From Chryseobacterium vaccae (GTDB taxonomy: Bacteria; Bacteroidota; Bacteroidia; Flavobacteriales; Weeksellaceae): a stretch of DNA of 64,000 nt. Location: assembly GCF_009602705.1 (NCBI RefSeq), contig NZ_VSWH01000001.1, positions 620,001 through 684,000 of the forward strand, given 5' to 3'. Below the pieces are notes generated by a model. The model did not search any database. It had not been told where the DNA came from and saw only the letters and a program-made list of their open reading frames with translations. How positions within the stretch are numbered: position 1 is the first letter of the stretch; every line of letters starts with the position of its first letter. Below, piece by piece: positions 1-64,000 of this stretch. The position numbers were made by a program, and so were the translations under genes.

Positions 1-180
1 TGGGTGTTGCCTTAAGGGAAGAAGAAGGCAGAGATCTTTAGTTACCAGCCATTAAGAAATACTGAAAGTTTAAGCTTCGTTAAGAAAGTCATTCTGATTT
101 TAAAGAAAACCTGCCGTAAACAATCTTAACTGCTTAAACTTTCTTAATGGAAATCATTTAATTTTTAAAATCAATAAACA
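1..180. other. Upstream region with long interrupted inverted repeat
   Basis: No complete gene lies here. Bases 49-59 (CCATTAAGAAA) are the exact reverse complement of 140-150, and AAGTTTAAGC at 66-75 pairs with GCTTAAACTT at 132-141, so the region could fold into a long interrupted hairpin just before the aldolase gene. Bases 3-41 are open in one plus-strand frame and end in TAG. They could be the last dozen codons of an upstream gene, but this is too short to judge. Confidence 0.4.
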
Positions 181-1062
181 ATGAAAAATGTTCCATTTAA
201 AGGAGTGATTGCTTATCCTATTACCCCTTTCGACGAGAATGAAAAAGTAGACATCCCTCTCTTTAAAAAACTGACTGAAAGGCTGATCGTTTCCGGAAGC
301 CACGGAATAGCTCCGTTAGGAAGTACCGGAGTAATGCCTTATCTGTCCGATGAGGAAAAAGAAGCCGTAACAGAAGCAACAATAGAACAGACCCAGGGGA
401 GGGTCCCGACACTTGTAGGAGTATCTAATCTTACCACAGATAAGACCGTTCATCATGCAAAATTTGCTGAGAAAGCAGGGGCTGATGCTGTAATGATCAT
501 TCCTATGAGCTACTGGAAGCTTACGGATGATGAAATTGTATCTCATTATGATACAGTAGCCAGCAAGATTTCTATTCCTATCATGGCTTATAACAATCCG
601 GCCACCAGTGGAGTAGATATGTCTCCAGCTCTTCTTAAAAGACTGTTGGAGATTCCTAATGTAACGATGATCAAAGAGAGTTCCGGAGATATCCAGAGAA
701 TGCATTATCTGCGAAAAGAACTGGGAGAGGATGTTGCTTTTTATAACGGATCCAATCCGCTGGCCCTGGCTGCATTTACTGCCGGAGCAAGAGGCTGGTG
801 TACCGCGGCACCGAATCTGATCCCCGAACTGAATGTTGCTTTATACAACGCGGTGGAAGAAGGCAATATAGAAAAAGCCCAAGAGGTTTTCTACATGCAG
901 TTCGACCTGTTGAAATTTATCGTTAATAAAGGACTCCCAAGAGCTGTAAAAGCTGGTTTAAACATTCTGGGAGAAGAAGGCGGAAACCTGAGAAATCCGT
1001 TAAAGCCTCTAACGGCTGAAGAAACGCAGGAACTGAAAAATATTATTAAAATCCTTAATTAA
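181..1062 (+). CDS. Dihydrodipicolinate synthase family aldolase/lyase
   Basis: A full-length (293 aa) class I aldolase of the DHDPS/N-acetylneuraminate lyase family with a TIM barrel. Visible family signatures are the phosphate/carboxylate loop PLGSTG (about residues 45-50), the tyrosine of AYNNP (Y137) and the Schiff-base lysine in MIKESSGD (K165). The GSTG loop differs from the GTTGE of true DapA, and no lysine-pathway genes are nearby, so the substrate is probably another 2-oxo acid (for example a sugar acid or hydroxyproline-type substrate). This is inferred, not shown. A small CxxC protein follows 9 bp downstream and is probably co-transcribed. Confidence 0.85.
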   Translation: MKNVPFKGVIAYPITPFDENEKVDIPLFKKLTERLIVSGSHGIAPLGSTGVMPYLSDEEKEAVTEATIEQTQGRVPTLVGVSNLTTDKTVHHAKFAEKAGADAVMIIPMSYWKLTDDEIVSHYDTVASKISIPIMAYNNPATSGVDMSPALLKRLLEIPNVTMIKESSGDIQRMHYLRKELGEDVAFYNGSNPLALAAFTAGARGWCTAAPNLIPELNVALYNAVEEGNIEKAQEVFYMQFDLLKFIVNKGLPRAVKAGLNILGEEGGNLRNPLKPLTAEETQELKNIIKILN

Positions 1063-1071
1063 TTTAATCTT

Positions 1072-1305
1072 ATGAAAAAGTCAATTTTTTATCATGCCGG
1101 ATGTCCGGTTTGTGTAAGTGCAGAGCACGATATTGTTAACCTTATTGGTGCAGAAAATGTAGAAATTATTCATTTAGGAAATGACAGAAGTAAAATGACA
1201 GAAGCTGAAAAGGCGGGGATACAATCTGTCCCTGCTTTGGTAACACCTAATGGAAATGTCCTTCATATCAATTTTGGAGCATCTATGGAAGATGTAAAAA
1301 AATAA
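1072..1305 (+). CDS. Small thioredoxin-fold protein (CPVC)
   Basis: A 77-residue glutaredoxin/thioredoxin-like protein. The N-terminal strand is followed directly by the redox motif GCPVC (about residues 10-14), and the cis-proline region of the fold is visible as SVPALV (about 52-57). No signal peptide is seen, so it is cytoplasmic. It lies 9 bp after the aldolase gene and a strong hairpin terminator follows, so the two genes form a short operon. Its partner and substrate cannot be told. It could work as a mini-thioredoxin or a thiol carrier. Confidence 0.75.
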   Translation: MKKSIFYHAGCPVCVSAEHDIVNLIGAENVEIIHLGNDRSKMTEAEKAGIQSVPALVTPNGNVLHINFGASMEDVKK

Positions 1306-1310
1306 AAATT

Positions 1311-1350
1311 CCCGGTGGCTGAATTTTTCAGAATCACCGGGGTTTTCTGT
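1311..1350 (+). terminator. Intrinsic terminator of the aldolase/redoxin operon
   Basis: CCCGGTG (1311-1317) pairs perfectly with CACCGGG (1335-1341) around a 17-nt loop, followed by a T-rich stretch. It begins five bases after the stop codon of the CxxC protein. Confidence 0.8.
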
Positions 1351-1391
1351 TCTTTTACAAAAGGCAGCCTGAGTTTTCGGCTGTTTTTTCT

Positions 1392-1898
1392 TTATACAGT
1401 GGCATTGCCTTCAACACCGTCTGAATTATTCGTTTTAATTCCAGTTATTGCAGAAGCTACAAAACTGAACAGGCTGACCAGTTTTCCTGCTTTTGTATCC
1501 CAATAATACGTTTCTTCAGGCTCTACACGAATGATGGTAACATCCGGATCATTTTTACCGTCAAACCATGCTTTGGCCATCGGAGACCATTTCTCATCAA
1601 TCGTTGCTTTATCTTTATAAACAGAAGCTTGTCCATATACAGAAAGATATTGAGAGACACTATTGTTCATGAAAAAAAGCTGTACCCTCCGGTCTTCTTT
1701 TATTTCAAAATTCTTGTTGCTTACGGCACTACTGATAAACCATAGGTTCCCGCTGTCATCTGTTTCCTGAAGAGTCATAGGCCGTGAATTGACCGGTACG
1801 GTTTCCAGTTCTGTACAGAACATGCATATTCTTGCTTTTTCTGACAGTTCTTTGATCTTTTTAATGGCTTCGAGGTGGGTTAAATTCTGTGTTGACAT
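1392..1898 (-). CDS. Pyridoxamine 5'-phosphate oxidase-like (general stress) flavoprotein
   Basis: A 168-residue protein of the split-barrel FMN-binding PPOX family, general stress protein 26 type. Family features are the N-terminal helix, the core RPMTLQETDDSGNLWFISS (about 38-56), the strand RRVQLFFMN (about 70-78) and the C-terminal WDTKAGKLVSL. Relatives bind flavin or F420 and have mostly undefined reductase roles. It is monocistronic and converges on the upstream operon. The last 20 or so residues are rich in small and polar residues and lie outside the fold. Confidence 0.82.
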   Translation of the reverse strand: MSTQNLTHLEAIKKIKELSEKARICMFCTELETVPVNSRPMTLQETDDSGNLWFISSAVSNKNFEIKEDRRVQLFFMNNSVSQYLSVYGQASVYKDKATIDEKWSPMAKAWFDGKNDPDVTIIRVEPEETYYWDTKAGKLVSLFSFVASAITGIKTNNSDGVEGNATV

Positions 1899-2042
1899 AT
1901 TATTATATTTTAAAGTTTGGTATTACTGGAAAATAAAAATAAGTGGATTTCTGAAACTGAATTTCAGTAATATTCACTATTAAATATTCAAATACCTGAC
2001 CAAACAGAATGATTATTGCAAGGAATATCCTGAGTTTATGTA

Positions 2043-2402
2043 TTATTGATCTGAAATCATTTTCTGAAGATCACTCCATGCACCGCCATTGTATACATAT
2101 TTAAAGCCTTTTTCCTTTAAAATATGCTCAGCTTTTACGCTCCGTAATCCATGAGAACAGACTGTGATGTAGGTTTTATTCTGGTGAAGTTCAGTATATC
2201 TTTCGCGGATGCTTCCTAAAGAAATATTAACAGATCCTTCAATATGCCCTGTTTTATATTCTTGTTCCGTTCTTACATCCAGAATAATGGCTCCTTTTTT
2301 AATATGGGTTTCAAGATTGTTACCTAATGTCTGGTATTTGTAAACCCGGTAAATAATATACACTGTAAGAGCTATTCCGCAGAGGATTAAGGCATTTTTC
2401 AT
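2043..2402 (-). CDS. Membrane-anchored rhodanese-domain protein
   Basis: A 119-residue protein with one N-terminal transmembrane helix (residues 1-20) and a single rhodanese domain. The active-site loop CSHGLR carries the catalytic cysteine in the CxxxxR form typical of sulfurtransferases, and the domain starts with AIILDVRTEQEY. It probably handles persulfide sulfur at the membrane. Its start overlaps the stop of the DUF3817 gene by 4 bp, so it is the last gene of a three-gene operon with a TetR-type operator at its promoter. Confidence 0.85.
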   Translation of the reverse strand: MKNALILCGIALTVYIIYRVYKYQTLGNNLETHIKKGAIILDVRTEQEYKTGHIEGSVNISLGSIRERYTELHQNKTYITVCSHGLRSVKAEHILKEKGFKYVYNGGAWSDLQKMISDQ

Positions 2403-2701
2403 AGTCTGCTTAAAATTTTACGGTCAATATAAAAGGTGCCAAAAGGAATAAAGCACGCCAGGATTACTTTCCAGGTCGTTTCTTTAAATTTCCATTGCTG
2501 TTCAACCCCTACACTTAAGGTATTAAACAGGAAAAGAAGAAATAATGTTCCATGAACCGGACCCATTAGTTTTACAAGTCCCGGGTTTCCCAACCCATAT
2601 TTCAATGGTACCGCAATGAATACCAGAATGAGCAGGGAGATTCCTTCCAGAATGGCCAGAATCCTGAGACGGCCGGCTTTTGTTTTTAATAAATTCATCA
2701 T
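2399..2701 (-). CDS. DUF3817 integral membrane protein
   Basis: A 100-residue protein with about three hydrophobic helices. It matches the DUF3817 pattern: an early LRILAILEGISLLIL helix, the conserved PLKYG, then GPVHGTLFLLFLF. The biochemical role is unknown; relatives are small inner-membrane proteins. It sits between a larger membrane protein (2 bp away) and the rhodanese gene (4-bp overlap), which points to co-translation in one unit. Confidence 0.8.
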   Translation of the reverse strand: MMNLLKTKAGRLRILAILEGISLLILVFIAVPLKYGLGNPGLVKLMGPVHGTLFLLFLFNTLSVGVEQQWKFKETTWKVILACFIPFGTFYIDRKILSRL

Positions 2702-2703
2702 AA

Positions 2704-3162
2704 TTATCTAAAATAAGGTCTGTTGGCAAGAGGGGAGAATGGCCATGGGATAGCCATAAAAATAAGTACTAACGCAATGAAATACCAAATAAGCATTGTT
2801 CTGAATTTTTCCCGGTCTGTTTCTTTTCTCTTAGCCAAAGCAGAACCTATGGTGATCAGCACAACTGAAGTAATCATTAGTAAAATATGAATCAGCCCGA
2901 AGAAAAGCAGGTCCAGAGAGGCTTTAGATTCACTGAAGTTCTTCCAGAAATATTTTACGATTGGACTCCTGGAATAAAGGACAATTCCCAAAACCAGCTG
3001 AATATGGGCAATGGTTGCTGTCCAGTGCCGTACCGAATCTTCCTTTTTTCCAAATGTTTTTTGATAAAAATATCCTCTGAAGGCTATCCATATGCTGTAA
3101 ATAAGGCTTAATAAAACGATCCACCGGAACAGGGAATGAAGAAATGTAAGCGTCTGGTACAT
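2704..3162 (-). CDS. Conserved four-helix membrane protein
   Basis: A 152-residue protein with four predicted transmembrane helices (about residues 10-30, 48-66, 83-106, 122-142) and histidines near helix ends (H9, H46, H53, H92). Such proteins in Bacteroidota are often labelled cytochrome b-like, but no haem ligand pair can be proven here. It is the first gene of the operon with DUF3817 and rhodanese proteins. The start at 3162 lies about 15 nt after the predicted transcription start. Confidence 0.6.
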   Translation of the reverse strand: MYQTLTFLHSLFRWIVLLSLIYSIWIAFRGYFYQKTFGKKEDSVRHWTATIAHIQLVLGIVLYSRSPIVKYFWKNFSESKASLDLLFFGLIHILLMITSVVLITIGSALAKRKETDREKFRTMLIWYFIALVLIFMAIPWPFSPLANRPYFR

Positions 3163-3182
3163 GATTAATTTTTAGAACACTT

Positions 3183-3220
3183 CAAAGATAGAATAAAAAC
3201 ATACTAATTAGTATGTTTTT
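3183..3220 (-). promoter_or_regulatory. Promoter with 26-bp perfect palindromic operator (TetR type)
   Basis: On the minus strand TATCTTTG (complement of 3183-3190) fits the Bacteroidota -7 element TAnnTTTG. Directly upstream lies a perfect 26-bp palindrome at 3195-3220 centred on CATACTAATTAGTATG. It covers the spacer and -33 region, the position expected for a repressor. The TetR gene ends 10 bp further upstream, so its product is the obvious candidate ligand. Confidence 0.7.
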
Positions 3221-3230
3221 TGGTAAAAAA

Positions 3231-3821
3231 TTATTCCAAAGATTTGAAATAAGATTTAAGTCCTTTTAAATAAATGAGATACACGGATTTTGAGTTTTCC
3301 AGTTTCCCTAAATTCCGCACTCCCCAATAGCCGGACATTACAAAAACGGCAATTTCTTTTGCGTTGACATTCTCTTTTAACGAGTTATTTTTCTTTCCGT
3401 TTTCAATACACGAAATAATGGCATCCTCCCATTGTACAGAAAGTTTATTCAGAGCCTTGGTAAAATCTACATGCCATGGAGCCATTTCCTGCGTGAAATT
3501 GGAAGCCGGGCAGCCGTATGCAACCTTTAACAAATCATTTTCCATTAAAACGTTATACAGCAGGTTGTAAATACTTTCTAAAGGCTGATCGCTGTTTTGC
3601 AGAGGTTCAATGAAGATGCTTTTGAAATTATTGATCAGAAGTTCATTAATGATGGCCAGACCCATTTCATCTTTTGTTTTAAAATGATAATAGAAAGCCC
3701 CTTTTGTTACCTGGGTGGTTGCAATGATTTCATCGATGCTTGTGGTCTGATAACCTTTCACATAAATCAGTTCAAAGGCTTTCTGAAGAATATTTAAACG
3801 GGTTGCTTCTGATTTTTTCAT
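3231..3821 (-). CDS. TetR/AcrR family transcriptional regulator
   Basis: A 196-residue TetR-family repressor. The N-terminal HTH is clear: AFELIYVKGYQTTSIDEIIATTQVTKG, then FYYHFKTKDEMG (about residues 15-54). The C-terminal half is a ligand-binding helical domain of the YcdC/AcrR type. It is transcribed divergently from an MFS exporter (3970) and lies directly upstream, on the same strand, of the rhodanese/membrane operon. The only palindrome seen is at that operon's promoter, not in the 148 bp before the MFS gene, so the nearest target is the downstream operon. Confidence 0.9.
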   Translation of the reverse strand: MKKSEATRLNILQKAFELIYVKGYQTTSIDEIIATTQVTKGAFYYHFKTKDEMGLAIINELLINNFKSIFIEPLQNSDQPLESIYNLLYNVLMENDLLKVAYGCPASNFTQEMAPWHVDFTKALNKLSVQWEDAIISCIENGKKNNSLKENVNAKEIAVFVMSGYWGVRNLGKLENSKSVYLIYLKGLKSYFKSLE

Positions 3822-3969
3822 AGGGAGGCACTGTCTTTACTGCAAAGAAACGGAATTTCTAAAAACTTAACTATCATTATTCTGATAATAAACTACAATT
3901 TAAATAATTTTTATAATATAATTTTTCGTCAGAACTTTGTCTGGTCAAAATCAATAAAATCTGAATACG

Positions 3970-5184
3970 ATGAATAATCAGAAAGAAATACAGATTCAGG
4001 CACAGGGAGTGAAAAGCAAAGGCCTTCCTGCTGCATTATGGGCACTTACAATAAGTGCATTCGGAATAGGAACCACCGAGTTTGTCATTGTAGGGCTTCT
4101 TCCTACAGTAGCATCAGACCTTGGCATCAGCATTCCTTCAGCGGGACTTTTAGTAAGTCTTTACGCAATAGGGGTTGCCATAGGAGCACCTATACTGACA
4201 GCCCTAACCGGGAAAGTTCCGCGAAAGATTCTTCTAATTTCGATTATGCTGTTATTTGTTATTGGTAATGGATTGGCTTCAGTAGCTCCGGGATTTTTTA
4301 CACTGGTTTTGGCCAGAATTCTGACCGGATTTGCCCATGGAGTTTACTTTTCTATAGGCTCCACAATTGCCGCGTCGTTAGTCACTGAAGAAAGACGGGC
4401 AACGGCTATTTCAATTATGTTTTCAGGGCTTACCCTGGCGATCGTGACAGGAGTTCCACTGGGAACTTTTATCGGGCAGCATTTCGGGTGGAGAGCCACT
4501 TTTATCGGCGTTTCCATTCTGGGAATCATAGGACTGATCGCAAGTATGCTGTTGGTTCCGAAAAACCTTAAAAGCGATCAGACAGCCTCTTTAAAAAGCC
4601 TGCCCAAAGTATTGGGAAACAGACGTCTGATCTTTGCATTTTTAATGACAGCCATGGGATACGGAGGAACATTTGTTGTGTTTACCTACTTATCACCGAT
4701 TTTACAGCAGATCACAGGATTTCAGGAATCCACCGTAACATTCATCCTTCTGGTATATGGAATTGCGATTGCCCTGGGAAATCTTTTCGGAGGAAAAATG
4801 GCCAATAAAAAACCGTTAAAAGCTCTTTTATGGATGTTTGCAGCACAAGGTCTGGTATTACTGGCATTTTATTTTACAGCTGCCAGTCCGGTACTGAGTA
4901 TTATCACGCTCTTTCTTTTAGGAGGCTTATCTTTTGCCACCGTGCCCGGATTGCAGCTCTTGGTAGTACAAATCGCAGAAAAAGAAGTTTCCGGTACAGA
5001 AGATGTGGCATCAGGAATCAATATTGCAGCATTTAATATCGGGATTGCGATAGGATCTTATACTGGTGGGCTTATTGTAAACTCTTCTTTAGGATTGAAC
5101 AGTACACCCTGGATCGGAGCGGTATTTCTATTAGCAACAGTATTAATCACATGGTACAGCATCCATTTGAGCAAAAAGAAATAA
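3970..5184 (+). CDS. MFS transporter, DHA1 (AraJ-like) family
   Basis: A 404-residue 12-helix major facilitator. N-terminal features of the drug:H+ antiporter-1 group are visible: GIGTTEFVIVGLLPTVA in helix 1, the loop-2/3 motif around GKVPRKILL, and GVPLGTFIGQHFGWRATF in helix 5 (motif C type). It most resembles AraJ/YdhP-like exporters of sugars, purines or drugs; the substrate is unknown. The divergent TetR gene makes inducible expression plausible, but no operator was found between them. Confidence 0.85.
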   Translation: MNNQKEIQIQAQGVKSKGLPAALWALTISAFGIGTTEFVIVGLLPTVASDLGISIPSAGLLVSLYAIGVAIGAPILTALTGKVPRKILLISIMLLFVIGNGLASVAPGFFTLVLARILTGFAHGVYFSIGSTIAASLVTEERRATAISIMFSGLTLAIVTGVPLGTFIGQHFGWRATFIGVSILGIIGLIASMLLVPKNLKSDQTASLKSLPKVLGNRRLIFAFLMTAMGYGGTFVVFTYLSPILQQITGFQESTVTFILLVYGIAIALGNLFGGKMANKKPLKALLWMFAAQGLVLLAFYFTAASPVLSIITLFLLGGLSFATVPGLQLLVVQIAEKEVSGTEDVASGINIAAFNIGIAIGSYTGGLIVNSSLGLNSTPWIGAVFLLATVLITWYSIHLSKKK

Positions 5185-5464
5185 GAAAGGGAGAAGGAAG
5201 AGATTATTTATTATTTTTTTCTCTCGCTGATTTTGCAGATAACGCAGATCTTAAAATAACGGTATGTATATGAATAAAGTTATAGGTGATTGACAATTCT
5301 CGTTATACTGCCTTGCTTTTAGTTGACTCAAATGTAATATTGTTTAAAGCCTGAATATTCAAAAAATCTGCAAGAAATTTTTTAATTTTAATATTTTCCC
5401 TCATATTAAAGAGTCTCTAAGCTTTTTTTCAGAACAAAATAATTTCCAACCTCTCTCTTCCACC

Positions 5465-6109
5465 TTAGATTTCATGAATTTCAGAATCTGTAAATACAAA
5501 AAACTTTCCGCTTTTGGGAATATTTTTGGTATCAAGTCCTGTAAATTCACTGAAGGCAGGTAGAAGAAGCTGTCCGGAAGTCTGTACAAAACAAGGAAGT
5601 CTGAAGCTTTTCACTGAAGAATTCAGGATAACGCCCGGATGAATATGCCCGGTGATCTGAAATCCGGAGCGTGTTTTATCAAAATCATGAATGAAGATAA
5701 AATCGTCGATCTGCAGAAGTTCAGCCCTGAAATTCAGGCATAATTTACGTTCCAGGGCTTCTGTAATCCGATCGTGGTTACCTTCGATAAGATAAAATAA
5801 GAGATCAGGATACTGATTTCTCCATCGGCAAAACTCATCCACGTCAGAATTATCTCCGGCATGGAGCAAATCACCAACAATAATGAATTTATCAGGGTTA
5901 AAATAGGCTATGAGAGCAGATAATCTTTCCAGATCGCTTTTCATAATATGATTGGCCAGAGCAATCCCGTTTTTCCGGAAATGAGCTGTTTTCCCGATAT
6001 GAAGGTCAGACAGGATTAATGCTTTCTCTCTTTTCCAGAATGCGGCGCGCTGATTGGTTAACGTGAAAACTTCGTTGCTGATCGTGATATTTTTTACGGC
6101 AATATTCAA
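5465..6109 (-). CDS. pdeM: Ligase-associated DNA-damage-response endonuclease PdeM
   Basis: A 214-residue calcineurin-type metallophosphoesterase. All metal-site motifs are present in order: LSDLHIGK (about residue 33), VGDLLHAG (about 77), EGNHD (about 108), and the C-terminal GHIHPG (about 153). PdeM-type enzymes act on DNA and occur with the bacterial Lhr-like helicase, ATP-dependent ligase and MBL exonuclease, exactly the three genes that lie upstream here on the same strand. The gap to the helicase gene is 107 bp, so it may be distal in the operon or have its own promoter. Confidence 0.88.
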   Translation of the reverse strand: MNIAVKNITISNEVFTLTNQRAAFWKREKALILSDLHIGKTAHFRKNGIALANHIMKSDLERLSALIAYFNPDKFIIVGDLLHAGDNSDVDEFCRWRNQYPDLLFYLIEGNHDRITEALERKLCLNFRAELLQIDDFIFIHDFDKTRSGFQITGHIHPGVILNSSVKSFRLPCFVQTSGQLLLPAFSEFTGLDTKNIPKSGKFFVFTDSEIHEI

Positions 6110-6161
6110 GACTGTAAATGATTAAAAATGTCAATGGTGAATTATACTTCGTAAGTCAATT

Positions 6162-6190
6162 GTCAATTAGCTTCGCTGTGAATTTTACCA
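6162..6190 (+). repeat. Dispersed short intergenic repeat, copy 1
   Basis: GTCAATTAGCTTCGCTGTGA starts at 6162 and recurs in degenerate form (GTCAATTAGCTTTGCAGTGA) at 12982. Both copies follow a GGTGAAT segment and sit in short gaps between genes. This suggests a small dispersed element of the genome. Confidence 0.5.
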
Positions 6191-6216
6191 AATGAAAAGC
6201 ATTGACGGTGACTTAT

Positions 6217-8670
6217 CTATAACAAAATATTTTTTCCGGCCTGTTCCACCATTTTCCTGATCCTGGCATCAAGGCTTTCACTGGATAAGGTCTGCCTCAG
6301 GCTATCTACTTTGATCGGGAAGCTGAGCGGGGTAAAGGTATTGGAATATTTTAAAATAATTTTTGATTTTTCTATTCTTTTAAAGGCTTCCACCAATCGC
6401 TGTTCCTGAAGCTGTATATTGAAAACCTCTGTATACGCCTGTCTTACAAGAAAATGATTGGGGTCGTGATCTTCTAAAACCTTAAAGATTAGTCCGGCTG
6501 AACTCTGCAACGACTTATTGGAGCGCTGTTTTCCTGCATAATTCTGGATCACCATTCCGGAGATCACAGCAATATCCCTGAATTTTCTTCTGGCCATTTC
6601 CGCTGAATTAATGCTGGCGATTACATCATTCATCAGGTTTTCCCGGGTGAGAACAGCATGCAGATTTTCTTCATTCAGAGGAATTTCCTTGTCACTGAAC
6701 AGTTCAAAACCGTAATCATTCATCGCCATGGAAAAAGAGATCGGGGCCAGCTTTGAAATACGGTAAGCCATCAGGGCTGCCATCACTTCATGCACAAGAC
6801 GCCCTTCAAAAGGGTACATAAACAGATGATAACCTTCTCTGTTTTTGATCATTTCGACCAGAAACTCATCTTCTTTGGGAATATGCGAGTTCTTTTCCTG
6901 CCGTACCAGAAGCGGATGCAGGAATTTCAGTTCTTTTTCCGAAGTTTTGGGATTCAGGGCATGGGAAAGTTTTTCTCTTAAAAAATGTCCCAGATCAGAG
7001 CTTAGAGGAAGCCTTCCGCCCAGATAACTAGGAGTTATTGCCTTTCCTTTGGCTGATCTTACATAGACGGTCATATCTTTTATCATGGTCACTTCAAGAG
7101 TACGTCCTGCCAGAATAAATTTTTCTTCTTTTTTGAGTTTTGAAATAAAATATTCCTCCACCATACCGATATAACCACCTGAAATAAATTTTACTTTCAG
7201 CATAGCATCACTTACAATAACGCCCATATTCATACGGTGGAGCATAGCGATTTTTCTTGAGGTCACTTTATATAAACCGTTTTCCATAATGATAATCTTA
7301 TGAAATTCCTCATAGCTTTTTAAGACACTTCCCCCGATGGTCAGAAAATCAAGACAGCTTTTCCATTCATCATCCGTCATTTCCCGGAAAGCATATGTTT
7401 TTTTGATCCTTTCATAAGTTTCTTCGGGATAAAAGCCATCTCCAACGGCTAAAGTCATCAGAAACTGAACCAGCACATCAAAGCATAATACCTGAGGCTC
7501 GCGGGGTTCTGTTACTTTTTGTTTGACCGCTTCTTTTAATGCTGAAACCTCGATCAGTTCCAGGGAATGAGTAGGGACGCAGTAAATTTTAGAGGTTTCA
7601 AAAGGGGAGTGGCCACTCCGTCCGGCACGCTGAAGAAACCGGGCAACCCCTTTGGCTGAGCCAATCTGGATGACTGTATCAACAGGCTTAAAATCTATGC
7701 CGAGATCCAGAGAGGAAGTAGAAACCACCGCTTTCAGTTTCCCACTGCTTAAGTTCTCTTCAATCCAGATCCGGAGGTGAGCATCAATAGAGCTGTGATG
7801 AATGGCGATCTGACCTGCAAAATCAGGATAGGCGTTCAGCAGAAGCTGATACCACATTTCACTCTGGCTTCTTGTATTGGTAAAAACAATGGTAGAAGTA
7901 GATTCAAGAATAACCGGAACGATTTTATCTGCCAGTTTCGCGCCCAGATGTCCCGCCCATGGAAGAACCTCCACTTCATCAGGGAAAACAGGAAGGATTT
8001 CAATTTTTTTATATTCTTTGGCGGTAATTTTTGTTTTTTTGATGTCGTAAGGAATCAAAACCTCTATAGCTTCATCCAGATTTCCGATGGTTGCGGTAAT
8101 TCCCCAGATTTTCATAGCTGGAGCATATTTTCTCAATTGGGAGATGGCCAGTTCTACCATAACTCCGCGTTTAGAGCCCAGCAGTTCATGCCATTCATCC
8201 ACTGCGGCACATTTCAGATCCTGAAAAAACCTGCTGTGATTTTTCTGCCCCAGAAGCAGATGAAGACTTTCCGGAGTAACAACAAGAATTTCAGGCATGT
8301 TTCTTACCTGTTGCTGCCTTACTTTGGGGTCGGTATCGCCATTTCTTACTCCTACGGTCCAGTCCAGACCAATCTCATTCATGGCTTCTTCCATGGCTTT
8401 GGCAATATCTTTTGCCAGAGACCGGAGCGGAGTGATCCAGATCATTTTTAGCCCTTTTTTATACTTTTCTGGATGGTTCATAAAATCTAAAACCAATGCC
8501 AGAAATACAGAAAACGTTTTTCCGAACCCTGTGGGAGCTATCACCATACCGCTGTAGCCGTTTCCGAATTTGCGCCAGGTCTCGGTCTGGAATTTAAATG
8601 GAGCAATACCTTTTCCGGTCATCCACTGCTGAATGACTTTAAAGCCGTTGGTATTTTCAAATGTATTCAA
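6217..8670 (-). CDS. Ligase-associated DNA-damage-response DEXH helicase (Lhr-core type)
   Basis: An 817-residue superfamily 2 helicase. Motifs seen: Walker A APTGFGKT (K51), motif II DEWH, motif III GITAT, motif V STSSLDLGIDF, and motif VI LQRAGRSGHS. The length and the Lhr-specific winged-helix/DUF-type C-terminal half fit the Lhr-core group that travels with LigB-type ligases. Its start codon is 1 bp from the ligase stop, so the two are translated as a pair. The expected role is unwinding or remodelling damaged DNA for the nucleases and ligase of the same cassette. Confidence 0.9.
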   Translation of the reverse strand: MNTFENTNGFKVIQQWMTGKGIAPFKFQTETWRKFGNGYSGMVIAPTGFGKTFSVFLALVLDFMNHPEKYKKGLKMIWITPLRSLAKDIAKAMEEAMNEIGLDWTVGVRNGDTDPKVRQQQVRNMPEILVVTPESLHLLLGQKNHSRFFQDLKCAAVDEWHELLGSKRGVMVELAISQLRKYAPAMKIWGITATIGNLDEAIEVLIPYDIKKTKITAKEYKKIEILPVFPDEVEVLPWAGHLGAKLADKIVPVILESTSTIVFTNTRSQSEMWYQLLLNAYPDFAGQIAIHHSSIDAHLRIWIEENLSSGKLKAVVSTSSLDLGIDFKPVDTVIQIGSAKGVARFLQRAGRSGHSPFETSKIYCVPTHSLELIEVSALKEAVKQKVTEPREPQVLCFDVLVQFLMTLAVGDGFYPEETYERIKKTYAFREMTDDEWKSCLDFLTIGGSVLKSYEEFHKIIIMENGLYKVTSRKIAMLHRMNMGVIVSDAMLKVKFISGGYIGMVEEYFISKLKKEEKFILAGRTLEVTMIKDMTVYVRSAKGKAITPSYLGGRLPLSSDLGHFLREKLSHALNPKTSEKELKFLHPLLVRQEKNSHIPKEDEFLVEMIKNREGYHLFMYPFEGRLVHEVMAALMAYRISKLAPISFSMAMNDYGFELFSDKEIPLNEENLHAVLTRENLMNDVIASINSAEMARRKFRDIAVISGMVIQNYAGKQRSNKSLQSSAGLIFKVLEDHDPNHFLVRQAYTEVFNIQLQEQRLVEAFKRIEKSKIILKYSNTFTPLSFPIKVDSLRQTLSSESLDARIRKMVEQAGKNILL

Positions 8671-8671
8671 T

Positions 8672-10252
8672 TTACTGGATCAGTTTTTTTATTTCTTCAA
8701 GATCATCAATTTCATCAACGGTTTTATCTCTCCGCCATCGTACAATCCGGGGGAACCTCAAGGCAACCCCGCTTTTGTGCCTGCTGCTGAATCCTATGCC
8801 CTCAAAAGCTATTTCAAAGACCAGCTCTGCTTTTACCGTCCGTACAGGTCCGAATTTTTCAATGGCATTTTTATTGACAAATTTGCTCACTTCCATGATT
8901 TCTTTATCCGTAAGCCCCGAATACGCTTTAGCGATGGTTACCAGAGAATCTCTGTTTTTTACGGCAAAAGTATAATCCGTGTAATAAGCGCTCCGTCTGC
9001 CACTTCCTTTTTGGGCATAAATGAGCACTGCATCAATGGTCAGCGGGCTTACTTTCCATTTCCACCAGTCACCTTTTTTTCTTCCGGCATGATAGGGTGA
9101 ATTCTTTTGTTTCAGCATCAGTCCTTCACTGTTGATCTCTCTGGATTTTTCCTGGATGCTGTTCAGTTCGTCCCAGTTTTCGAATGTTATAGTCTGCGAA
9201 ATTCTGATTTTTTCAGGATGTTCATTCAGTAACAATTCTTCCAGCATAGCTCTTCTTGCCTCCATAGGTTTTTCGCGGAGATCGGTTCCTTCCAGTTCAA
9301 GAAGGTCATACACAAAAACTTCAATCGGAATATCTGCCAACATTTTTTTAGTTAAAGTTTTCCTGTTTAATCTTTTTTGTAACTCATTAAAATTTAAAAT
9401 ATTACCATCCTTTACCGCAAGTATTTCTCCATCTAAAACAAAACTTCCTTTCATCATTTTTACAGCATCCCTGATCTCAGGAAACTGTTCAGTGACCAGC
9501 TCTTCACCCCGTGACCAGATGAAAACTTCATCATTTCTTTTGATGATCTGTCCACGGATGCCATCCCATTTATATTCAATCTGCCATTCTTCAGGGGCTC
9601 CCAGCTCATCCAGTCCTTTTTCAAGAGGGTAGGCCAGACAGAAGGGGTACGGCTTTGAATTATCAGGATTAATTTTTTCTGCAGAAATCAGCTCTTGAAA
9701 TGATATTTCACCGGGTTGCCATTTTCCTGTGAGGCTATGTGTAAGGGTACTGGCTTCCTGTCCGGAAAATTTCGTCAGGGCATTGATCAGTGTTTTGTCT
9801 GAAACCCCGATGCGGAAACTTCCACCTAAAAGTTTGTTGAATATCAGTCTTTCCGTATAATCCAGTCCGTTCCAGGATTGCAGGACAAATGCTTTTTTTT
9901 CTGCTTCGGTTTTATCTTTTAAATGAAGAATATCGGTCATCCATTCAGATAAAGTACGTTCAATTTTCTGTTCAGGAGGGGGGAGAATAAGAGAAAGTGT
10001 TTCTCCGAGATCCCCTACAGAAGAATACGATTCCTGGAAGAGCCAGAAAGGCAGCTGTGTAATTTCCAGTGCCCATTCTTTCATATAATTGGTATTGACG
10101 TTCCGTTTTGGTCTTTTTCCGGTAAATAAAGCGATAAACCATACTTTATCTTCATCCGGGGCACGTTCCAGATAATCAATGATGGCATCAATTTTCGCAT
10201 TGGTCTTATTGGTGGTTTCCAATGCATTGATCAGATCTGCAAAGTGTTTCAT
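8672..10252 (-). CDS. ATP-dependent DNA ligase (damage-response type)
   Basis: A 526-residue ATP-dependent DNA ligase. An N-terminal DNA-binding domain (about 1-190) precedes the nucleotidyltransferase core with motif I EYKWDGIRGQ (adenylated lysine K228), motif III VLDGEILA and motif IV EGLMLKQ. The C-terminal OB fold holds GDWWKWK (motif V region) and ends with RFPRIVRWRRDK. It seals nicks using ATP, unlike the NAD-dependent replicative LigA. Its start overlaps the exonuclease stop by 4 bp, placing it in the ligase-associated repair cassette. Confidence 0.92.
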   Translation of the reverse strand: MKHFADLINALETTNKTNAKIDAIIDYLERAPDEDKVWFIALFTGKRPKRNVNTNYMKEWALEITQLPFWLFQESYSSVGDLGETLSLILPPPEQKIERTLSEWMTDILHLKDKTEAEKKAFVLQSWNGLDYTERLIFNKLLGGSFRIGVSDKTLINALTKFSGQEASTLTHSLTGKWQPGEISFQELISAEKINPDNSKPYPFCLAYPLEKGLDELGAPEEWQIEYKWDGIRGQIIKRNDEVFIWSRGEELVTEQFPEIRDAVKMMKGSFVLDGEILAVKDGNILNFNELQKRLNRKTLTKKMLADIPIEVFVYDLLELEGTDLREKPMEARRAMLEELLLNEHPEKIRISQTITFENWDELNSIQEKSREINSEGLMLKQKNSPYHAGRKKGDWWKWKVSPLTIDAVLIYAQKGSGRRSAYYTDYTFAVKNRDSLVTIAKAYSGLTDKEIMEVSKFVNKNAIEKFGPVRTVKAELVFEIAFEGIGFSSRHKSGVALRFPRIVRWRRDKTVDEIDDLEEIKKLIQ

Positions 10253-11337
10253 AATTCCGGAGTTTCAATGATTTCTTTTTCAGATTCTTCTTCATCTTCG
10301 CCGAAAAGAGTTTCTATCACATCCGCCTTAATCCCGATTTCGTTGAGATATTTTGAGAAAATATCGGTCTGTCCATGTGTTACATGTACTTTTTCTGCCT
10401 CTGTAGCTTTTACGGCCTGAAGAAGCCCTTTCCAGTCTGCATGGTCGCTTATAGGAAATCCTGCATCCGCACTTCGCCATCTTCTGGCTCCCCGTACCTG
10501 CATCCATCCTGAGCATATAGCAGTGGCTGCATCCGGTATTTTTCTGATGATACTGCTGTCCAATAAAGCAGGCGGAACAATCACAATCTCATGCTGAAGT
10601 TCTTTGATATTTTCTCTGAAGTCTGCAATCTTATAATCAGGAAGCAGAATACCCGATTCTTCAAAAGCTTTATTCAGTTTCCCGATAGAATAATGCACAT
10701 ATGTTTTTCCCAGACCTTCGACGGCTTTCATGATTCGCTGGGCTTTACCTAAAGAATATCCTATGAATACAGAAGTTTTTGAGTTTTCCTGATTTTTCAG
10801 TACCCAGCTTTGAAGTTTTTTATTAAGGTCATTAACTTCCAGCCAGTTGTAAATGGGAAGCCCGAAAGTACTTTCTGTAACAAATTCATTGCAGCGAACC
10901 AATTCAAAAGGAGTGCTCAAACCATCATCCTGTATTTTATAATCCCCTGAAACAACGGTTACAAATCCTTTGTATTCAAGCCTGATCTGAGCCGAGCCGA
11001 TAATGTGGCCTGCCGGATGGAGGGATACTTTTACCCCGTTGATGTGTACTATTTCACCATATTCCACGCTCTGGCATTCAATATCCGGTCCTATTCTCTG
11101 GTAAAGAACGGGTTTGGTAAAATGATGACACAGGTATTTTTTCATTCCCCAGCGGGCATGATCAGCATGTCCGTGTGTAATGACAGCCAGGTCTACAGGT
11201 CTCCAGGGATCAATATAAAATTTCCCCTGAGGACAGTAGATTCCTTTTTTGGTGAATGTGATTAGTTTCAATGGTGTGATCGGTTTATATTTTACATTCA
11301 AAAATCCCACCAAATTAAGATAAATCATGGATATCAA
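10249..11337 (-). CDS. Ligase-associated DNA-damage-response exonuclease (MBL fold)
   Basis: A metallo-beta-lactamase/beta-CASP nuclease related to CPSF73 and SNM1. Motif 2 HGHADHAR is at about residues 54-61, with downstream ligands in HPAGHIIGSAQ, SGDYK and ISDHADW, and VHVTHGQ near the end. The family usually begins with LITFTKKGIYCPQG, so the first 23 residues are doubtful. A TTG at 11271 gives the conventional start and may be the real one. First gene of the cassette with ligase, helicase and PdeM. Confidence 0.87.
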   Translation of the reverse strand: MISMIYLNLVGFLNVKYKPITPLKLITFTKKGIYCPQGKFYIDPWRPVDLAVITHGHADHARWGMKKYLCHHFTKPVLYQRIGPDIECQSVEYGEIVHINGVKVSLHPAGHIIGSAQIRLEYKGFVTVVSGDYKIQDDGLSTPFELVRCNEFVTESTFGLPIYNWLEVNDLNKKLQSWVLKNQENSKTSVFIGYSLGKAQRIMKAVEGLGKTYVHYSIGKLNKAFEESGILLPDYKIADFRENIKELQHEIVIVPPALLDSSIIRKIPDAATAICSGWMQVRGARRWRSADAGFPISDHADWKGLLQAVKATEAEKVHVTHGQTDIFSKYLNEIGIKADVIETLFGEDEEESEKEIIETPEL

Positions 11338-11516
11338 TATTTCTTATTTCGGGACTTTCATATTTCCTGATCTCCGGAAGCTATTTCAAAGGACTTTCAT
11401 CCGGATGTGTGGTTTTATTTATTCCACTGTTTATTACGGATTCCTGCTTTCATTCAAGGCTGAAAACTTATAGAGCAGCTTTAGAAACTCAGTGAAATTT
11501 TTCAGAAGTCAAGAGA

Positions 11517-11972
11517 TTATCTTTCAAAATCATAGAAATTAATTCCCACGTCTTCATTTTTGATTTTTACTACTCTCATATTTAACGGATAAAATATAAA
11601 TTCTCCTGCACCGGATATTCTGGCGTCCAGAAGATGCCCTGCCACTGCGGTATAATCTTCTCTTCCCAGTGTAATATGAAGATGAAGACTTGGTTTTCCT
11701 TCAATTTCTGAGACATTTCCGGATATATTGGTGATTTCCATCTGTTCTCTAAATGTTCTGTCAACATATTTTTTTTCGGAAGGTCTGAAAAAACGCAATG
11801 TTGCCTCATCCACCGCACCTATGCCAGTCACTTCTCCTGCATGGATATTGTGAGCGGTAATAAAATCAGTGAGGGCTTCTACAATTCCGGCTCTGTTTTC
11901 TATGCTTACGATGTAGATTCCGTCAACTTTTCTTGCTGACCAGTGTTTTCCTTTATAATTTTGTATTTCCAT
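11517..11972 (-). CDS. PPC (DUF296) domain DNA-binding-like protein
   Basis: A 151-residue single PPC/DUF296 domain protein. The fold signature is visible: GEVTGIGAVDEATLRFF at about 46-62, and the GKPSLHLHITLGRED segment (about 92-106), whose histidines bind metal in bacterial homologues. In plants the domain accompanies AT-hooks. Bacterial stand-alone forms are small trimeric proteins of unknown function. It is a single gene oriented like the repair cassette but 180 bp upstream of it. Confidence 0.82.
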   Translation of the reverse strand: MEIQNYKGKHWSARKVDGIYIVSIENRAGIVEALTDFITAHNIHAGEVTGIGAVDEATLRFFRPSEKKYVDRTFREQMEITNISGNVSEIEGKPSLHLHITLGREDYTAVAGHLLDARISGAGEFIFYPLNMRVVKIKNEDVGINFYDFER

Positions 11973-12318
11973 AATATGAATTTTAATCTGTTCTTATGAA
12001 TTCTGATTTTCAATTTTAGACGTCCAACGGACAAAATAAATGCAATAATTGTGCTTTAATGTTTATTACCAGATTACGCAGATTTTTTTGTTGTGTAGGG
12101 CTGTTTCGAAAAATAAAAATTAAGGCAAAGACTATTTTTGAAATTACTGATTCTGAGTAACCAAAGGAATGCGGTTTTGTCACTGATGAAGCTGTAGGGC
12201 TACAGGTATGCTTCATCGAATAAACGGAGTTGATTCTAAGATTAGCGAGAAAAATTTTCAGCTTTTTCAGATGTATATCATTAATTTCATTTCCTGCAAG
12301 TTTTAAAAGTTCCAAAAC
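11973..12318. other. Intergenic region with degenerate dispersed repeat
   Basis: No convincing gene. The stretch 12209-12242 (TATGCTTCATCGAATAAACG and onward to GAGTTGATTCTAAG) resembles 23797-23830 in the other large gap (ATACGCTTCGACGAATCAAC, then GAAGTTGATCTC). The match suggests decayed copies of one intergenic element. Confidence 0.4.
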
Positions 12319-12978
12319 ATGACGAAATTTGCAAAAAATCATTCAATGAAGATCATCGATATAGAAAACTGGAACCGTAAAGAGCATTTTGAATTTTTCT
12401 CAAAAATGGCAAGCCCGTATTTTGGCTTTACAACAGAAGTAGACTGTACCAATGCTTACAGACATGCCAAAGAAAACGGGTATTCTTTTTTCGCTTCTTA
12501 TCTTCATAAATCAATGAAGGCCGTAAATGCAGTTGACGAACTGAAACTCCGGATCCTTGACGGAAAAGTGGTTTTGTATGACACGATTCATGCAGGAACG
12601 ACCATAGGCAGGGCAGACGGGACTTTTGGTTTTGCATTTATGAATTTTTCAGAAGATTTTAAAACTTTCAATGCAGCGATGCAGGAAGAAATTGCTGAGG
12701 TACAGGAAACATCAGGAATCAGGCTTAATAATGGGGAGCTGGGAAAAGATCTGATTAGGCATACAACTATTCCGTGGAACTCTTTCAGTGCATTGCTTCA
12801 TCCGACAAATCTTGACCGCACGGAATCTGTTCCGAAGATTACTTTCGGTAAATTCAATATCCAGGATGACCGAAAATATCTTCCGGTTTCCATAGAAGCT
12901 CACCACGGGCTGGCAGACGGAATCCATATCGCGAAATATCTTGAGGAATTTCAGAAGCAGCTGAATAATGGTGAATGA
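12319..12978 (+). CDS. Chloramphenicol acetyltransferase-like (CatA family) enzyme
   Basis: A 219-residue protein of the trimeric CAT/dihydrolipoyl-acyltransferase fold. The N-terminal DIENWNRKEHFEFF matches the classic CAT start, and the catalytic histidine lies in AHHGLADGIH (about residues 192-201), where classical type A enzymes have HHAVCDGFH. The Cys-to-Ala change inside that loop and the chromosomal setting leave the substrate open: chloramphenicol O-acetylation or another hydroxyl compound. An alternative ATG at 12346 (MKIIDIENW) gives the more typical CAT N-terminus; no ribosome-binding site separates the two. Confidence 0.8.
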   Translation: MTKFAKNHSMKIIDIENWNRKEHFEFFSKMASPYFGFTTEVDCTNAYRHAKENGYSFFASYLHKSMKAVNAVDELKLRILDGKVVLYDTIHAGTTIGRADGTFGFAFMNFSEDFKTFNAAMQEEIAEVQETSGIRLNNGELGKDLIRHTTIPWNSFSALLHPTNLDRTESVPKITFGKFNIQDDRKYLPVSIEAHHGLADGIHIAKYLEEFQKQLNNGE

Positions 12979-13291
12979 ATAGTCAATTAGCTTTGCAGTG
13001 AATGTAATTGTGAAAAAATAGTTTACATAATTGATTATCAGGTGTTTTTAAGGCCTAATGGGTGGTGTTTGGAGGGCCATTTTTTCATTAAAAAGATAAT
13101 GTGGATTTTTATATTTCTTCAGACTCTTAGAAAATAAAATGGGTCGTTCATTTTTAATTCTTACGGGAAACCGTAATGGATTTTTCTCTATTTCACCTAG
13201 TTTTGAATCTGGAATTATTATACTATATTAGAAGTTTAATTCATTCAATATAGATTAATACACAACAGACCTTCAAAATACTGACGAAACC
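12979..13291. promoter_or_regulatory. Intergenic region: repeat copy 2 and promoter of the TerB-C operon
   Basis: Bases 12982-13010 carry the second copy of the GTCAATTAGCTT repeat found at 6162. At 13198-13205, TAGTTTTG matches the -7 consensus TAnnTTTG. With a start about 7 bp downstream, the TerB-C gene would have a leader of about 80 nt. The -33 TTTG is not clear. Nothing else recognisable. Confidence 0.45.
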
Positions 13292-14752
13292 ATGCAGAAC
13301 GATCCTTTTATGTCTCATGACGAATCCATCATTGATGTTTCCGGAAATGCTGATGTTCCTATCCATTACGGAACAGCTGTTCCTGAAAACAGTCTGGCTT
13401 CAGACGAATCCTCATCTGATTCTGAAAGCTGGAAAACAGGAAGAAAATATTCCAGAAAGCTTAATCTGACGGCTGAACAGGCTGTTGTAATGGATAAGCT
13501 ATGGTTCACAACCAATGTTTTTAACGAAATTGAATATTGCAGAATACAGATCCTGAAACAGTTTTTAAGAGCTTTTGAATTTCTTCAGAATAACTGTATT
13601 CCGGTCAACAGGGCTTATGCTTCGGTGATTGAAGAGCTGTCGGAAATTATCGTCTGCCTTCAGTATAATTACAAAAAAGACAGCTTAAACTACCAGTATA
13701 CTTACGATTCTGTGCAGGGAGAGATCCTGAATCATATCTTAAAATTATGTGAGAATAATGTTCGTGAGGCTTACGGAATTAAAAGAAAAATCAATACCGA
13801 TTTTCCTTACGCCAATCCGGACATACAGCATCAGTATAACAGAAAAATTGTTTCTAAGCTGGAGATTTTTCTTGCTGAAAACCGGAATCAGATTCTGGAT
13901 GCCGATTATAAAACCAATATCATCCTTAATGAAAATAATACAAGCCGCTGGAAAACAAAGTTTGATGAAATTAAGGGAGATTATTCCAACCCGGCGGCTT
14001 TTGAAAGGGAAATTTTCAGGCTAGCAGATGTTAATATTAAGAATCCTTCAATAGATCTGATCTTTTTTGAAGCTTCAAAATTTGTTGCCAGCCATGATAA
14101 AAACTGTGCACTGAGACTGTATATCCATTACCTGGATAAAGATATGAATTCTCCGAAGCTTGACAGAAAACAGCTGACTAAGAGCATTCAGAAAAGCCTT
14201 TTTTCCACTACAGAACAGGTACATGATTTTGAAAGAATTCTAAGTAAATTTATCAGAGACCGAAATCTTGAGGAAGCTATTGAAAAGGCCAATCAGCTTT
14301 ATCTTCCAAAGCGGAAGAAAATCGTTATTGATCCTGATGCCGTTGAGGATGTCAAAAGACAACATTCAGGAACGGTGGCTCTGCTGGAAGAATATCTTAG
14401 CGATGAACCGGAAACCACATCAATAAAAACTGAAGATTCTGCCGGCAGTGAAGAATTAACGATCAATATTGCTCAGACAGACGCAGAACCTCAGATCATG
14501 AAATACCGTGAAGAACTGAATTTAACAGATATTCAGCAGGAAGTTCTAACCCTTTTTGAAAAGCAGAGCTTTAATATTCCACAGAGTGAAATGAGTACAT
14601 TTCTAAGAGCTAAAAACCTTTTCATGGGGGCTGTGATTGACTCTATCAACGATCTCTGTTATGAAATCCTGGACGACATCCTTATTGAGGAAGAGGATGA
14701 TTATTTTACGATGAATACAGATTATTATAAAAAACTTTTGAACAATGATTGA
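13292..14752 (+). CDS. TerB C-terminal-domain protein of a three-gene DNA-processing operon
   Basis: A 486-residue soluble, acidic protein without signal peptide. The C-terminal about 90 residues (LNLTDIQQEVLTLFE, then FLRAKNLFMGAVIDSINDLC and LIEEEDDYF) fit the TerB-C domain found in stress-response and anti-phage Ter-type systems. The N-terminal half is helical with no catalytic motif I can identify. Residues 350-400 form a polar linker. The stop overlaps the next start by 8 bp. It probably serves as the sensor or scaffold for the ATPase and helicase that follow; that role is inferred from gene order. Confidence 0.68.
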   Translation: MQNDPFMSHDESIIDVSGNADVPIHYGTAVPENSLASDESSSDSESWKTGRKYSRKLNLTAEQAVVMDKLWFTTNVFNEIEYCRIQILKQFLRAFEFLQNNCIPVNRAYASVIEELSEIIVCLQYNYKKDSLNYQYTYDSVQGEILNHILKLCENNVREAYGIKRKINTDFPYANPDIQHQYNRKIVSKLEIFLAENRNQILDADYKTNIILNENNTSRWKTKFDEIKGDYSNPAAFEREIFRLADVNIKNPSIDLIFFEASKFVASHDKNCALRLYIHYLDKDMNSPKLDRKQLTKSIQKSLFSTTEQVHDFERILSKFIRDRNLEEAIEKANQLYLPKRKKIVIDPDAVEDVKRQHSGTVALLEEYLSDEPETTSIKTEDSAGSEELTINIAQTDAEPQIMKYREELNLTDIQQEVLTLFEKQSFNIPQSEMSTFLRAKNLFMGAVIDSINDLCYEILDDILIEEEDDYFTMNTDYYKKLLNND

Positions 14753-16061
14753 AAATATTAAGCCCAAAGAAGCCACATCCATTATCAATTCCCTGGTGAG
14801 CGGTGTTGTGCCGAAGATTGGTGTACAGCATATAACCGTTGGAAGATCAGAAGAGATCAATGCATTTATCAATTCTCTGGATGATGTAAAAAACGGTCAC
14901 AGCATGGCCAAATTCTGGATCGGAGATTTTGGAAGCGGAAAATCCTTTATGCTTCATTTACTGAATACGGTTGCCCTGAAACAGAAATTTGTAGTAGCCA
15001 ATGCAGATTTTACCCCGGATAACAGGATCTATTCCAATGACGGGAAAAGTGTGATCCTTTATTCTGCCATCATGGATAATATTGCCATTCAGACTAAACC
15101 GGAAGGAGGCGCGCTCCAGACTTTGCTTGAAAAATGGATCGAGCAGGTGATTACCAAAACAGCTGAAGAAAACAGGATTTCAATTACAGATATCCGTCAT
15201 GACCAACATACAGATCTGATCAGAAGCGCTATTATGAAAACAGTCAACGAAATTACTGAAGTTGGGGGTTTTGATTTTGGTTCGGTGATCATAAAATATT
15301 ATGAAGGCTATATTTCAGGAGACGACCAGCTACGAAGAAATGCTCTGAAATGGCTGAAAGGGGAATATTCTACAAAAACAGAGGCAAGACAAGATCTTGG
15401 GGTGAGGGAAATCATCAATGATTCCAATTATTACGACATGCTTAAAAATTTCTGTAAGTTCTTTGTGAGTATGGGTTACAGCGGTTTTATGATCAATCTG
15501 GATGAAGCGGTTAATCTGTATAAAATTTCCACGGCTGCTGCCCGTGAAAAAAATTATGAAAAGATCTTATCAATTTATAACGACTGTTTTCAGGGGAAAG
15601 TTTCCAATCTGTTCATCAATTTTGCCGGAACAAAAGAATTTCTGGAAAATGAAAGGCGGGGACTTTTCAGTTATCAGGCTTTAAAAACAAGACTGGAAAC
15701 CAATAAATTTGAAACTGCGGAGATCAGAGATTTTGCTCAACCGGTTATTAAATTAACCCCACTGGATCACAACGAAATATTTGTGCTGCTGAAAAAATTA
15801 AAGCTGATTTTCGATTTCAATTATAAAACAGAACTGAACGTCACAGATGAGGATATTTCTGCATTTATGGAAGAAATGTTTAATAAACCGGGGGCTTCGG
15901 AATTCCTGACGCCTAGAGAAGTGATCAGAGATTTCTTAAACATCCTGAATATCATCAGACAAAACCCAGGTGCGGATAAAAAAAGACTATTCGGAGAAAT
16001 TGAAATTTCTGATGAAAGACCGAATGATCTGGTACTTTTAGACAGTATTGAAGAGATATGA
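14745..16061 (+). CDS. BrxC/BrxD-like P-loop ATPase (DUF2791 family)
   Basis: A 438-residue ATPase. Walker A is WIGDFGSGKS (K66), preceded by the conserved IGVQHITVGRSEEI segment. Walker B with the catalytic acid is FMINLDEAVNLYK (about 247-259), and a sensor-like NFAGTKEFL follows. This layout is that of BREX BrxD-type ATPases, which are encoded beside Lhr-like helicases (BrxHI) in type 2 BREX. Here no PglX methylase or PglZ is present. The gene overlaps both neighbours (8 bp and 4 bp), so the three proteins are probably made in fixed ratio as one complex. Confidence 0.78.
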   Translation: MIENIKPKEATSIINSLVSGVVPKIGVQHITVGRSEEINAFINSLDDVKNGHSMAKFWIGDFGSGKSFMLHLLNTVALKQKFVVANADFTPDNRIYSNDGKSVILYSAIMDNIAIQTKPEGGALQTLLEKWIEQVITKTAEENRISITDIRHDQHTDLIRSAIMKTVNEITEVGGFDFGSVIIKYYEGYISGDDQLRRNALKWLKGEYSTKTEARQDLGVREIINDSNYYDMLKNFCKFFVSMGYSGFMINLDEAVNLYKISTAAAREKNYEKILSIYNDCFQGKVSNLFINFAGTKEFLENERRGLFSYQALKTRLETNKFETAEIRDFAQPVIKLTPLDHNEIFVLLKKLKLIFDFNYKTELNVTDEDISAFMEEMFNKPGASEFLTPREVIRDFLNILNIIRQNPGADKKRLFGEIEISDERPNDLVLLDSIEEI

Positions 16062-18217
16062 CGGCTTTCGACATACTCTCTGAGCCGATCAGAAAATACA
16101 TCAGGGATCAGAAATGGGAGAGTTTAAGACCTATCCAGGAGGCTGCGATTCAAAAAATTATCTCAACGGACCGTAATTATATTCTTATTTCCAGAACGGC
16201 TTCAGGTAAAACCGAAGCCGCTTTTCTGCCTATTCTGTCAAAAGTAAATTTTAAGGAACCAGGCGTGAAAGTGCTCTATATCTCACCGTTGATTGCATTG
16301 ATCAATGACCAGTTTATGAGGGTAGAAAAGCTGTGTGAATATCTGGATGTACCGGTAACCAAATGGCATGGCGAAGCTTCAAAAGGAGCCAAAGACCGAC
16401 TGATTAAAGATCCTGGCGGAATTGTACTGATTACTCCCGAATCCATTGAGGCTATGTTTGTCAACAAACCCTATAACGTCCAGCATTTATTTTCCTCGCT
16501 GGAATATGTGGTTATTGATGAAATTCATTCTTTTCTGGGTTCTGACCGGGGAATTCATCTTCAGTCATTGCTGCAGCGTTTGCAGAGGATTAATAAAAGT
16601 ACGTTTAAGATTGTAGGTCTTTCTGCAACAGTTAACGGCGATAATCAATATATTGAGCTGAAAGAGTTTTTGGGTAACCCAGAGAACACAACAGTTATTA
16701 AGGATACCAATCCTAAGCCTATCAATGCTGTTTTCAAATATTTTCAGGGAACGGTTGAAGAACTGCCGATTGAACTGCTGAAAGATCTTTATATAAGAAC
16801 CCGCGACCGTAAAGTACTGGTTTTTCCCAATGCCAGAGGGAGAGTGGAGGAAGTGGCTGTAAAGCTGAAAAAGATCTCAGAAAAAGTAGGTGGCCATCCC
16901 AATTATTTTGCCCACCATTCATCTGTAGACAAAGAAGTTCGGGAATATGTTGAGTTCTTTGCCAAGAAAAGCAAAACGGAAAACTTCTGCATCTCCTGTA
17001 CTTCTACCCTGGAACTGGGAATAGATATCGGAAATGTAGACGAAGTAGCCCAGATTGATGCCACCCACAGCATTGCTTCTCTCATCCAGAGAGTAGGCAG
17101 AAGCGGGAGAAGAGAAGGAAGATCCAGCAATCTGCTTTTATATGCTACGGAAAAATGGAGTCATCTTCAGTCCTTAGCCTGCTGGCTTCTCTTTACAGAA
17201 CAGTATATAGAACCGGTCAATGTTCATCAGAGACCTTATGATGTGCTTGTTCACCAGATTCTTTCTATGGTTAAAGGAAGTTCAGGAATTACCCTTACCA
17301 AATTACTGGAAGAGCTTGCTGTCAACTCAGCCTTTAAAAATATTAAATCAGAAGAAATTACGGAAATTATTAATCATCTTACCCTTATTGATTTCCTTGA
17401 AAAACTTGGAAGAGAATATATTATCGGAGTGGAAGGAGAGAAGGTGGTGAATGCAAGAGATTTTTATACGCTATTTCACACTCCGGTTTACTTCAAGGTT
17501 TCCAGTCAGGGAATAAAGATCGGGGAGCTGCCGCTTTCTCCACAAATCCGGGTTGATGAGAATATTTATCTTTCCGCCAGGATCTGGAAAATAAAAGATA
17601 TTGATTTTGAATCTAAAAAAATAGAAGTAATCCCAACAAAAGATGGCAAAAAACCGATGTTTTTAGGAGATTCTGCGGATACGGCTACCAGAATCAGGCA
17701 AAAAATGCTTGAGATCCTTATTTCTGAAGATCACTATGATTTTATGGATGATGCGGGAAAAGAAATTATCAGGCAGATGCGTGAAGAGTTTAAAGTTTTC
17801 GATATTGCCGATCCAAAAACAGAAAGGCCTCTTTTATCCGGTCCGGAGAAGGAAAATTTTGAATTCTATTCATTTGCCGGGTCAAAAATTAATAGGACAC
17901 TGAGTTTTATTCTTGATAAAATGGGTATTGGGAACACTCTTGATGACAGAGAGACCTTGTTTGAAATTGAACTTCAGAAAAAACCAGAGTTTATGTCGTT
18001 GCTGAAGGATCCTGTTTTATGTAATACCGATTTTGAACCGTTTCTGACTGAGCTGCTGGAAACCCTGCCCGAAATCCTGAGTTTTTCCAAATGGGGAACT
18101 TATCTCCCCTTACAGTATCAGGCAGCCATAGTAAAGGAACGCTATTTTGATTTTGACGGATGTTTTAAGTTTGTTGAAAAACTGAATTTCATCGAAAACA
18201 AACTATTACATTCTTAA
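16058..18217 (+). CDS. Lhr/BrxHI-like DEAD-box DNA helicase
   Basis: A 719-residue superfamily 2 helicase. Q-motif-like LRPIQEAAI leads to Walker A SRTASGKTEAA (K51). Motif II is DEIH, motif III LSAT, motif V STLELGIDIG, and motif VI QRVGRSGRRE. An Lhr-type winged-helix region follows (about 390-520), and the C-terminus is specific to this group. It is distinct from the ligase-linked helicase 8 kb away. Its start overlaps the ATPase stop by 4 bp and a terminator follows, closing the operon. The pairing with a BrxD-like ATPase points to DNA translocation in defence or repair. Confidence 0.82.
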   Translation: MTAFDILSEPIRKYIRDQKWESLRPIQEAAIQKIISTDRNYILISRTASGKTEAAFLPILSKVNFKEPGVKVLYISPLIALINDQFMRVEKLCEYLDVPVTKWHGEASKGAKDRLIKDPGGIVLITPESIEAMFVNKPYNVQHLFSSLEYVVIDEIHSFLGSDRGIHLQSLLQRLQRINKSTFKIVGLSATVNGDNQYIELKEFLGNPENTTVIKDTNPKPINAVFKYFQGTVEELPIELLKDLYIRTRDRKVLVFPNARGRVEEVAVKLKKISEKVGGHPNYFAHHSSVDKEVREYVEFFAKKSKTENFCISCTSTLELGIDIGNVDEVAQIDATHSIASLIQRVGRSGRREGRSSNLLLYATEKWSHLQSLACWLLFTEQYIEPVNVHQRPYDVLVHQILSMVKGSSGITLTKLLEELAVNSAFKNIKSEEITEIINHLTLIDFLEKLGREYIIGVEGEKVVNARDFYTLFHTPVYFKVSSQGIKIGELPLSPQIRVDENIYLSARIWKIKDIDFESKKIEVIPTKDGKKPMFLGDSADTATRIRQKMLEILISEDHYDFMDDAGKEIIRQMREEFKVFDIADPKTERPLLSGPEKENFEFYSFAGSKINRTLSFILDKMGIGNTLDDRETLFEIELQKKPEFMSLLKDPVLCNTDFEPFLTELLETLPEILSFSKWGTYLPLQYQAAIVKERYFDFDGCFKFVEKLNFIENKLLHS

Positions 18218-18222
18218 CATAT

Positions 18223-18256
18223 CAGCCGGAACTTGTAAAAAAGATCCGGCTGTTTC
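18223..18256 (+). terminator. Intrinsic terminator of the TerB-C/ATPase/helicase operon
   Basis: CAGCCGGA (18223-18230) pairs perfectly with TCCGGCTG (18245-18252), followed by TTTC. It starts six bases after the helicase stop codon and also separates it from the convergent Crp/Fnr gene. Confidence 0.7.
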
Positions 18257-18261
18257 ATTCA

Positions 18262-18855
18262 TTAGTAAAATATTTTTCCTCTTTCAATTTTTACTATTTT
18301 GTCTTTTTCCATATTTTTTATGGCCCTTATTACCGTTTCTACACGGAGCCCTGTGAGTGAAGCAAGCTGCTGGCGGGTAAGAGGAATCCGGAATGAATAA
18401 GAGCTTTTATCTTCATAATAGCTTTTGAGATAATCCATCAACTGTTTCAGCTTAAGAATGGGATTCTGAAATGAAAGGTTATACAGCATGACATACTTGT
18501 AGTACATCCTTTCAGCTAGGCATTGATAAATATTCAGTGAAATTTCAGGATTTTCCCGGATGATATCCAGAAAACTGGATTTTGGCAATTTTAGAATATG
18601 AGATTCCTCCATTGCTACAGCATTCATTGGATAGGGTCTCTCCACAAACAGCAGGGACTCACCAATGCTGTGCCCGTCAGAAAATATATTCTGGAGAAAT
18701 TCTTTCCCGTCTTCCGTATAATTATTCAGTTTTACCTGGCCGCTTCTGATCTGATAATAATACAACGGAGAGTCTCCTTCCCGAAAAATAATATCTCCAG
18801 TTTTATAATATTTGACAGTAGCTCCGTATGAAAGTAATAAATCTTCAGTGATCAT
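18262..18855 (-). CDS. Crp/Fnr family transcriptional regulator
   Basis: A 197-residue regulator: N-terminal cyclic-nucleotide-binding-type beta barrel (about 15-115, with GDIIFREGD and GHSIGESLLF), a dimer helix, and a C-terminal winged HTH (LTRQQLASLTGLRVETVIRAIKNMEKDKIV). There are no Fnr-type cysteine clusters, and the cAMP-contacting residues are not conserved enough to claim a ligand. It is a single gene facing the end of the TerB-C operon. Confidence 0.87.
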   Translation of the reverse strand: MITEDLLLSYGATVKYYKTGDIIFREGDSPLYYYQIRSGQVKLNNYTEDGKEFLQNIFSDGHSIGESLLFVERPYPMNAVAMEESHILKLPKSSFLDIIRENPEISLNIYQCLAERMYYKYVMLYNLSFQNPILKLKQLMDYLKSYYEDKSSYSFRIPLTRQQLASLTGLRVETVIRAIKNMEKDKIVKIERGKIFY

Positions 18856-19529
18856 AGGTGATCTGTTTTTTTAAATTAAAATTTTAAACTGCTGTTTAAC
18901 CTGAGTGTTCTGGTTAAGGAGTTTAAATATAAAAGGCTAGAAGTCACTTTTGGTTATAAATACTGAAAACCTCTGTAAAATCAAATTTGCTAAAAAAAAT
19001 GGTAATCTATTATTGATGTCCTTCAGAACCTAACTCTTCCATCCCCAACTTCCAAGCTCTATAAATCAAAAATTCTTATCCTGAACTGAGGTTGTTTAAT
19101 AATTTTTTCATCATCTGAATAAATACATTGATTGAGATCATAAAAAATAAGCCTGGTAATCCTTTAGATTTGCTGTAAATAATAAACAGGAAGGCTTAAT
19201 TTCCTAGACTGAGTTTAAATTAGAAAAATTATATGGGCCGGAGAGATGACGTGGTATGTATGTGGTATTTCAATTGCGGAAAAATTTAATCATTTTTTCT
19301 TTCTTTGTTTTTGTTTTAAAATATCCGGCAGGATTTTCTTTCCCGGAAATTTTTAGAACGAAGCTGAAACCAGGATACGCCATTTGACCCTTATGAAATT
19401 TTAAAAAAACAAATTAAAGCTTCTATGGAAAGAAGCTGAAAACAGCTGTTAAAGCATAGTGAAACTGAAGCATTGTACTGCCGGAATATTATAAATAGGC
19501 ATGAAATAAGTAGAGATGAGAAAACAATT
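18856..19529. other. Long non-coding gap upstream of the LuxR-type HTH gene
   Basis: About 670 bp, AT-rich. I see no protein of credible length, no tRNA and no clear hairpin with T-run. The codons 19473-19529 in frame before the HTH gene do not look coding and are best treated as leader. Confidence 0.5.
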
Positions 19530-19871
19530 ATGAAAAACAAAAAACCTGAACCCAATTTAGAAAATTTGAGTCAAAAAATTTTAGTACAGGATGAAATTAT
19601 AGCACTGGCCAAGGAAAACTCTCCCCGGCTGCTGAATAAATTCAGATTGGTATATCCGGATTTCTTTGGTAAAATTGGAGCCATACAGCCCAATCTCAAA
19701 AATTCTGAACAGATTTTCTGCATCTATCTAAAGCTCAACTTTACCACTAAAGAAATTGCAACGTATACTTTTGTGACACCAAAGGCCATCCAGAACAGGA
19801 AAAATAGGCTCAGAAAAAAGCTTAACATTCTGTCTGAGGTTGATATCTACAAATGGTTTAATGACCTTTAA
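19530..19871 (+). CDS. Stand-alone LuxR-type helix-turn-helix protein
   Basis: A 113-residue protein that consists almost only of the C-terminal module of Bacteroidota TPR-LuxR regulators: FRLVYPDFFGKI, then NLKNSEQIFCIYLKLNFTTKEIA, then VTPKAIQNRKNRLRKKLNI. No TPR or membrane part is present, so it is either a natural short regulator or the surviving end of a larger one. ATG 19530 (MKNKKPEPN) is chosen because the earlier in-frame ATG at 19473 would add 19 residues that do not resemble family members. It converges with the MBL gene. Confidence 0.7.
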   Translation: MKNKKPEPNLENLSQKILVQDEIIALAKENSPRLLNKFRLVYPDFFGKIGAIQPNLKNSEQIFCIYLKLNFTTKEIATYTFVTPKAIQNRKNRLRKKLNILSEVDIYKWFNDL

Positions 19872-19884
19872 AGTTTGTTTGGGA

Positions 19885-20616
19885 TTACATTTGGATTACT
19901 GCTTTATCCAGATCATGATAAAGTAGTATTTTCCATCGGTTTTCAATGGCTTCTTTCTGCCATTTCAGCCTTAATTTCATCGCTTTTCTGCCATCAAAAT
20001 CAGTTTTGTACGCAAGGTGGTATTTCAGATAAGATTCCTGCGGAAGATCATCGGCTCCGTAAAATACAGTTTCATGATTTTCCCTGATCCAGAATACCTG
20101 CATAAAAGGCGTATGTCCTCCCACAACCTCAAAAGAAATTTCATCCGTGATCTGACCTTTATCTTCATTCATCCAGATGATGTTGGGTAGTGAAATCAGT
20201 TTTTCCAGTATTTCAAAATCGAAAGAAGGGTTACCCTTGTTTTCCATGGCATAGTTCAGTTCCCGCTTCTGGATAAATATTTCCGCATTGGGAAATACCG
20301 GCTCAAAACCGTTCTTTGTTAGACGTATACTGCCATCAATATGATCTTTGTGAAGATGGGATAGTAGCAGTTTGGTGATCTGTTCAGGTTTTACATTTTC
20401 TTTTTCCAGGATTTCGGAGATTACAATTTTTCCTTCAGGTGTTTTCCATCCGATACCGGTATCAAGAAGGATATGATCATGTTCTGTAATGATCAGAAAA
20501 GGCTGTACTGACATTCTGATCCCTTTAACGGTATCAAAATTTTCAGAGGTTAAAAGGGTAAAATCTTTCGTTCTGCTGGCTGAAAAATTGCCTTCTTTAA
20601 GCGGAATAATTCTCAT
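19885..20616 (-). CDS. MBL-fold metallo-hydrolase
   Basis: A 243-residue metallo-beta-lactamase-fold hydrolase. The zinc motif LSHLHKDHIDG is present, preceded by HILLDTGIG. Later ligands are in VVGGHTPFMQ and YGADDLPQ, and YHDLDKA stands near the end. The group includes lactonases and thioester or aryl hydrolases; substrate unknown. ATG 20616 (MRIIPLKEGNFS) is preferred over the upstream ATG at 20664, because families start with this strand. It is monocistronic and convergent with the HTH gene. Confidence 0.82.
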   Translation of the reverse strand: MRIIPLKEGNFSASRTKDFTLLTSENFDTVKGIRMSVQPFLIITEHDHILLDTGIGWKTPEGKIVISEILEKENVKPEQITKLLLSHLHKDHIDGSIRLTKNGFEPVFPNAEIFIQKRELNYAMENKGNPSFDFEILEKLISLPNIIWMNEDKGQITDEISFEVVGGHTPFMQVFWIRENHETVFYGADDLPQESYLKYHLAYKTDFDGRKAMKLRLKWQKEAIENRWKILLYHDLDKAVIQM

Positions 20617-20829
20617 GATGCAAATTTCCCTAATATTTTCAAAATCTGAAAGCCTTTTTCTCAATACAGTTCATTGGCAAAAACAATCATGATGTAATCA
20701 GTAGAAAATAATAACAATCTTTTCTCCGTTAAAAAATAATACAACCTTGCCAGGTATTCTGCTGAGGCTGTACAGATGAAAAATTATACCTTCTCGTTAC
20801 TTGAATAATTTTAAAAATGCCATAGAATC

Positions 20830-20874
20830 AGGGACTGTTTTCCGGAGCAGTCTCTTTTTTATTGATTATCTTTG
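20830..20874 (+). promoter_or_regulatory. Orphan terminator-like hairpin followed by promoter -7 element
   Basis: GGGACTG (20831-20837) pairs with CAGTCTC (20848-20854, one G-T pair) and is followed by TTTTTT, a plausible rho-independent terminator. No annotated plus-strand gene precedes it. At 20867-20874, TATCTTTG fits TAnnTTTG and would start the MFS transcript downstream. The separate leader upstream could be a small RNA. Confidence 0.5.
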
Positions 20875-20972
20875 CCCGTCAAAAAGAAACTGTATTTCCT
20901 GTTGGTATTAACGGTTCTGAACTACTTTTTCCATATGTCTTAGTAATTCAATTTGATGTAAAATTTAAATCT

Positions 20973-22166
20973 ATGATGCAGGTAAATTCATCAAACGGTA
21001 TTTCCCGTACTGTGATCTGGCTGATGGCGGTTATTTCAGGGCTTGTAGTAGCCAATAATTATTATAACCAGCCGCTTCTGGCTCTTATTTCAGATGATCT
21101 TAAGGTTTCAGAAAGTGCCGCAAGCAGGATTTCTGTTCTTACCCAGATTGGGTATGCCCTGGGATTGCTGCTGATTGTACCGCTGGGAGATAAATTTTAC
21201 CGTAAAAAACTAATTTTATTTGACCTGTTTCTGGTATTCGGATCTTTGCTATGGATGACTTTTGCCAATGAATTGTGGATGCTGTATGCGGCTAGCCTTC
21301 TGATAGGAGCTACTTCCGTGATTCCGCAGTTGTTTGTTCCTATTGCCGCTGAACTTTCATCAGACCAGGAAAAATCTTCCAATATCGGAACGGTAATGTC
21401 CGGATTGCTTCTGGGAATACTTCTTTCCCGTTTCATTGGCGGGATTGTAGGAGAGGTCTGGGGCTGGAGAGCCATGTTCGGGATTGCTGCAGGACTTATG
21501 ATTCTGGTCTGGATTGCTGTTTACAAAATGCTTCCGGAACTGCATCCTAACTTCAAAGGAACCTATAAAGAGCTCATGGGCTCTGTTGTCCATCTTGCCA
21601 AAACGCAACCGATTCTGCAGCTGGCCTCATTCAGAGGAGCAATGGCATTCGGATCTATGTGTGCTTTGTTTACCACACTGGTTTTCCATATGGAAAAACC
21701 GCCATTCAATGCCGGTTCTTCAGTCGTGGGAAGTTTCGGACTTGCCGGTGCTGTAGGAGCTTTGGCAGCAGCTAAAGTAGGTAAGATTCAGAAATATTTG
21801 GATATTAACCGGATTATTCTGTACTCACTTCTTATTGTTTTGGGAAGCTGGGGCTTCACTTATTTTGCAGGAGAAACCTATTGGGGGCTGATTGTTGGCG
21901 TTATCCTTGTCGATTTGGGTGTACAATCAAGTCACATTATGAACCAGACCAACTATTTCCTGATAAAATCCAATGCCGTGAACAGATTAAATACTGTTTA
22001 TATGGTTTCCTATTTCATCGGCGGATCATTGGGAACATGGCTGGCGTCTGTTGCATGGCAGTATGCAGAATGGAGCGGTGTATGTTTTGTAGGAGCTTCT
22101 TTTGGCTTGCTGGCCATCATTGCTCATGTTCTTTTCTGTAACAGGGTGGGAGTTTCAGAAAGTTAA
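20973..22166 (+). CDS. MFS transporter
   Basis: A 397-residue 12-helix major facilitator. Helix 1 reads VIWLMAVISGLVVANNYYNQPLL, a signature of the YbjJ/YnfM-like and sugar-efflux group (NYYNQPLL). The loop with GDKFYRKKLI is motif A, and GGIVGEVWGWRAMF closes helix 5. The ORF can be extended upstream to 20862, but that start lies upstream of the TATCTTTG promoter and adds a non-membrane tail, so ATG 20973 (or 20976) is used. Substrate unknown. Confidence 0.83.
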   Translation: MMQVNSSNGISRTVIWLMAVISGLVVANNYYNQPLLALISDDLKVSESAASRISVLTQIGYALGLLLIVPLGDKFYRKKLILFDLFLVFGSLLWMTFANELWMLYAASLLIGATSVIPQLFVPIAAELSSDQEKSSNIGTVMSGLLLGILLSRFIGGIVGEVWGWRAMFGIAAGLMILVWIAVYKMLPELHPNFKGTYKELMGSVVHLAKTQPILQLASFRGAMAFGSMCALFTTLVFHMEKPPFNAGSSVVGSFGLAGAVGALAAAKVGKIQKYLDINRIILYSLLIVLGSWGFTYFAGETYWGLIVGVILVDLGVQSSHIMNQTNYFLIKSNAVNRLNTVYMVSYFIGGSLGTWLASVAWQYAEWSGVCFVGASFGLLAIIAHVLFCNRVGVSES

Positions 22167-22219
22167 CTTTCAATAGAGAATATCAGTTTCAGTAGTCGAT
22201 AATATATATTGTAATAAAT

Positions 22220-22250
22220 TTTGTTACAATGACATGATAGGTTAAATTTG
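22220..22250 (+). promoter_or_regulatory. Promoter of the DsbA-family gene
   Basis: TTTG at 22220-22223, a 19-bp spacer, then TAAATTTG at 22243-22250: an exact match to the Bacteroidota sigma-ABfr-type promoter. The start codon is 36 bp beyond. Confidence 0.75.
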
Positions 22251-22285
22251 GGAACGTAAAACTTTATCAAGAATAAAAATAAAAA

Positions 22286-22984
22286 ATGAAAATAGAAATA
22301 TGGTCGGATGTAATGTGTCCGTTTTGTTATATCGGTAAGCACAACTTTGAGCAGGCATTGGAAAAACTGCCGTTTAAAGATGAAGTAGAAATAGAGTGGA
22401 AGAGTTTTCAGCTTGATCCCTCCCTTGATCCTGCGTCTACCCAAAATACGATTGAATATTTTAAGGAGAAAAAAGGATTTCCTGAAGCACAGGCTTCACA
22501 AATGATCAGCCACGTTGCAGAAGCAGGAAAAGGAGCGGGAATTAATTTTGATTTTGAAAAAGCTCTGATCACCAATACTTTTAAGGCACACCGACTCCTT
22601 CATCTGTCCAAAAAACATGGGGTTTCTTCTGAAATGGAAGAAGCGTTGTTCAAAGCTCACTTTATAGATGGTAAGAATGTTGGAGATGTAGATACTTTAA
22701 TTGCTCTGGCTGAAGATTTAGGCATTAATCATCTGGAAGCAAGATCAGCTTTAACTTCCGATGAATTTGATTATGAAGTGAATCAGGATATTATGGAAGC
22801 GAGAAATAATGGTATTTCCAGTGTTCCTTTCTTTGTCCTGAACGGGAAATATGCCGTATCCGGGGCACAGCCGCCTCAGGTTTTTGAAGATGCTCTTCAG
22901 CAGACTTATAAAGAAACGGTAACTCCTTTTAAAGATCTTTCACAAGGAGGTGCTTCATGTGATGCGGATGGCTGCAGTATTTAA
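22286..22984 (+). CDS. FrnE-like DsbA family oxidoreductase
   Basis: A 232-residue cytoplasmic protein of the DsbA/2-hydroxychromene-2-carboxylate isomerase fold. The redox motif is CPFC (C11, C14) in DVMCPFCYIGK. The cis-proline segment is SSVPFFVLN near residue 178, and the tail holds two further cysteines (CDADGC). FrnE-type proteins are protein disulfide oxidoreductases linked to oxidative-stress tolerance. The next gene, a nucleosidase, starts 15 bp downstream. Confidence 0.87.
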   Translation: MKIEIWSDVMCPFCYIGKHNFEQALEKLPFKDEVEIEWKSFQLDPSLDPASTQNTIEYFKEKKGFPEAQASQMISHVAEAGKGAGINFDFEKALITNTFKAHRLLHLSKKHGVSSEMEEALFKAHFIDGKNVGDVDTLIALAEDLGINHLEARSALTSDEFDYEVNQDIMEARNNGISSVPFFVLNGKYAVSGAQPPQVFEDALQQTYKETVTPFKDLSQGGASCDADGCSI

Positions 22985-22999
22985 TATTCTGAATTTCCA

Positions 23000-23578
23000 A
23001 TGATAAAAATTAACGACAAACTTCATTTTCCGATATCAGAAACACTTTTTGTATTTGCTCTGGATTCAGAAGCAGGAAAGGCCTTCGATGGGAAGAATAA
23101 ATTAATAACAGGGATAGGAAAGGTAAATGCTGCTATAGAGCTTACACGTGAGGTTCATTTACGAAAGCCTAAACTAATCGTTAACCTTGGTTCGGCAGGA
23201 AGCCAAAGCTTTGGGAAAGGAGAAGTGGTCTGCTGCACGAAATTTATCCAGCGCGATATGGATGTAAGAGGACTTGGCTTCAGTTTGTATGAAACCCCTC
23301 TGTCCGGAATTCCGCCGGTACTGGAATATGGAATGCAGATGAACGGTTTGAAAGAAGGTATCTGCGGCAGCGGTGATAGTTTTGAAATGAATCATTTTGA
23401 AACAGACTACAATATCGTAGACATGGAAGCTTATCCATTAGCCCTTATCGCTAAAAAAGAAAATATTCCGTTTTTGTGTCTGAAGTATATTTCGGATGAT
23501 GCAGGAAGTGATGCGGCAGACGATTGGAGCGTACAGGTACATCTGGCAGCGGAAGCGTTTAAGAAAATATTATTTTAA
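23000..23578 (+). CDS. Nucleoside phosphorylase/nucleosidase family protein
   Basis: A 192-residue protein of the PNP/UDP superfamily, close to MTA/SAH nucleosidases. Visible parts are the glycine-rich LITGIGKVNAAI (about 36-47), NLGSAGSQS, and the ribose/base-binding VDMEAYPLA (about 141-149) followed by KYISDDAG with the catalytic aspartate. It is shorter than typical MTA/SAH nucleosidases (about 230 aa), so the exact substrate is open. Likely co-transcribed with the FrnE-like gene. Confidence 0.78.
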   Translation: MIKINDKLHFPISETLFVFALDSEAGKAFDGKNKLITGIGKVNAAIELTREVHLRKPKLIVNLGSAGSQSFGKGEVVCCTKFIQRDMDVRGLGFSLYETPLSGIPPVLEYGMQMNGLKEGICGSGDSFEMNHFETDYNIVDMEAYPLALIAKKENIPFLCLKYISDDAGSDAADDWSVQVHLAAEAFKKILF

Positions 23579-24003
23579 TCTTAAACCTGTTTAAGCCTCT
23601 TATACGATTGATTATCCTATTTTTATTGATAAAATTCGATACATCAAGCTTGAAATTTTTTTTAAAAGGTCATGCAAATTTGGATTTCTTCAAGTCTGCA
23701 AAAAAGGTTAACGCAAAGTTGATGAATAATTCCGCTTTATTTTAAGCAGGCAAAGTGAGGCCACTTCACCGCTCATGAAACGGTATGTTTATTCATACGC
23801 TTCGACGAATCAACGAAGTTGATCTCATCCTTTGCCCCCTTAAAATCAGCAGCTTCAAAAATGAAATCCTTTGCGTCAGGAAAAAGCACTATAAGAACAT
23901 TATCTTTTTAATCAAAAAATACTCAAAGAATGTGATTGATATTAAGATTTGAATGGTACAAAAAATCAAATTAGAAATTTAAACAGGCTCTTAAAACTTA
24001 AAA
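23579..24003. repeat. Intergenic region with degenerate repeat
   Basis: No gene seen. Bases 23797-23830 resemble 12209-12242 (shared pattern ATxCTTCxxCGAATxAACGxAGTTGAT). The surrounding 23690-23900 has the mixed AT-rich/GC-patch look of decayed intergenic elements. Confidence 0.4.
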
Positions 24004-24528
24004 ATGATCCCAATTATAATCAATAAGGCAACCGCAGAAGATCTTGAAGTAGTACAAAATCTTGGCAGACAGACTTTTTCTGAAACTTTTTCAGACAGCA
24101 ATTCTGAAGAAATGATGAAACAATATCTGGAAGAAAGCTTTAGCACAGAAAAGATGATATCCGAACTGAATAATCCGGATTCCTATTTCTTCATTGTTTG
24201 TGAAGATGATGATCCTGTAGGCTATCTTAAACTGAATTCAGGACCGGCACAAACAGAGCTTCAGGATGATGCTTCTCTGGAAATAGAACGGATTTATGTC
24301 AAAAAAAGCCACCATGGTAAAAAAATAGGACAATTACTGTATGAGAAAGCTCTCGAAATGGCGGAAAATCTTCAGAAAGAATATTTGTGGCTAGGCGTTT
24401 GGGAGGAGAACCATAGAGCTCTTGATTTTTACAGAAAAAATGGCTTTGAAACATTCGGAACCCATACTTTCAGGCTGGGAGATGATGAACAGACTGATCT
24501 GATGATGAAAAAAGTTCTGAATCCGTAA
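24004..24528 (+). CDS. GNAT family N-acetyltransferase
   Basis: A 174-residue GCN5-related acetyltransferase. The acetyl-CoA loop is visible as IERIYVKKSHHGKKIGQLL (about 97-115; motif A), preceded by PVGYLKLN and followed by LGVWEENHRALDFYRKNGFE (motif B). The early QTFSETF is typical of the PaiA/spermidine-acetyltransferase-like branch, so a polyamine or small amine is a possible acceptor; this is inference. A Crp/Fnr-type gene begins 9 bp downstream. Confidence 0.85.
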   Translation: MIPIIINKATAEDLEVVQNLGRQTFSETFSDSNSEEMMKQYLEESFSTEKMISELNNPDSYFFIVCEDDDPVGYLKLNSGPAQTELQDDASLEIERIYVKKSHHGKKIGQLLYEKALEMAENLQKEYLWLGVWEENHRALDFYRKNGFETFGTHTFRLGDDEQTDLMMKKVLNP

Positions 24529-24537
24529 TTTAGAGAT

Positions 24538-25107
24538 TTGAAAGAGTTTATAGAACAGATTAAGCAGTATTATCCGCTGTCTGACAAAACAATTGCAGCG
24601 CTGATCAATATTTGTACTGAAGAAAGATACTCTAAAAATGAGCTTTTGCAGGAGGCAGGAGCAGCAGCCAGGTATTATTATTTTATAAAATCGGGGCTGG
24701 TGGGGTATTATACAATAGATGAACAGGGTGATTCCGTCTATAAGATTTTTTTTGAAGAGCATAGTTTTGCTGCCTCTACAGCGGCTATTGTGGAAAACCG
24801 GGCGAGTGATTTTACGATTATTGCCCTGGAAGACAGTACCGTGATCCGATATCCTGTCCGTGAATATAGAGAACTGCTTTTAAAGTACCATGATCTGGCC
24901 CTGTTTCAAATTCATTACCTGGAAAAAAACTGGGTGGTGAAAAAAGAACCGTTGGAAATATCTTTAAAACATGAAACCGCTAAAGAACGTTATCTGAAAC
25001 TTCTGGAGAACAAATCACTATACAGCCGTCTGAAACAGCATCATATTGCTTCTTATCTGGGAATTACACCCACTCAGCTCAGCCGTATAAAAAAAGAAAT
25101 AAGATAA
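24538..25107 (+). CDS. Crp/Fnr-like cyclic-nucleotide-binding-fold regulator (TTG start)
   Basis: A 189-residue Crp-superfamily protein of the Bacteroidota type: cNMP-binding barrel (about 10-115, with FIKSGLVGYYTIDEQGD) and a short C-terminal HTH (HHIASYLGITPTQLSRIKKEI). The reading frame begins with TTG at 24538 (KEFIEQIKQYYPLS matches family N-termini); no ATG fits. It is coupled to the GNAT gene and ended by a hairpin terminator. Confidence 0.82.
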   Translation: MKEFIEQIKQYYPLSDKTIAALINICTEERYSKNELLQEAGAAARYYYFIKSGLVGYYTIDEQGDSVYKIFFEEHSFAASTAAIVENRASDFTIIALEDSTVIRYPVREYRELLLKYHDLALFQIHYLEKNWVVKKEPLEISLKHETAKERYLKLLENKSLYSRLKQHHIASYLGITPTQLSRIKKEIR

Positions 25108-25110
25108 CAA

Positions 25111-25137
25111 AAGCTTCAACATATGTTGAGGCTTTTT
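25111..25137 (+). terminator. Intrinsic terminator
   Basis: AAGCTTCAAC (25111-25120) pairs with GTTGAGGCTT (25125-25134, one G-T pair) around ATAT, then TTT. Ends the GNAT/Crp operon. Confidence 0.75.
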
Positions 25138-25196
25138 CATGAGATCATGAGCATCTTTGTGTTAGGAAATTATTTCGTAATTAATTATTTTATCGT

Positions 25197-26009
25197 ATGA
25201 AAAAGCTAATGAGTCTTATAATCCTGACAGCAGTATGCATTCCTATGTCTGCTCAGAAGATCATTCATCAGGAGATCTTCAGTTCAAAAATGAACAAAAA
25301 AATAAAAGCGGTGATCATTACTCCTGACGCACAGCAGGGAACAACCTACCCATCAGTCTATATTCTTCACGGATACAGCGGAAATCCGGACCGAATTCTG
25401 AAACAGGATATTCCAGATCTGGCTAAGAAAGCGCAGGAATATAAAACTATTTATGTTCTGCCGGACGGAAATTTTAATTCCTGGTATGTCGACAGCCCGA
25501 TTGTTAAAGATTCTCAGTATCAGACTTTCATTGGAAAAGAGCTGGTAGAGTTTATTGATAAAAATTATCCGGTAAAGGCTGAAAAAAAATTCCGAGGCAT
25601 TCTGGGCTGGAGTATGGGCGGCTATGGAGCAGTTACTATCGGAACCGTTTATAATAAAACTTTCGGTATTGTGGGAAGTTCCTGCGGAGCACTGGATCTG
25701 GCTGCATTTGGACCTGGATATACTAAATATAACGTAGATAAAGTGCTGGGACCTGTGGCTTCGTTAAACAAAAACTTCCTGACTGACAGTAAAACCAAAC
25801 TCATGGTTTCTGCCGGACAGCAATACATTTTTGACTGTGGTACAGAAGATATTCAGATGATTGAAATGAACAGGAATTTTCATAAAAAACTTACAGACCT
25901 CAAAATTCAGCACCTCTACACTGAATCTTTAGGCGGTCATGATGATCAATACTGGAGCCGGTCACTATCTGAACAGCTGGTTTTGTTTGATAACTTTTTT
26001 AAACATTAA
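25197..26009 (+). CDS. Secreted esterase (esterase D/S-formylglutathione hydrolase-like)
   Basis: A 270-residue alpha/beta hydrolase with a signal peptide (residues 1-20, cleavage after MSAQ). The oxyanion region is YILHGYSGNP, the nucleophile elbow GWSMGGYGA (S139), and the acid and histidine lie in the last 50 residues (GGHDDQYW near 245). The family (PF00756) includes acyl- and feruloyl-esterases and enterobactin-type hydrolases. Location periplasmic or outer membrane; substrate not evident. Single gene with its own terminator. Confidence 0.85.
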   Translation: MKKLMSLIILTAVCIPMSAQKIIHQEIFSSKMNKKIKAVIITPDAQQGTTYPSVYILHGYSGNPDRILKQDIPDLAKKAQEYKTIYVLPDGNFNSWYVDSPIVKDSQYQTFIGKELVEFIDKNYPVKAEKKFRGILGWSMGGYGAVTIGTVYNKTFGIVGSSCGALDLAAFGPGYTKYNVDKVLGPVASLNKNFLTDSKTKLMVSAGQQYIFDCGTEDIQMIEMNRNFHKKLTDLKIQHLYTESLGGHDDQYWSRSLSEQLVLFDNFFKH

Positions 26010-26020
26010 CAACATAAAAA

Positions 26021-26054
26021 AACAGCCTTCCAAAATCGGAAGCCTGTTTTTTTA
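26021..26054 (+). terminator. Intrinsic terminator after the esterase
   Basis: AACAGCCTTCC (26021-26031) pairs with GGAAGCCTGTT (26037-26047) with one mismatch, followed by TTTTT. Confidence 0.75.
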
Positions 26055-26097
26055 ACTATTTAACCTCAGTTCTTAACTCGAACTCTTAGGTTAGTTA

Positions 26098-27519
26098 TTA
26101 TTCTTTGTCTTTCGTGAATTTTAATTTCAAAGATTTTCCCTGATTGAAATCAATGGTTTTCAGCTCTGGATTAAAAGTCATTTTGATCTCGTCCTCTTCA
26201 TTGGTAAAGATATGATTTTCATAGGCAGTCAGTTTTACGGGTTCTTGTCCTTCTGCTATTGCCTGTATATAAAGAACATGATCCTGCACAAATACCTTTA
26301 GTTTCATTGGAAAATTAGGAGCACTATAAACTCCTGTATAAGAATTCAACTGTGTATCGGTTGGTGTAACTGCTTTTAATGGCTTTTCAACGTCCAGCTT
26401 TTCGTTATACAAAACTTTGCGGATTTCGTCTATCGGAACAACTGTTTTCCGGGTCATATTATTCTGAAGCAGAATGAACGTTTTATCGTTATCCATATGC
26501 CGTTCTATATAAGTAACGTATCCTGACCAGCCACCTGAATGATTGGCTATTTTTCCATATTTTGGGCTGTTTTTCACTTTCCATCCGAAACCATAGCCGC
26601 TTTGTTTTCCGTCACCCGTTGTAACATCGTTAAATATTAACTTTTTATCATCGTCATTTACAAGCTTGTTCGTGTATAAAGCTCTGTCCCATTTCAAAAG
26701 GTCTTCAACGGTAGAGTTCACCATTCCGTCACCTACAACTCCATCCAGATAATAGGTATAAAACTCCTTTCCATAGCTGTCCAGAAGAACCTTTTTTCCG
26801 GAATTATCTTCTTCATAGCCTAAGGCATAATTGGCGATGGTCTGCGGTTTGTAACGGCTTCTGTATACAAGGGTATGATCCATGCCCAGAGGTTTAAAGA
26901 TATTGGCTTTCAGAAAATCTCCAAAAGATTGTTTGGAAACCCGTTCAATAATACTCCCCAACAATGCATAACCTGTATTGCTGTATTCATATTTCTGACT
27001 GGGTTCAAATTCAAGAGCCGGTTTGTATTTTGCAAATTCTTTGACGATGTCGTCATTGACCGCAAATTTACTTTTGTCCCAGTTTTTTTCGAATAATTCC
27101 ATATAATCAGGAAGTCCGCTCGTGTGGTTCAGGAGATTTCTTACCGTTATTTTATCATAGAAAGACAGTTCAGGGATATATTTTGAGATCTTATCATCAT
27201 AGTTGAGTTTTCCTTGTTTGTGTAACAGAACAATTCCCATTGCGGTAAACTGTTTAGAGACAGAAGCCAGTTCAAACGTCGTTTTAGGATCCAGTTTGCG
27301 CTGTGTTGCTTCATCCGCTATTCCGTAGCTTTTTTCGAAGACAGGTTTGCCCTTTTCAGCGATCAGTACATTGCCGTTGAATTTTTTCTTGTTGTACAGG
27401 GAAGTAAAAATACTGTCCAGAACCTTAGTTTTGTCCTGCGCAAATGATCCGATGGAAAATAGCACAAGATTAACGCATACTGCTTTTCTTACAGTTGATG
27501 CCATGATTGATTTTGTCAT
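26098..27519 (-). CDS. Secreted serine hydrolase, class C beta-lactamase/DD-peptidase family
   Basis: About 473 residues. A signal peptide ending near GSFAQ is followed by a beta-lactamase-like domain with SVSK (SxxK nucleophile), YSNTGYALLG (YxN) and NHSGGWSGY (HxG-type third motif). A C-terminal beta domain spans about the last 100 residues. Such proteins are peptidases, esterases or amidases more often than true lactamases. ATG 27519 is used. The earlier ATG at 27564 overlaps a TATATTTG promoter element, and 27504 is another option. Confidence 0.82.
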   Translation of the reverse strand: MTKSIMASTVRKAVCVNLVLFSIGSFAQDKTKVLDSIFTSLYNKKKFNGNVLIAEKGKPVFEKSYGIADEATQRKLDPKTTFELASVSKQFTAMGIVLLHKQGKLNYDDKISKYIPELSFYDKITVRNLLNHTSGLPDYMELFEKNWDKSKFAVNDDIVKEFAKYKPALEFEPSQKYEYSNTGYALLGSIIERVSKQSFGDFLKANIFKPLGMDHTLVYRSRYKPQTIANYALGYEEDNSGKKVLLDSYGKEFYTYYLDGVVGDGMVNSTVEDLLKWDRALYTNKLVNDDDKKLIFNDVTTGDGKQSGYGFGWKVKNSPKYGKIANHSGGWSGYVTYIERHMDNDKTFILLQNNMTRKTVVPIDEIRKVLYNEKLDVEKPLKAVTPTDTQLNSYTGVYSAPNFPMKLKVFVQDHVLYIQAIAEGQEPVKLTAYENHIFTNEEDEIKMTFNPELKTIDFNQGKSLKLKFTKDKE

Positions 27520-27561
27520 GAGATATGAGTTATTAGTTGGTGAGGTTAAAATAGTTTTGAT

Positions 27562-27569
27562 CAAATATA
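27562..27569 (-). promoter_or_regulatory. Promoter -7 element of the serine hydrolase gene
   Basis: The minus strand reads TATATTTG, matching TAnnTTTG. No clean -33 TTTG at the usual distance. It argues against translation starting at 27564. Confidence 0.45.
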
Positions 27570-27603
27570 GTCTAAAAAAGCCTTAATTACAGAGGAAATA
27601 CAA

Positions 27604-27639
27604 AAATCCCTTTTAAGCACAGAACTTAAAAGAGATTTT
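27604..27639 (-). terminator. Intrinsic terminator of the dioxygenase gene
   Basis: On the minus strand CTTTTAAG and CTTAAAAG arms (with flanking AATC/GATT pairs) form a hairpin followed by TTTTTG. It lies 25 bp after the dioxygenase stop codon. Confidence 0.6.
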
Positions 27640-27663
27640 GATGGTTGAATTTCAAAATGTTAA

Positions 27664-28770
27664 CTAAACATTTTGAAGTTGCTGAAAGTTTTTACCCAAA
27701 TGTTCTTCGATTACAAAAAATGGATCGTCTGTAAGAGTATGGGCTCTCATATCAATCAGGCTTACTTTACTCATCATTCTAAGCATGATTCTTCTTTGGC
27801 ACTGATGTTCTACACCATCAATATTCCTTACTCCGGCACGAAAAGCTGACCTTCCATGAGCACATAAATGATTGTTGACCAGAATAACATCGCCAGCCTG
27901 TGGCGTAAAATTCGAATAGATCAGATGCCGTGCCTCTTCCCAGAATTCACTTAAACAATGATGCGCTTCTTCCGACTGCTGAATGTCCGGATTGAACAAT
28001 TGTTCTGCCGCATCAAACCTCATAAAAGGAAGACGAAAGTTACCATAGAGAACAGAATCTAAAGTCTCTTCCTCATTCGTATCCGTCTCCAGATTAGCAT
28101 CCTTGGGAATTTTATAGATCCGTTCAAAAAGAGGTTTGAAGTTTTCCCCGATAGATTCATGAGAACGAATGGAGTATAGGGTAGACGGTACCTGCTCTTC
28201 ATTCCGGATATACATGAAGCTGAGGAAATCTGCCTGATGTTTTAAGAAAGCATCTTCGGTATGAACATAGAGATCTGTTGCAGATCCTGATCCTGTCTGA
28301 GTTTCACGCATTTTTTCATCAGGAATAATGGCATGGATCAATCCTCCGCCTTTACGCTGTGAATAATATTGTACAGGTTTTGACGGAAGAGCACCGTGAA
28401 CCAATGCGCAGGCAAATCCATAAAGATTAAATTTAGAGGAGTCGGCAGACTGCCAGTTGGATGGAGTAATACCAATTTCCTCCTGATCGATGTCCATAAG
28501 GCCTTTAAATATCAATGCTCCGTATTGGTCTTTTGAAAAATCGCTTGCAAAATCAGCTGCTATATTCAGAATTCTTTCGGGCAGAAAATAGGACGCAAGC
28601 TGGTGGACATGTCTTATAAAATCTCTGTTTTCATAGCTGCCATATTTTCTATGAAGATGCACCGCTGCATCTTTTATCATTCTTCGCTCCTGAGAAGTGA
28701 TCTCAATAGCTGCAGGAAGCAGTTTTACGGCAGTAATACTGTCTTTATCTAAAATTTCTATAGAATTCAT
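27664..28770 (-). CDS. Fe(II)/2-oxoglutarate dioxygenase, L-lysine hydroxylase (KDO)-like
   Basis: A 368-residue clavaminate-synthase-like dioxygenase. The iron triad is HTEDAF (H170, E172) and the distal H305 in CAHGRSAF; QRRIMLRMM supplies the 2-oxoglutarate arginine. Segments such as TPSNWQSAD, QYYSQRKGGG and QTGSGSATDLYVHTEDAF closely resemble the Flavobacterium/Chitinophaga lysine 4-hydroxylases as I remember them. Predicted reaction: hydroxylation of free L-lysine. The frame stays open far upstream, but family members start near MNSIEILDK (28770). It faces the siderophore operon across a shared control region, and its product could feed the neighbouring decarboxylase. Confidence 0.82.
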   Translation of the reverse strand: MNSIEILDKDSITAVKLLPAAIEITSQERRMIKDAAVHLHRKYGSYENRDFIRHVHQLASYFLPERILNIAADFASDFSKDQYGALIFKGLMDIDQEEIGITPSNWQSADSSKFNLYGFACALVHGALPSKPVQYYSQRKGGGLIHAIIPDEKMRETQTGSGSATDLYVHTEDAFLKHQADFLSFMYIRNEEQVPSTLYSIRSHESIGENFKPLFERIYKIPKDANLETDTNEEETLDSVLYGNFRLPFMRFDAAEQLFNPDIQQSEEAHHCLSEFWEEARHLIYSNFTPQAGDVILVNNHLCAHGRSAFRAGVRNIDGVEHQCQRRIMLRMMSKVSLIDMRAHTLTDDPFFVIEEHLGKNFQQLQNV

Positions 28771-28780
28771 TAAAAATAAA

Positions 28781-28873
28781 TTTGGTGTTAAGTAATAATT
28801 TTTATATTTGTTTTTAATTATTCTAAATAACAATAGCGAGTTCAAATTTATGAATAATTTATAAATCACCAAA
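28781..28873. promoter_or_regulatory. Face-to-face promoters flanking a Fur-like palindrome
   Basis: Plus strand: TTTG (28781-28784), 18 bp, TATATTTG (28803-28810). Minus strand: TTTG (complement of 28870-28873), 19 bp, TAAATTTG (complement of 28843-28850). Both match the consensus exactly. Between the two -7 boxes lies TTATTCTAAATAA (28818-28830), a perfect 5-bp inverted repeat with 3-bp centre, located where both transcripts begin. It is a candidate iron-regulator operator controlling both directions. Confidence 0.65.
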
Positions 28874-28986
28874 TAAAAAGTAAAAAAATGTAGAAAATTA
28901 AAAACCTGACTGTCAGATACATATGTAATTGTATCAAAATAATACTCACAATTTATTGATTTAAAAATCACCTTACAAATACTTAT

Positions 28987-30522
28987 ATGAACCACAACCA
29001 AATGCCTGCGGGCGATGTCCTCAGTGCTACCTCTCCTCACTTTTTGGGGAATTTTAAAAATATTTTTCATTCTGATAATTATGATCACTACCGTACCGCT
29101 GTTGGCGATACTTTAGATCTTGTAGGAAAATTTTTACACAGAAATGAAAAGCCTTTCAGCGGTATTGAAGCCAAAGAAATGAAAACCATGGTACAGCAGA
29201 TAGACCTTAATCAGAAACTGTTTTCTTATCAGGAACTTCTTCAGGAAGTAGACCATATTTATGTAAAACATGCTACCGCATTTCACCTGCCGCAGTATGT
29301 AGCCCATCTTAACTGTCCGGTTGTTATCCCCGCATTAGCCGGAGAAATTCTTGTCAGCGCAATTAATTCTTCACAGGATACTTATGACCAGAGTGCCGGA
29401 GGGACCTTTATGGAAAGAAAACTAATTGACTGGACCGCAGAACAGCTAGGCTATCATCCTGAAAACAGTGACGGAGTCTTCACAGCCGGAGGCTCACAGA
29501 GTAACTTAATGGGCCTGGTAATGATGCGTGACTGTTTTTCACAGAAAAGATATCATCATAATATCAAACTGGACGGGCTTCCACGTGAAGCATCGAAGTT
29601 CAGAATATTCGTTTCAGATAAATCCCATTTCAGCAATCTGAAAAATGCTTCCATCATGGGACTGGGCGAAAAAGCGATCGTAAAAGTTCCTACTGATGAA
29701 AGATTCAGAATGGATATTGCTCTTTTGAAAAAATACATCAAAAGGGAAGAACAATTGGGAAATATCCCGATAGGAATTGTCGCTACGGCAGGAACAACCG
29801 ATTTCGGAAATGTAGATCCTATGGAAGATATTGCCAATATCGCAGAACAGTATAATATATGGATGCACGTAGATGCAGCTTACGGATGCGCGCTCTTATT
29901 AAGCGAGAAATACCGCCATCTTCTGAATGGAATTGAAAGAGCAAACTCAGTGACCATTGATTATCACAAATCATTCTTCCAGCCTATAAGCAGCAGTGCT
30001 TTTATCGTTAAAGACAAAAAAGAATTGCTTATTCTTAAACACCATGCAGACTATCTGAATCCCAAAGAAATGGATGAAGAAGAGATTCCTGCACAGATCA
30101 ATAAATCCATTACGCAAAGTACCCGGAGATTTGATGCTCTGAAACTCTGGTTTACCTTAAGAATGATGGGTAAAGAACAGCTTTCCGAATATACTGACAC
30201 GGTAATAGATCTTACCAAAGATGTTGCGGAAATGCTTACTGAAGATCCGGATTTCGACCTGCTTTCAGATACAGACCTGAGTGTTCTTGTGTTTCGGTAT
30301 ATAAGGCCTGAAATCACAGATCTGAACGCCCTGAATCAGTATATAAAAATGAAACTGTTCTACAGCGGAGAAGTTCTGGTAGCAAGCACAAGGGTAAATG
30401 GGAATTTCTATCTGAAATTTACCTTCCTGAATCCGATCACCACCACTGAAGACGTACATGAAATTCTCAACAAAATCAAAATGCATGGAAAAGACTTTGA
30501 TACAGCAGCCCACTCAATATAA
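28987..30522 (+). CDS. PLP-dependent group II amino-acid decarboxylase of siderophore synthesis
   Basis: A 511-residue decarboxylase related to L-2,4-diaminobutyrate and DesA-type lysine decarboxylases. PLP-site features: VFTAGGSQSN, the aspartate of HVDAAYG, and the internal-aldimine lysine in DYHKSFFQP (K328). In hydroxamate clusters this enzyme makes the diamine backbone (diaminopropane or cadaverine). No diaminobutyrate aminotransferase is nearby, while a lysine-hydroxylase-like gene is, so (hydroxy)lysine to (hydroxy)cadaverine is the better guess. First gene of a nine-gene operon. Confidence 0.87.
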   Translation: MNHNQMPAGDVLSATSPHFLGNFKNIFHSDNYDHYRTAVGDTLDLVGKFLHRNEKPFSGIEAKEMKTMVQQIDLNQKLFSYQELLQEVDHIYVKHATAFHLPQYVAHLNCPVVIPALAGEILVSAINSSQDTYDQSAGGTFMERKLIDWTAEQLGYHPENSDGVFTAGGSQSNLMGLVMMRDCFSQKRYHHNIKLDGLPREASKFRIFVSDKSHFSNLKNASIMGLGEKAIVKVPTDERFRMDIALLKKYIKREEQLGNIPIGIVATAGTTDFGNVDPMEDIANIAEQYNIWMHVDAAYGCALLLSEKYRHLLNGIERANSVTIDYHKSFFQPISSSAFIVKDKKELLILKHHADYLNPKEMDEEEIPAQINKSITQSTRRFDALKLWFTLRMMGKEQLSEYTDTVIDLTKDVAEMLTEDPDFDLLSDTDLSVLVFRYIRPEITDLNALNQYIKMKLFYSGEVLVASTRVNGNFYLKFTFLNPITTTEDVHEILNKIKMHGKDFDTAAHSI

Positions 30523-32914
30523 AGAAAAAGCACAGGAAATTACTGTACGGATCCTGCTGAACGGAATGCTCCGCGAACTCGCAAACGGGAAATTCTACCA
30601 AGGAGTTCCGAAATATGATCTTCTTACAGCCCAGGCACTTCAAAACAGTATTTATCCTTTACATATAAGATTCGATCTGAAAAAAAGTGAGGTCTTTTTA
30701 TTCGCCCCCGTTTCTTACCGTTCCGAAAGTACTTTTCATCATTACGGGCAGGAGTTATGGGTGGTTGACCATAAAAATCAGCAAATTTTTCAACCGGATA
30801 CTGATCAGTTGACAGAATTGGTTTATAAAGAACTTTCTGAACAGTCTACCCAACAGGGACTAGAACTTTTTACCAAAAGAATCCACAGCAGCCTTAGAAA
30901 CCTGGAACTGATCATGGATGCCGGATTACAGGGTAAAAATGAATTAACTTATTCCTTCCTTGAATCTGAACAGCAGCTTCCCGTAGGGCATAATCTTCAT
31001 CCGTTTACCAAAGCCAGAATGGGCTTTTCCAGAGAGGAGCAGCTTCTGTACGGCCCGGAATTCAACAGGGAAATTCAGCTTGAATATTTCCTTGTCCATA
31101 AAAGCTGTGTGAAAGAAAACTCTGTATTGGATATTCCTTACAGTCGGTTTCTGGAAAGCATCATTTCATTACCAGAAGATCTGGTAGAAAACCACCTCAG
31201 CGGAGAAGAACGGCTTTCGGATTTTTATGCGGTTCCATGCCACCCGTGGGAGGCCAGCTATCTTTTATCAACAAAAGAGGGTTCGGAAATGCTTACTAAC
31301 CGTACTTTGGTTTATATCGGAAAATCAGGTGAAGGATTTTACTCAACCTCATCCATCAGAAGTATGTACAGCCCGGATATTCCGTGGATGCCCAAGTTCT
31401 CTTTAAATGTTCTGTTGACGGGCTCAATACGAATTAATACTGAAAAAGATCTGGCAAGAGGATACGCATCAGCTTTATGGAGGAAACATGCGGGCGAAAA
31501 TTTTGACAAAAAGTTCAGTCACTTCAGATTACTGCTGGAACCTGTTACATTAGGAGTGTATCATGCCGGTAAAAACATTGAGAGCCTGAATCTCCTGATC
31601 CGTGAAAACCCTTTCCAGGCGGAAGACAAAATATTGCTTCTGGCCAGATTATGCCAGGATGAACCTTCTGATGGGAAATCCTTTATACAGCAGTTTTTTG
31701 ATGATGTTTCAGAAAAGCTGGGAACAAAGCCTGAAGAGTCGGTGATGATCTGGTTTGAAAAATACATTCAGTTATTCATTGAGCCTTTAAATTACTTGTT
31801 CAGCCGGTATGGAATGGCTCCTGAAGCCCACCAGCAGAATCTCCTGATCAGCCTTGATGAGAATCTGATGCCGGAAACCCTTTGGATAAGAGATGCTCAG
31901 GGATATCTTCTGAGAGAAAGTGCACGGGAACAGTATGTTGAACTTGCAAAATCTTATCCTGAAATTGGAGACCTTTTTATCAGGGATGAGCGTCTTTTAG
32001 ATATTGTTTCCTATCATGTGCTGGTCAGCAATCTTTCAGCATTGATTGCTTCATTAGGAAAGACAGGATGGGTAAAAGAAAGAGCCCTGATAGATATTCT
32101 TTACAGGGAGTTTGAGAGAGTACATTCCGAAGAACCTTCAGACTTCACCCGTTATGCTCTTGAAAACCGTTATTGGGGAACAAAAACCAATTTTAAGGCA
32201 GTAGCCAATGAAATTGACGGAATTACAAGTGCGTCAGCGATTTCTTATGCAACAGTTCCCAATCTTCTTCACCAGTATTTCTTTTCAGACCAGTTGATCC
32301 ATCCGAAAGGAAAAGACGTTTTCTTCAAACGCTATTTCGAAAAAGAAGAGGTGACCATCACCATGCGTCCAATTGATCTTGATCAGGATCTTGAAATGCT
32401 TCATGAGTGGTTCAACCGCGAACATGCCATTAAAATCTGGCAGATGAACTGGCCCATTGATGCGCTGGAAACCTATTACCGTCTTATGCTTCCCGGCGAT
32501 GAAGCCCAAAGTTACATTGTCATAAGCAACGGCGAACCTTCCTGTAATATTGAAGTCTATTGGCCATGCAGGGATATTGTAGGCGATTATTATGATGTTC
32601 TTCCGACAGATTACGGAACCCATCAGTTTATTGCTCCAACCGATCCTAAAAAGAAATATGTTTCTCCTTCCACACAATCTATGGTAGATTACGTATTTGC
32701 CCAGCCTGAAGTTGGGAAAATGGTGGGTGAAGGTTCTGTAGATTCTCTGGCATCCATGATGAATAAAGCACATGTAGGCTTTAAAGTGGAAAAGGTCATT
32801 GAAATGCCTCATAAAAAAGCCAACCTCAACTTCTGCTACCGGGAATGGTATTGGGAAAAGTTTCCACAGAACAAATACGTACAATTTACCGTAAAAACCA
32901 CTGAACATGAATAA
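30485..32914 (+). CDS. NIS synthetase (IucA/IucC) fused to IucB-type acyltransferase
   Basis: An 809-residue two-domain enzyme. Residues about 40-590 are an IucA/IucC-type siderophore synthetase (GHNLHPFTKARMGF, CHPWEASYLL, SSIRSMYSPD, PEAHQQNLLI). Residues about 612-809 are a GNAT acyltransferase of the RhbD/IucB type (MRPIDLDQDLEMLHEWFN, ending in NFCYREWYWE). The first half would join a carboxylate to an amine or hydroxylamine using ATP; the second acylates the N-hydroxy-diamine. ATG 30485 overlaps the decarboxylase by 38 bp; an upstream ATG at 30458 is less likely. Bisucaberin-type clusters show comparable fusions. Confidence 0.88.
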   Translation: MEKTLIQQPTQYKEKAQEITVRILLNGMLRELANGKFYQGVPKYDLLTAQALQNSIYPLHIRFDLKKSEVFLFAPVSYRSESTFHHYGQELWVVDHKNQQIFQPDTDQLTELVYKELSEQSTQQGLELFTKRIHSSLRNLELIMDAGLQGKNELTYSFLESEQQLPVGHNLHPFTKARMGFSREEQLLYGPEFNREIQLEYFLVHKSCVKENSVLDIPYSRFLESIISLPEDLVENHLSGEERLSDFYAVPCHPWEASYLLSTKEGSEMLTNRTLVYIGKSGEGFYSTSSIRSMYSPDIPWMPKFSLNVLLTGSIRINTEKDLARGYASALWRKHAGENFDKKFSHFRLLLEPVTLGVYHAGKNIESLNLLIRENPFQAEDKILLLARLCQDEPSDGKSFIQQFFDDVSEKLGTKPEESVMIWFEKYIQLFIEPLNYLFSRYGMAPEAHQQNLLISLDENLMPETLWIRDAQGYLLRESAREQYVELAKSYPEIGDLFIRDERLLDIVSYHVLVSNLSALIASLGKTGWVKERALIDILYREFERVHSEEPSDFTRYALENRYWGTKTNFKAVANEIDGITSASAISYATVPNLLHQYFFSDQLIHPKGKDVFFKRYFEKEEVTITMRPIDLDQDLEMLHEWFNREHAIKIWQMNWPIDALETYYRLMLPGDEAQSYIVISNGEPSCNIEVYWPCRDIVGDYYDVLPTDYGTHQFIAPTDPKKKYVSPSTQSMVDYVFAQPEVGKMVGEGSVDSLASMMNKAHVGFKVEKVIEMPHKKANLNFCYREWYWEKFPQNKYVQFTVKTTEHE

Positions 32915-34226
32915 TGAAACCCCATATAACGTGATCGGAATTGGAATCGGGCCTTTTAATTTGGGACTGGCCGCATTATCCAATCCGATTTCTGAATTAA
33001 AAACCCTTTTTCTGGACCAGAGAGACGGTTTCGACTGGCATCCGGGATTAATGATCGATCATGTAACCCTGCAGACGCCGTTTTTGTGTGACTGTGTATC
33101 TATGGCTGATCCAACCAATCCTTTGAGTCTTCTGAATTATTTAAAAGTAACCAACAGGCTTTATAAATTCTTTATCCGGGAAGATTTTTTCATTCCCCGT
33201 AAAGAATATAACCGGTATTGTCAATGGGTAGTAAGCCAATTGCCGCAATGCAGGTTTTCAACACAGGTTGTGGATATTGTATATGAAGACGGATTGTATG
33301 TAGTAACGACCATTCACACCAAAACTAAAGAAGCCGAAGTTTTCAGGACAGAAAGGTTAATTCTAGGAACAGGTACACAGCCCCATATCCCTTCATTTAT
33401 TCCAAAAGATGATTCCAGGATTCTTCATACCAGTTCATATTTATACCGTAAGGAAGAGCTTTTGTCCCAGGGTAAAAAAATTGCGGTGATTGGTTCAGGA
33501 CAGAGTGCGGCAGAGGTTTTCTATGATCTGTTGCAGAGCCGGAATGAAAATACTCAGTTAGGCTGGTATTCCCGCCCGGACCGTTTCTTCCCGATGGAAT
33601 ATTCAAAACTGACCTTAGAGCTGACTTCTCCTGATTATGTAGACTATTTCTACAGCAGAAGCGAGAATGCAAGGAAAGCCATTTTAAGCAAGCAGCAGGC
33701 TCAGTTCAAAGGGATTAATTATGATCTCATCAACCAGATCTATGATTTTATTTATGATCTGAATATTGATAATGAGGATACAAGGCTTACCATTATTCCG
33801 AACAGCCAGCTGGACAGGGTAGACAACAGCAGTACAGACCATCTTACGCTTGAATTTACTCAGCTTGAACAGGACGTTCAGTATGATCAGGAAGCCGATT
33901 ATCTGGTGATTGGAACAGGATACCGCTACCATGAACCTTCATTCCTTAAAAATATTCAATCCAGAATTAAAAGGGATTCAGGCGGATTATTTGCGGTTAA
34001 CCGGAACTATTCAATAGATCATAATGGCGGTGAAATCTATGTATTGCACGCAGAAGTTCATACCCATAGCTATATTTCAACGGATCTGGGAATGGCAGCT
34101 TACCGTAATTCTTATATCATCAACGATATTCTGGGAAGAGAATATTATAAGATTGAAAATAAAATTGCATTCCAGGATTTTGATGTTGAAAAATATGCCG
34201 CCATACCAACAACTGCCAAAATATAA
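32907..34226 (+). CDS. Lysine/diamine N-monooxygenase (SidA/IucD/PvdA family)
   Basis: A 439-residue flavin-dependent N-hydroxylase. The FAD motif is GIGIGPFNLGLAAL (about 11-24), substrate-side residues lie in DWHPGLMIDHVTLQTPFLCD, and the NADPH site is IAVIGSGQSAAEVF. The C-terminal family motif appears as YLVIGTGYRYHEP. It hydroxylates the primary amine of the diamine, giving the future hydroxamate. It overlaps the fused synthetase by 8 bp. Confidence 0.92.
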   Translation: MNNETPYNVIGIGIGPFNLGLAALSNPISELKTLFLDQRDGFDWHPGLMIDHVTLQTPFLCDCVSMADPTNPLSLLNYLKVTNRLYKFFIREDFFIPRKEYNRYCQWVVSQLPQCRFSTQVVDIVYEDGLYVVTTIHTKTKEAEVFRTERLILGTGTQPHIPSFIPKDDSRILHTSSYLYRKEELLSQGKKIAVIGSGQSAAEVFYDLLQSRNENTQLGWYSRPDRFFPMEYSKLTLELTSPDYVDYFYSRSENARKAILSKQQAQFKGINYDLINQIYDFIYDLNIDNEDTRLTIIPNSQLDRVDNSSTDHLTLEFTQLEQDVQYDQEADYLVIGTGYRYHEPSFLKNIQSRIKRDSGGLFAVNRNYSIDHNGGEIYVLHAEVHTHSYISTDLGMAAYRNSYIINDILGREYYKIENKIAFQDFDVEKYAAIPTTAKI

Positions 34227-36049
34227 TGTTAAAAATGAACACCACTTTAAATAATACACCCATCAGTCAGGAAATCTGGCTGATGGCCAACCGCGATCTG
34301 ATGGCTAAAACCTTTGCGGAGTTAATGCATGAAGAGCGCCTGAAACCTATTCCTGTTTTCCAGGATGAAGCAGGATTCACCGTTTTCAGACTTGAAACCG
34401 GATTGGAAAATATTGAATACAGCTTCCGCGGACAGGAAAGAATGATGGATTACTGGCATATCGACAAAGACAGTATTGTTAAAATTGAAAATGAAGTAAA
34501 AAGTCAGACCCTGAATGTTCCTCAATTCTTTCTTGAAATGCAGACCGTATTTGACTTAGATTCTAATACGTTAGCAAAATATACAGAAGAACTGCTTCAT
34601 ACTTTATATTGTGATGCGCTGATCTTATCCAGAGGAATTATTTCTTCAAAAGATCTTGCCTCCAGCAATTATCAGACGGTAGAGCATCAGATGACAGGCC
34701 ATCCCTGGGTAATCGTCAATAAAAGCCGGCTGGGATTTTCTCCCTCTGATCTTGAAGTTTACGCGCCGGAAGCAGGGCAGGACATAAAAGTTCTGTGGCT
34801 GGCTGCCCATAAAGACAGATCAGCCTTTCAGGCGCTGGAGCATATTGATCAGGAAAACTTTTACCGTTCGGAAATTGGAGACAAATTGTATCAGGTATTT
34901 CAGCAGCAACTGATTGATTTAGGAAAATCTGTTCAGGATTACAATTTAATTCCTGTACATCCATGGCAGTGGGAACATAAGCTGAAGATTCATTTTGCGG
35001 GAGATATAGCTTCCGGAATTTTAATAAAGTTAGGGGGAGGAAATGATTTTTACAGCCCACAGCAGAGCATCCGGACTTTATTCAACACAGAGCATCCGGA
35101 GAAAAGATACTTGAAAACCGCAGTTTCTATTCTGAGTACAGGAAACATCAGAGGACTTTCTCCTAAGCAGATGAGAATTGCTCCATCGATTACAGACTGG
35201 GTAAAAGGTCTGATTAAAGATGATGAATATCTGGAGACAAAAGGAACCATTTTCCTGGGTGAGGAAGCTTCAGTTGCCTATCTGCATCCTCAATACAATG
35301 CTATAACCGCTGTACCTTATCAGTACAATGAGTTTTTAGGGGCTCTATGGCGTGAAAGTGCCATATCTTCCCTGAAAGAAGGTGAAGAAATGTTTACCAT
35401 GGCTTCCCTGCTGTACGTTGATCAGAACGGAATTCCTTTGGTACAGGCTTTTGCCGAAAAAGCAGGAGTCAGCATCAAAGAATGGATCACGGAGTATCTG
35501 GATGCCTATCTTACTCCGCTGCTTCACATCTATTATACTCATTCTCTTTGTGTGACTCCTCACGGAGAAAACATTATGGTTGTGCTGAAGAATGGTCTTC
35601 CTCAGAGGATTGTCATTAAAGACTTTGTAGATGATATTGTACTGACCCCTGAAGCCAGGGAAAAGCTGCCTGACCATCTTGCAGACGGGCTGATCCAGTC
35701 TTCAAACAAAGAAAACGTACCACTTTCTATTCTGCTGGGGATTTTTGATGCGTTTTTCAGATATCTTTCCAATGTTTTGCATACGTATTCAAACTTCCGG
35801 GAAGAAACATTCTGGACTCTTGTTCATGAATGTATAAAAGAGTACAAAAATCAGAATCCGCATCTGAAGGAACGGTACGAAAAGTATGATCTGTATGTTC
35901 CGGCATTCAAAAGGTTCTATATCAACAGTGTCCGTCTGAAGAATAACGGCTATAGCGAAAATAAAGCTTTTGCTATTCCTAAGAAAGATGGCGCCCTTCT
36001 TAATCCGCTGTACCAGATCATCAATAAAAATTCTGTAGCGGAAGTATGA
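34226..36049 (+). CDS. Second NIS synthetase (IucA/IucC family)
   Basis: A 607-residue siderophore synthetase with the full motif set: GHPWVIVNKSRLGFS, PVHPWQWEH, SIRTLFNTEHPEKRYLK, LSTGNIRGLSPKQ, and THSLCVTPHGENIMVVLKN. Two NIS synthetases in one operon, as in aerobactin and rhizobactin, suggest two successive condensations, for example the two arms of citrate. The start shares its first base with the upstream stop (ATAATG); an ATG at 34235 is an alternative. Confidence 0.9.
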   Translation: MLKMNTTLNNTPISQEIWLMANRDLMAKTFAELMHEERLKPIPVFQDEAGFTVFRLETGLENIEYSFRGQERMMDYWHIDKDSIVKIENEVKSQTLNVPQFFLEMQTVFDLDSNTLAKYTEELLHTLYCDALILSRGIISSKDLASSNYQTVEHQMTGHPWVIVNKSRLGFSPSDLEVYAPEAGQDIKVLWLAAHKDRSAFQALEHIDQENFYRSEIGDKLYQVFQQQLIDLGKSVQDYNLIPVHPWQWEHKLKIHFAGDIASGILIKLGGGNDFYSPQQSIRTLFNTEHPEKRYLKTAVSILSTGNIRGLSPKQMRIAPSITDWVKGLIKDDEYLETKGTIFLGEEASVAYLHPQYNAITAVPYQYNEFLGALWRESAISSLKEGEEMFTMASLLYVDQNGIPLVQAFAEKAGVSIKEWITEYLDAYLTPLLHIYYTHSLCVTPHGENIMVVLKNGLPQRIVIKDFVDDIVLTPEAREKLPDHLADGLIQSSNKENVPLSILLGIFDAFFRYLSNVLHTYSNFREETFWTLVHECIKEYKNQNPHLKERYEKYDLYVPAFKRFYINSVRLKNNGYSENKAFAIPKKDGALLNPLYQIINKNSVAEV

Positions 36050-37449
36050 GAAAAGCGCTGCATATCATAAAAGAAGGCTCTGTATTTGCGTACGGAGCTT
36101 TGGCAGGAAAAAAAACAGAATTGACTTCAGGAAGTATTAATCGTTCTATCTTCAGCCTTGCCATTCCTATGGTATTAGAATTATTGATGGAATCTGTCTT
36201 TGTCAGTATCAATTTACTGATCATTGCCCGATTGGGAGATCAGGTTCTAGGGCTTGTGGGGATCACAGACAACTATATCAATTTTGCCAACGCCATTGCA
36301 ATAGGTCTGGGAATAGCTGCGGCAACACTCACTGCAAGGAGAGCCGGGGAAAAGGACAAAGATGGAATGAGCCGGACTGCCCATTATATCATATTGCTGG
36401 CCTCTGCCTTTGCCCTACTTGTTGGAGGTTTGTCATTTCTTTTTGCAGGAGAGATCATCAGCTTTCTTGGCTTTAGCCCGGAAGCAATGACGCAGGCTTT
36501 ACCATTCTCACAGCTGGTTTTCCTTAGTATCGGGCTGGTTATTCTGAGACTTTCCGTTAATGGATTATTCAGGGGAGCTGGGGATGCTGATCTTGCCATG
36601 AAATCCCTGTGGCTCTGCCATATCTCGAGTATGGTCTTTGCCGTTGTACTTGTTTTCGGGCTTGGACCTGTTCCTGCCTATGGACTTATGGGACTGGCTT
36701 ATGCTACCGTGTTATCAAGGCTGCTGGCCGTTTTGTACCAGTTCTTTATTCTCCTTTCCGGTAAGACCAGTATCAATATTGTGGTGAAATTTCGTTTCGA
36801 TCTTCCTTTACTCAAAAAGATGATGAAGATCGCGTTGGGAGGACTTGTGCAATATATTATACCTGCTTCCAGCTGGCTGATTATGGTTAAGATCATCGCG
36901 ACGTTCGGAACTACAGCTCTTGCAGGATATATCATTGCTCAAAGGGTTGCCTCTGTGGCTACAATGCCTGCCTGGGGAATAGGAAATGCCGCAGGAGTAC
37001 TGACAGGACAGAATTTAGGAGCTGGAAATCCGGACCGGGCGGAAAAAACAGTCTGGAGGGCCGGAGGAATCAACATGACCTATCTGGTAGCTGTCGCCCT
37101 GCTCTGGCAGGTCGCTGCAAAATATGTGGTTACTTTTTTTACTCAGGAGCCAGAAGTGGCAGGATATGCCGTACAGTACATTCATGTAGTGTCTATAGCT
37201 TATTTGCTGCTGGGCTTTACAATGGTAATCAGCCGGGCTCTTAACGCTGCCGGGAACATTATGCAGGTAACCTTGCTTTATATGATCATGTTTTATGTTA
37301 TTCAGCTTCCTTTAGCCTATCTGCTTGGGGTACGCCTTCAATGGGAGCTGAAAGGGATCTTTACGGCCATTGTTTCCTCGGAAATAGTGCTTGCTGTACT
37401 GTTCTTACTGATCTTCAAAAATGGAAAATGGAAAACTATAAAAATTTAA
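36046..37449 (+). CDS. MATE family efflux transporter (probable siderophore exporter)
   Basis: A 467-residue protein with 12 hydrophobic helices in the MATE pattern (SINRSIFSLAIPMVLELLMESVF at the start of the first bundle; RALNAAGNIMQVT in the second). MATE proteins expel small molecules in exchange for Na+ or H+. Its 4-bp overlap with the NIS synthetase gene (ATGA) and its place between synthesis and uptake genes make it the likely exporter of the finished siderophore. Confidence 0.87.
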   Translation: MRKALHIIKEGSVFAYGALAGKKTELTSGSINRSIFSLAIPMVLELLMESVFVSINLLIIARLGDQVLGLVGITDNYINFANAIAIGLGIAAATLTARRAGEKDKDGMSRTAHYIILLASAFALLVGGLSFLFAGEIISFLGFSPEAMTQALPFSQLVFLSIGLVILRLSVNGLFRGAGDADLAMKSLWLCHISSMVFAVVLVFGLGPVPAYGLMGLAYATVLSRLLAVLYQFFILLSGKTSINIVVKFRFDLPLLKKMMKIALGGLVQYIIPASSWLIMVKIIATFGTTALAGYIIAQRVASVATMPAWGIGNAAGVLTGQNLGAGNPDRAEKTVWRAGGINMTYLVAVALLWQVAAKYVVTFFTQEPEVAGYAVQYIHVVSIAYLLLGFTMVISRALNAAGNIMQVTLLYMIMFYVIQLPLAYLLGVRLQWELKGIFTAIVSSEIVLAVLFLLIFKNGKWKTIKI

Positions 37450-37450
37450 A

Positions 37451-37696
37451 ATGAACACAACAGAAGAGTTTTATGAAATTATCGCATCAGCTATTGCTGT
37501 TAAAAAAGAGTTGGTTGATGAAAACCTTACCTATCAGGAAATTCCCGAATGGGATTCTATGTCCCATCTGCTCATTGTAGAAGCATTGGAGCAGTTTTAT
37601 CAGATCAAATTTGATTTTAATGATATTCTTGAAATGGGAACGGTAGGAAAAATCCGTGAGAAAATGAAAAAATACGATGTACTCGTAGAAAACTAA
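37451..37696 (+). CDS. Stand-alone acyl/peptidyl carrier protein
   Basis: An 81-residue carrier protein. The phosphopantetheine-attachment serine is in EWDSMSHL (S36), followed by helices IVEALEQFYQIKFDF and TVGKIREKMKK. It lies 1 bp after the MATE gene and 4 bp before an AMP ligase, an arrangement for loading an activated acid on the carrier. Carrier proteins are not needed for classical NIS siderophores, so this points to an additional acyl building block. Confidence 0.87.
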   Translation: MNTTEEFYEIIASAIAVKKELVDENLTYQEIPEWDSMSHLLIVEALEQFYQIKFDFNDILEMGTVGKIREKMKKYDVLVEN

Positions 37697-37700
37697 GTAT

Positions 37701-39089
37701 ATGAAAATTTTAGAAAATGTAATTGACAACAAAAGCCTGCTGTTTACAGATGCTTCGTCCGGTACCACCATACCGGCCGGGGCCCTGTGCAGGTCTTTGG
37801 GTTTAGATCCTTCAGAGCAAGGACTGATCTTTCTGTACAATGACAATCAGCTGCCCGGTATTGAGGTGCTCCTCAATTTTTACGGAACAGCTCATGCCAT
37901 TGCTGTACTGGGACAGAAACTGCATCCTGAATTTAAGGAACGCCTGGAAGCAGAGTATCGCCCGAAATACATCTTTGATCCGTCAAGAGATGAGGTTTGG
38001 GGATATTCTTTAAAGGAATTCTCAGAAACCATTAAAATCTTTGCAAAAGAAGATCAAACGCCCGAAGCCTCTATTCACCCGGACATCAAAATCCTTCTGA
38101 GCACTTCAGGAACAACAGGGGTCCCGAAACTGGTGAAACTGTCGGATGAAAACCTTTATCAGAATGCAGTAAGCATCCTTCAGTACATGCCTATCCTGGA
38201 ATCTGATGTGGTTCCGCTGAACGTACCGATTAATTTCGTGTACGGATTTTCTATTTTCACCACCAACTGTATGCGTGCTGGGAGAATTGTATGTACCGAC
38301 AAAGACATTATGCAGAAAGCTTTCTGGGATGAAATGGAAGAATATGGCTATAGTACACTGGGAGGAGTCCCGTATTTGTATGAAAACCTGAACAGAATTG
38401 GCTTTTTCAGAAAAGACAGCCCCAGTTTAAGGTATATGACCCATACAGGAGGTGTTATTAACAGTGAACTGAGAAAAACAATCTTCTCTTACTGTCATGA
38501 ATTTGAGAAACAGTTCTTTGCCCAATACGGGCAGACAGAGGCTGGAGGAAGAATGGCTTATCTTACCACAGACGGGCTTCTGGAAGAAGAAACCTCTATC
38601 GGGACTCCTGTACATGGAGGCAGTTTTACAATAGATCCTGAATCGGAAGAACTGCTTTTTTCACATCCGGGAATTTCCGGTGGATATGCCAACCGACTTG
38701 AGGATCTGTCTATATATGAACAGCCCGAAATTCTCCATACCGGAGATATGGGCAGAAGAGGCCAGAACGGGTTGTACTACATCACAGGAAGAATCAAAAG
38801 GATTATGAAGCTTTTCGGAATCCGTCTTAACCTGGATGAGGTAGAAGTTATCCTGAAGAACGAACTGGAAGGAAATACACTGGTATGCCTGAATTCCAAT
38901 GACAAAAAGATCATTGTACTTTACGACAATCAGGGTATTGATCCCCAAAATATCACAGAAATTATTAAAAATAAGCTGCGCATCAATCCGCAGTACGTAC
39001 GCACCGAACACATAGAATCATTTCCATTATCACAAAACGGCAAAATAAACTATCCTATGTTACAAAACTTACAGCATGAAAACATTTAA
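37701..39089 (+). CDS. AMP-dependent acyl ligase loading the carrier protein
   Basis: A 462-residue stand-alone adenylation enzyme. Core motifs: STSGTTGVPKLVKLS (A3), AQYGQTEAGG (A5), HTGDMGRRGQNGLYY (A7), GRIKRIMKLFGIRLNLDEVE (A8) and the C-terminal lysine in LSQNGKINYP (A10). It would activate a carboxylic acid and pass it to the adjacent carrier protein. The substrate (fatty, aromatic or hydroxy acid) is not readable from sequence. It overlaps the TonB receptor gene by 14 bp. Confidence 0.85.
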   Translation: MKILENVIDNKSLLFTDASSGTTIPAGALCRSLGLDPSEQGLIFLYNDNQLPGIEVLLNFYGTAHAIAVLGQKLHPEFKERLEAEYRPKYIFDPSRDEVWGYSLKEFSETIKIFAKEDQTPEASIHPDIKILLSTSGTTGVPKLVKLSDENLYQNAVSILQYMPILESDVVPLNVPINFVYGFSIFTTNCMRAGRIVCTDKDIMQKAFWDEMEEYGYSTLGGVPYLYENLNRIGFFRKDSPSLRYMTHTGGVINSELRKTIFSYCHEFEKQFFAQYGQTEAGGRMAYLTTDGLLEEETSIGTPVHGGSFTIDPESEELLFSHPGISGGYANRLEDLSIYEQPEILHTGDMGRRGQNGLYYITGRIKRIMKLFGIRLNLDEVEVILKNELEGNTLVCLNSNDKKIIVLYDNQGIDPQNITEIIKNKLRINPQYVRTEHIESFPLSQNGKINYPMLQNLQHENI

Positions 39090-41493
39090 AACCCTTATAT
39101 TACTTTTACTTCTTGTCAGCTTTCCGTTAATCCTTTCTGCCCAGCAGAATGATCGTGTTCACGGTAAAGTCATGCTGTCTGAGAAAGAACCTGTTAAAAA
39201 CGCCCTTTTAAGGTTAGTGAATACACCTTATCAGGCAAAAACCAATAATTTAGGAGAATATTACTTTGATAATGTGCCGCCCGGAGAATATACCCTTCAG
39301 GTGGTTTTAAATGATATCGAACTGATGCGGGAACCAATCCGTATTGAGAAAGAGGTGTTTGAAATCCCTGTTGTTTATACTACAGCAGATAATAATGTCA
39401 TTGAAGGAATCACAGTATATGCCGTAAGCAGAAACAAATTTCTGGATAAGGACAGTACTTCCATCTCTAAAATGCCTCTGAGAAACCTTGAAAATCCTCA
39501 GATGTATACCAGCATCAACCGACAGATCCTTAAGGAACAGCTCGTGTATGATGTGTCAGACGCTTTGAAGAACGTTCCGGGTATTGTTAAGATGCAGGGA
39601 AGTGCGGGTAGAGCAGGAGACGGAAGTTTTTATTACAACTTAAGAGGATTTCCGACCAGAGTTTCTATGGTAGATGGTGTTCCGGCAACAACCAACTCCG
39701 AAATTGATCCTGCAGACATTGAACGTATCGATGTAATCAAAGGACCTTCCGGAACATTATACGGTGGAGCTGTTAATTCTTTTGGAGGATTGATTAATGT
39801 AGTGACGAAAAAACCGAAGGATTATTTTGGAGGTGAAGTTTCTTATCTGATGGGAAGCTACAATTTAAACCGTGTAACTGCTGATGTATACGGCCCGATC
39901 ACGGATTCAAGGAAAACCTTATTCCGTTTGAATGCAGCCTATCAGTATCAGAATGGTTTCAGAGATTCTGAATTCAGAAAATCAATGTTTGTGGCTCCTA
40001 CATTCAGCTATGAGGTAAATGATCGCTTAAAATTCAATCTGGGGGCACAGATTTATACATATGAAGGAACCAATACTCCGATCATCTTCCTGTCCAGAAC
40101 AAGAAAGTTTTTCGCAACAACTCCTGATGAACTTGGATTCGACTGGAAAAGATCTTATTCCAATAATGATATGAGTTTAAAAGCGCCTTCCATCAACGTA
40201 AAAGCTGAGGTGAATTACAAAATTTCTGATCACTGGACTTCACAGACTCTAATTTCAAGAAACTACAGAAAAACGGAAGGGTTATACCAATATCAGTTTA
40301 TCAGAGGAAATGACAGCGATGCCATGCTGGAACGTAATGTACAGTGGCAGAATTCTGAAGGGGCTTCTACCAGTATTCAGCAGAATTTTAACGGTGAGTT
40401 CAAAATCGGGAAAATCAAAAATAAAGTTCTTATCGGGTTGGACTATTTAAATCAGTCATTGAACTATAATAATTCCCCGATCGTTAAATACGATACGATC
40501 AACGGAAGAAATCTGACTCCAAAATATGGTGCAATTTCAAGAGATCTGGCGCTTCAAAAAATACAGCTGTCAAAAGCTGCCTTGGAAAGAACTACCACAT
40601 CGTCTAACATATACGGGGCCTATATTTCCGATGCTGTTTACATTACTGACCGTTTGATTACTTTGTTAAGTTTACGTTTTGATCATTATGAAAGTAAAGG
40701 ACAGCTTAATCTGAACAACTATACTAATTCAGGAGCGTTCAATCAAAATGCATGGTCTCCGAAAGTCGGGATCTTGTATCAGATCTTTAAAGACCGTCTG
40801 TCAGCTTATGCCAACTATATGAACGGTTTCAGCTACACCGCTCCGGCATCCCAGCCGCTTCCGGACTACAGCGGAGACTTCAAGCCACAGAAATCTAATC
40901 AGTGGGAAGTTGGAGTAAAAGGAAATCTCTGGAGAAATAAGGTAAACTTCACCGTAGGATATTATGATATTCTGGTTAACAATATGTTAAGAGGAGTTGA
41001 TGTAGTTCGTGACGGAAAAAGCTATAGTGTAACCATTCAGGATGGCGAGCAGAGAAGCAAGGGGATTGAAATTGAAACGATTCTGAACCCTATTCACGGA
41101 TTGAATATTATGACCGGATATTCTTACAACGACAGTAAATTTGTAAAAGCGGCTGCTAATGTTGATGGACGCCGTCCTTCATCTGCGGGACCTGCTAACG
41201 TATTCAATTCATGGATCAGCTACATATTGCCAATCAAAGGACTTCAGGGACTAGGGTTAGGTTTTGGAGTGAACCGTGTAGGTCAACAGATAACTGTTGA
41301 TAATGCAACTACCGGACAGTTTGTTTTCCCGGCGTATACTTTAATTAATGCCTCTGTGTCCCTTGAAAAAGAAAGATACAGATTAGGATTTAAGATGAAT
41401 AATTTAGGAAATGCACAGTATTTTGCAGGGCAGGGGGTTGTAGTAGCCCAGATGCCTCGTAACTTTGTTGCTGAGGTCAGCCTTAAATTTTAA
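39076..41493 (+). CDS. TonB-dependent siderophore receptor
   Basis: An 805-residue outer-membrane receptor: signal peptide (1-23), a carboxypeptidase-like/CNA-B N-terminal domain (about 27-110, NDRVHGKVMLSEKEPVKNAL), a plug with LKNVPGIVKMQGSAG and ADIERIDVIKGPSGTLYGG, and a 22-strand barrel ending in a terminal aromatic (SLKF). The general layout is that of FhuE/FoxA-like hydroxamate receptors. It is the uptake part for the siderophore made by the same operon. Confidence 0.9.
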   Translation: MKTFKTLILLLLLVSFPLILSAQQNDRVHGKVMLSEKEPVKNALLRLVNTPYQAKTNNLGEYYFDNVPPGEYTLQVVLNDIELMREPIRIEKEVFEIPVVYTTADNNVIEGITVYAVSRNKFLDKDSTSISKMPLRNLENPQMYTSINRQILKEQLVYDVSDALKNVPGIVKMQGSAGRAGDGSFYYNLRGFPTRVSMVDGVPATTNSEIDPADIERIDVIKGPSGTLYGGAVNSFGGLINVVTKKPKDYFGGEVSYLMGSYNLNRVTADVYGPITDSRKTLFRLNAAYQYQNGFRDSEFRKSMFVAPTFSYEVNDRLKFNLGAQIYTYEGTNTPIIFLSRTRKFFATTPDELGFDWKRSYSNNDMSLKAPSINVKAEVNYKISDHWTSQTLISRNYRKTEGLYQYQFIRGNDSDAMLERNVQWQNSEGASTSIQQNFNGEFKIGKIKNKVLIGLDYLNQSLNYNNSPIVKYDTINGRNLTPKYGAISRDLALQKIQLSKAALERTTTSSNIYGAYISDAVYITDRLITLLSLRFDHYESKGQLNLNNYTNSGAFNQNAWSPKVGILYQIFKDRLSAYANYMNGFSYTAPASQPLPDYSGDFKPQKSNQWEVGVKGNLWRNKVNFTVGYYDILVNNMLRGVDVVRDGKSYSVTIQDGEQRSKGIEIETILNPIHGLNIMTGYSYNDSKFVKAAANVDGRRPSSAGPANVFNSWISYILPIKGLQGLGLGFGVNRVGQQITVDNATTGQFVFPAYTLINASVSLEKERYRLGFKMNNLGNAQYFAGQGVVVAQMPRNFVAEVSLKF

Positions 41494-41495
41494 GA

Positions 41496-42662
41496 ATGAA
41501 GTTGACATTTAGAAAAATTATACATCAGATACATCTATGGCTCGGACTAACGTCCGGGCTTATAGTTGTTATCATGGCAGCTACCGGCTGCATCCTTGCC
41601 TTTGAAAAAGAACTGAAACATGCATTACATCCTGAAAAATATTATGTAAAAACCATAAAAAAAGAAAAGCTGAAATTTTCTGAACTCAAACTGAAAGCAG
41701 AACAGGCATTACCAGACAGTCTGAAGGTAAGCAGGGTAGAAATTTCCTCAGATCCTTCCCGAAGTTATGCTTTCCGTACTTTGAAAATGGATAAAGAGGC
41801 CCTGACTTATTGGGGGTCTTATATTTATTATTACAGAGTTTATGTAGACCCTTACACCGGAAAAGTTCTGGAAGTAGAAAATGCAAAAACCGATTTTTTT
41901 GAAATCGTGATGGATCTTCACAGAAGATTACTGCTTGGAGAGAAAATCGGGAAAGCCATTACCGGATATGCTACCATCATATTTGCAGTAATGCTTTTTT
42001 CAGGTCTGGTGATCTGGGTTCCGAAAAAAATAAACAAGAATGCTCTGAAAGGAATGTTTTTCATCAAAACATCCGCAAAATGGAAAAGGATCAATTATGA
42101 TGTTCACAATGTACTGGGTTTTTATTCCGTTATCCCTCTGCTTTTGATTTCATATGCCGCATTGATATGGAATTTTGAAGAAATGGATCAATGGGTAAAA
42201 AAAACGCTTAACGGAAAGGCAAAGACTGAACAGAAAGCCAAAAGTACAGTACCAACTACAGAAACTCCGGATTCAAAAAATATTCTGGATATGGTTGGAA
42301 ACAGAGTAGAGCAAAGTCTTGCAGATAAAAAATCAGCGCTGATCAGCTTTCCGAAAACAGAAGAAGGGACCTATTATGCCGAAGTAACCTATGGTAACAG
42401 ACAGTATCAGAATGAACAGTTCAATTTCGATCGGTATTCAGGAAAAATACTGAAATATCAATCTTATAAAAACGAAAATATCGGATATGGAACAGCATTA
42501 AGAGAAAGAAATTATGATCTTCACACCGGAAGTATCTTAGGAATGACAGGAAGGTTTTTATATCTTTTTGCAGGAATCATTGCCGCCTCGCTTCCAATCA
42601 CAGGTTTTATCATCTATTTAAACAAGAAAAAGAAAAAACCTAAGAAAAAGAAAGGATCATAA
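41496..42662 (+). CDS. PepSY-domain membrane protein (probable ferric-siderophore reductase)
   Basis: A 388-residue PepSY-associated protein with about four membrane helices (around 15-37, 145-170, 200-225, 350-373) and two periplasmic PepSY-like regions. Conserved histidines stand at helix ends (IIHQIHLWLGL, MDLHRRLLLG, YDVHNVLGFY, YDLHTGSILG), as in FoxB/FhuE-linked reductases that release iron at the inner membrane. It lies 2 bp after the receptor gene and is followed by a terminator, so it closes the operon. The lysine-rich end (GNKKKKKPKKKK type) is cytoplasmic. Confidence 0.85.
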   Translation: MKLTFRKIIHQIHLWLGLTSGLIVVIMAATGCILAFEKELKHALHPEKYYVKTIKKEKLKFSELKLKAEQALPDSLKVSRVEISSDPSRSYAFRTLKMDKEALTYWGSYIYYYRVYVDPYTGKVLEVENAKTDFFEIVMDLHRRLLLGEKIGKAITGYATIIFAVMLFSGLVIWVPKKINKNALKGMFFIKTSAKWKRINYDVHNVLGFYSVIPLLLISYAALIWNFEEMDQWVKKTLNGKAKTEQKAKSTVPTTETPDSKNILDMVGNRVEQSLADKKSALISFPKTEEGTYYAEVTYGNRQYQNEQFNFDRYSGKILKYQSYKNENIGYGTALRERNYDLHTGSILGMTGRFLYLFAGIIAASLPITGFIIYLNKKKKKPKKKKGS

Positions 42663-43091
42663 AATTTCTGTTTCTTTTAATCTTTACCAAACAGGAGAGT
42701 ATAATCATTGTATTATGCTCTCTTTTTATTCTCCGATTCAGCAGATCTATAGAAAGATATTAGAAAATGCAAAGGGCGCAAGGCTTTGAATCATTATGCT
42801 GTTTTTAAGGCGCAAGAAAACCAAAGGTTTTTAGCTATTTTTTTCAAATAAAATATATCAGTAATCTGTATATTCTGTGGGAAATTATTTTAACCACAAA
42901 AAAGTTTTTACACTTAAGATTAAAGTGACAAGCTTTATGTTGAGAAGAACACTTAAGCTTAAAAATCAAAGATTTTTATGAATTTTGCAGTGTGAAATTT
43001 TATCGCAGATAAAATCATTGCGACCTTTTTATACAGCTTGTAAATAACTCTTGCGACCTCGCGTATTCCAAAAAATCTGTGATATCAAAAC
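42663..43091. other. Intergenic gap after the siderophore operon
   Basis: Apart from the terminator at its left end I see no gene. Bases 42770-43080 contain AT-rich sequence with GGCGCAAG and GCGACCT patches that recur within the gap (42776, 42819; 43020, 43052). These look like remnants of an intergenic repeat. Confidence 0.4.
42694..42728 (+). terminator. Intrinsic terminator of the siderophore operon
   Basis: GAGAGTATAAT (42695-42705) pairs with ATTATGCTCTC (42712-42722, one G-T pair), followed by TTTTTATT. It is 32 bp after the PepSY gene. Confidence 0.82.
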
Positions 43092-44579
43092 TCAGATCAA
43101 TTTCTTTACATTCTCTGAAAGAATTTCAATACTCCGTTCCATTTCTTCAAAGTTGAAATTTCCAAAGCCTATTCTCATAGCCGTAAGATCTCTGTTCTGA
43201 TAAAGCAGTGTTTTAGGAATAAAAAGATTGTGCTGGGCACAGTTCCGGCTTAGCTGCATTAGATTAACAGGAACCTTCCATTCCATCCAGAATGCAAGCC
43301 CTCCGGAAGGTTTCTGAAACCCAATAAACCCCTTCAGATGTTCATCGAGTAATAAAGCAAAATGATCTCTTCTTTCCTGATAAACTTTTAAAGACTTTTT
43401 CAGATAGCGGTGGATTTCCCCTTCTTCAATCATTTCTCCCAAAGCTCTTTCCATGAGAATATCTCCCTGACGGTCTATAATCCCGAGGTATTTTCTCATT
43501 TCTGCCATCAGATTTTCCGGAGCCACAATAAACCCGGTTCTGAATCCCGGAGCCAGCGATTTTCCGAAAGAACCAATATAAATAACCATTCCGTTGGTAT
43601 CAGCACTGGCAAGCGGAAGAATCGGACTTTTGTCATAATGAAATTCATAATCATAATCATCTTCCAATATGATAAACCCGTATTCATTAGCGAGTTCCAG
43701 TAATTCCAATCTTCTTTGTGCACTTAAAGCAACAGTGGTAGGATAGTGGTGGTGTGGCGTAAGGTAAAGCATTCTTATGCGTTGTTTTTTACAGGCTTCC
43801 CTTACACTTTCAACCCTGATTCCTTCATCATCTATTGGTATTGATACAATATTAACTCTCGATTTCTGAAAGATCATATTCACAGAAAAGTAACTTAAAG
43901 CACCAATCAGGACTGTATCACCTTCGGAAAGTAATATTTGCGAAACAATGTAAATACTCATTTCCGTACTTCGGGTAATGAGCAGGTTGTTTTTGGAGAT
44001 AGGAAGGCCGCGGGAAAGATTCAGGTAATGGGATAAATGCTGTTTAAAAAATTCACTTCCGTCGTGATTATAATGTCCCAGCATTTTCTGATTGGATTTC
44101 CGTTTAAGAATAGAGCTGTAAAACCGTGAATGCTGGCCGATTTGTGTCAGTCTGATATCCGGAACACCATCATTGAAAATATATTCACAGTCTGAATGCT
44201 CAAAAGGATTGTCTAAAATATTGGATGTTTTAAAAGAAAATCCTGTGGTTTCCGGGTAATTCTGAAGGTTGTTTTTTTCAAAATCCTTGACTTTAATAGG
44301 TTTTTCCTGATTCTCTCCGATAATGAAAGTTCCTTTATTCGGAAGGCTTTCCACCCATCCCTGTGCAGAAAGTTCATCATAAACGGCAACAGCTGTATTG
44401 CGGTGAACCTCTAAAATTTCACTGAACAGTCTGGTTCCCGGCAGTTTGGTTCCAAAAGGAAGAAAGCCTCTCTGTATAGCATTGATCAGCTGATTGGCCA
44501 CCTGCAGATAGATTGCTGTCTCTGAATTTCTGTCAATTTCTATAAAACTTTGGTAAGGGATCTTAACCGGACTATCCAT
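43092..44579 (-). CDS. MocR-type (GntR/aminotransferase) PLP-dependent regulator
   Basis: A 495-residue fusion of a GntR winged HTH (about 15-85, with FGTKLPGTRLFSEILEVHRNTAVAVYDEL) and a class I aminotransferase-like domain (about 115-495). The PLP-binding features are there: ILEDDYDYEFHY and IYIGSFGKSLAPGFRTGFI with the Schiff-base lysine. MocR proteins such as PdxR and GabR sense amino compounds or PLP. It diverges, across 65 bp, from the biotin operon, so a role in controlling biotin synthesis is plausible but unproven. Confidence 0.88.
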   Translation of the reverse strand: MDSPVKIPYQSFIEIDRNSETAIYLQVANQLINAIQRGFLPFGTKLPGTRLFSEILEVHRNTAVAVYDELSAQGWVESLPNKGTFIIGENQEKPIKVKDFEKNNLQNYPETTGFSFKTSNILDNPFEHSDCEYIFNDGVPDIRLTQIGQHSRFYSSILKRKSNQKMLGHYNHDGSEFFKQHLSHYLNLSRGLPISKNNLLITRSTEMSIYIVSQILLSEGDTVLIGALSYFSVNMIFQKSRVNIVSIPIDDEGIRVESVREACKKQRIRMLYLTPHHHYPTTVALSAQRRLELLELANEYGFIILEDDYDYEFHYDKSPILPLASADTNGMVIYIGSFGKSLAPGFRTGFIVAPENLMAEMRKYLGIIDRQGDILMERALGEMIEEGEIHRYLKKSLKVYQERRDHFALLLDEHLKGFIGFQKPSGGLAFWMEWKVPVNLMQLSRNCAQHNLFIPKTLLYQNRDLTAMRIGFGNFNFEEMERSIEILSENVKKLI

Positions 44580-44589
44580 AATATTAAAA

Positions 44590-44627
44590 CTGGCACCTTT
44601 TAATGGTCCGGCAATATACTACTTTTG
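44590..44627 (+). promoter_or_regulatory. Promoter and candidate MocR boxes before the biotin operon
   Basis: TACTTTTG at 44620-44627 fits TAnnTTTG. Upstream are two similar boxes, CTGGCACC (44590-44597) and ATGGTCC (44603-44609), with TGG cores 13 bp apart; short direct repeats of this kind are used by MocR regulators. The element sits over the -33 position. Confidence 0.5.
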
Positions 44628-44644
44628 TGGCAAAATAAAAATCT

Positions 44645-45268
44645 ATGGAATTTCATCGTATGCTTGAAAAGATCGTACAGGACGGTAAAACGCATGCCCA
44701 ATGGCTGAATACACTTTCTTTTATGGAAAATGCGGGAGCCCGGAAGATCTCAAAGTGTGAACATCCTGTTTCCGTTAGCCTGATCCAGCTGAAACACGCT
44801 GCAGAAGAGCACCGTCATGCTTACTATCTGAAAAAGCAGATTGGAAAAATTGATGCTGAATACTGCCTGACTTATGAAGATCATGAACTGCTCGCTGCCA
44901 TCGCTACAAGACAATATCTTCATTCTTTAGATGTTAAAGCGTGCAGATATCTTAAGAATGCCTTTCAGCTGACTAAAGAAGAATTAAAGTATGCTGCTTA
45001 TCTTTTCGTGACGTATGCCATAGAAGTTCGTGCTGATGAGCTTTATCCCGTTTATCAGGATGTTCTTACCAAAGATTCCTCCAGGATTATGGTTAAATCT
45101 ATTATCTTGGAAGAAGAAGGCCATCTGGAAGAAATGATTAACCAGCTGAACGAATTTTCTGAAGACTGGAAGCTCCACGCGGAAAATATTCTGGCTATAG
45201 AAAAAGAACTTCATGACCAATGGATTAACGCAATACTTGAAGAAGTGTCAAAAGTGAATTATGCTTAA
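44645..45268 (+). CDS. Ferritin-like di-iron protein at the head of the biotin operon
   Basis: A 207-residue all-helical protein with the ligand pattern of a di-iron carboxylate site: AAEEHRHAYYL (ExxH, about 57-60), IEVRADE (about 120-126) and LEEEGHLEEM (ExxH, about 157-160). No signal peptide. Its stop overlaps the bioF start by 8 bp, so it is translationally coupled to biotin synthesis. Family members include iron stores, oxygenases and the CADD/para-aminobenzoate type enzymes. No bioC, bioH, bioG or bioI is seen here, so an oxidative role in making the pimeloyl precursor is an attractive guess. Confidence 0.65.
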   Translation: MEFHRMLEKIVQDGKTHAQWLNTLSFMENAGARKISKCEHPVSVSLIQLKHAAEEHRHAYYLKKQIGKIDAEYCLTYEDHELLAAIATRQYLHSLDVKACRYLKNAFQLTKEELKYAAYLFVTYAIEVRADELYPVYQDVLTKDSSRIMVKSIILEEEGHLEEMINQLNEFSEDWKLHAENILAIEKELHDQWINAILEEVSKVNYA

Positions 45269-46361
45269 CAGACTTCAGGAACATCTTAATAAAAGAAAGG
45301 AGTCGGGAATAGTAAGAACTCTGAAATCCAAAAGGCCCGGAATCGACTTTTATTCTAATGATTATCTTGGACTTGCCGGAAACAGAGAACTTCAGAACAT
45401 ACTTCTGAAACAGGTTATTGAAAAGCCGAAGCTCCTCTCAGGAAGTACAGGTTCCAGACTGATTAGCGGAAATAGCTGTACAGCATTAGAAACGGAGGAA
45501 TATATTGCGCAAGAACACAAATTTCCTGCTGCATTGCTTTTTCCTTCAGGATACAATGCCAACCTTGCTTTATTCTCTGCGCTTCCGGGTCGTCATGATA
45601 CCATTATTGTTGACGAGCAGATTCACCGCTCCGTTCATGACGCCTGCAGAATGTCTCATGTCCGAAAACTGAAATTTAAACATAATGATCTGAATGATCT
45701 GGAACATTTGCTGAAAAGACAAAACGGACATTGTTTTATCGCCGCGGAAAGCCTGTATTCAATGGAAGGAGATTTTGCCCCATTAAAGGAAATGGCAGAT
45801 TTAGCTGAAAGATACCATGCATCCCTGATTGTAGATGAAGCCCATGCCTTTGGAGTTTTTGGATATGGTTTGATTCAGCAATATCAGCTTCAGGACAAGG
45901 TTTGTGCAGCAGTAGTTACTTATGGAAAGGCTTTAGGAGCTCATGGTGCAGCGATATTATGCAATGATTTGGTGAAATCTTATCTGATTAATTTCGCATC
46001 CCCTTTTATTTACAGTACTGCAGCTCAGGATTTCCAGTGGGCTGCTATAAAAACGGGATATGAATTTTTAAAACAGTATCCTGAACTATCAGAAAAGCTT
46101 CAGCAAAATATTCAACTGTTCAGAAAACAGGTTATTCCAACACCTTCTTCGGAAAAGAGTCCTGTTCAGGCGGTATTAATTCCTGATAATAAACGATTAA
46201 AAATGATGCAGAATACTTTGTCAGAAAATGGATTTTTAACCTACGCAGTATACAGCCCTACCGTAAAAGAAGGGACGGAAAGGCTAAGGATATGCCTGCA
46301 CAGTTTCAATACAGAAGAGGAAATTGTAACCCTTTCAGAAATTATTAAAGAATTTATTTAA
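45261..46361 (+). CDS. bioF: 8-amino-7-oxononanoate synthase
   Basis: A 366-residue alpha-oxoamine synthase. Signatures: FYSNDYLGLAGN near residue 31, STGSRLISGNS, LIVDEAHAFGVFG (PLP-ring aspartate and histidine), and the aldimine lysine in TYGKALGAHGAA (about 222). It condenses pimeloyl thioester with alanine. Close relatives use glycine (KBL, ALAS), but coupling with bioD, bioB and bioA settles the function. Confidence 0.9.
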   Translation: MLNRLQEHLNKRKESGIVRTLKSKRPGIDFYSNDYLGLAGNRELQNILLKQVIEKPKLLSGSTGSRLISGNSCTALETEEYIAQEHKFPAALLFPSGYNANLALFSALPGRHDTIIVDEQIHRSVHDACRMSHVRKLKFKHNDLNDLEHLLKRQNGHCFIAAESLYSMEGDFAPLKEMADLAERYHASLIVDEAHAFGVFGYGLIQQYQLQDKVCAAVVTYGKALGAHGAAILCNDLVKSYLINFASPFIYSTAAQDFQWAAIKTGYEFLKQYPELSEKLQQNIQLFRKQVIPTPSSEKSPVQAVLIPDNKRLKMMQNTLSENGFLTYAVYSPTVKEGTERLRICLHSFNTEEEIVTLSEIIKEFI

Positions 46362-46408
46362 AAAACATAAACAGTCGCAAGTTTGAAGCTTGTTTTTACC
46401 TGATTAAC

Positions 46409-47020
46409 ATGAAATTATTTATCACCGGGATCGGAACAGAAGTAGGAAAAACCATTTGTTCCGCCATTTTAACCCAATATTTTAAAGCCGATTACTGGAA
46501 GCCCGTTCAAGCCGGGGATTTGGCGTATACAGACAGTCATAAAATAGCAGACTGGACAGACTGCACAAAATGTCATCCGGAAACTTTTCGTCTCAAACTG
46601 GCAGCTTCTCCGCATCAATCTGCACGGGAGGAAAATATACACATCCGGATTGAGGATTTTAAGCTTCCGGAAACAGATCAGCCATTGATTGTAGAAGGAG
46701 CGGGAGGACTAATGGTTCCCCTTTCAGACGATGAATTTATGATTGATCTGATTGAAAAACTGGCAATCCCTGTTGCTCTGGTAGTTAGAAATTATTTGGG
46801 ATGCATTAATCACACCTTACTTTCTATTATGGCGCTTCAACAGAAAAAAATAAAAGTGGAATACCTGATTTTCAACGGACTTTTTCCTCCTGATACAGAA
46901 CGGGTGATTTCCGGATTCATTCAAAAGGAAACAAGGATCATCAGGATTCCTGAAATCAATCAGCCTACAAAAGACAGCATTAAAGCTATTGCAGAACAAT
47001 TAACAAAAACAAATTTATGA
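46409..47020 (+). CDS. bioD: Dethiobiotin synthetase
   Basis: A 203-residue P-loop protein with GIGTEVGKT (residues 7-15), the catalytic lysine in WKPVQAGD, and [11 protein letters not shown] (about 95-105). It forms the ureido ring of dethiobiotin from DAPA, CO2 and ATP. It overlaps the bioB start by 4 bp. Confidence 0.93.
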
Positions 47021-48015
47021 TAATGGATAAAAAAACTGAAATCAGAAACAACTGGACCAAAAAAGAAATAGAAGATATCTACCATCTGCCTTTATTGGAA
47101 CTTATCTACAAAGCGGCAACCGTACACAGGGAATGGCACAACCCTGCGGAAGTACAGGTTTCAACCTTATTATCGATTAAAACTGGGGGATGCCCGGAAG
47201 ACTGCTCTTATTGCGGACAGGCAGCCCGCTATCACACCAATATCAAAGTACAGGCACTATTGCCGACTGAAACTGTAATCGCCCACGCTCAGAAAGCAAA
47301 AGACAGCGGATCTTCCCGTTTCTGCATGGCAGCAGCATGGCGTGAAGTACGAAATAATAGGGATTTCGACAGGGTTATAGATATGGTAAAAGGAGTGAAT
47401 GAGCTCGGAATGGAGGTGTGCTGTACGCTGGGTATGCTTACTGAGGAACAGGCCATACGTCTTCAGGAAGCGGGATTATATGCCTATAATCATAATCTTG
47501 ATACTTCAGAACAGTATTATGAAGAGATTATTTCCACCAGAACTTTTGATAACAGGATTAATACGATCAATAATGTAAGAAAAGCAGGTATTACTGTGTG
47601 TTCAGGAGGAATTATCGGACTGGGAGAAACCCACGGAGACAGAATCTCAATGCTGCTTACTTTAGCCACAATGCCTAAGCATCCGGAATCTGTTCCCATC
47701 AATGCACTGGCTAGGGTAGAGGGGACGCCTCTTGAAAATAATCAAAAAGTGGATTCCTGGGAAATGGTAAGAATGATTGCCACTGCAAGAATTGTAATGC
47801 CTTCTTCCATGGTAAGATTAAGTGCCGGAAGAATTGAAATGACCGAAACCGAGCAGGCATGGTGCTTTATGGCCGGTGCTAATTCTATTTTCACCGGGGA
47901 AAGAGAAACCCTTTTGGTAACTCCTAATCCGGGGGTGTCGGAAGATATGCAGATGCTGGAAACACTTGGGCTAAAGCCCATGAAATCTAATAAAAAGCCG
48001 GAAACCTGCTGCTAA
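47017..48015 (+). CDS. bioB: Biotin synthase
   Basis: A 332-residue radical SAM enzyme. The 4Fe-4S motif is [10 protein letters not shown] (CxxxCxxC, about 57-66). The auxiliary-cluster cysteines are in FCMAAAWRE and the VCCTLGM segment, and RLSAGRIEM carries the arginine ligand region. It inserts sulfur into dethiobiotin. ATG 47017 and 47023 are both possible starts; the first keeps the ATGA overlap with bioD. Confidence 0.95.
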
Positions 48016-48034
48016 ACGAGTAAAAATATAAGCT

Positions 48035-48103
48035 ATGAATTTCTGGATCCTGATTATAATTCTGCTGGCATTGGTTGTAAAATTACTATCTGCTATACTG
48101 TGA
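48035..48103 (+). CDS. Possible 22-residue membrane peptide
   Basis: ATG at 48035 opens a short frame: MNFWILIIILLALVVKL and onward to SAIL, then TGA. It is almost entirely hydrophobic, the right length for one membrane helix, and lies 19 bp after bioB on the same strand. Size makes it uncertain. It could equally be a chance frame in the leader of bioA. Confidence 0.3.
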   Translation: MNFWILIIILLALVVKLLSAIL

Positions 48104-48140
48104 TATACATCAACCAGCAGTACCGGATACAGAATAAAAG

Positions 48141-48176
48141 AGCAGCCGAAACTATTTATAGTACACAGGCTGCTTT
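48141..48176 (+). other. Hairpin in the bioB-bioA gap
   Basis: AGCAGCC (48141-48147) pairs perfectly with GGCTGCT (48168-48174), extendable by two pairs, 30 bp before the bioA start. No T-run follows, so it may be an RNA-stability or attenuation element rather than a terminator. Confidence 0.4.
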
Positions 48177-48206
48177 CGTTAAAAAAATTATAAATATACA
48201 TTTGAA

Positions 48207-49511
48207 ATGAATACATCAATACAAAATCTCGGGGAAAGAGACCAGGCTGTCAACTGGCATCCGTATACCCAGATGAAAACGGCTGGGGAGGCCATTCCTA
48301 TTGTGAGCGGAAAAGGGGTTTATCTCTATGATGAGGAAGGGAAGCAATATATTGATGCTGTTTCATCATGGTGGGTCACTTTACATGGCCATGCCCATCC
48401 TTATATTGCTGAACGGGTATTTCAGCAGCTCAATACACTGGAGCAGGTTATTTTTGCAGGTTTTACCCATGAGCCGGCAGTCAGGCTTTCTGAAAATCTG
48501 TTGCAACTGCTTCCTGATAATCAGAAAAAGATCTTCTATTCTGACAATGGTTCTACAGCGGTGGAAGCAGCCCTCAAGATGTGTGTTCAGTATGCTTATA
48601 ATAACGGACAGGAAAAGACAAAAATTCTGGCATTTAGAAATGCATATCATGGCGATACTTTCGGAGCGATGTCTGTGAGTGGAAGAAGTGTGTGGACAAA
48701 ACCTTTCGGGAGCATGCTTTTTGAAGTGATCTTTATTGATACCCCCACCCGGGAAAACCTGGAGGACCTGAAAATCCAGATTAAAGATAGGGCTTCTGAA
48801 ACGGCCTGCTTCATCTACGAACCTTTGGTACAGGGAGCTGCAGGAATGTTAATGTATAATGCTGAAGATCTTAGCGAACTGATGAAATGTTGCAGAGAAT
48901 CAGGGGTTTTAATGATTCAGGATGAAGTATTTACAGGTTTCGGAAGAACAGGAAAGCTTTTTGCAGCAGACCATTTATCAGAAATGCCGGATATTATGTG
49001 CTTTTCAAAGGGATTAACGGGTGGAACCATGCCTATGGGAATCACTTCATGCTCTCAGGATATTTTCAATGCATTTTTGTCTGATGATAAATACAAAACC
49101 CTGTTTCACGGGCATTCTTTTACGGCTAATCCTTTAGCTTGTACCGCGGCATTAGCGAGTATGGAACTTCTTCTGAACGAAGAGACGCAGGCTGCCATCA
49201 ACCGTATTGGAGAACAGCATTCAGAGTTTGGTGCAATTCTTTCAAAACACTGCAACGTTGAAAATGTACGTCAGACCGGAACCATTTTCGCTTTTGAGTT
49301 GAAAACCAATGAAAATACTTCTTATTTTAATGAAATAGGGAGAATCCTGTATGACAAATTCCTGCAGCGAGGGATTATTATGAGACCATTAGGAAATAGT
49401 ATGTATTTAGTTCCCCCATACTGCATTACTTCGGAAGAACTGAGGTTGATTTATCAGAACATTCTTGATGTTTTAGAAGAGGTTAATGCAGATCATTTCT
49501 CTACCTGTTAA
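48207..49511 (+). CDS. bioA: Adenosylmethionine-8-amino-7-oxononanoate aminotransferase
   Basis: A 434-residue class III aminotransferase. BioA-specific WHPYTQMK (about 18-25) and SSWWVTLHGHAHP are present. PLP features are IQDEVFTGFGRTG and the lysine in CFSKGLTGGTMPMG (about 273), followed by FHGHSFTANPLACT. It converts KAPA to DAPA with SAM as amino donor. Separated from bioB by 191 bp, so it may have its own expression. A perfect long-stem terminator follows. Confidence 0.93.
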   Translation: MNTSIQNLGERDQAVNWHPYTQMKTAGEAIPIVSGKGVYLYDEEGKQYIDAVSSWWVTLHGHAHPYIAERVFQQLNTLEQVIFAGFTHEPAVRLSENLLQLLPDNQKKIFYSDNGSTAVEAALKMCVQYAYNNGQEKTKILAFRNAYHGDTFGAMSVSGRSVWTKPFGSMLFEVIFIDTPTRENLEDLKIQIKDRASETACFIYEPLVQGAAGMLMYNAEDLSELMKCCRESGVLMIQDEVFTGFGRTGKLFAADHLSEMPDIMCFSKGLTGGTMPMGITSCSQDIFNAFLSDDKYKTLFHGHSFTANPLACTAALASMELLLNEETQAAINRIGEQHSEFGAILSKHCNVENVRQTGTIFAFELKTNENTSYFNEIGRILYDKFLQRGIIMRPLGNSMYLVPPYCITSEELRLIYQNILDVLEEVNADHFSTC

Positions 49512-49555
49512 AAAATACTGACTTTGAAAGCTGTCCCGTAAATTGATTATTAATT

Positions 49556-49613
49556 CTGGAGAATAATCGAAGGAATCCGTCTGCGGAATGCCTGGATTAT
49601 TCTCCAGTTTTTT
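49556..49613 (+). terminator. Strong intrinsic terminator of the biotin operon
   Basis: CTGGAGAATAATC (49556-49568) and GATTATTCTCCAG (49595-49607) form a perfect 13-bp stem followed by TTTTTT. Confidence 0.88.
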
Positions 49614-49718
49614 ATCATTCAAAAAAATAAGCGAAGAGGAGTAAGAGCTGTAAGAAAACGATAGGGTATATTTTACTTTAAAACAATGGTTTTCAGGTAT
49701 TTTCATTCAATCTCATGC

Positions 49719-49787
49719 CATTTTGTAAAAATATAACTACGAATTGTAAATTCTGACTGATTTCTTACTTTACAATCATTATTTTTA
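49719..49787 (+). promoter_or_regulatory. LytTR-type direct repeats, site A, and promoter
   Basis: TTGTAAA boxes at 49723-49729 and 49744-49750 are 21 bp apart; the second is in CGAATTGTAAA. A -7-like TATTTTTA starts at 49780, 36 bp after the second box, the same distance as at sites B and C. An inverted copy TTTACAA lies at 49769-49775. It precedes the LytTR regulator gene, implying autoregulation. Confidence 0.65.
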
Positions 49788-49807
49788 CCGTGCTAAAAAA
49801 TGTAAAA

Positions 49808-50548
49808 ATGATAAGCATTGCGATCATAGAAGATGAGCCGGCAGTACGTAAAGAAATAAGTTTCCTGATTCAGCAGGAAGCCGATACGGAACTTATCGGA
49901 TGGAGTGACAGTGTACAAACCGCTGTACAACTGATTCAGGAAAAGCAGCCCGATGTCATCCTTATGGATATTCAGCTTCGGGACGGGACGGCTTTTGACC
50001 TTCTGAAATTACTTAATCCAATCCCTCAGAATATTATATTTATTACAGCCTATAACCATTTTGCGATCAAAGCTATAAAATATGGAGCGCTGGATTATCT
50101 TCTGAAACCTGTTGATCAGAGTGAACTGAGAGAGAGTTTGGGAAGGTACCGCCGGAGAAGTGAAAACAACCCACAGTGGATGCAGCAGTTAATGTTGACC
50201 CAAGAGTCTATGACAGCTTCAGATCTTCCTGAAAGCATTGCCCTTAATACCGTTCACAGTACTCATATTATTAAAGTTCAGGATATTGTTTATTGTAAAG
50301 GGGATGGACCTTATACTTTTTTCTTTCTGAATAATGGAACTAAAGAACTGATCTCCAAACCGCTTAAATATTACGAAGAATTATTACCCGCACCGCATTT
50401 TCTGCGCACTCATCAGTCCTATCTGGTCAACCGTCAGTATATATCAGGGCTTAACCGTTCAGAATATATTGTTCTTAAAAATAAGGAAGAGATTCCTATT
50501 TCCCTGAGACGCAAAAATGCTATATTAACTCAGCTTTTGAATAAATAA
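49808..50548 (+). CDS. LytTR family response regulator
   Basis: A 246-residue regulator: receiver domain with acidic pocket EDE (near residues 8-10) and phosphoacceptor aspartate in VILMDIQLRDG, the KPVDQSEL lysine, then a LytTR DNA-binding domain (about 140-246; HIIKVQDIVYCKGDGPYTFFFL, LRTHQSYLVNRQYI). ATG 49808 is chosen; the upstream GTG at 49790 would lie at the predicted transcription start. The partner kinase gene follows immediately. LytTR proteins bind paired direct repeats two helical turns apart, as found at three promoters here. Confidence 0.9.
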   Translation: MISIAIIEDEPAVRKEISFLIQQEADTELIGWSDSVQTAVQLIQEKQPDVILMDIQLRDGTAFDLLKLLNPIPQNIIFITAYNHFAIKAIKYGALDYLLKPVDQSELRESLGRYRRRSENNPQWMQQLMLTQESMTASDLPESIALNTVHSTHIIKVQDIVYCKGDGPYTFFFLNNGTKELISKPLKYYEELLPAPHFLRTHQSYLVNRQYISGLNRSEYIVLKNKEEIPISLRRKNAILTQLLNK

Positions 50549-52465
50549 ATGAAACATATACTTCGGATCATCTACTTTGGAACAGCAGTTTTGCTGGCTT
50601 CAGGATGTAGTAAAAAACAGACTTCTGCTACGAAGGAGAATGCTCTCCTAAAACAGATCAATACATTAGAAAATGCACCTGTAAATCCTAAAAATGCGGA
50701 TTCTATGGTCGTTGTCTGGCGTAAATATGAAAAAAATCCATTGGTGATAAAAGACACTACGATGTCTGCAATTGTTAAATATCAAATGGCCCGTATGTAT
50801 GGGATGCGCGGTCAGGATTCTGCCCGTTATTATATAGAACAGGCTCTGGAGCTTATAGAACCAACTTCAGGCAATCTTTTGTATAAGACATTGATATACA
50901 ATGGAATTGGAAACATTCGGAGCATGGAGGCCAAACAACGGGAAGCAGGCTATTATTACAATAAGGCTGCAGCTATTGTTTCAGATACTGCTGTACATCT
51001 TTCTGATGAAGCGCGTTCAGCAATTCTTCTTTCAGCTGCACAAAGCAATCTGAATGCTTATCAGTACAATCTTGCTGAAAAAATGAACCGGGCTGCTCTG
51101 CCCTGGACTGTTCCCCTGCCTGAGGGGCATATCAATAAACAACGGGTACTGGTACAGATGATATTCACTCTTAGTACCCTCAATAAGCCTGCAGACAGTA
51201 TAAAACCCTATCTCCATAAGCTGGAAGTTCTTCATGCACGAAATCCTGATCAATATGACATAGGTTATCTATATGATGCCAAAATGAAATATTTTGATTC
51301 CCAGGACCAGCGGGACTCCCTGCTTCATTATCAGCTCCTGAAAGCAAAGAATGACGAAAGTATAAACAATAAACAAACAGCTGCAGTTGAGATCAATAAT
51401 CTTTTTGTTGATTACACTGATATTGCAGGAACTTATGTCGTACTTAAACAAGTGGAGAAAGCTCAGGAATTTATTCAAAAAACTGAAGCCCTGAAGAAAA
51501 GTCATCCCAAGCTGATCTATAGCTACAACGAGGCCACATATCTGAACAACCTTGCCGGTTTATACCAATTAAAGGGAAAGCCTAATGAAGCTATTGAGCT
51601 TATGAAACAGGCCGCAAAACTTCAAAAAGAAGTATACGAAACGGAAAATACCCAGGCCGTTGCAGAAATGAATGCTCTTTATCAGCTTCAGGCTAAAGAC
51701 CGTTCCATCCGGACTTTGAATGAAAACATCAAGATTAACCAGTTGGAGCTGGAACAGAACCACTTATGGCTTGTTATCTCTGTCCTGGGATCTGTTCTTT
51801 TGGGGATTGTACTATTGTTTTTATATTATAGTTTCCGCCAGCGCCGTACAAGACAGGAAAAAGAAAAGTTGTTGCTTCAGCAGCAATTACTCCGGACACA
51901 GATGGAACCTCATTTTATCTTTAATACATTATCTGCGGTACAGAGCTTTGTGAGATTGGATAAAAAGGAAAGTGCTATTAAATATCTTAACCGTTTCAGC
52001 CGTCTTCTCCGAAGCAGTCTCGAGCTGAGCAGGGAAAATCTGGTTCCATTGAATGAAGAGATTGAAACACTGGAAAACTATCTCTGTCTTCAGCAGATGC
52101 GCTATGAAAATGCTTTTACCTATCACATCTCCCAGCCGGATGAACAGGATTTAGGAGCGGCATTACTTCCTCCGATGCTGATACAGCCTTATGTGGAAAA
52201 TGCAATCCTGCACGGCATTAATCTGGATTCTCATACCGGAAATATTGAGGTATGTTTTAAACTGGATGACGATGTTTTACAGGTTACCGTTACCGATACC
52301 GGACGAAGCCAGGCACATCAGGCAGATACTTCACACCGTTCATTATCCGGAACAATCAGCAGGGAAAGAATGCAGCTGCTAGGCAAAAAAGCAAGTGTAA
52401 ATATTTCCAAAAATGCAGGCAGTGGCACTGTGGTAACCCTATTAATCCCAGTGGTAAACCCTTAG
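50549..52465 (+). CDS. TPR-containing sensor histidine kinase (LytS/YehU type)
   Basis: A 638-residue membrane kinase. A lipoprotein-type signal (LLASGC, C20) precedes TPR-like helical repeats (about 40-370), a coiled linker, one membrane helix (about 405-428) and a His_kinase domain. The phosphoacceptor histidine is in MEPHFIFNTLSAVQSF, the N-box in PPMLIQPYVENAILHG, and TDTG marks the ATP lid. It is contiguous with the response regulator gene. The periplasmic TPRs may sense a peptide or envelope signal. Confidence 0.9.
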   Translation: MKHILRIIYFGTAVLLASGCSKKQTSATKENALLKQINTLENAPVNPKNADSMVVVWRKYEKNPLVIKDTTMSAIVKYQMARMYGMRGQDSARYYIEQALELIEPTSGNLLYKTLIYNGIGNIRSMEAKQREAGYYYNKAAAIVSDTAVHLSDEARSAILLSAAQSNLNAYQYNLAEKMNRAALPWTVPLPEGHINKQRVLVQMIFTLSTLNKPADSIKPYLHKLEVLHARNPDQYDIGYLYDAKMKYFDSQDQRDSLLHYQLLKAKNDESINNKQTAAVEINNLFVDYTDIAGTYVVLKQVEKAQEFIQKTEALKKSHPKLIYSYNEATYLNNLAGLYQLKGKPNEAIELMKQAAKLQKEVYETENTQAVAEMNALYQLQAKDRSIRTLNENIKINQLELEQNHLWLVISVLGSVLLGIVLLFLYYSFRQRRTRQEKEKLLLQQQLLRTQMEPHFIFNTLSAVQSFVRLDKKESAIKYLNRFSRLLRSSLELSRENLVPLNEEIETLENYLCLQQMRYENAFTYHISQPDEQDLGAALLPPMLIQPYVENAILHGINLDSHTGNIEVCFKLDDDVLQVTVTDTGRSQAHQADTSHRSLSGTISRERMQLLGKKASVNISKNAGSGTVVTLLIPVVNP

Positions 52466-52489
52466 TTTCAAAGAATGTAATTCAGGTCT

Positions 52490-52562
52490 GTTCCTCATCA
52501 ATACTTTTTTCCCGGAAATGTAAAATTCCGGAAATAACGATAAAGAAGTATTGATGAGGAAC
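52490..52562. repeat. 73-bp element with nested inverted repeats
   Basis: GTTCCTCATCAATACTT (52490-52506) is the exact reverse complement of 52546-52562, and the stem extends four more pairs. Inside, CCGGAA (52512-52517) pairs with TTCCGG (52526-52531). No T-run follows on either strand, so it is not an ordinary terminator. It resembles a small REP/MITE-like element or a structured RNA segment downstream of the kinase gene. Confidence 0.6.
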
Positions 52563-52732
52563 AAATGATCTGATTAAGATAAAATTACAGTCAATCACAA
52601 AATATATTTTTATTCTTTTACTGTGGCGAATCTTCCGCGGCAGGGGAAAGCCAATAAAACCCCTCATTATTCCAATATTTCAGCAAGTCATTACTTTGGT
52701 AGAATAAACTCAATAAATGCTTTATATTATCA

Positions 52733-53431
52733 TTGAAAAAGAACTTTAAACATATCGTTAATCGGATCTTTGAATCGCTGGCAGCTGTTATCATGGCAGC
52801 AATGATTCTGGCCTTTATATTTATAGTCAACAGTTATCATTATTTTATTTATGCGCTAATTATTTCTGCTCTTGTTTTTATATTGAGAAAGACTCAAAGG
52901 AAAGTCTGGAAGAAGAAAGGAGAATATTTTTTGATGCTGCTTGGATTTATTTATGTTTTTATGCTGATTCTTTTTTCTGTCTCTCCGTTTTTGAGATTTA
53001 AAGAATTTCAGGTAACTCATTTACGTTGGAATACGGCAGAATCTAAAGTAGTATTTTATCAGTCAGGCTGGGATAAACCTTACAGAAAATCCAGTGGGTA
53101 TGCTTATTCAGATATTACCTACACCTATAAAATAGGACAGCGTAGTTTCACCCGTACAGAACATAAGGCAGAAAAATTATATTACCCGGTATGGGAAAGC
53201 AAAAACCGGATTCATAAACTGAAATCTGAAATTCTGCAAAGAACAGAACAGCAGATAGCTGAAAGGAAATTTATTCTTTTGTATAATCCCGGCAACCTTT
53301 CAGAAAGTAAATTATTTATTTCTACACAGCCTTTATATCTGCAAGGTTCAGGTTTGTATGCATTCGCTGTTATGATTGGGATAATTCTGCTTTTAGCCAC
53401 TTTTTGTATAATTTTCACCCAGAAAAAATGA
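52733..53431 (+). CDS. DUF3592-like membrane protein (TTG start)
   Basis: A 232-residue protein with helices at about 13-32, 37-50, 64-85 and 205-227. The region between the third and fourth helix (SDITYTYKIGQRSFTRTEHK, then FILLYNPGNLSESKLF) has the pattern of DUF3592 proteins. It starts with TTG at 52733 (MKKNFKHIV); no nearby ATG keeps the first helix. It lies between the kinase and the LytTR site B. Function unknown. Confidence 0.55.
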   Translation: MKKNFKHIVNRIFESLAAVIMAAMILAFIFIVNSYHYFIYALIISALVFILRKTQRKVWKKKGEYFLMLLGFIYVFMLILFSVSPFLRFKEFQVTHLRWNTAESKVVFYQSGWDKPYRKSSGYAYSDITYTYKIGQRSFTRTEHKAEKLYYPVWESKNRIHKLKSEILQRTEQQIAERKFILLYNPGNLSESKLFISTQPLYLQGSGLYAFAVMIGIILLLATFCIIFTQKK

Positions 53432-53481
53432 CATTCATGATATTACCTATTATTTTAAATCATATATAGGTGAAAAATGTA

Positions 53482-53551
53482 GCGAATTGTAAACCACTTC
53501 CGGCGAATTGTAAACGAATCTTTTACTTCAGAAATATACTTTCTACCTTTG
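53482..53551 (+). promoter_or_regulatory. LytTR-type direct repeats, site B, and promoter
   Basis: GCGAATTGTAAAC occurs exactly twice, at 53482-53494 and 53503-53515, 21 bp apart. TACCTTTG (53544-53551) fits the -7 consensus and begins 36 bp after the second TTGTAAA box. The -33 region has no TTTG, which fits an activator-dependent promoter. It precedes the membrane-protein cluster. Confidence 0.78.
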
Positions 53552-53598
53552 AACTCAACAGCCAGACCAAGCAAAAGAGTATAAAATGTGCTGCACAA

Positions 53599-54264
53599 AT
53601 GACGAATACAAACTATATAAGCCATTTTATAAGACAGCTTCGCTTAAGAAAAAGAATCCTGATTCTTTTGCTGGTTTTGGCGGTTTTTATAATACCCTTT
53701 ATATTTCTTGTTGTAGCCTATAAAGAAACCAATGACCTGGGAAAAGATCTGTTAGGAAAAACAAGATATAATGAAAGGATAGAAGATGCTGTAAAATATA
53801 CTTTAGCAATGATGGGGCTTCTTACTGTAATGATAGTACCGCTGGCTTTTCTGCTCAACAGGTTTTTTGAAAGCTATGTTCCGGTGCTGAAATCATTGGA
53901 AGATGATGATATTAAGAAACTGAAAAAGTACAACGAAAGCCAGGCTCTGATACATAAATATCATGTTTCATTTATTTTCCAGAAAGATACACTGCATATT
54001 TTCAAACTGGGAAGGGTAAACAGCATCAAAGGAAACAGTATTATCAGTTATAATCTTGAAAAGACATACGGCCGGGGAGGTCATTACCGTCTCAGGATAA
54101 AGACTGCTGACAAAGATTATTTTTATATAATCAATAATAACGACAGACAGGCACTGATGCTGGAACAGGATCTGGCCGTCATTATGAACCAGACAAACAA
54201 CTATAAAGAATCCGGAATACATTTTCTCCAGAAGAATTTAATACCCTCCGGAAAAAAGATATAG
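53599..54264 (+). CDS. Uncharacterised membrane protein, first gene after LytTR site B
   Basis: A 221-residue protein with two membrane helices (about 20-42 and 70-90) and a cytoplasmic C-terminal domain (about 110-215; ALIHKYHVSFIFQKDTLHIF). The frame is open from 53470, but that part encodes the two LytTR boxes (as repeated ANCK) and the promoter, so ATG 53599 (MTNTNYISH) is used. I do not recognise a family. Being directly behind the LytTR-type promoter suggests it is a target of the upstream kinase/regulator pair. Confidence 0.6.
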   Translation: MTNTNYISHFIRQLRLRKRILILLLVLAVFIIPFIFLVVAYKETNDLGKDLLGKTRYNERIEDAVKYTLAMMGLLTVMIVPLAFLLNRFFESYVPVLKSLEDDDIKKLKKYNESQALIHKYHVSFIFQKDTLHIFKLGRVNSIKGNSIISYNLEKTYGRGGHYRLRIKTADKDYFYIINNNDRQALMLEQDLAVIMNQTNNYKESGIHFLQKNLIPSGKKI

Positions 54265-54309
54265 AAACATATTATTCAGGGAAAATAATAACCGATCAGA
54301 GAGACGACG

Positions 54310-55128
54310 ATGGAAAAAAAACTTGCTTGTATACGTATTGTCAAGCATTATTTCGGAAAAAAAAATGCCACTGTTTCTCTGATCTTTGTTTCTATTCTTT
54401 CTCTTACAGGAATAGTCTCTGTTTTTGCCAACTGGAAAAGCGGACTTTGTGCAGCAGGTGTTGTAGCATTCATTTATTTCTTTCAAAAAATATTCGGATA
54501 CAAGTATCTTTTACTGGGTATTGCTTCTATACTGGCTGCAATATATTGGCTAGGGCAGGTATTGAACGTAGAGTTTGTATTTTTTGCTCTTACATTAGTA
54601 TTTCTTCCTTTTATTTTCTTTATAAAACCGTGTTATGACGAATATAAAAAGTCATCTTATTTTGAGGTTTTTTATTTGGATAAAAGAAAGATCAAATGCA
54701 TGGTAACAATGGAGAACTCCGATTATAAAGGGTATATGCTTGATCCGAAAAGCTATGTGAAAGAATTTCCTTCAGCAAAGATCAAAGCCTTTTCTTTTGC
54801 TGAAAAAAGCATGATGATTGCGGTAGGTGACCTTTTGATCCGGCCGAAAGAGCTTTCTCATGAAGATCTTTATCTCATTCAGGAGTATGTATATCAATAT
54901 TTTCCTGACCTTTTACAGAATGAGGAGGTAATCCGCGAAAATAGCGGAAAAGAAAACCTGTTTTATCTCCACAAACTCATGATCTTTTCTCCTATACTTA
55001 TTTTGGGAATTGGTATTTATTTTTTAGCAGATAACGGAAAAGACCAGCTGTTAACCTGTATTTTTCTAATATTAATGGTGGTTTTACCTGTAATAATCTA
55101 TAGTATTTTAAGAAAATTTAAAAAGTAA
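54310..55128 (+). CDS. Uncharacterised multi-helix membrane protein
   Basis: A 272-residue protein with two blocks of hydrophobic helices (about 18-110, four helices; 220-265, two helices) around a soluble segment that carries YFEVFYLDKRKIKCMV and a weak PH-like strand pattern. No known motif. It follows the previous gene by 45 bp on the same strand and is probably in the same transcript. Confidence 0.55.
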   Translation: MEKKLACIRIVKHYFGKKNATVSLIFVSILSLTGIVSVFANWKSGLCAAGVVAFIYFFQKIFGYKYLLLGIASILAAIYWLGQVLNVEFVFFALTLVFLPFIFFIKPCYDEYKKSSYFEVFYLDKRKIKCMVTMENSDYKGYMLDPKSYVKEFPSAKIKAFSFAEKSMMIAVGDLLIRPKELSHEDLYLIQEYVYQYFPDLLQNEEVIRENSGKENLFYLHKLMIFSPILILGIGIYFLADNGKDQLLTCIFLILMVVLPVIIYSILRKFKK

Positions 55129-55157
55129 CGGTTACTATATGTACATTTGAATAACCT

Positions 55158-55502
55158 ATGAAAATCATTAAACATCTTCTGATAAGACTGCTGATCACCG
55201 CTGTTCCTCTGATCGGGCTGTATTTCTGGGCAGAAATGGCATTCAAAGCAAACAAACAAAAAGAACATCCTACCGATGTAGGAATGGGAGTTGCGTTGAT
55301 GCTGATCTTTATATTAAGTGCTTTATTCTTTGGATTTATAACAGATTTGATTATAAGGCTGATAAAAAAAGATTACAAAGCAGCACTTACAGATATTCCG
55401 TTTCTTCTGGCTTTTATTGTCCCGATTCTTTACTTAAGCTGTTTATGGTCGGGTGGAGACGGTTTTTGTGAATGGCTAACCAATACTATTAACAAAATAT
55501 GA
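55158..55502 (+). CDS. Small membrane protein
   Basis: A 114-residue protein with three hydrophobic helices (about 7-26, 42-65, 80-98). No family recognised. Its end overlaps the next gene by 4 bp, pointing to coupled translation. Belongs to the membrane-protein run behind LytTR site B. Confidence 0.55.
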   Translation: MKIIKHLLIRLLITAVPLIGLYFWAEMAFKANKQKEHPTDVGMGVALMLIFILSALFFGFITDLIIRLIKKDYKAALTDIPFLLAFIVPILYLSCLWSGGDGFCEWLTNTINKI

Positions 55503-55828
55503 TATTAATTGCGGCAATAGTAATTTGTATAGTAATAGGTGGGCTTACTTACTTTAAACGTTCACCTAAAGCAATACTCATCACCATACTCCTGCTGTTG
55601 GGGGCAATGATCTGCTTTTTTTATTGGGCAGCTTCCAAAGAGAAAAAATATGGGATCTGCATTCCTGCTTATTTTAACAATGAAAAAAAAGACAGCCTTG
55701 TAATGTCTGATGGCGGAGAAAAACCTTCTGATGCAGAACGCGTTGTCCAGTGGAAAACAAAAGTATCTGTACAATCAGAAAGTTATGACTGGATACAAAA
55801 AGAAGAGACCTGGCAGATGTCACTGTGA
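55499..55828 (+). CDS. Small membrane-anchored protein
   Basis: A 109-residue protein: two N-terminal helices (about 1-17 and 25-43) and a short charged C-terminal domain of about 60 residues. No recognised motif. It overlaps the preceding gene by 4 bp. Confidence 0.5.
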   Translation: MILIAAIVICIVIGGLTYFKRSPKAILITILLLLGAMICFFYWAASKEKKYGICIPAYFNNEKKDSLVMSDGGEKPSDAERVVQWKTKVSVQSESYDWIQKEETWQMSL

Positions 55829-55941
55829 ATGTGAATACCCGTTTTGTGTTTTTTCAGTTCATCTGGTCTGTTTGAGATGCTCAGATGAAGAAGGAGAACC
55901 AGTTCTTTCATAACGACTATTATAAAACCCGTTCAGGAAAA

Positions 55942-56370
55942 ATGAAAAAAATAGTATTGTTTGCCATAATTACCGCAGGAATATTCATTTCGAAGGCACA
56001 AACATTGACGCCATCCGGCATCTGGTATGATGTAATTCCGGCAAAGATGAATACAGATAGTCTTTTAACAAAAAAAGGATTTACATTGAAATATGGAGGT
56101 CCTAAAAAGCAGGGCGGAACTTTATATTGTTATGTCAACAAAAAAGCGGATGAATGGCTGTTTATCCATACCGATAAGAAGGAAGCCACCAGCCAGGTAT
56201 CTTATCTGCTGCCTTCGTTAAAGAAATACCGGAAAAATCTGACCAGTAAAAAGCTGTTACTGCCAGGAGAAGAAGTAAGCGGAATGGGAAAAACTTTTCA
56301 GGAAAACAAAATATACTATCATCTTATCTATACTTTTCAAAAACCAGAAATACCTATTACAAGAGAATAA
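55942..56370 (+). CDS. Secreted hypothetical protein
   Basis: A 142-residue protein with a signal peptide (MKKIVLFAIITAGIFISKAQ) and a compact mature part with regular strands (LKYGGPKKQGGTLYCYVNKK). The frame can be extended to 55885, but the signal peptide starts at 55942. No known family. The next gene starts 3 bp downstream. Confidence 0.6.
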   Translation: MKKIVLFAIITAGIFISKAQTLTPSGIWYDVIPAKMNTDSLLTKKGFTLKYGGPKKQGGTLYCYVNKKADEWLFIHTDKKEATSQVSYLLPSLKKYRKNLTSKKLLLPGEEVSGMGKTFQENKIYYHLIYTFQKPEIPITRE

Positions 56371-56373
56371 AAC

Positions 56374-57168
56374 ATGAAAATATTTAAATTGATATTGATT
56401 TTTGTTATGGTGGCCTTTGTACTTCTGTGCACAGGCACTTATTTCTATCCTGTACAATATGACAGCAATTGTCGTGACGGAAATATATACCGGTACAAAG
56501 CGGGAATTTACCAAATGACTACAGGAGTTTCTGGCAAAAAAGAATATAAAAAAATAGGCGGATTATCTATGTTTTTTGGAATTAAACCTATCATCTGTCC
56601 TGAAGAAATTGAAAAACAGCATTTTGAAGCAGTTGTAAAATCCATTGATAGCACCAATCAGATTTTAGACTGGAAACTTCAGAATAACGGACTGTGGATC
56701 AGTAAAAAAGGGGATTGGGCTATAAAGGAAATTATAGCGATAGGGCCGGAAGGAATGAAGCAGGCTGATCATTATATTAGTCAGATGGGATTTAATGATA
56801 ATGAACCTCTGAAGGAGATCATTGATTCTGCTACTTTTCAAAAATTAAATACCAGCTTTTATAAAGATAAAAATCATGTTTACAGGTACTATGGAATGGT
56901 TTATGGAGGAAGTTTTTCTATTTTTCCGGAAGCGGATCCTGCTACATTTGAAGTATTAAACGAATGCTATGCGAAGGACAAAAGCCACATTTATGAATCA
57001 CGCCAGGGAATACTGGACAATGTAGATTATAAAACGTTTAGAACTAAAAATACCCTGACAGGTTGTTTCGCAAAAGACCACAACGGATATTTGCAATGGG
57101 GAGACCGGATCTCTGAAGAAAATATGAAGGAGGAATATGTACAGAAAGCCATTAAAGAATTGAAATAA
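56374..57168 (+). CDS. DKNYY-family protein, membrane-anchored
   Basis: A 264-residue protein with an N-terminal membrane helix (about 3-24) and C-terminal repeats of the DKNYY type: FYKDKNHVYRYYG, then DPATFEVLNECYAKDKSHIYES, then CFAKDHNGYLQWG (about 165-250). DKNYY repeats occur in surface proteins of Bacteroidota; their ligand is unknown. Part of the run behind LytTR site B. Confidence 0.7.
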   Translation: MKIFKLILIFVMVAFVLLCTGTYFYPVQYDSNCRDGNIYRYKAGIYQMTTGVSGKKEYKKIGGLSMFFGIKPIICPEEIEKQHFEAVVKSIDSTNQILDWKLQNNGLWISKKGDWAIKEIIAIGPEGMKQADHYISQMGFNDNEPLKEIIDSATFQKLNTSFYKDKNHVYRYYGMVYGGSFSIFPEADPATFEVLNECYAKDKSHIYESRQGILDNVDYKTFRTKNTLTGCFAKDHNGYLQWGDRISEENMKEEYVQKAIKELK

Positions 57169-57191
57169 TTTATTCCTGCAATTTCTAAGTC

Positions 57192-58067
57192 ATGAAAAGA
57201 ACACTATTTTCAGTTTTATTGTTTACGTTCAGCCAGATGAATGCCCAGACTGTTTATACAGGATCTATCGGCGATTATCCCATTGAAATGGTTATTTATG
57301 CAGGAGATGCTGTTTATTCTTATACTGATTTTGATGAACCGATTTCGCTGAATAATGGAACGATCAGCAATGGGAAACTTACTTTTTATGAAAAAGAAAC
57401 AACCGGGAAAAAGCAGACCAGAGCAATTCTTACATTGGATCGTTTTTCTGAAGGGCAAAATACATTATCAGGGATCTGGAAAAATATCAAAACAAAAAAT
57501 GAGCTGAAAATTAATTTAACGAAAAAATATGCTATTGAAAACGGTGAAAATATTCAGTGGAAAGGCAGAGAATTGTTACAGCCCGTTTCGGCAGGTAATA
57601 CCTATTTCAAAGTGGTTGCTACCAAAGAAAAGGACCATTATTATCCCATGATTACATCCGTAAAGATATTTGAAAAGCGCACAGACAAGCTGCTGCAGGA
57701 GCTTGATGTTAGCTGTCAGCTCTGGGGATTAAATAATATAAGCATTGATGATTTTAACTTTGACGGGATTGATGATTTTTCTGTCTTTGAATCCAGTTAT
57801 GCAGGCCCCAATACCTCCAGTATTTACTTTCTGTATAACAAAAAAACTCAGAAATATTACGAAAGCAGCTTCAGTGGAATTTCTTTGGAGTTTGATCCCG
57901 TTAAGAAAAGAGTTTATGAAAGAAATCAATGCTGTGCCGGAACTGTAGTCACAACGGTTGAGTATAAAGTTGCCAATAATAGTTTAATTCCGCTTGCTCA
58001 ACACTGCTACCGCTGGAATGATAAAAAACAGAAGCTTGTGGAAAAGCCAATGAAAGAATGTCAGTAA
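57192..58067 (+). CDS. Secreted XAC2610-like protein
   Basis: A 291-residue protein with a signal peptide (cleavage after QMNAQ). Its C-terminal half contains an FG-GAP-like calcium motif IDDFNFDGIDDFSVFES and the SYAGPNTSSIYFLYN continuation typical of XAC2610-related proteins. The N-terminal half is a beta-rich domain (GSIGDYPIEMVIY). Two adjacent cysteines (QCCAG) stand near the end. Last gene of the secreted/membrane group. Confidence 0.68.
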   Translation: MKRTLFSVLLFTFSQMNAQTVYTGSIGDYPIEMVIYAGDAVYSYTDFDEPISLNNGTISNGKLTFYEKETTGKKQTRAILTLDRFSEGQNTLSGIWKNIKTKNELKINLTKKYAIENGENIQWKGRELLQPVSAGNTYFKVVATKEKDHYYPMITSVKIFEKRTDKLLQELDVSCQLWGLNNISIDDFNFDGIDDFSVFESSYAGPNTSSIYFLYNKKTQKYYESSFSGISLEFDPVKKRVYERNQCCAGTVVTTVEYKVANNSLIPLAQHCYRWNDKKQKLVEKPMKECQ

Positions 58068-58493
58068 TTATTTTTCAATGAAAACGATTGAAAATCATCG
58101 GAATTTAATTCTTTTTTAATCATCAAAAGGCATACCCGGTCCAGCCCAGACTCATTCAGTACATAACAGAATAACTTAATCACTGAAAGTAGAATATAGT
58201 AAGAAAAAATAATAAGATTCACTTCTTAAGGAATTTTGAGGGACCTTTTATCCATTCATATAAGGCTTTTTTTGCGAATTGTAAACGGCATCAAGCGGAT
58301 TGTAAATGAAAGAGGGAAGGGATGAAAATATTATCTACTTTTGAAATAAGAAACAACAGAAGTTCATCAGGAACCGGAATTATTTCTCGGTAGCCGTTTA
58401 ATGAAACACCTGTTTTTGACTGGTTTAAAAAACCAATGATTAAGTTCTTTGAAATAAATATAAAACGGAAAAAACAAAAAATACTATTGCCCT
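58068..58493. other. Gap holding LytTR site C and a long leader
   Basis: No gene of credible length. It contains the paired LytTR boxes and -7 element described separately. From a start near 58350, the leader of the next gene would be about 145 nt. A 12-codon frame (58401-58439) lies in it but has no further support. Confidence 0.5.
58272..58343 (+). promoter_or_regulatory. LytTR-type direct repeats, site C, and promoter
   Basis: GCGAATTGTAAAC (58274-58286) and GCGGATTGTAAAT (58295-58307) are 21 bp apart. TACTTTTG at 58336-58343 is the -7 element, starting 36 bp after the second TTGTAAA (58300), identical to site B. It controls the small membrane protein and peptide array downstream. Confidence 0.78.
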
Positions 58494-58784
58494 ATGAAGG
58501 CCATTGAAGTTTTACGGAACATTCTGATTGTATTTTGGATTTTGTTGCTGGCAGTGAATGTTCTGCTGGTACTTCCAGAATACTGTGCATGCAGAAATAT
58601 TTCTGAAAACGGAAAAGGAAAAACCATCTGGGGATATACAATAGACTGTATTGGGGATAATGAAGAATTTTCTTTGATTTTCTTTCAATGGATTGGCTGT
58701 TGGCTGATCGGAATAATGACCATAATCATTATACTGCATATAATTTATAAAAGGAAGAAAGGACATCTGAAGTTGGAAGAATAA
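58494..58784 (+). CDS. Small membrane protein ahead of the peptide array
   Basis: A 96-residue protein with two hydrophobic helices (about 7-27 and 58-85) around a short cysteine-containing loop (YCACRN, IDCIGDN) and a basic tail. No family recognised. It is the first gene after LytTR site C, and the first short peptide frame starts 5 bp after its stop. It could be an exporter accessory or immunity-type protein; that is speculation from position. Confidence 0.5.
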   Translation: MKAIEVLRNILIVFWILLLAVNVLLVLPEYCACRNISENGKGKTIWGYTIDCIGDNEEFSLIFFQWIGCWLIGIMTIIIILHIIYKRKKGHLKLEE

Positions 58785-58789
58785 TAACC

Positions 58790-58906
58790 ATGAAAACTTT
58801 TAGTTTTAAACAGAGCAATAAAGAAAGCGGTACTGTCAATTGCCGCAGTAAACCTGATGTAACAGGCGTGCCGCTTTTTACTTCCCGAAACCCTGATACA
58901 TTATAA
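58790..58906 (+). CDS. Short peptide ORF 1 of tandem array
   Basis: A 38-residue frame starting in the context ATAACCATGAAAACT. N-terminus MKTFSFKQSNKESG, C-terminal part VPLFTSRNP. The start context and both peptide motifs recur in three further frames downstream. A perfect 7-bp hairpin (58824-58830 with 58871-58877) followed by TTTT lies inside the frame. It may be a real peptide or an RNA element with a start codon. Confidence 0.4.
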   Translation: MKTFSFKQSNKESGTVNCRSKPDVTGVPLFTSRNPDTL

Positions 58907-58925
58907 AAAATTAAAAACTATAACC

Positions 58926-59027
58926 ATGAAAACTCATCATTAACAGCCCAATAAAAAAGCTGTTCTGAGTGAATTACCATTTATAAAAAAGAAGAAAGGA
59001 ATAGACAAGCCTAAAGAATTAGTAACC
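58926..59027 (+). pseudogene. Short peptide ORF 2 of tandem array, frameshifted
   Basis: Starts with the same ATAACCATGAAAACT context but reads MKTHH and stops. In another frame the sequence continues as QPNKKAVLSELPFIKKKKG, matching the NKK and LPF parts of the sister peptides, so it looks like a copy broken by a small deletion. A hairpin AACAGC/GCTGTT lies at 58942-58964. Confidence 0.35.
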
Positions 59028-59132
59028 ATGACAACTTTTGTTTTAAACAGCACAAAAACTGCTCTGCCTTTTTACAACAGGACACCTGTTCGTAATTTCC
59101 TGCTGTTTTTCTTCTATTTTTATAACTGTTGA
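59028..59132 (+). CDS. Short peptide ORF 3 of tandem array
   Basis: A 34-residue frame after GTAACCATGACAACT: MTTFVLNSTKTALPFYNRTP, then a hydrophobic end (FLLFFFYFYNC). LPFYNRTP corresponds to PLFTSRNP of ORF 1. A terminator-like hairpin follows at about 59150-59190. Confidence 0.35.
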   Translation: MTTFVLNSTKTALPFYNRTPVRNFLLFFFYFYNC

Positions 59133-59266
59133 CGGTAGGGCAGAAAAAACAAACAGCATCGGTACAAAGGGGAAATGCCGGTGTTGTTTTTACTACAGTT
59201 AATCTGTTTACAGTATTATATTGTAAACAATAGATAAAGGAAGTGTAGAGTTAAAAACTAATAACC

Positions 59267-59359
59267 ATGAAAACTCTAAATTTTAAACAAATTCATAAAA
59301 AGAGCAGCATGGCGCTGAATGTAATATGCTGCTTTTACTTCCTTCTATACTCCCTTTAA
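59267..59359 (+). CDS. Short peptide ORF 4 of tandem array
   Basis: A 30-residue frame after ACTAATAACCATGAAAACT: MKTLNFKQIHKKSSMALN, then a hydrophobic end (CCFYFLLYSL). MKTxxFKQ and the KKS segment match ORF 1. Upstream lies an inverted pair TGTTTACA (59205-59212) and TGTAAACA (59222-59229). The hairpin AGCAGCAT/ATGCTGCT sits inside the frame. Confidence 0.35.
   Translation: MKTLNFKQIHKKSSMALNVICCFYFLLYSL
59303..59338 (+). terminator. Terminator-like hairpin within peptide ORF 4
   Basis: AGCAGCAT (59303-59310) pairs perfectly with ATGCTGCT (59326-59333), followed by TTTACTT. Its T-run shares GCTTTT(T)ACTTCC with the hairpin in ORF 1. Confidence 0.6.
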
Positions 59360-59455
59360 TTAAAACAATAGGAAAAATACTGTATCTGAAACAATGAGAC
59401 AGTTTTTCATAGATTACAAGTATTTAATAATGCTTATAATCCCTTTTTATATGAT

Positions 59456-59785
59456 TTTTCTCTCGCAGACCCAGCAGATTGCACTGATGGTTGTGGTTTG
59501 TCAGAAATCTGCTCGTCTGTGGGAGAAAGATTAAGAAGTAAAGATCTTTTATGTTAATATTTTTTATTCTTCACGCAGATTTGGCAAAAAAGCGAATATG
59601 GTTGTGGTTTCATCAGTAATATGCCGGTCTGCGGAAGAATAAATTTAATCCGATTTTAAATCAAACTATGATACTGCTAATTTTAAATGTTTTCATAGAG
59701 AGTCTTAGATTCTTTATGATATAATTTTGTATTCTTTCCGCAGGTCAGACACCCTGTTGTATTATCTGCTGCCCTGCGGAAGAAT
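59456..59785. repeat. Three successive hairpin elements
   Basis: Element 1: CTCGCAGAC (59462-59470) with GTCTGTGGGAG (59515-59525). Element 2: TTCACGCAGA (59570-59579) with TCTGCGGAAGAA (59628-59639). Element 3: CTTTCCGCAGG (59734-59744) with CCTGCGGAAGAAT (59773-59785). Elements 1 and 2 also share ATGGTTGTGGTTT in their loops. The rest of the gap 59360-59945 shows no credible gene. Confidence 0.6.
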
Positions 59786-59945
59786 CTAGCATTATTTCCT
59801 GTATTTATATGATCATTCAAATATTTTCAAAGACTTTACTTATTTACTCCAGAAAATTTCATTCTTTAAAGATATCACACATTTTAATGGATCAGGTCCA
59901 AAACGTGGGGTAATTATTTCTCCCTACTTTTCAGACCAATCCACT

Positions 59946-61148
59946 TTAATCCTCAACATATTTATGTCTTGCAGCCTTCATTCCAAAATAAAACATGAGA
60001 ACAACTGCAAAGCTTAAAAAATAGAAAGAACTTTTCCACGAAACATCCCAGTCATGTAGTTTTCCGAAAACCGGAGGTCCAAATGCAGCAATCAGGTAGC
60101 CTACAGACTGAGCCATTCCGGATATTTTCACCGCATTGGCGCTGCTTTTTGTTCTTGTTGAAAAAAACAGGATAGACAAACTGAAAGATAAACCATTAGA
60201 AATGCCGATAATTACCGCATTCACATAGATCCATTGTGATTGAAGCCATGCAAACATCATTGTGCTGATCAGCATCAGAACACAGATTAATACAATCAAT
60301 ATTCTCTGATCTTTCATCTTATTGGCAATGATAGGACTGCAGAACGTAATAGGAATCATGGTGATCTGGATTACAAAAAGTACCCAGCCTGTACTGTCTC
60401 CCTGCATATGATAATCGCTAAGGAATGAAGGAAGCCACGCCACCATACAATAATAAAATAATGACTGTAATCCCATGAATATACTGATATTCCATGCCTG
60501 AGCAGATTTGAACATATTAAAATCTGAATTGCTTAATGCTGCTTTTGTCTGATCCGGATTTTTTTTATTAAAAATAAGCTCCAGGATAAGTACAAATAGT
60601 CCCAAACCGGCAATAACCAGCCATATTCCCAGAGAACCACGCCATCCGAATCCCGTCCATTCACCAATTTTCACACTGAACCCTGAAGCCAGGGCCGCCG
60701 TAAGATTCATTGCTACAGCAAAAATACCGGTCATTAAACCAATTTGCTTTGGAAAATTATTCTTAACATACCCCGGTGTTACCACATTTCCGATACAAAT
60801 TCCCAGTCCGATAAACACAGAGCCCAGAAATAACATCCAGACAGATCCTGTAATGCGCAGAAACAGCCCGAAACTCAAAATAATCAGTGAATACATCAAA
60901 AAACGGCTGATACTGAATTGGTGCGAAAAACGGCTCACCAATACAGAACACGTAGCAAACATAAATAAGGGAATAGAAGTAAGAAGGCTTACCTGGAAAT
61001 TATCCAGCTTCATTGCATCCCGTATATCACCCAGTACCGGAGCTACCGAAATGATAGGAGACCTGAGGTTGCTGGAAACCAATATGACAACAAGTACATT
61101 AATGATCATCAGGGCGTAAGACGCATTCTTTCTTGTTTCACTTTTCAT
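59946..61148 (-). CDS. MFS transporter, CynX/NimT-like
   Basis: A 400-residue 12-helix transporter. The start SSNLRSPIISVAPVLGDI, the helix-4/5 GLGICIGNVVTPGYVKNNFP and the late GMAQSVGYLIAAFGPPVFG are typical of the CynX/NimT (cyanate/2-nitroimidazole) branch. Substrate unknown. It is divergent from an AraC regulator across 72 bp, which probably controls it. Confidence 0.87.
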   Translation of the reverse strand: MKSETRKNASYALMIINVLVVILVSSNLRSPIISVAPVLGDIRDAMKLDNFQVSLLTSIPLFMFATCSVLVSRFSHQFSISRFLMYSLIILSFGLFLRITGSVWMLFLGSVFIGLGICIGNVVTPGYVKNNFPKQIGLMTGIFAVAMNLTAALASGFSVKIGEWTGFGWRGSLGIWLVIAGLGLFVLILELIFNKKNPDQTKAALSNSDFNMFKSAQAWNISIFMGLQSLFYYCMVAWLPSFLSDYHMQGDSTGWVLFVIQITMIPITFCSPIIANKMKDQRILIVLICVLMLISTMMFAWLQSQWIYVNAVIIGISNGLSFSLSILFFSTRTKSSANAVKISGMAQSVGYLIAAFGPPVFGKLHDWDVSWKSSFYFLSFAVVLMFYFGMKAARHKYVED

Positions 61149-61189
61149 GATGGAAATATTTAATGCAAAATTACTTCAGTATTTTTGTT

Positions 61190-61197
61190 TAATTTTG
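61190..61197 (+). promoter_or_regulatory. -7 element of the AraC gene
   Basis: TAATTTTG matches TAnnTTTG and lies 23 bp before the AraC start codon. No -33 TTTG at standard spacing. Confidence 0.5.
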
Positions 61198-61220
61198 CCA
61201 AAGTTTTAACCTGAAACGAC

Positions 61221-62003
61221 ATGAATTCTCATAACAGTATAGACATTGATGAATTGAAAAAAACGTATTTTGTGTGGTTTGAAGAAGACTGGAAACATGA
61301 TGATATTCTTCATTCTCATCAGAAAGGGCAGCTCGTCTATGTAGAAAGCGGTTTCCAATATATTACGATTGAAGGGAAAATATATTTGCTTCCACAGAAT
61401 CACGCGGTATGGATTCCTCCCGGTGCTGTTCACAAGACCAATTCGCATTCTGAGAAAATAAAACTGATGATTATGTTTGCCAATGCTGAACCGGGAAGAA
61501 CTTTTGACCAGGAAATCAATGTTTTCTCCGTTCCTCCGGTTTTAAAGGGAATGATTAAGTATGCTGAAAAATGGTCAAAAAATCAATCAATTGATCCTAA
61601 TGAACAGATTTTTCTCAAAGCACTTTTCAATGAACTTCCTCATTTTGTAGAACATGCTATAAAGCTTCATATTGGCCTTCCGCAGGATAAGCGTCTCACA
61701 AAAGCCATCAATTATCTCCACAGCCATTACCGGGAAGATATAAGAATAGAAGATCTTAGTGAGATTTCCCTGCTTTCTCTGCGTACTCTGGAACGCATCT
61801 TTAAAAAAGAAACAGGCAGTACTCTGAACAAATACCAACAAATCCTCCGGATTATTAAAAGTATGGAGCTGTTGAGCTCAGGAAGCCTTACCATTTCTGA
61901 AATTGCTTACGAAACAGGATATAAAAGCGTACAGTCTTTTACAAGAAGCTTTTTGTCTGTAATGCAGTTCCGGCCTTCTGATTTTATAAAAAATATGAAA
62001 TAA
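61221..62003 (+). CDS. AraC family transcriptional regulator
   Basis: A 260-residue regulator: N-terminal cupin-like sensor domain (about 20-105, with HSHQKGQLVYVESG and WIPPGAVHKTN) and a C-terminal double HTH (about 155-255; IRIEDLSEISLLSLRTLERIFKKETG, ISEIAYETGYKSVQSFTRSF). It is divergent from the CynX-type transporter and likely regulates it in response to its substrate. Confidence 0.9.
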   Translation: MNSHNSIDIDELKKTYFVWFEEDWKHDDILHSHQKGQLVYVESGFQYITIEGKIYLLPQNHAVWIPPGAVHKTNSHSEKIKLMIMFANAEPGRTFDQEINVFSVPPVLKGMIKYAEKWSKNQSIDPNEQIFLKALFNELPHFVEHAIKLHIGLPQDKRLTKAINYLHSHYREDIRIEDLSEISLLSLRTLERIFKKETGSTLNKYQQILRIIKSMELLSSGSLTISEIAYETGYKSVQSFTRSFLSVMQFRPSDFIKNMK

Positions 62004-62022
62004 GACCTTTTTTAAAACAAAA

Positions 62023-62050
62023 AAAATCTCCGGAGATTTTCGGAGATTTT
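62023..62050. terminator. Bidirectional terminator between AraC and lectin genes
   Basis: AAAATCTCCG (62023-62032) pairs perfectly with CGGAGATTTT (62041-62050), giving T-runs on both strands for two convergent genes. Confidence 0.8.
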
Positions 62051-62069
62051 ATAATTATAATTAATTTTT

Positions 62070-62414
62070 TTAGAACTTAAATAAGCATTCACAAACGCTC
62101 ATTTTTCCTTCAACTACAGTGCTCCAGGCGCCTGTCCAGGTTCCGCCGTAGGAAGCACATATCGCAGGACAAACTTCTTTAGCATCTTCATTGCTCCAGA
62201 TAGGTCCTGCAAGAACATTCATTTTATACTCAGTGCTTCCGGATGGCTCTGTATCGTATTCAACTTCGATAACACTCATCGCACCTTCAACAATAGTGCT
62301 CCATTGTCCGGTAAATTTTCCTAAATGAGCCGCAGCAATACGGCCTCCTAGTTTCTGGGCTTCGTCGTTGCTCCAAAGCGGACCTGCAACGATGTTGATT
62401 TTAAATTTTGACAT
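62070..62414 (-). CDS. Mannan-binding lectin of the Microcystis viridis lectin (MVL) family
   Basis: A 114-residue protein made of two homologous repeats (about 4-54 and 63-114). Each has AGPxWSNxxA, an A-A/C-xxxGxxTGxWSTxVEG core and a closing MSVxE(V/C) strand, as in MVL, which binds the oligomannose core Man-alpha-1,6-Man-beta-GlcNAc-GlcNAc. There is no signal peptide, so it may act inside the cell or be released by another route. Single gene. Repeat 2 has three extra cysteines (CPAIC, CEC) not seen in repeat 1. Confidence 0.88.
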   Translation of the reverse strand: MSKFKINIVAGPLWSNDEAQKLGGRIAAAHLGKFTGQWSTIVEGAMSVIEVEYDTEPSGSTEYKMNVLAGPIWSNEDAKEVCPAICASYGGTWTGAWSTVVEGKMSVCECLFKF

Positions 62415-62946
62415 GATGTAAAGTTTTTGGGGTTATTTAACATTACAAAGTTGTCACTTTAAAGAGAGATATACTACCGTAGAAAATACCAAATAATAGA
62501 CTAGGTATTTTCACCTAAAGGAGAAAAAATAAGAAATCAGCCCCGAAAATAGAATTTCAGAATCCTAAAAAGGCATTTTCATTTAAATATTGAATAAATG
62601 ATTATAGTTAAATAAACAAAAAAGGTCCCCGTAAAAGGGAGACCTTAAAAAAACACAAATGATGAAAAAAAATTATTTCGATCCACAAATATAAGCAAAA
62701 ATTACATTATGCAAAACATTGTTTTGATATAATATTTTAAAAAATATTCATTCTAGATAAAAATAATGATTCACTAATCAATTCCTGTTATCATTTGCTT
62801 ATTTACAAAATATTGGTGCCAGCAGAAAATCCTAAAGAAATAACCAAATTATGCAGATAGCTGAACAGAAAATGAAGGTATTGTGATTCTGCTCATAAAA
62901 AGCTACCCTTTATTTTCGTTAATTTATTCTGCCAAACCACAAAAAT
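62415..62946. other. AT-rich gap with predicted small RNA
   Basis: No protein gene of credible length. The only structured part is the promoter-plus-terminator unit on the minus strand at 62612-62715, described separately. Confidence 0.5.
62612..62680 (-). ncRNA. Predicted small RNA (about 70 nt)
   Basis: On the minus strand TTTG (complement of 62712-62715), an 18-bp spacer and TATATTTG (complement of 62686-62693) make an exact consensus promoter. About 35 nt after the expected start, a hairpin AAGGTCTCCC/GGGGACCTT (62646-62637 with 62630-62622) is followed by TTTTTTG, a strong terminator. No frame of use lies between. The transcript would be a free-standing RNA or an attenuated leader of the lectin gene 200 bp downstream. 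Confidence 0.55.
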
Positions 62947-63555
62947 ATGAAACCAAAATTAATTAAAGGAGTCCCGCAACAACATTCAGGTGGATTTCAT
63001 GATACAGAAAGCCGGAAGCAGTATGAAGAAGCTCTTCTACCATTAAAGTTTGAAATGCTGAAAAAGAGATTTTTTTCAGTAAACAGATGGAAAAGCTATT
63101 GCGGTGAAGGCTTTGCTGATTTTAGGCTCCATGACTCGTCAGGAAAAGAAGTTGACCGAGATCCACAGAAAGGAGATTATATGAGGATTAACATTCCAGG
63201 ACCTGGAGAAAGGGAGGCCAAAGGGTATGATTGGGTAGAAGTTACAGAGATCTGCTATTACCAGGATAATACATCAGAAAGAATACAGATAACCTGCCGG
63301 CCCTCCGGAGATCCCCAAATAAAAAATAAAGGCCACATTGCTCATTTTTACAGTGCCGGAGCGACCTCCACATTTATGATATCCAGAACTCCAGGCCATT
63401 TGAAAGCTGCAGTATATGGAAGAAATGAAACCCCTAATTTTAAAGCTAAGTTTATCGATGTGATCCGCAATCTAATGGTCGCAGCAGGAGGTATAATGGG
63501 AGTTTCAAAAATCCAGTGGAAACAGCTTGCTGATGGCTTTTTGGATTTTGACTGA
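62947..63555 (+). CDS. Conserved-looking hypothetical protein
   Basis: A 202-residue soluble protein without signal peptide or membrane segment. N-terminal GGFHDTESRKQYEEA, a central strand-rich part (KGDYMRINIPGPGEREAKGYDWVEV, split here as DYMRINIPGPG and YDWVEVTEI), and a hydrophobic-glycine end (LMVAAGGIMGVSKIQWKQL). I do not recognise a family. The GPGxxxxxGYDWVEV pattern may be a ligand loop. Single gene between the small RNA and the antiporter. Confidence 0.6.
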   Translation: MKPKLIKGVPQQHSGGFHDTESRKQYEEALLPLKFEMLKKRFFSVNRWKSYCGEGFADFRLHDSSGKEVDRDPQKGDYMRINIPGPGEREAKGYDWVEVTEICYYQDNTSERIQITCRPSGDPQIKNKGHIAHFYSAGATSTFMISRTPGHLKAAVYGRNETPNFKAKFIDVIRNLMVAAGGIMGVSKIQWKQLADGFLDFD

Positions 63556-63634
63556 TATCGGAATATCTTTTTTTGACTTAAATCAAAGTTCCGGAACCGC
63601 CTTCTGCTTATTTTCGCCGCTTAAAAAATAAGCT

Positions 63635-64000
63635 ATGGCAGAACTAGAAAAAATTATATGGATATCCATTATCTTAATCGTCATTATTTCGGTAAAAAAC
63701 AGAATTAAACTGACGCTTCCTGTTCTGCTTGTATTGGCAGGACTTATACTCAGTCTTACAGGGCTGGTTCCCTCCATTGAAATGAGCCCGGAAATGATCT
63801 TTTATGTGGTATTGCCCCCAATTCTGTTTGATGCGGCCTGGAATACCTCAGTTCCGGATTTTAAAAAAGAATTTTCAAAAATATCTGTTCTGGCTGTAGG
63901 ATTGGTATTTCTTACCACCACAATAATTGCTTTTGCCGTGCACAGCATGATTCCGGGATTTAGCTGGCCGCTCGCATTTATTCTCGGTGCTGTTGTTTCT
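63635..64000 (+). CDS. CPA1-type Na+/H+ antiporter, N-terminal part (cut by window end)
   Basis: The first 122 codons of a cation:proton antiporter, open to the end of the window. Several helices are visible. The family motif FYVVLPPILFDAAW (about residues 54-67) corresponds to the LPPxLFxxAx of NhaP/NhaK exchangers, followed by KKEFSKISVLAVGLVFLTTTIIA. It would exchange Na+ or K+ for protons at the inner membrane. ATG 63635 (MAELEKIIW) is the only sensible start. Confidence 0.88.
   Translation, partial: MAELEKIIWISIILIVIISVKNRIKLTLPVLLVLAGLILSLTGLVPSIEMSPEMIFYVVLPPILFDAAWNTSVPDFKKEFSKISVLAVGLVFLTTTIIAFAVHSMIPGFSWPLAFILGAVVS

Follow-up and report, generated by a model that had tools for sequence, protein, structure and literature searches.

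A paired-box operator associated with a LytTR two-component system and probably controlling a local set of envelope genes in Chryseobacterium vaccae

Introduction

LytTR regulators that are paired with a kinase of the PF06580 family are grouped as the BtsSR, YpdAB and LytSR type. A different arrangement is found in the LRS, namely HdrRM and BrsRM of Streptococcus mutans and their Bacteroides look-alikes, in which the LytTR protein is paired with a membrane inhibitor; in the passages of PMC6193735 that deal with them, their repeats are 9 bp long with 12-bp gaps (11 bp with 11-bp gaps in Bacteroides), which gives a period of 21-22 bp. Direct repeats of this period upstream of promoters, together with autoregulation, are already known for LytTR proteins (PMC6193735), and the binding site described for YpdB is also a direct repeat (PMC4847170). 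Other known systems resemble the genes that such a regulator might control. The characterised member of the XAC2610/X-Tfi family confers immunity to a lysozyme-like toxin, and in Phocaeicola the antibacterial toxin BcpT induces a protective regulon governed by a sigma/anti-sigma pair (PMC9308784).

Here we analyse a 64,000-nucleotide stretch of the Chryseobacterium vaccae genome (contig NZ_VSWH01000001.1, positions 620,001 to 684,000), called the window, in whose coordinates features are given; all of them lie on the forward strand. The locus shares with the BtsSR/YpdAB/LytSR type a regulator made of receiver and LytTR domains that adjoins a PF06580 kinase, and its target promoters carry a pair of boxes on one strand, separated by about two helical turns, as in LytTR-type two-component response regulators. 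It differs from that type in a kinase with TPR repeats and a lipobox-like N-terminus, and its box, GCGRATTGTAAA, differs from the box reported for YpdB, GGCATTTCAT (PMC4847170). Like the LRS, it has direct repeats close upstream of the promoter, with a spacing near their 21-22 bp; the arrangement at site A of the window, and sites facing lytTR in 13 of 34 loci of the regulator clade, would also allow autoregulation of the kind described for the LRS (PMC6193735). Where the LRS have an inhibitory membrane protein, the locus has a receiver domain and a PF06580 kinase.

Results

The regulator (49808..50548, 246 aa) joins a receiver domain (PF00072, 71.6 bits) to a LytTR DNA-binding domain (PF04397, 63.5 bits), both above cutoff, and scores far below the curated cutoffs of the BtsR and LytR equivalog models (118 of 246 and 100.6 of 375 bits). 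Its closest named relative, in C. indologenes, is 97% identical. Directly behind it lies a sensor kinase gene (50549..52465, 638 aa) whose product combines TPR repeats, also above cutoff, with the His_kinase domain (PF06580, 74.7 bits, cutoff 25.2); the HATPase_c match remains under cutoff (21.7 of 26.4 bits). Read by eye, the kinase N-terminus holds a lipobox-like cysteine and a membrane helix, and a cysteine at this position occurs in all 39 kinases that could be read. In 39 of 40 loci, among them those of the outgroup, the frame immediately behind lytTR is a long one (L044 was unreadable and G039 is cut by the end of its locus). In a tree of 52 regulators, with one frameshifted row omitted, 33 form a clade with a support of 100/100 and a branch length of 1.01. 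In the DNA-binding domain, residues including K164 and P168 are invariant in this clade and rare in its sister group. Within the tree, in which some forks are open, the window regulator clusters among Sphingobacteriaceae, apart from its genus-mates G039 and G059.

The initial annotation had described three promoters, A, B and C, each with two TTGTAAA cores spaced by exactly 21 bp and with a -7 element that begins 36 bp past the second core, and every coordinate proved correct to the base. Operator A (49718..49750, recovered in genome pattern scans) has its distal core at 49723 and its proximal box, ACGAATTGTAAA, with the core at 49744; its -7 element, TATTTTTA, occupies 49780..49787. Operator B (53482..53514, cores at 53487 and 53508) reads GCGAATTGTAAA-N9-GCGAATTGTAAA and is followed by TACCTTTG at 53544..53551, and operator C (58274..58306, cores at 58279 and 58300) reads GCGAATTGTAAA-N9-GCGGATTGTAAA, followed by TACTTTTG at 58336..58343. 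The extension of the box to GCG(A/G)ATTGTAAA, claimed for B and C, is present in both boxes of each; at A, most of it is found in the second box, the first being CCATTTTGTAAA. These -7 elements follow the Bacteroidota consensus TAnnTTTG, which PMC9723704 places at -12 to -5, so that the proximal core would fall at about -48 to -42. Sigma-70 matches were close to what shuffled sequence gives (44 against 38.4), and terminators only somewhat over background (12 against 6.2).

Across the 5,125,723 bases of its own genome, TTGTAAA-N14-TTGTAAA occurs exactly three times, at A, B and C, all within 8.6 kb; the whole-genome scan gave no scattered unrelated copies, as expected of the local regulon that had been suggested. 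Relaxing the pattern added little. With up to one mismatch the core pair is found at 25 places, the three exact ones included, against 16 for a reversed-pattern control, so that such near-matches are largely background and were dropped as operators. The longer pattern CGRATYGTAAA-N10-CGRATYGTAAA, allowing three mismatches, is found at four places (control 0): A, B, C and genome position 4,459,197, which was discarded because it lies inside an open frame, by eye resembling the end of another response regulator. At a spacing of 20 bp the same box pair occurs at two places, likewise set aside, as the control already gives one. Given that there is no further exact pair and that looser matches are at chance level, the regulon in this genome appears to be local and to consist of three promoters.

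Seen across relatives, the fuller operator is a pair of GCGRATTGTAAA boxes with a spacing of 21 or 20 bp. Regions around regulators, 35 sequences in all, yielded 35 pairs at 21 bp and 25 at 20 bp, against 1 to 9 pairs for each other spacing from 15 to 29. A 75% identity filter reduced 139 raw sites to 87, with the tandem repeat L031 dropped, and of these non-redundant sites 61 have the 21-bp and 26 the 20-bp spacing; the set includes a stretch of G059 that was fetched through a search involving the -7 element, though it also holds the regulator. When the sites are scored by their boxes, 60 of the 87 show TAnnTTT at a distance of 35-37 bp downstream of the second core (16 at 35 bp, 36 at 36 bp and 8 at 37 bp), any other offset is seen in at most two, and 27 sites have no -7 match at 35-37 bp. 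A TTG 17-21 bp ahead of the -7 element and outside the box, that is, a -33 TTG, was found in only 4 of the 60, which fits activator-dependent promoters.

How closely do operator and regulator go together? The regulator is present in 5 of 173 genomes of the genus (E at most 1e-60, with the best 15 first-look candidates scored per genome). The motif followed by TAnnTTTG, when a variable gap is allowed, matches in six of the 173, of which G057 and G169 show a different gap and gave no regulator, and the other four all have the regulator and exactly the spacing of the window. Thus, the exact motif with its -7 element at 36 bp occurs in four of the five regulator genomes and in none of the 168 others (Fisher p ~1e-7, by hand). 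In 395 genomes of the phylum, the long pattern with up to two mismatches was found only in the window's own genome, a scan that gauges the chance background only.

We then turned to named genomes, from which 65 regulator loci were taken. Whole-genome scans at up to two mismatches covered 44 entries with the regulator or a cousin, two of them duplicates (G053 = G561, G148 = G562), and found the 21-bp spacing in 31 entries and the 20-bp spacing in 25. The reversed control gave zero in 42 of 44 entries for the 21-bp scan and in all 44 for the 20-bp scan; the two exceptions are G566 and G567, the former having a tandem core repeat near its regulator (L031). Recounted over distinct genomes, either form occurs in 30 of 32 with a member of the clade and in 1 of 10 with a distant cousin only; the motif is absent at both spacings from two clade genomes, those of Epilithonimonas (L047) and Pararcticibacter (L042). 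Sites in Sphingobacterium are scattered over the genome, unlike a local regulon.

Upstream of lytTR itself (220 bp, both strands, up to five mismatches), a site is found in 23 of 34 clade loci, in 0 of 19 outgroup loci and in 0.5% of shuffles that preserve base composition only. Thirteen of the 23 sites face lytTR and 10 face the divergent gene; the remaining 11 of the 34 loci have no motif in this interval. Because of these 10 and 11 loci, autoregulation is not a rule. The self-activating circuit of the initial annotation is therefore plausible here, where site A precedes the operon and the regulator likely activates its own genes, and it does not extend to the clade as a whole.

The genes behind the sites lead to the same association. 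Motifs lie upstream of 5 of 6 relatives of the 53599 gene found by protein search (the two from close Chryseobacterium islands and all but one of the four from Sphingobacterium) and of 10 of 18 relatives of the 52733 gene, the five weakest of which lack one. For both genes together this makes 15 of 24 with up to four mismatches, most of them in Sphingobacterium, and 9 of 24 without, against 87 of 3000 random windows at the same score; all 24 returned loci were scored, the species are related and the control windows come from site-bearing regulator loci. In S. detergens, first genes behind sites include relatives of the 52733, 53599 and 56374 genes, at three separate places. Broader phmmer comparisons gave a modest signal: 8 of 143 targets from Sphingobacteriales or Chitinophagales resemble Chryseobacterium island genes, compared with 7 of 451 non-targets (p 0.013), and four of these seven lie behind a site and are thus mislabelled, two each in L053 and L212, which are one and the same genome region. 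Genus co-occurrence, sites upstream of lytTR, relatives of the island genes and the preferred -7 distance all agree, and bear out the proposed link between regulator and motif.

What do the operators control? The initial annotation placed membrane or secreted genes behind B and C, in agreement with first genes in general: 33 of 39 are predicted to be membrane or exported proteins, against 49% of 142 and 55% of 442, by a home-made hydropathy rule and with background frames called more strictly (ATG, 100 aa). These 39 come from 40 chosen loci, to which a few genomes contribute many sites and others one each. Proteins behind sites include GLPGLI, SPFH, CHAP and PH-like ones, and many target proteins gave no Pfam or NCBIfam family. 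In the window, one of the eight island genes beside the regulator pair has a Pfam match above cutoff.

Between the kinase and operator B lies a gene for a 232-aa membrane protein (52733..53431; no Pfam family above cutoff). Its C. indologenes counterpart has an operator in front (L026:12662), and by eye the corresponding operator of the window, around 52480, has been lost. The first gene behind B (53599..54264, 221 aa) has a predicted structure (pLDDT 80.2) with long N-terminal helices followed by a pleckstrin-homology-like domain; Foldseek matches are mostly PH domains, with a best E of 6e-3 and none below 1e-3. It is followed by genes for a membrane protein (54310..55128) and two small membrane proteins (55158..55502 and 55499..55828), all called by eye and without a Pfam family above cutoff, and for a probably exported protein with no Pfam family (55885..56370). 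In the relative G148, the counterpart of this last gene belongs to a cassette headed by a separate operator (L190:2179) and a lipoprotein-like gene, both of which the window cassette lacks. More generally, cassette content differs among close relatives, as seen when C. indologenes and G148 are set against the window.

Further on, 56374..57168 encodes a probably exported DKNYY-family protein (PF13644, 45.5 bits, cutoff 25), and in two Sphingobacterium genomes a gene for a relative of it comes first behind the motif; among the literature matches listed, none that links to immunity mentions DKNYY. The next gene (57192..58067, 291 aa) encodes a probably exported XAC2610-related protein that passes the NF047539 cutoff of NCBIfam (58.7 bits against 35), and the family is also found beside lytTR in Niabella. 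It differs from the XAC2610/X-Tfi setting in that it sits behind a LytTR-type operator, with no adjoining toxin gene recognised by eye. In a structure comparison (VIA), the rows under 4qtq are mostly matches to beta-propellers; Tsi1 and PliI are absent among the matches listed, to which we attach no evidential weight. Searches of PDB sequences with the 57192 and 55885 products returned nothing useful.

The first gene behind C encodes a small membrane protein (58494..58784, 96 aa, by eye). By eye, a look-alike stretch (LLVLPEYCACRN) occurs in a 65-aa frame near lytTR in Niabella (L062:8767), which is too short for the phmmer target comparison. The short frames that follow (58790..59359) had been described as a peptide array, a description that fails at least for the last of them: in alignment it matches the 5' end of a G148 gene for a 171-aa membrane protein (L190:7053-7568) and is thus a remnant, which rules out a clean set of small genes. 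The remaining short frames are short in G148 as well, where the corresponding region is longer. The G148 membrane protein itself weakly resembles STM3941 (27.4 bits, cutoff 40).

Discussion

From these comparisons of sequence, we consider it very likely that the two-component system controls a regulon through paired GCGRATTGTAAA boxes. The kinase would be a lipid-anchored sensor in the periplasm and very probably senses something in the envelope via its periplasmic TPR region, its lipobox-like N-terminus holding it in place. It would then phosphorylate the LytTR regulator, two protomers of which may bind the boxes on the same face of the DNA, 20-21 bp or about two helical turns apart. Activation would likely occur by contact with RNA polymerase, as suggested by a proximal box just upstream of -7 promoters that usually lack a -33 TTG. 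In this genome, the regulon would comprise three promoters, those of the regulator-kinase operon and of two cassettes of membrane and exported proteins.

Could the sites reflect something else? TTGTAAA is AT-rich and one-mismatch pairs are close to background (25, exact ones included, against 16), but three exact pairs inside 8.6 kb with zero elsewhere in 5.13 Mb, and a motif conserved across orders, rule out a chance pattern, to which we give practically no credence. It is also very unlikely that another transcription factor binds the boxes and that the LytTR gene is simply one target travelling with them. The 11 clade loci that have the regulator and no motif before it would suit such a factor; within the genus, however, the motif tracks this LytTR clade, it is absent before the sister clade, and a same-strand box pair about two turns apart is the arrangement described for LytTR proteins (PMC6193735, and as a direct repeat for YpdB in PMC4847170). 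Moreover, a variant box, GCGAATAATAAA, precedes the gene of the divergent paralogue L051, a single case that looks like co-variation of regulator and box.

The role of the regulon is a matter of weaker preferences. We tentatively take induced envelope protection against hydrolases or rivals as the likeliest, with immunity-like proteins such as the XAC2610 relative among its products; this reading rests on few genes, because most of those tested could be assigned to no known family. A possibility that ranks close behind is general upkeep or remodelling of the envelope, such as lipoprotein traffic or a response to cell-wall stress, unrelated to rivals. It fits the very mixed envelope proteins behind the sites (GLPGLI, SPFH, CHAP and PH-like) and the lipobox-like cysteine of all 39 readable kinases, and fits less well with cassettes that differ between close relatives and with the presence, in some arrays, of families that resemble immunity proteins: SMI1/KNR4 and ankyrin in the G059 region, where 5 of 20 proteins match Pfam above cutoff, and XAC2610 in the window and in Niabella. 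We regard it as unlikely that the regulon serves, as a peptide array would lead one to expect, to make small peptides or bacteriocins, with the membrane proteins acting in export or self-protection. Streptococcal LytTR systems do govern bacteriocins (PMC6193735), a site heads a C39 peptide-export ABC operon in one Sphingobacterium genome (L197), and in another (L203) a small frame with a GG motif lies behind a site, by eye. On the other hand, the last peptide-like frame of the window is a membrane-protein remnant, none of the ten island proteins tested is a peptide exporter, and of 66 proteins sampled from behind sites a single one matches a peptide-exporter ABC model.

Should the protection reading hold, the system would show how immunity-type genes can be kept as cassettes that, once transferred horizontally, come under one shared control inducible by damage. 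Such an organisation would recall the orphan immunity arrays and acquired interbacterial defence of Bacteroidales, which are likewise mixed short genes, some of immunity-type families, that differ in content between relatives and were probably transferred, a likeness that is a family resemblance of few members; most genes here match no known family. Here, by contrast, most cassettes share one operator and stand beside their own two-component system. The BcpT regulon is an envelope-protective regulon of a member of the Bacteroidota, under sigma/anti-sigma control; by term counts, the main text of PMC9308784 contains neither LytTR nor two-component. No earlier description of the operator or the regulon was recognised in the titles, abstract openings and passages among the open PMC papers listed. 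Within these papers, three things are new: the code of the operator, the association of this operator with a TPR-kinase clade in Bacteroidota, and the cassettes that bear it. They amount to a precise operator for a LytTR clade and tie mostly uncharacterised envelope proteins together by one apparent switch.

The same signature before related genes in distant relatives makes the control circuit look real and probably transferable. The island, which spans about 10 kb and is flanked by bioA and an MFS-type gene, was itself probably acquired. Three relatives in which the regulator was not found (G003, G032 and G025) have bioA near the MFS-type gene, and between the two lie other genes but not the island; for a fourth, G142, the fetched stretch does not include the MFS gene. 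Together with the position of the regulator in G059 and the regulator tree, this suggests repeated transfer. More speculatively, the system could be a mobile and inducible immunity array, in which the kinase detects envelope damage made by rivals and the LytTR operator switches on interchangeable protection cassettes; because cassettes carry the same operator, new ones would join the regulon at once. On this speculative reading, the G059 array, the window island and the scattered Sphingobacterium copies might, with similar reserve, be seen as versions of one system. In G059, the regulator lies elsewhere in the genome, within a tandem series of eight operators over ~19 kb, and two more sites are found at 1.06 Mb.

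Behind site C, the third candidate operator of the LytTR regulator in the window, a AACCATGAAAACT-type start region recurs several times, both in the window itself (58790-59359) and at the corresponding position in locus L190 of the relative G148 (6040-8600), and the ORFs that follow these starts are short or eroded. The repeats look as if they had originated as tandem copies of a single membrane-protein gene that have since decayed. One intact copy of this gene was found, in L190, and relatives of it occur in two Niabella loci (L044:7338 and L062:6677). In the first of these, from Niabella defluvii, the regulator frame carries an early stop and the kinase is fragmented, which may reflect either decay or sequencing error.

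The operator also heads an operon in S. tabacisoli (G583; L197, 992-5719, minus strand). This operon contains one HlyD-like gene, the gene of a C39-ABC exporter and, judged by eye, a TolC-like third gene. Variation in the boxes themselves was seen in a Sphingobacterium MAG (G569), which encodes two paralogues of the regulator (in loci L051 and L034): the gene of the divergent paralogue is preceded by a variant box, GCGAATAATAAA, and a possible reading of this pairing is that operator and regulator have co-varied. Naive counts of the motif are inflated because a 21-bp tandem repeat in locus L031 (~5100-5420, minus strand) contains TTGTAAAC, which mimics the core of the boxes.

In the Chryseobacterium relative G059, the promoter array includes SMI1/KNR4 and ankyrin genes, and after it, on the opposite strand, an ORF of 700 aa (L104, 17820-19922, minus strand) encodes a peptidase M23 domain. 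In another relative, G039, an ORF of 2329 aa (L113, 9716-16705), whose product resembles an Rhs/YD-repeat protein when inspected by eye, lies ~1.3 kb upstream of the regulator.
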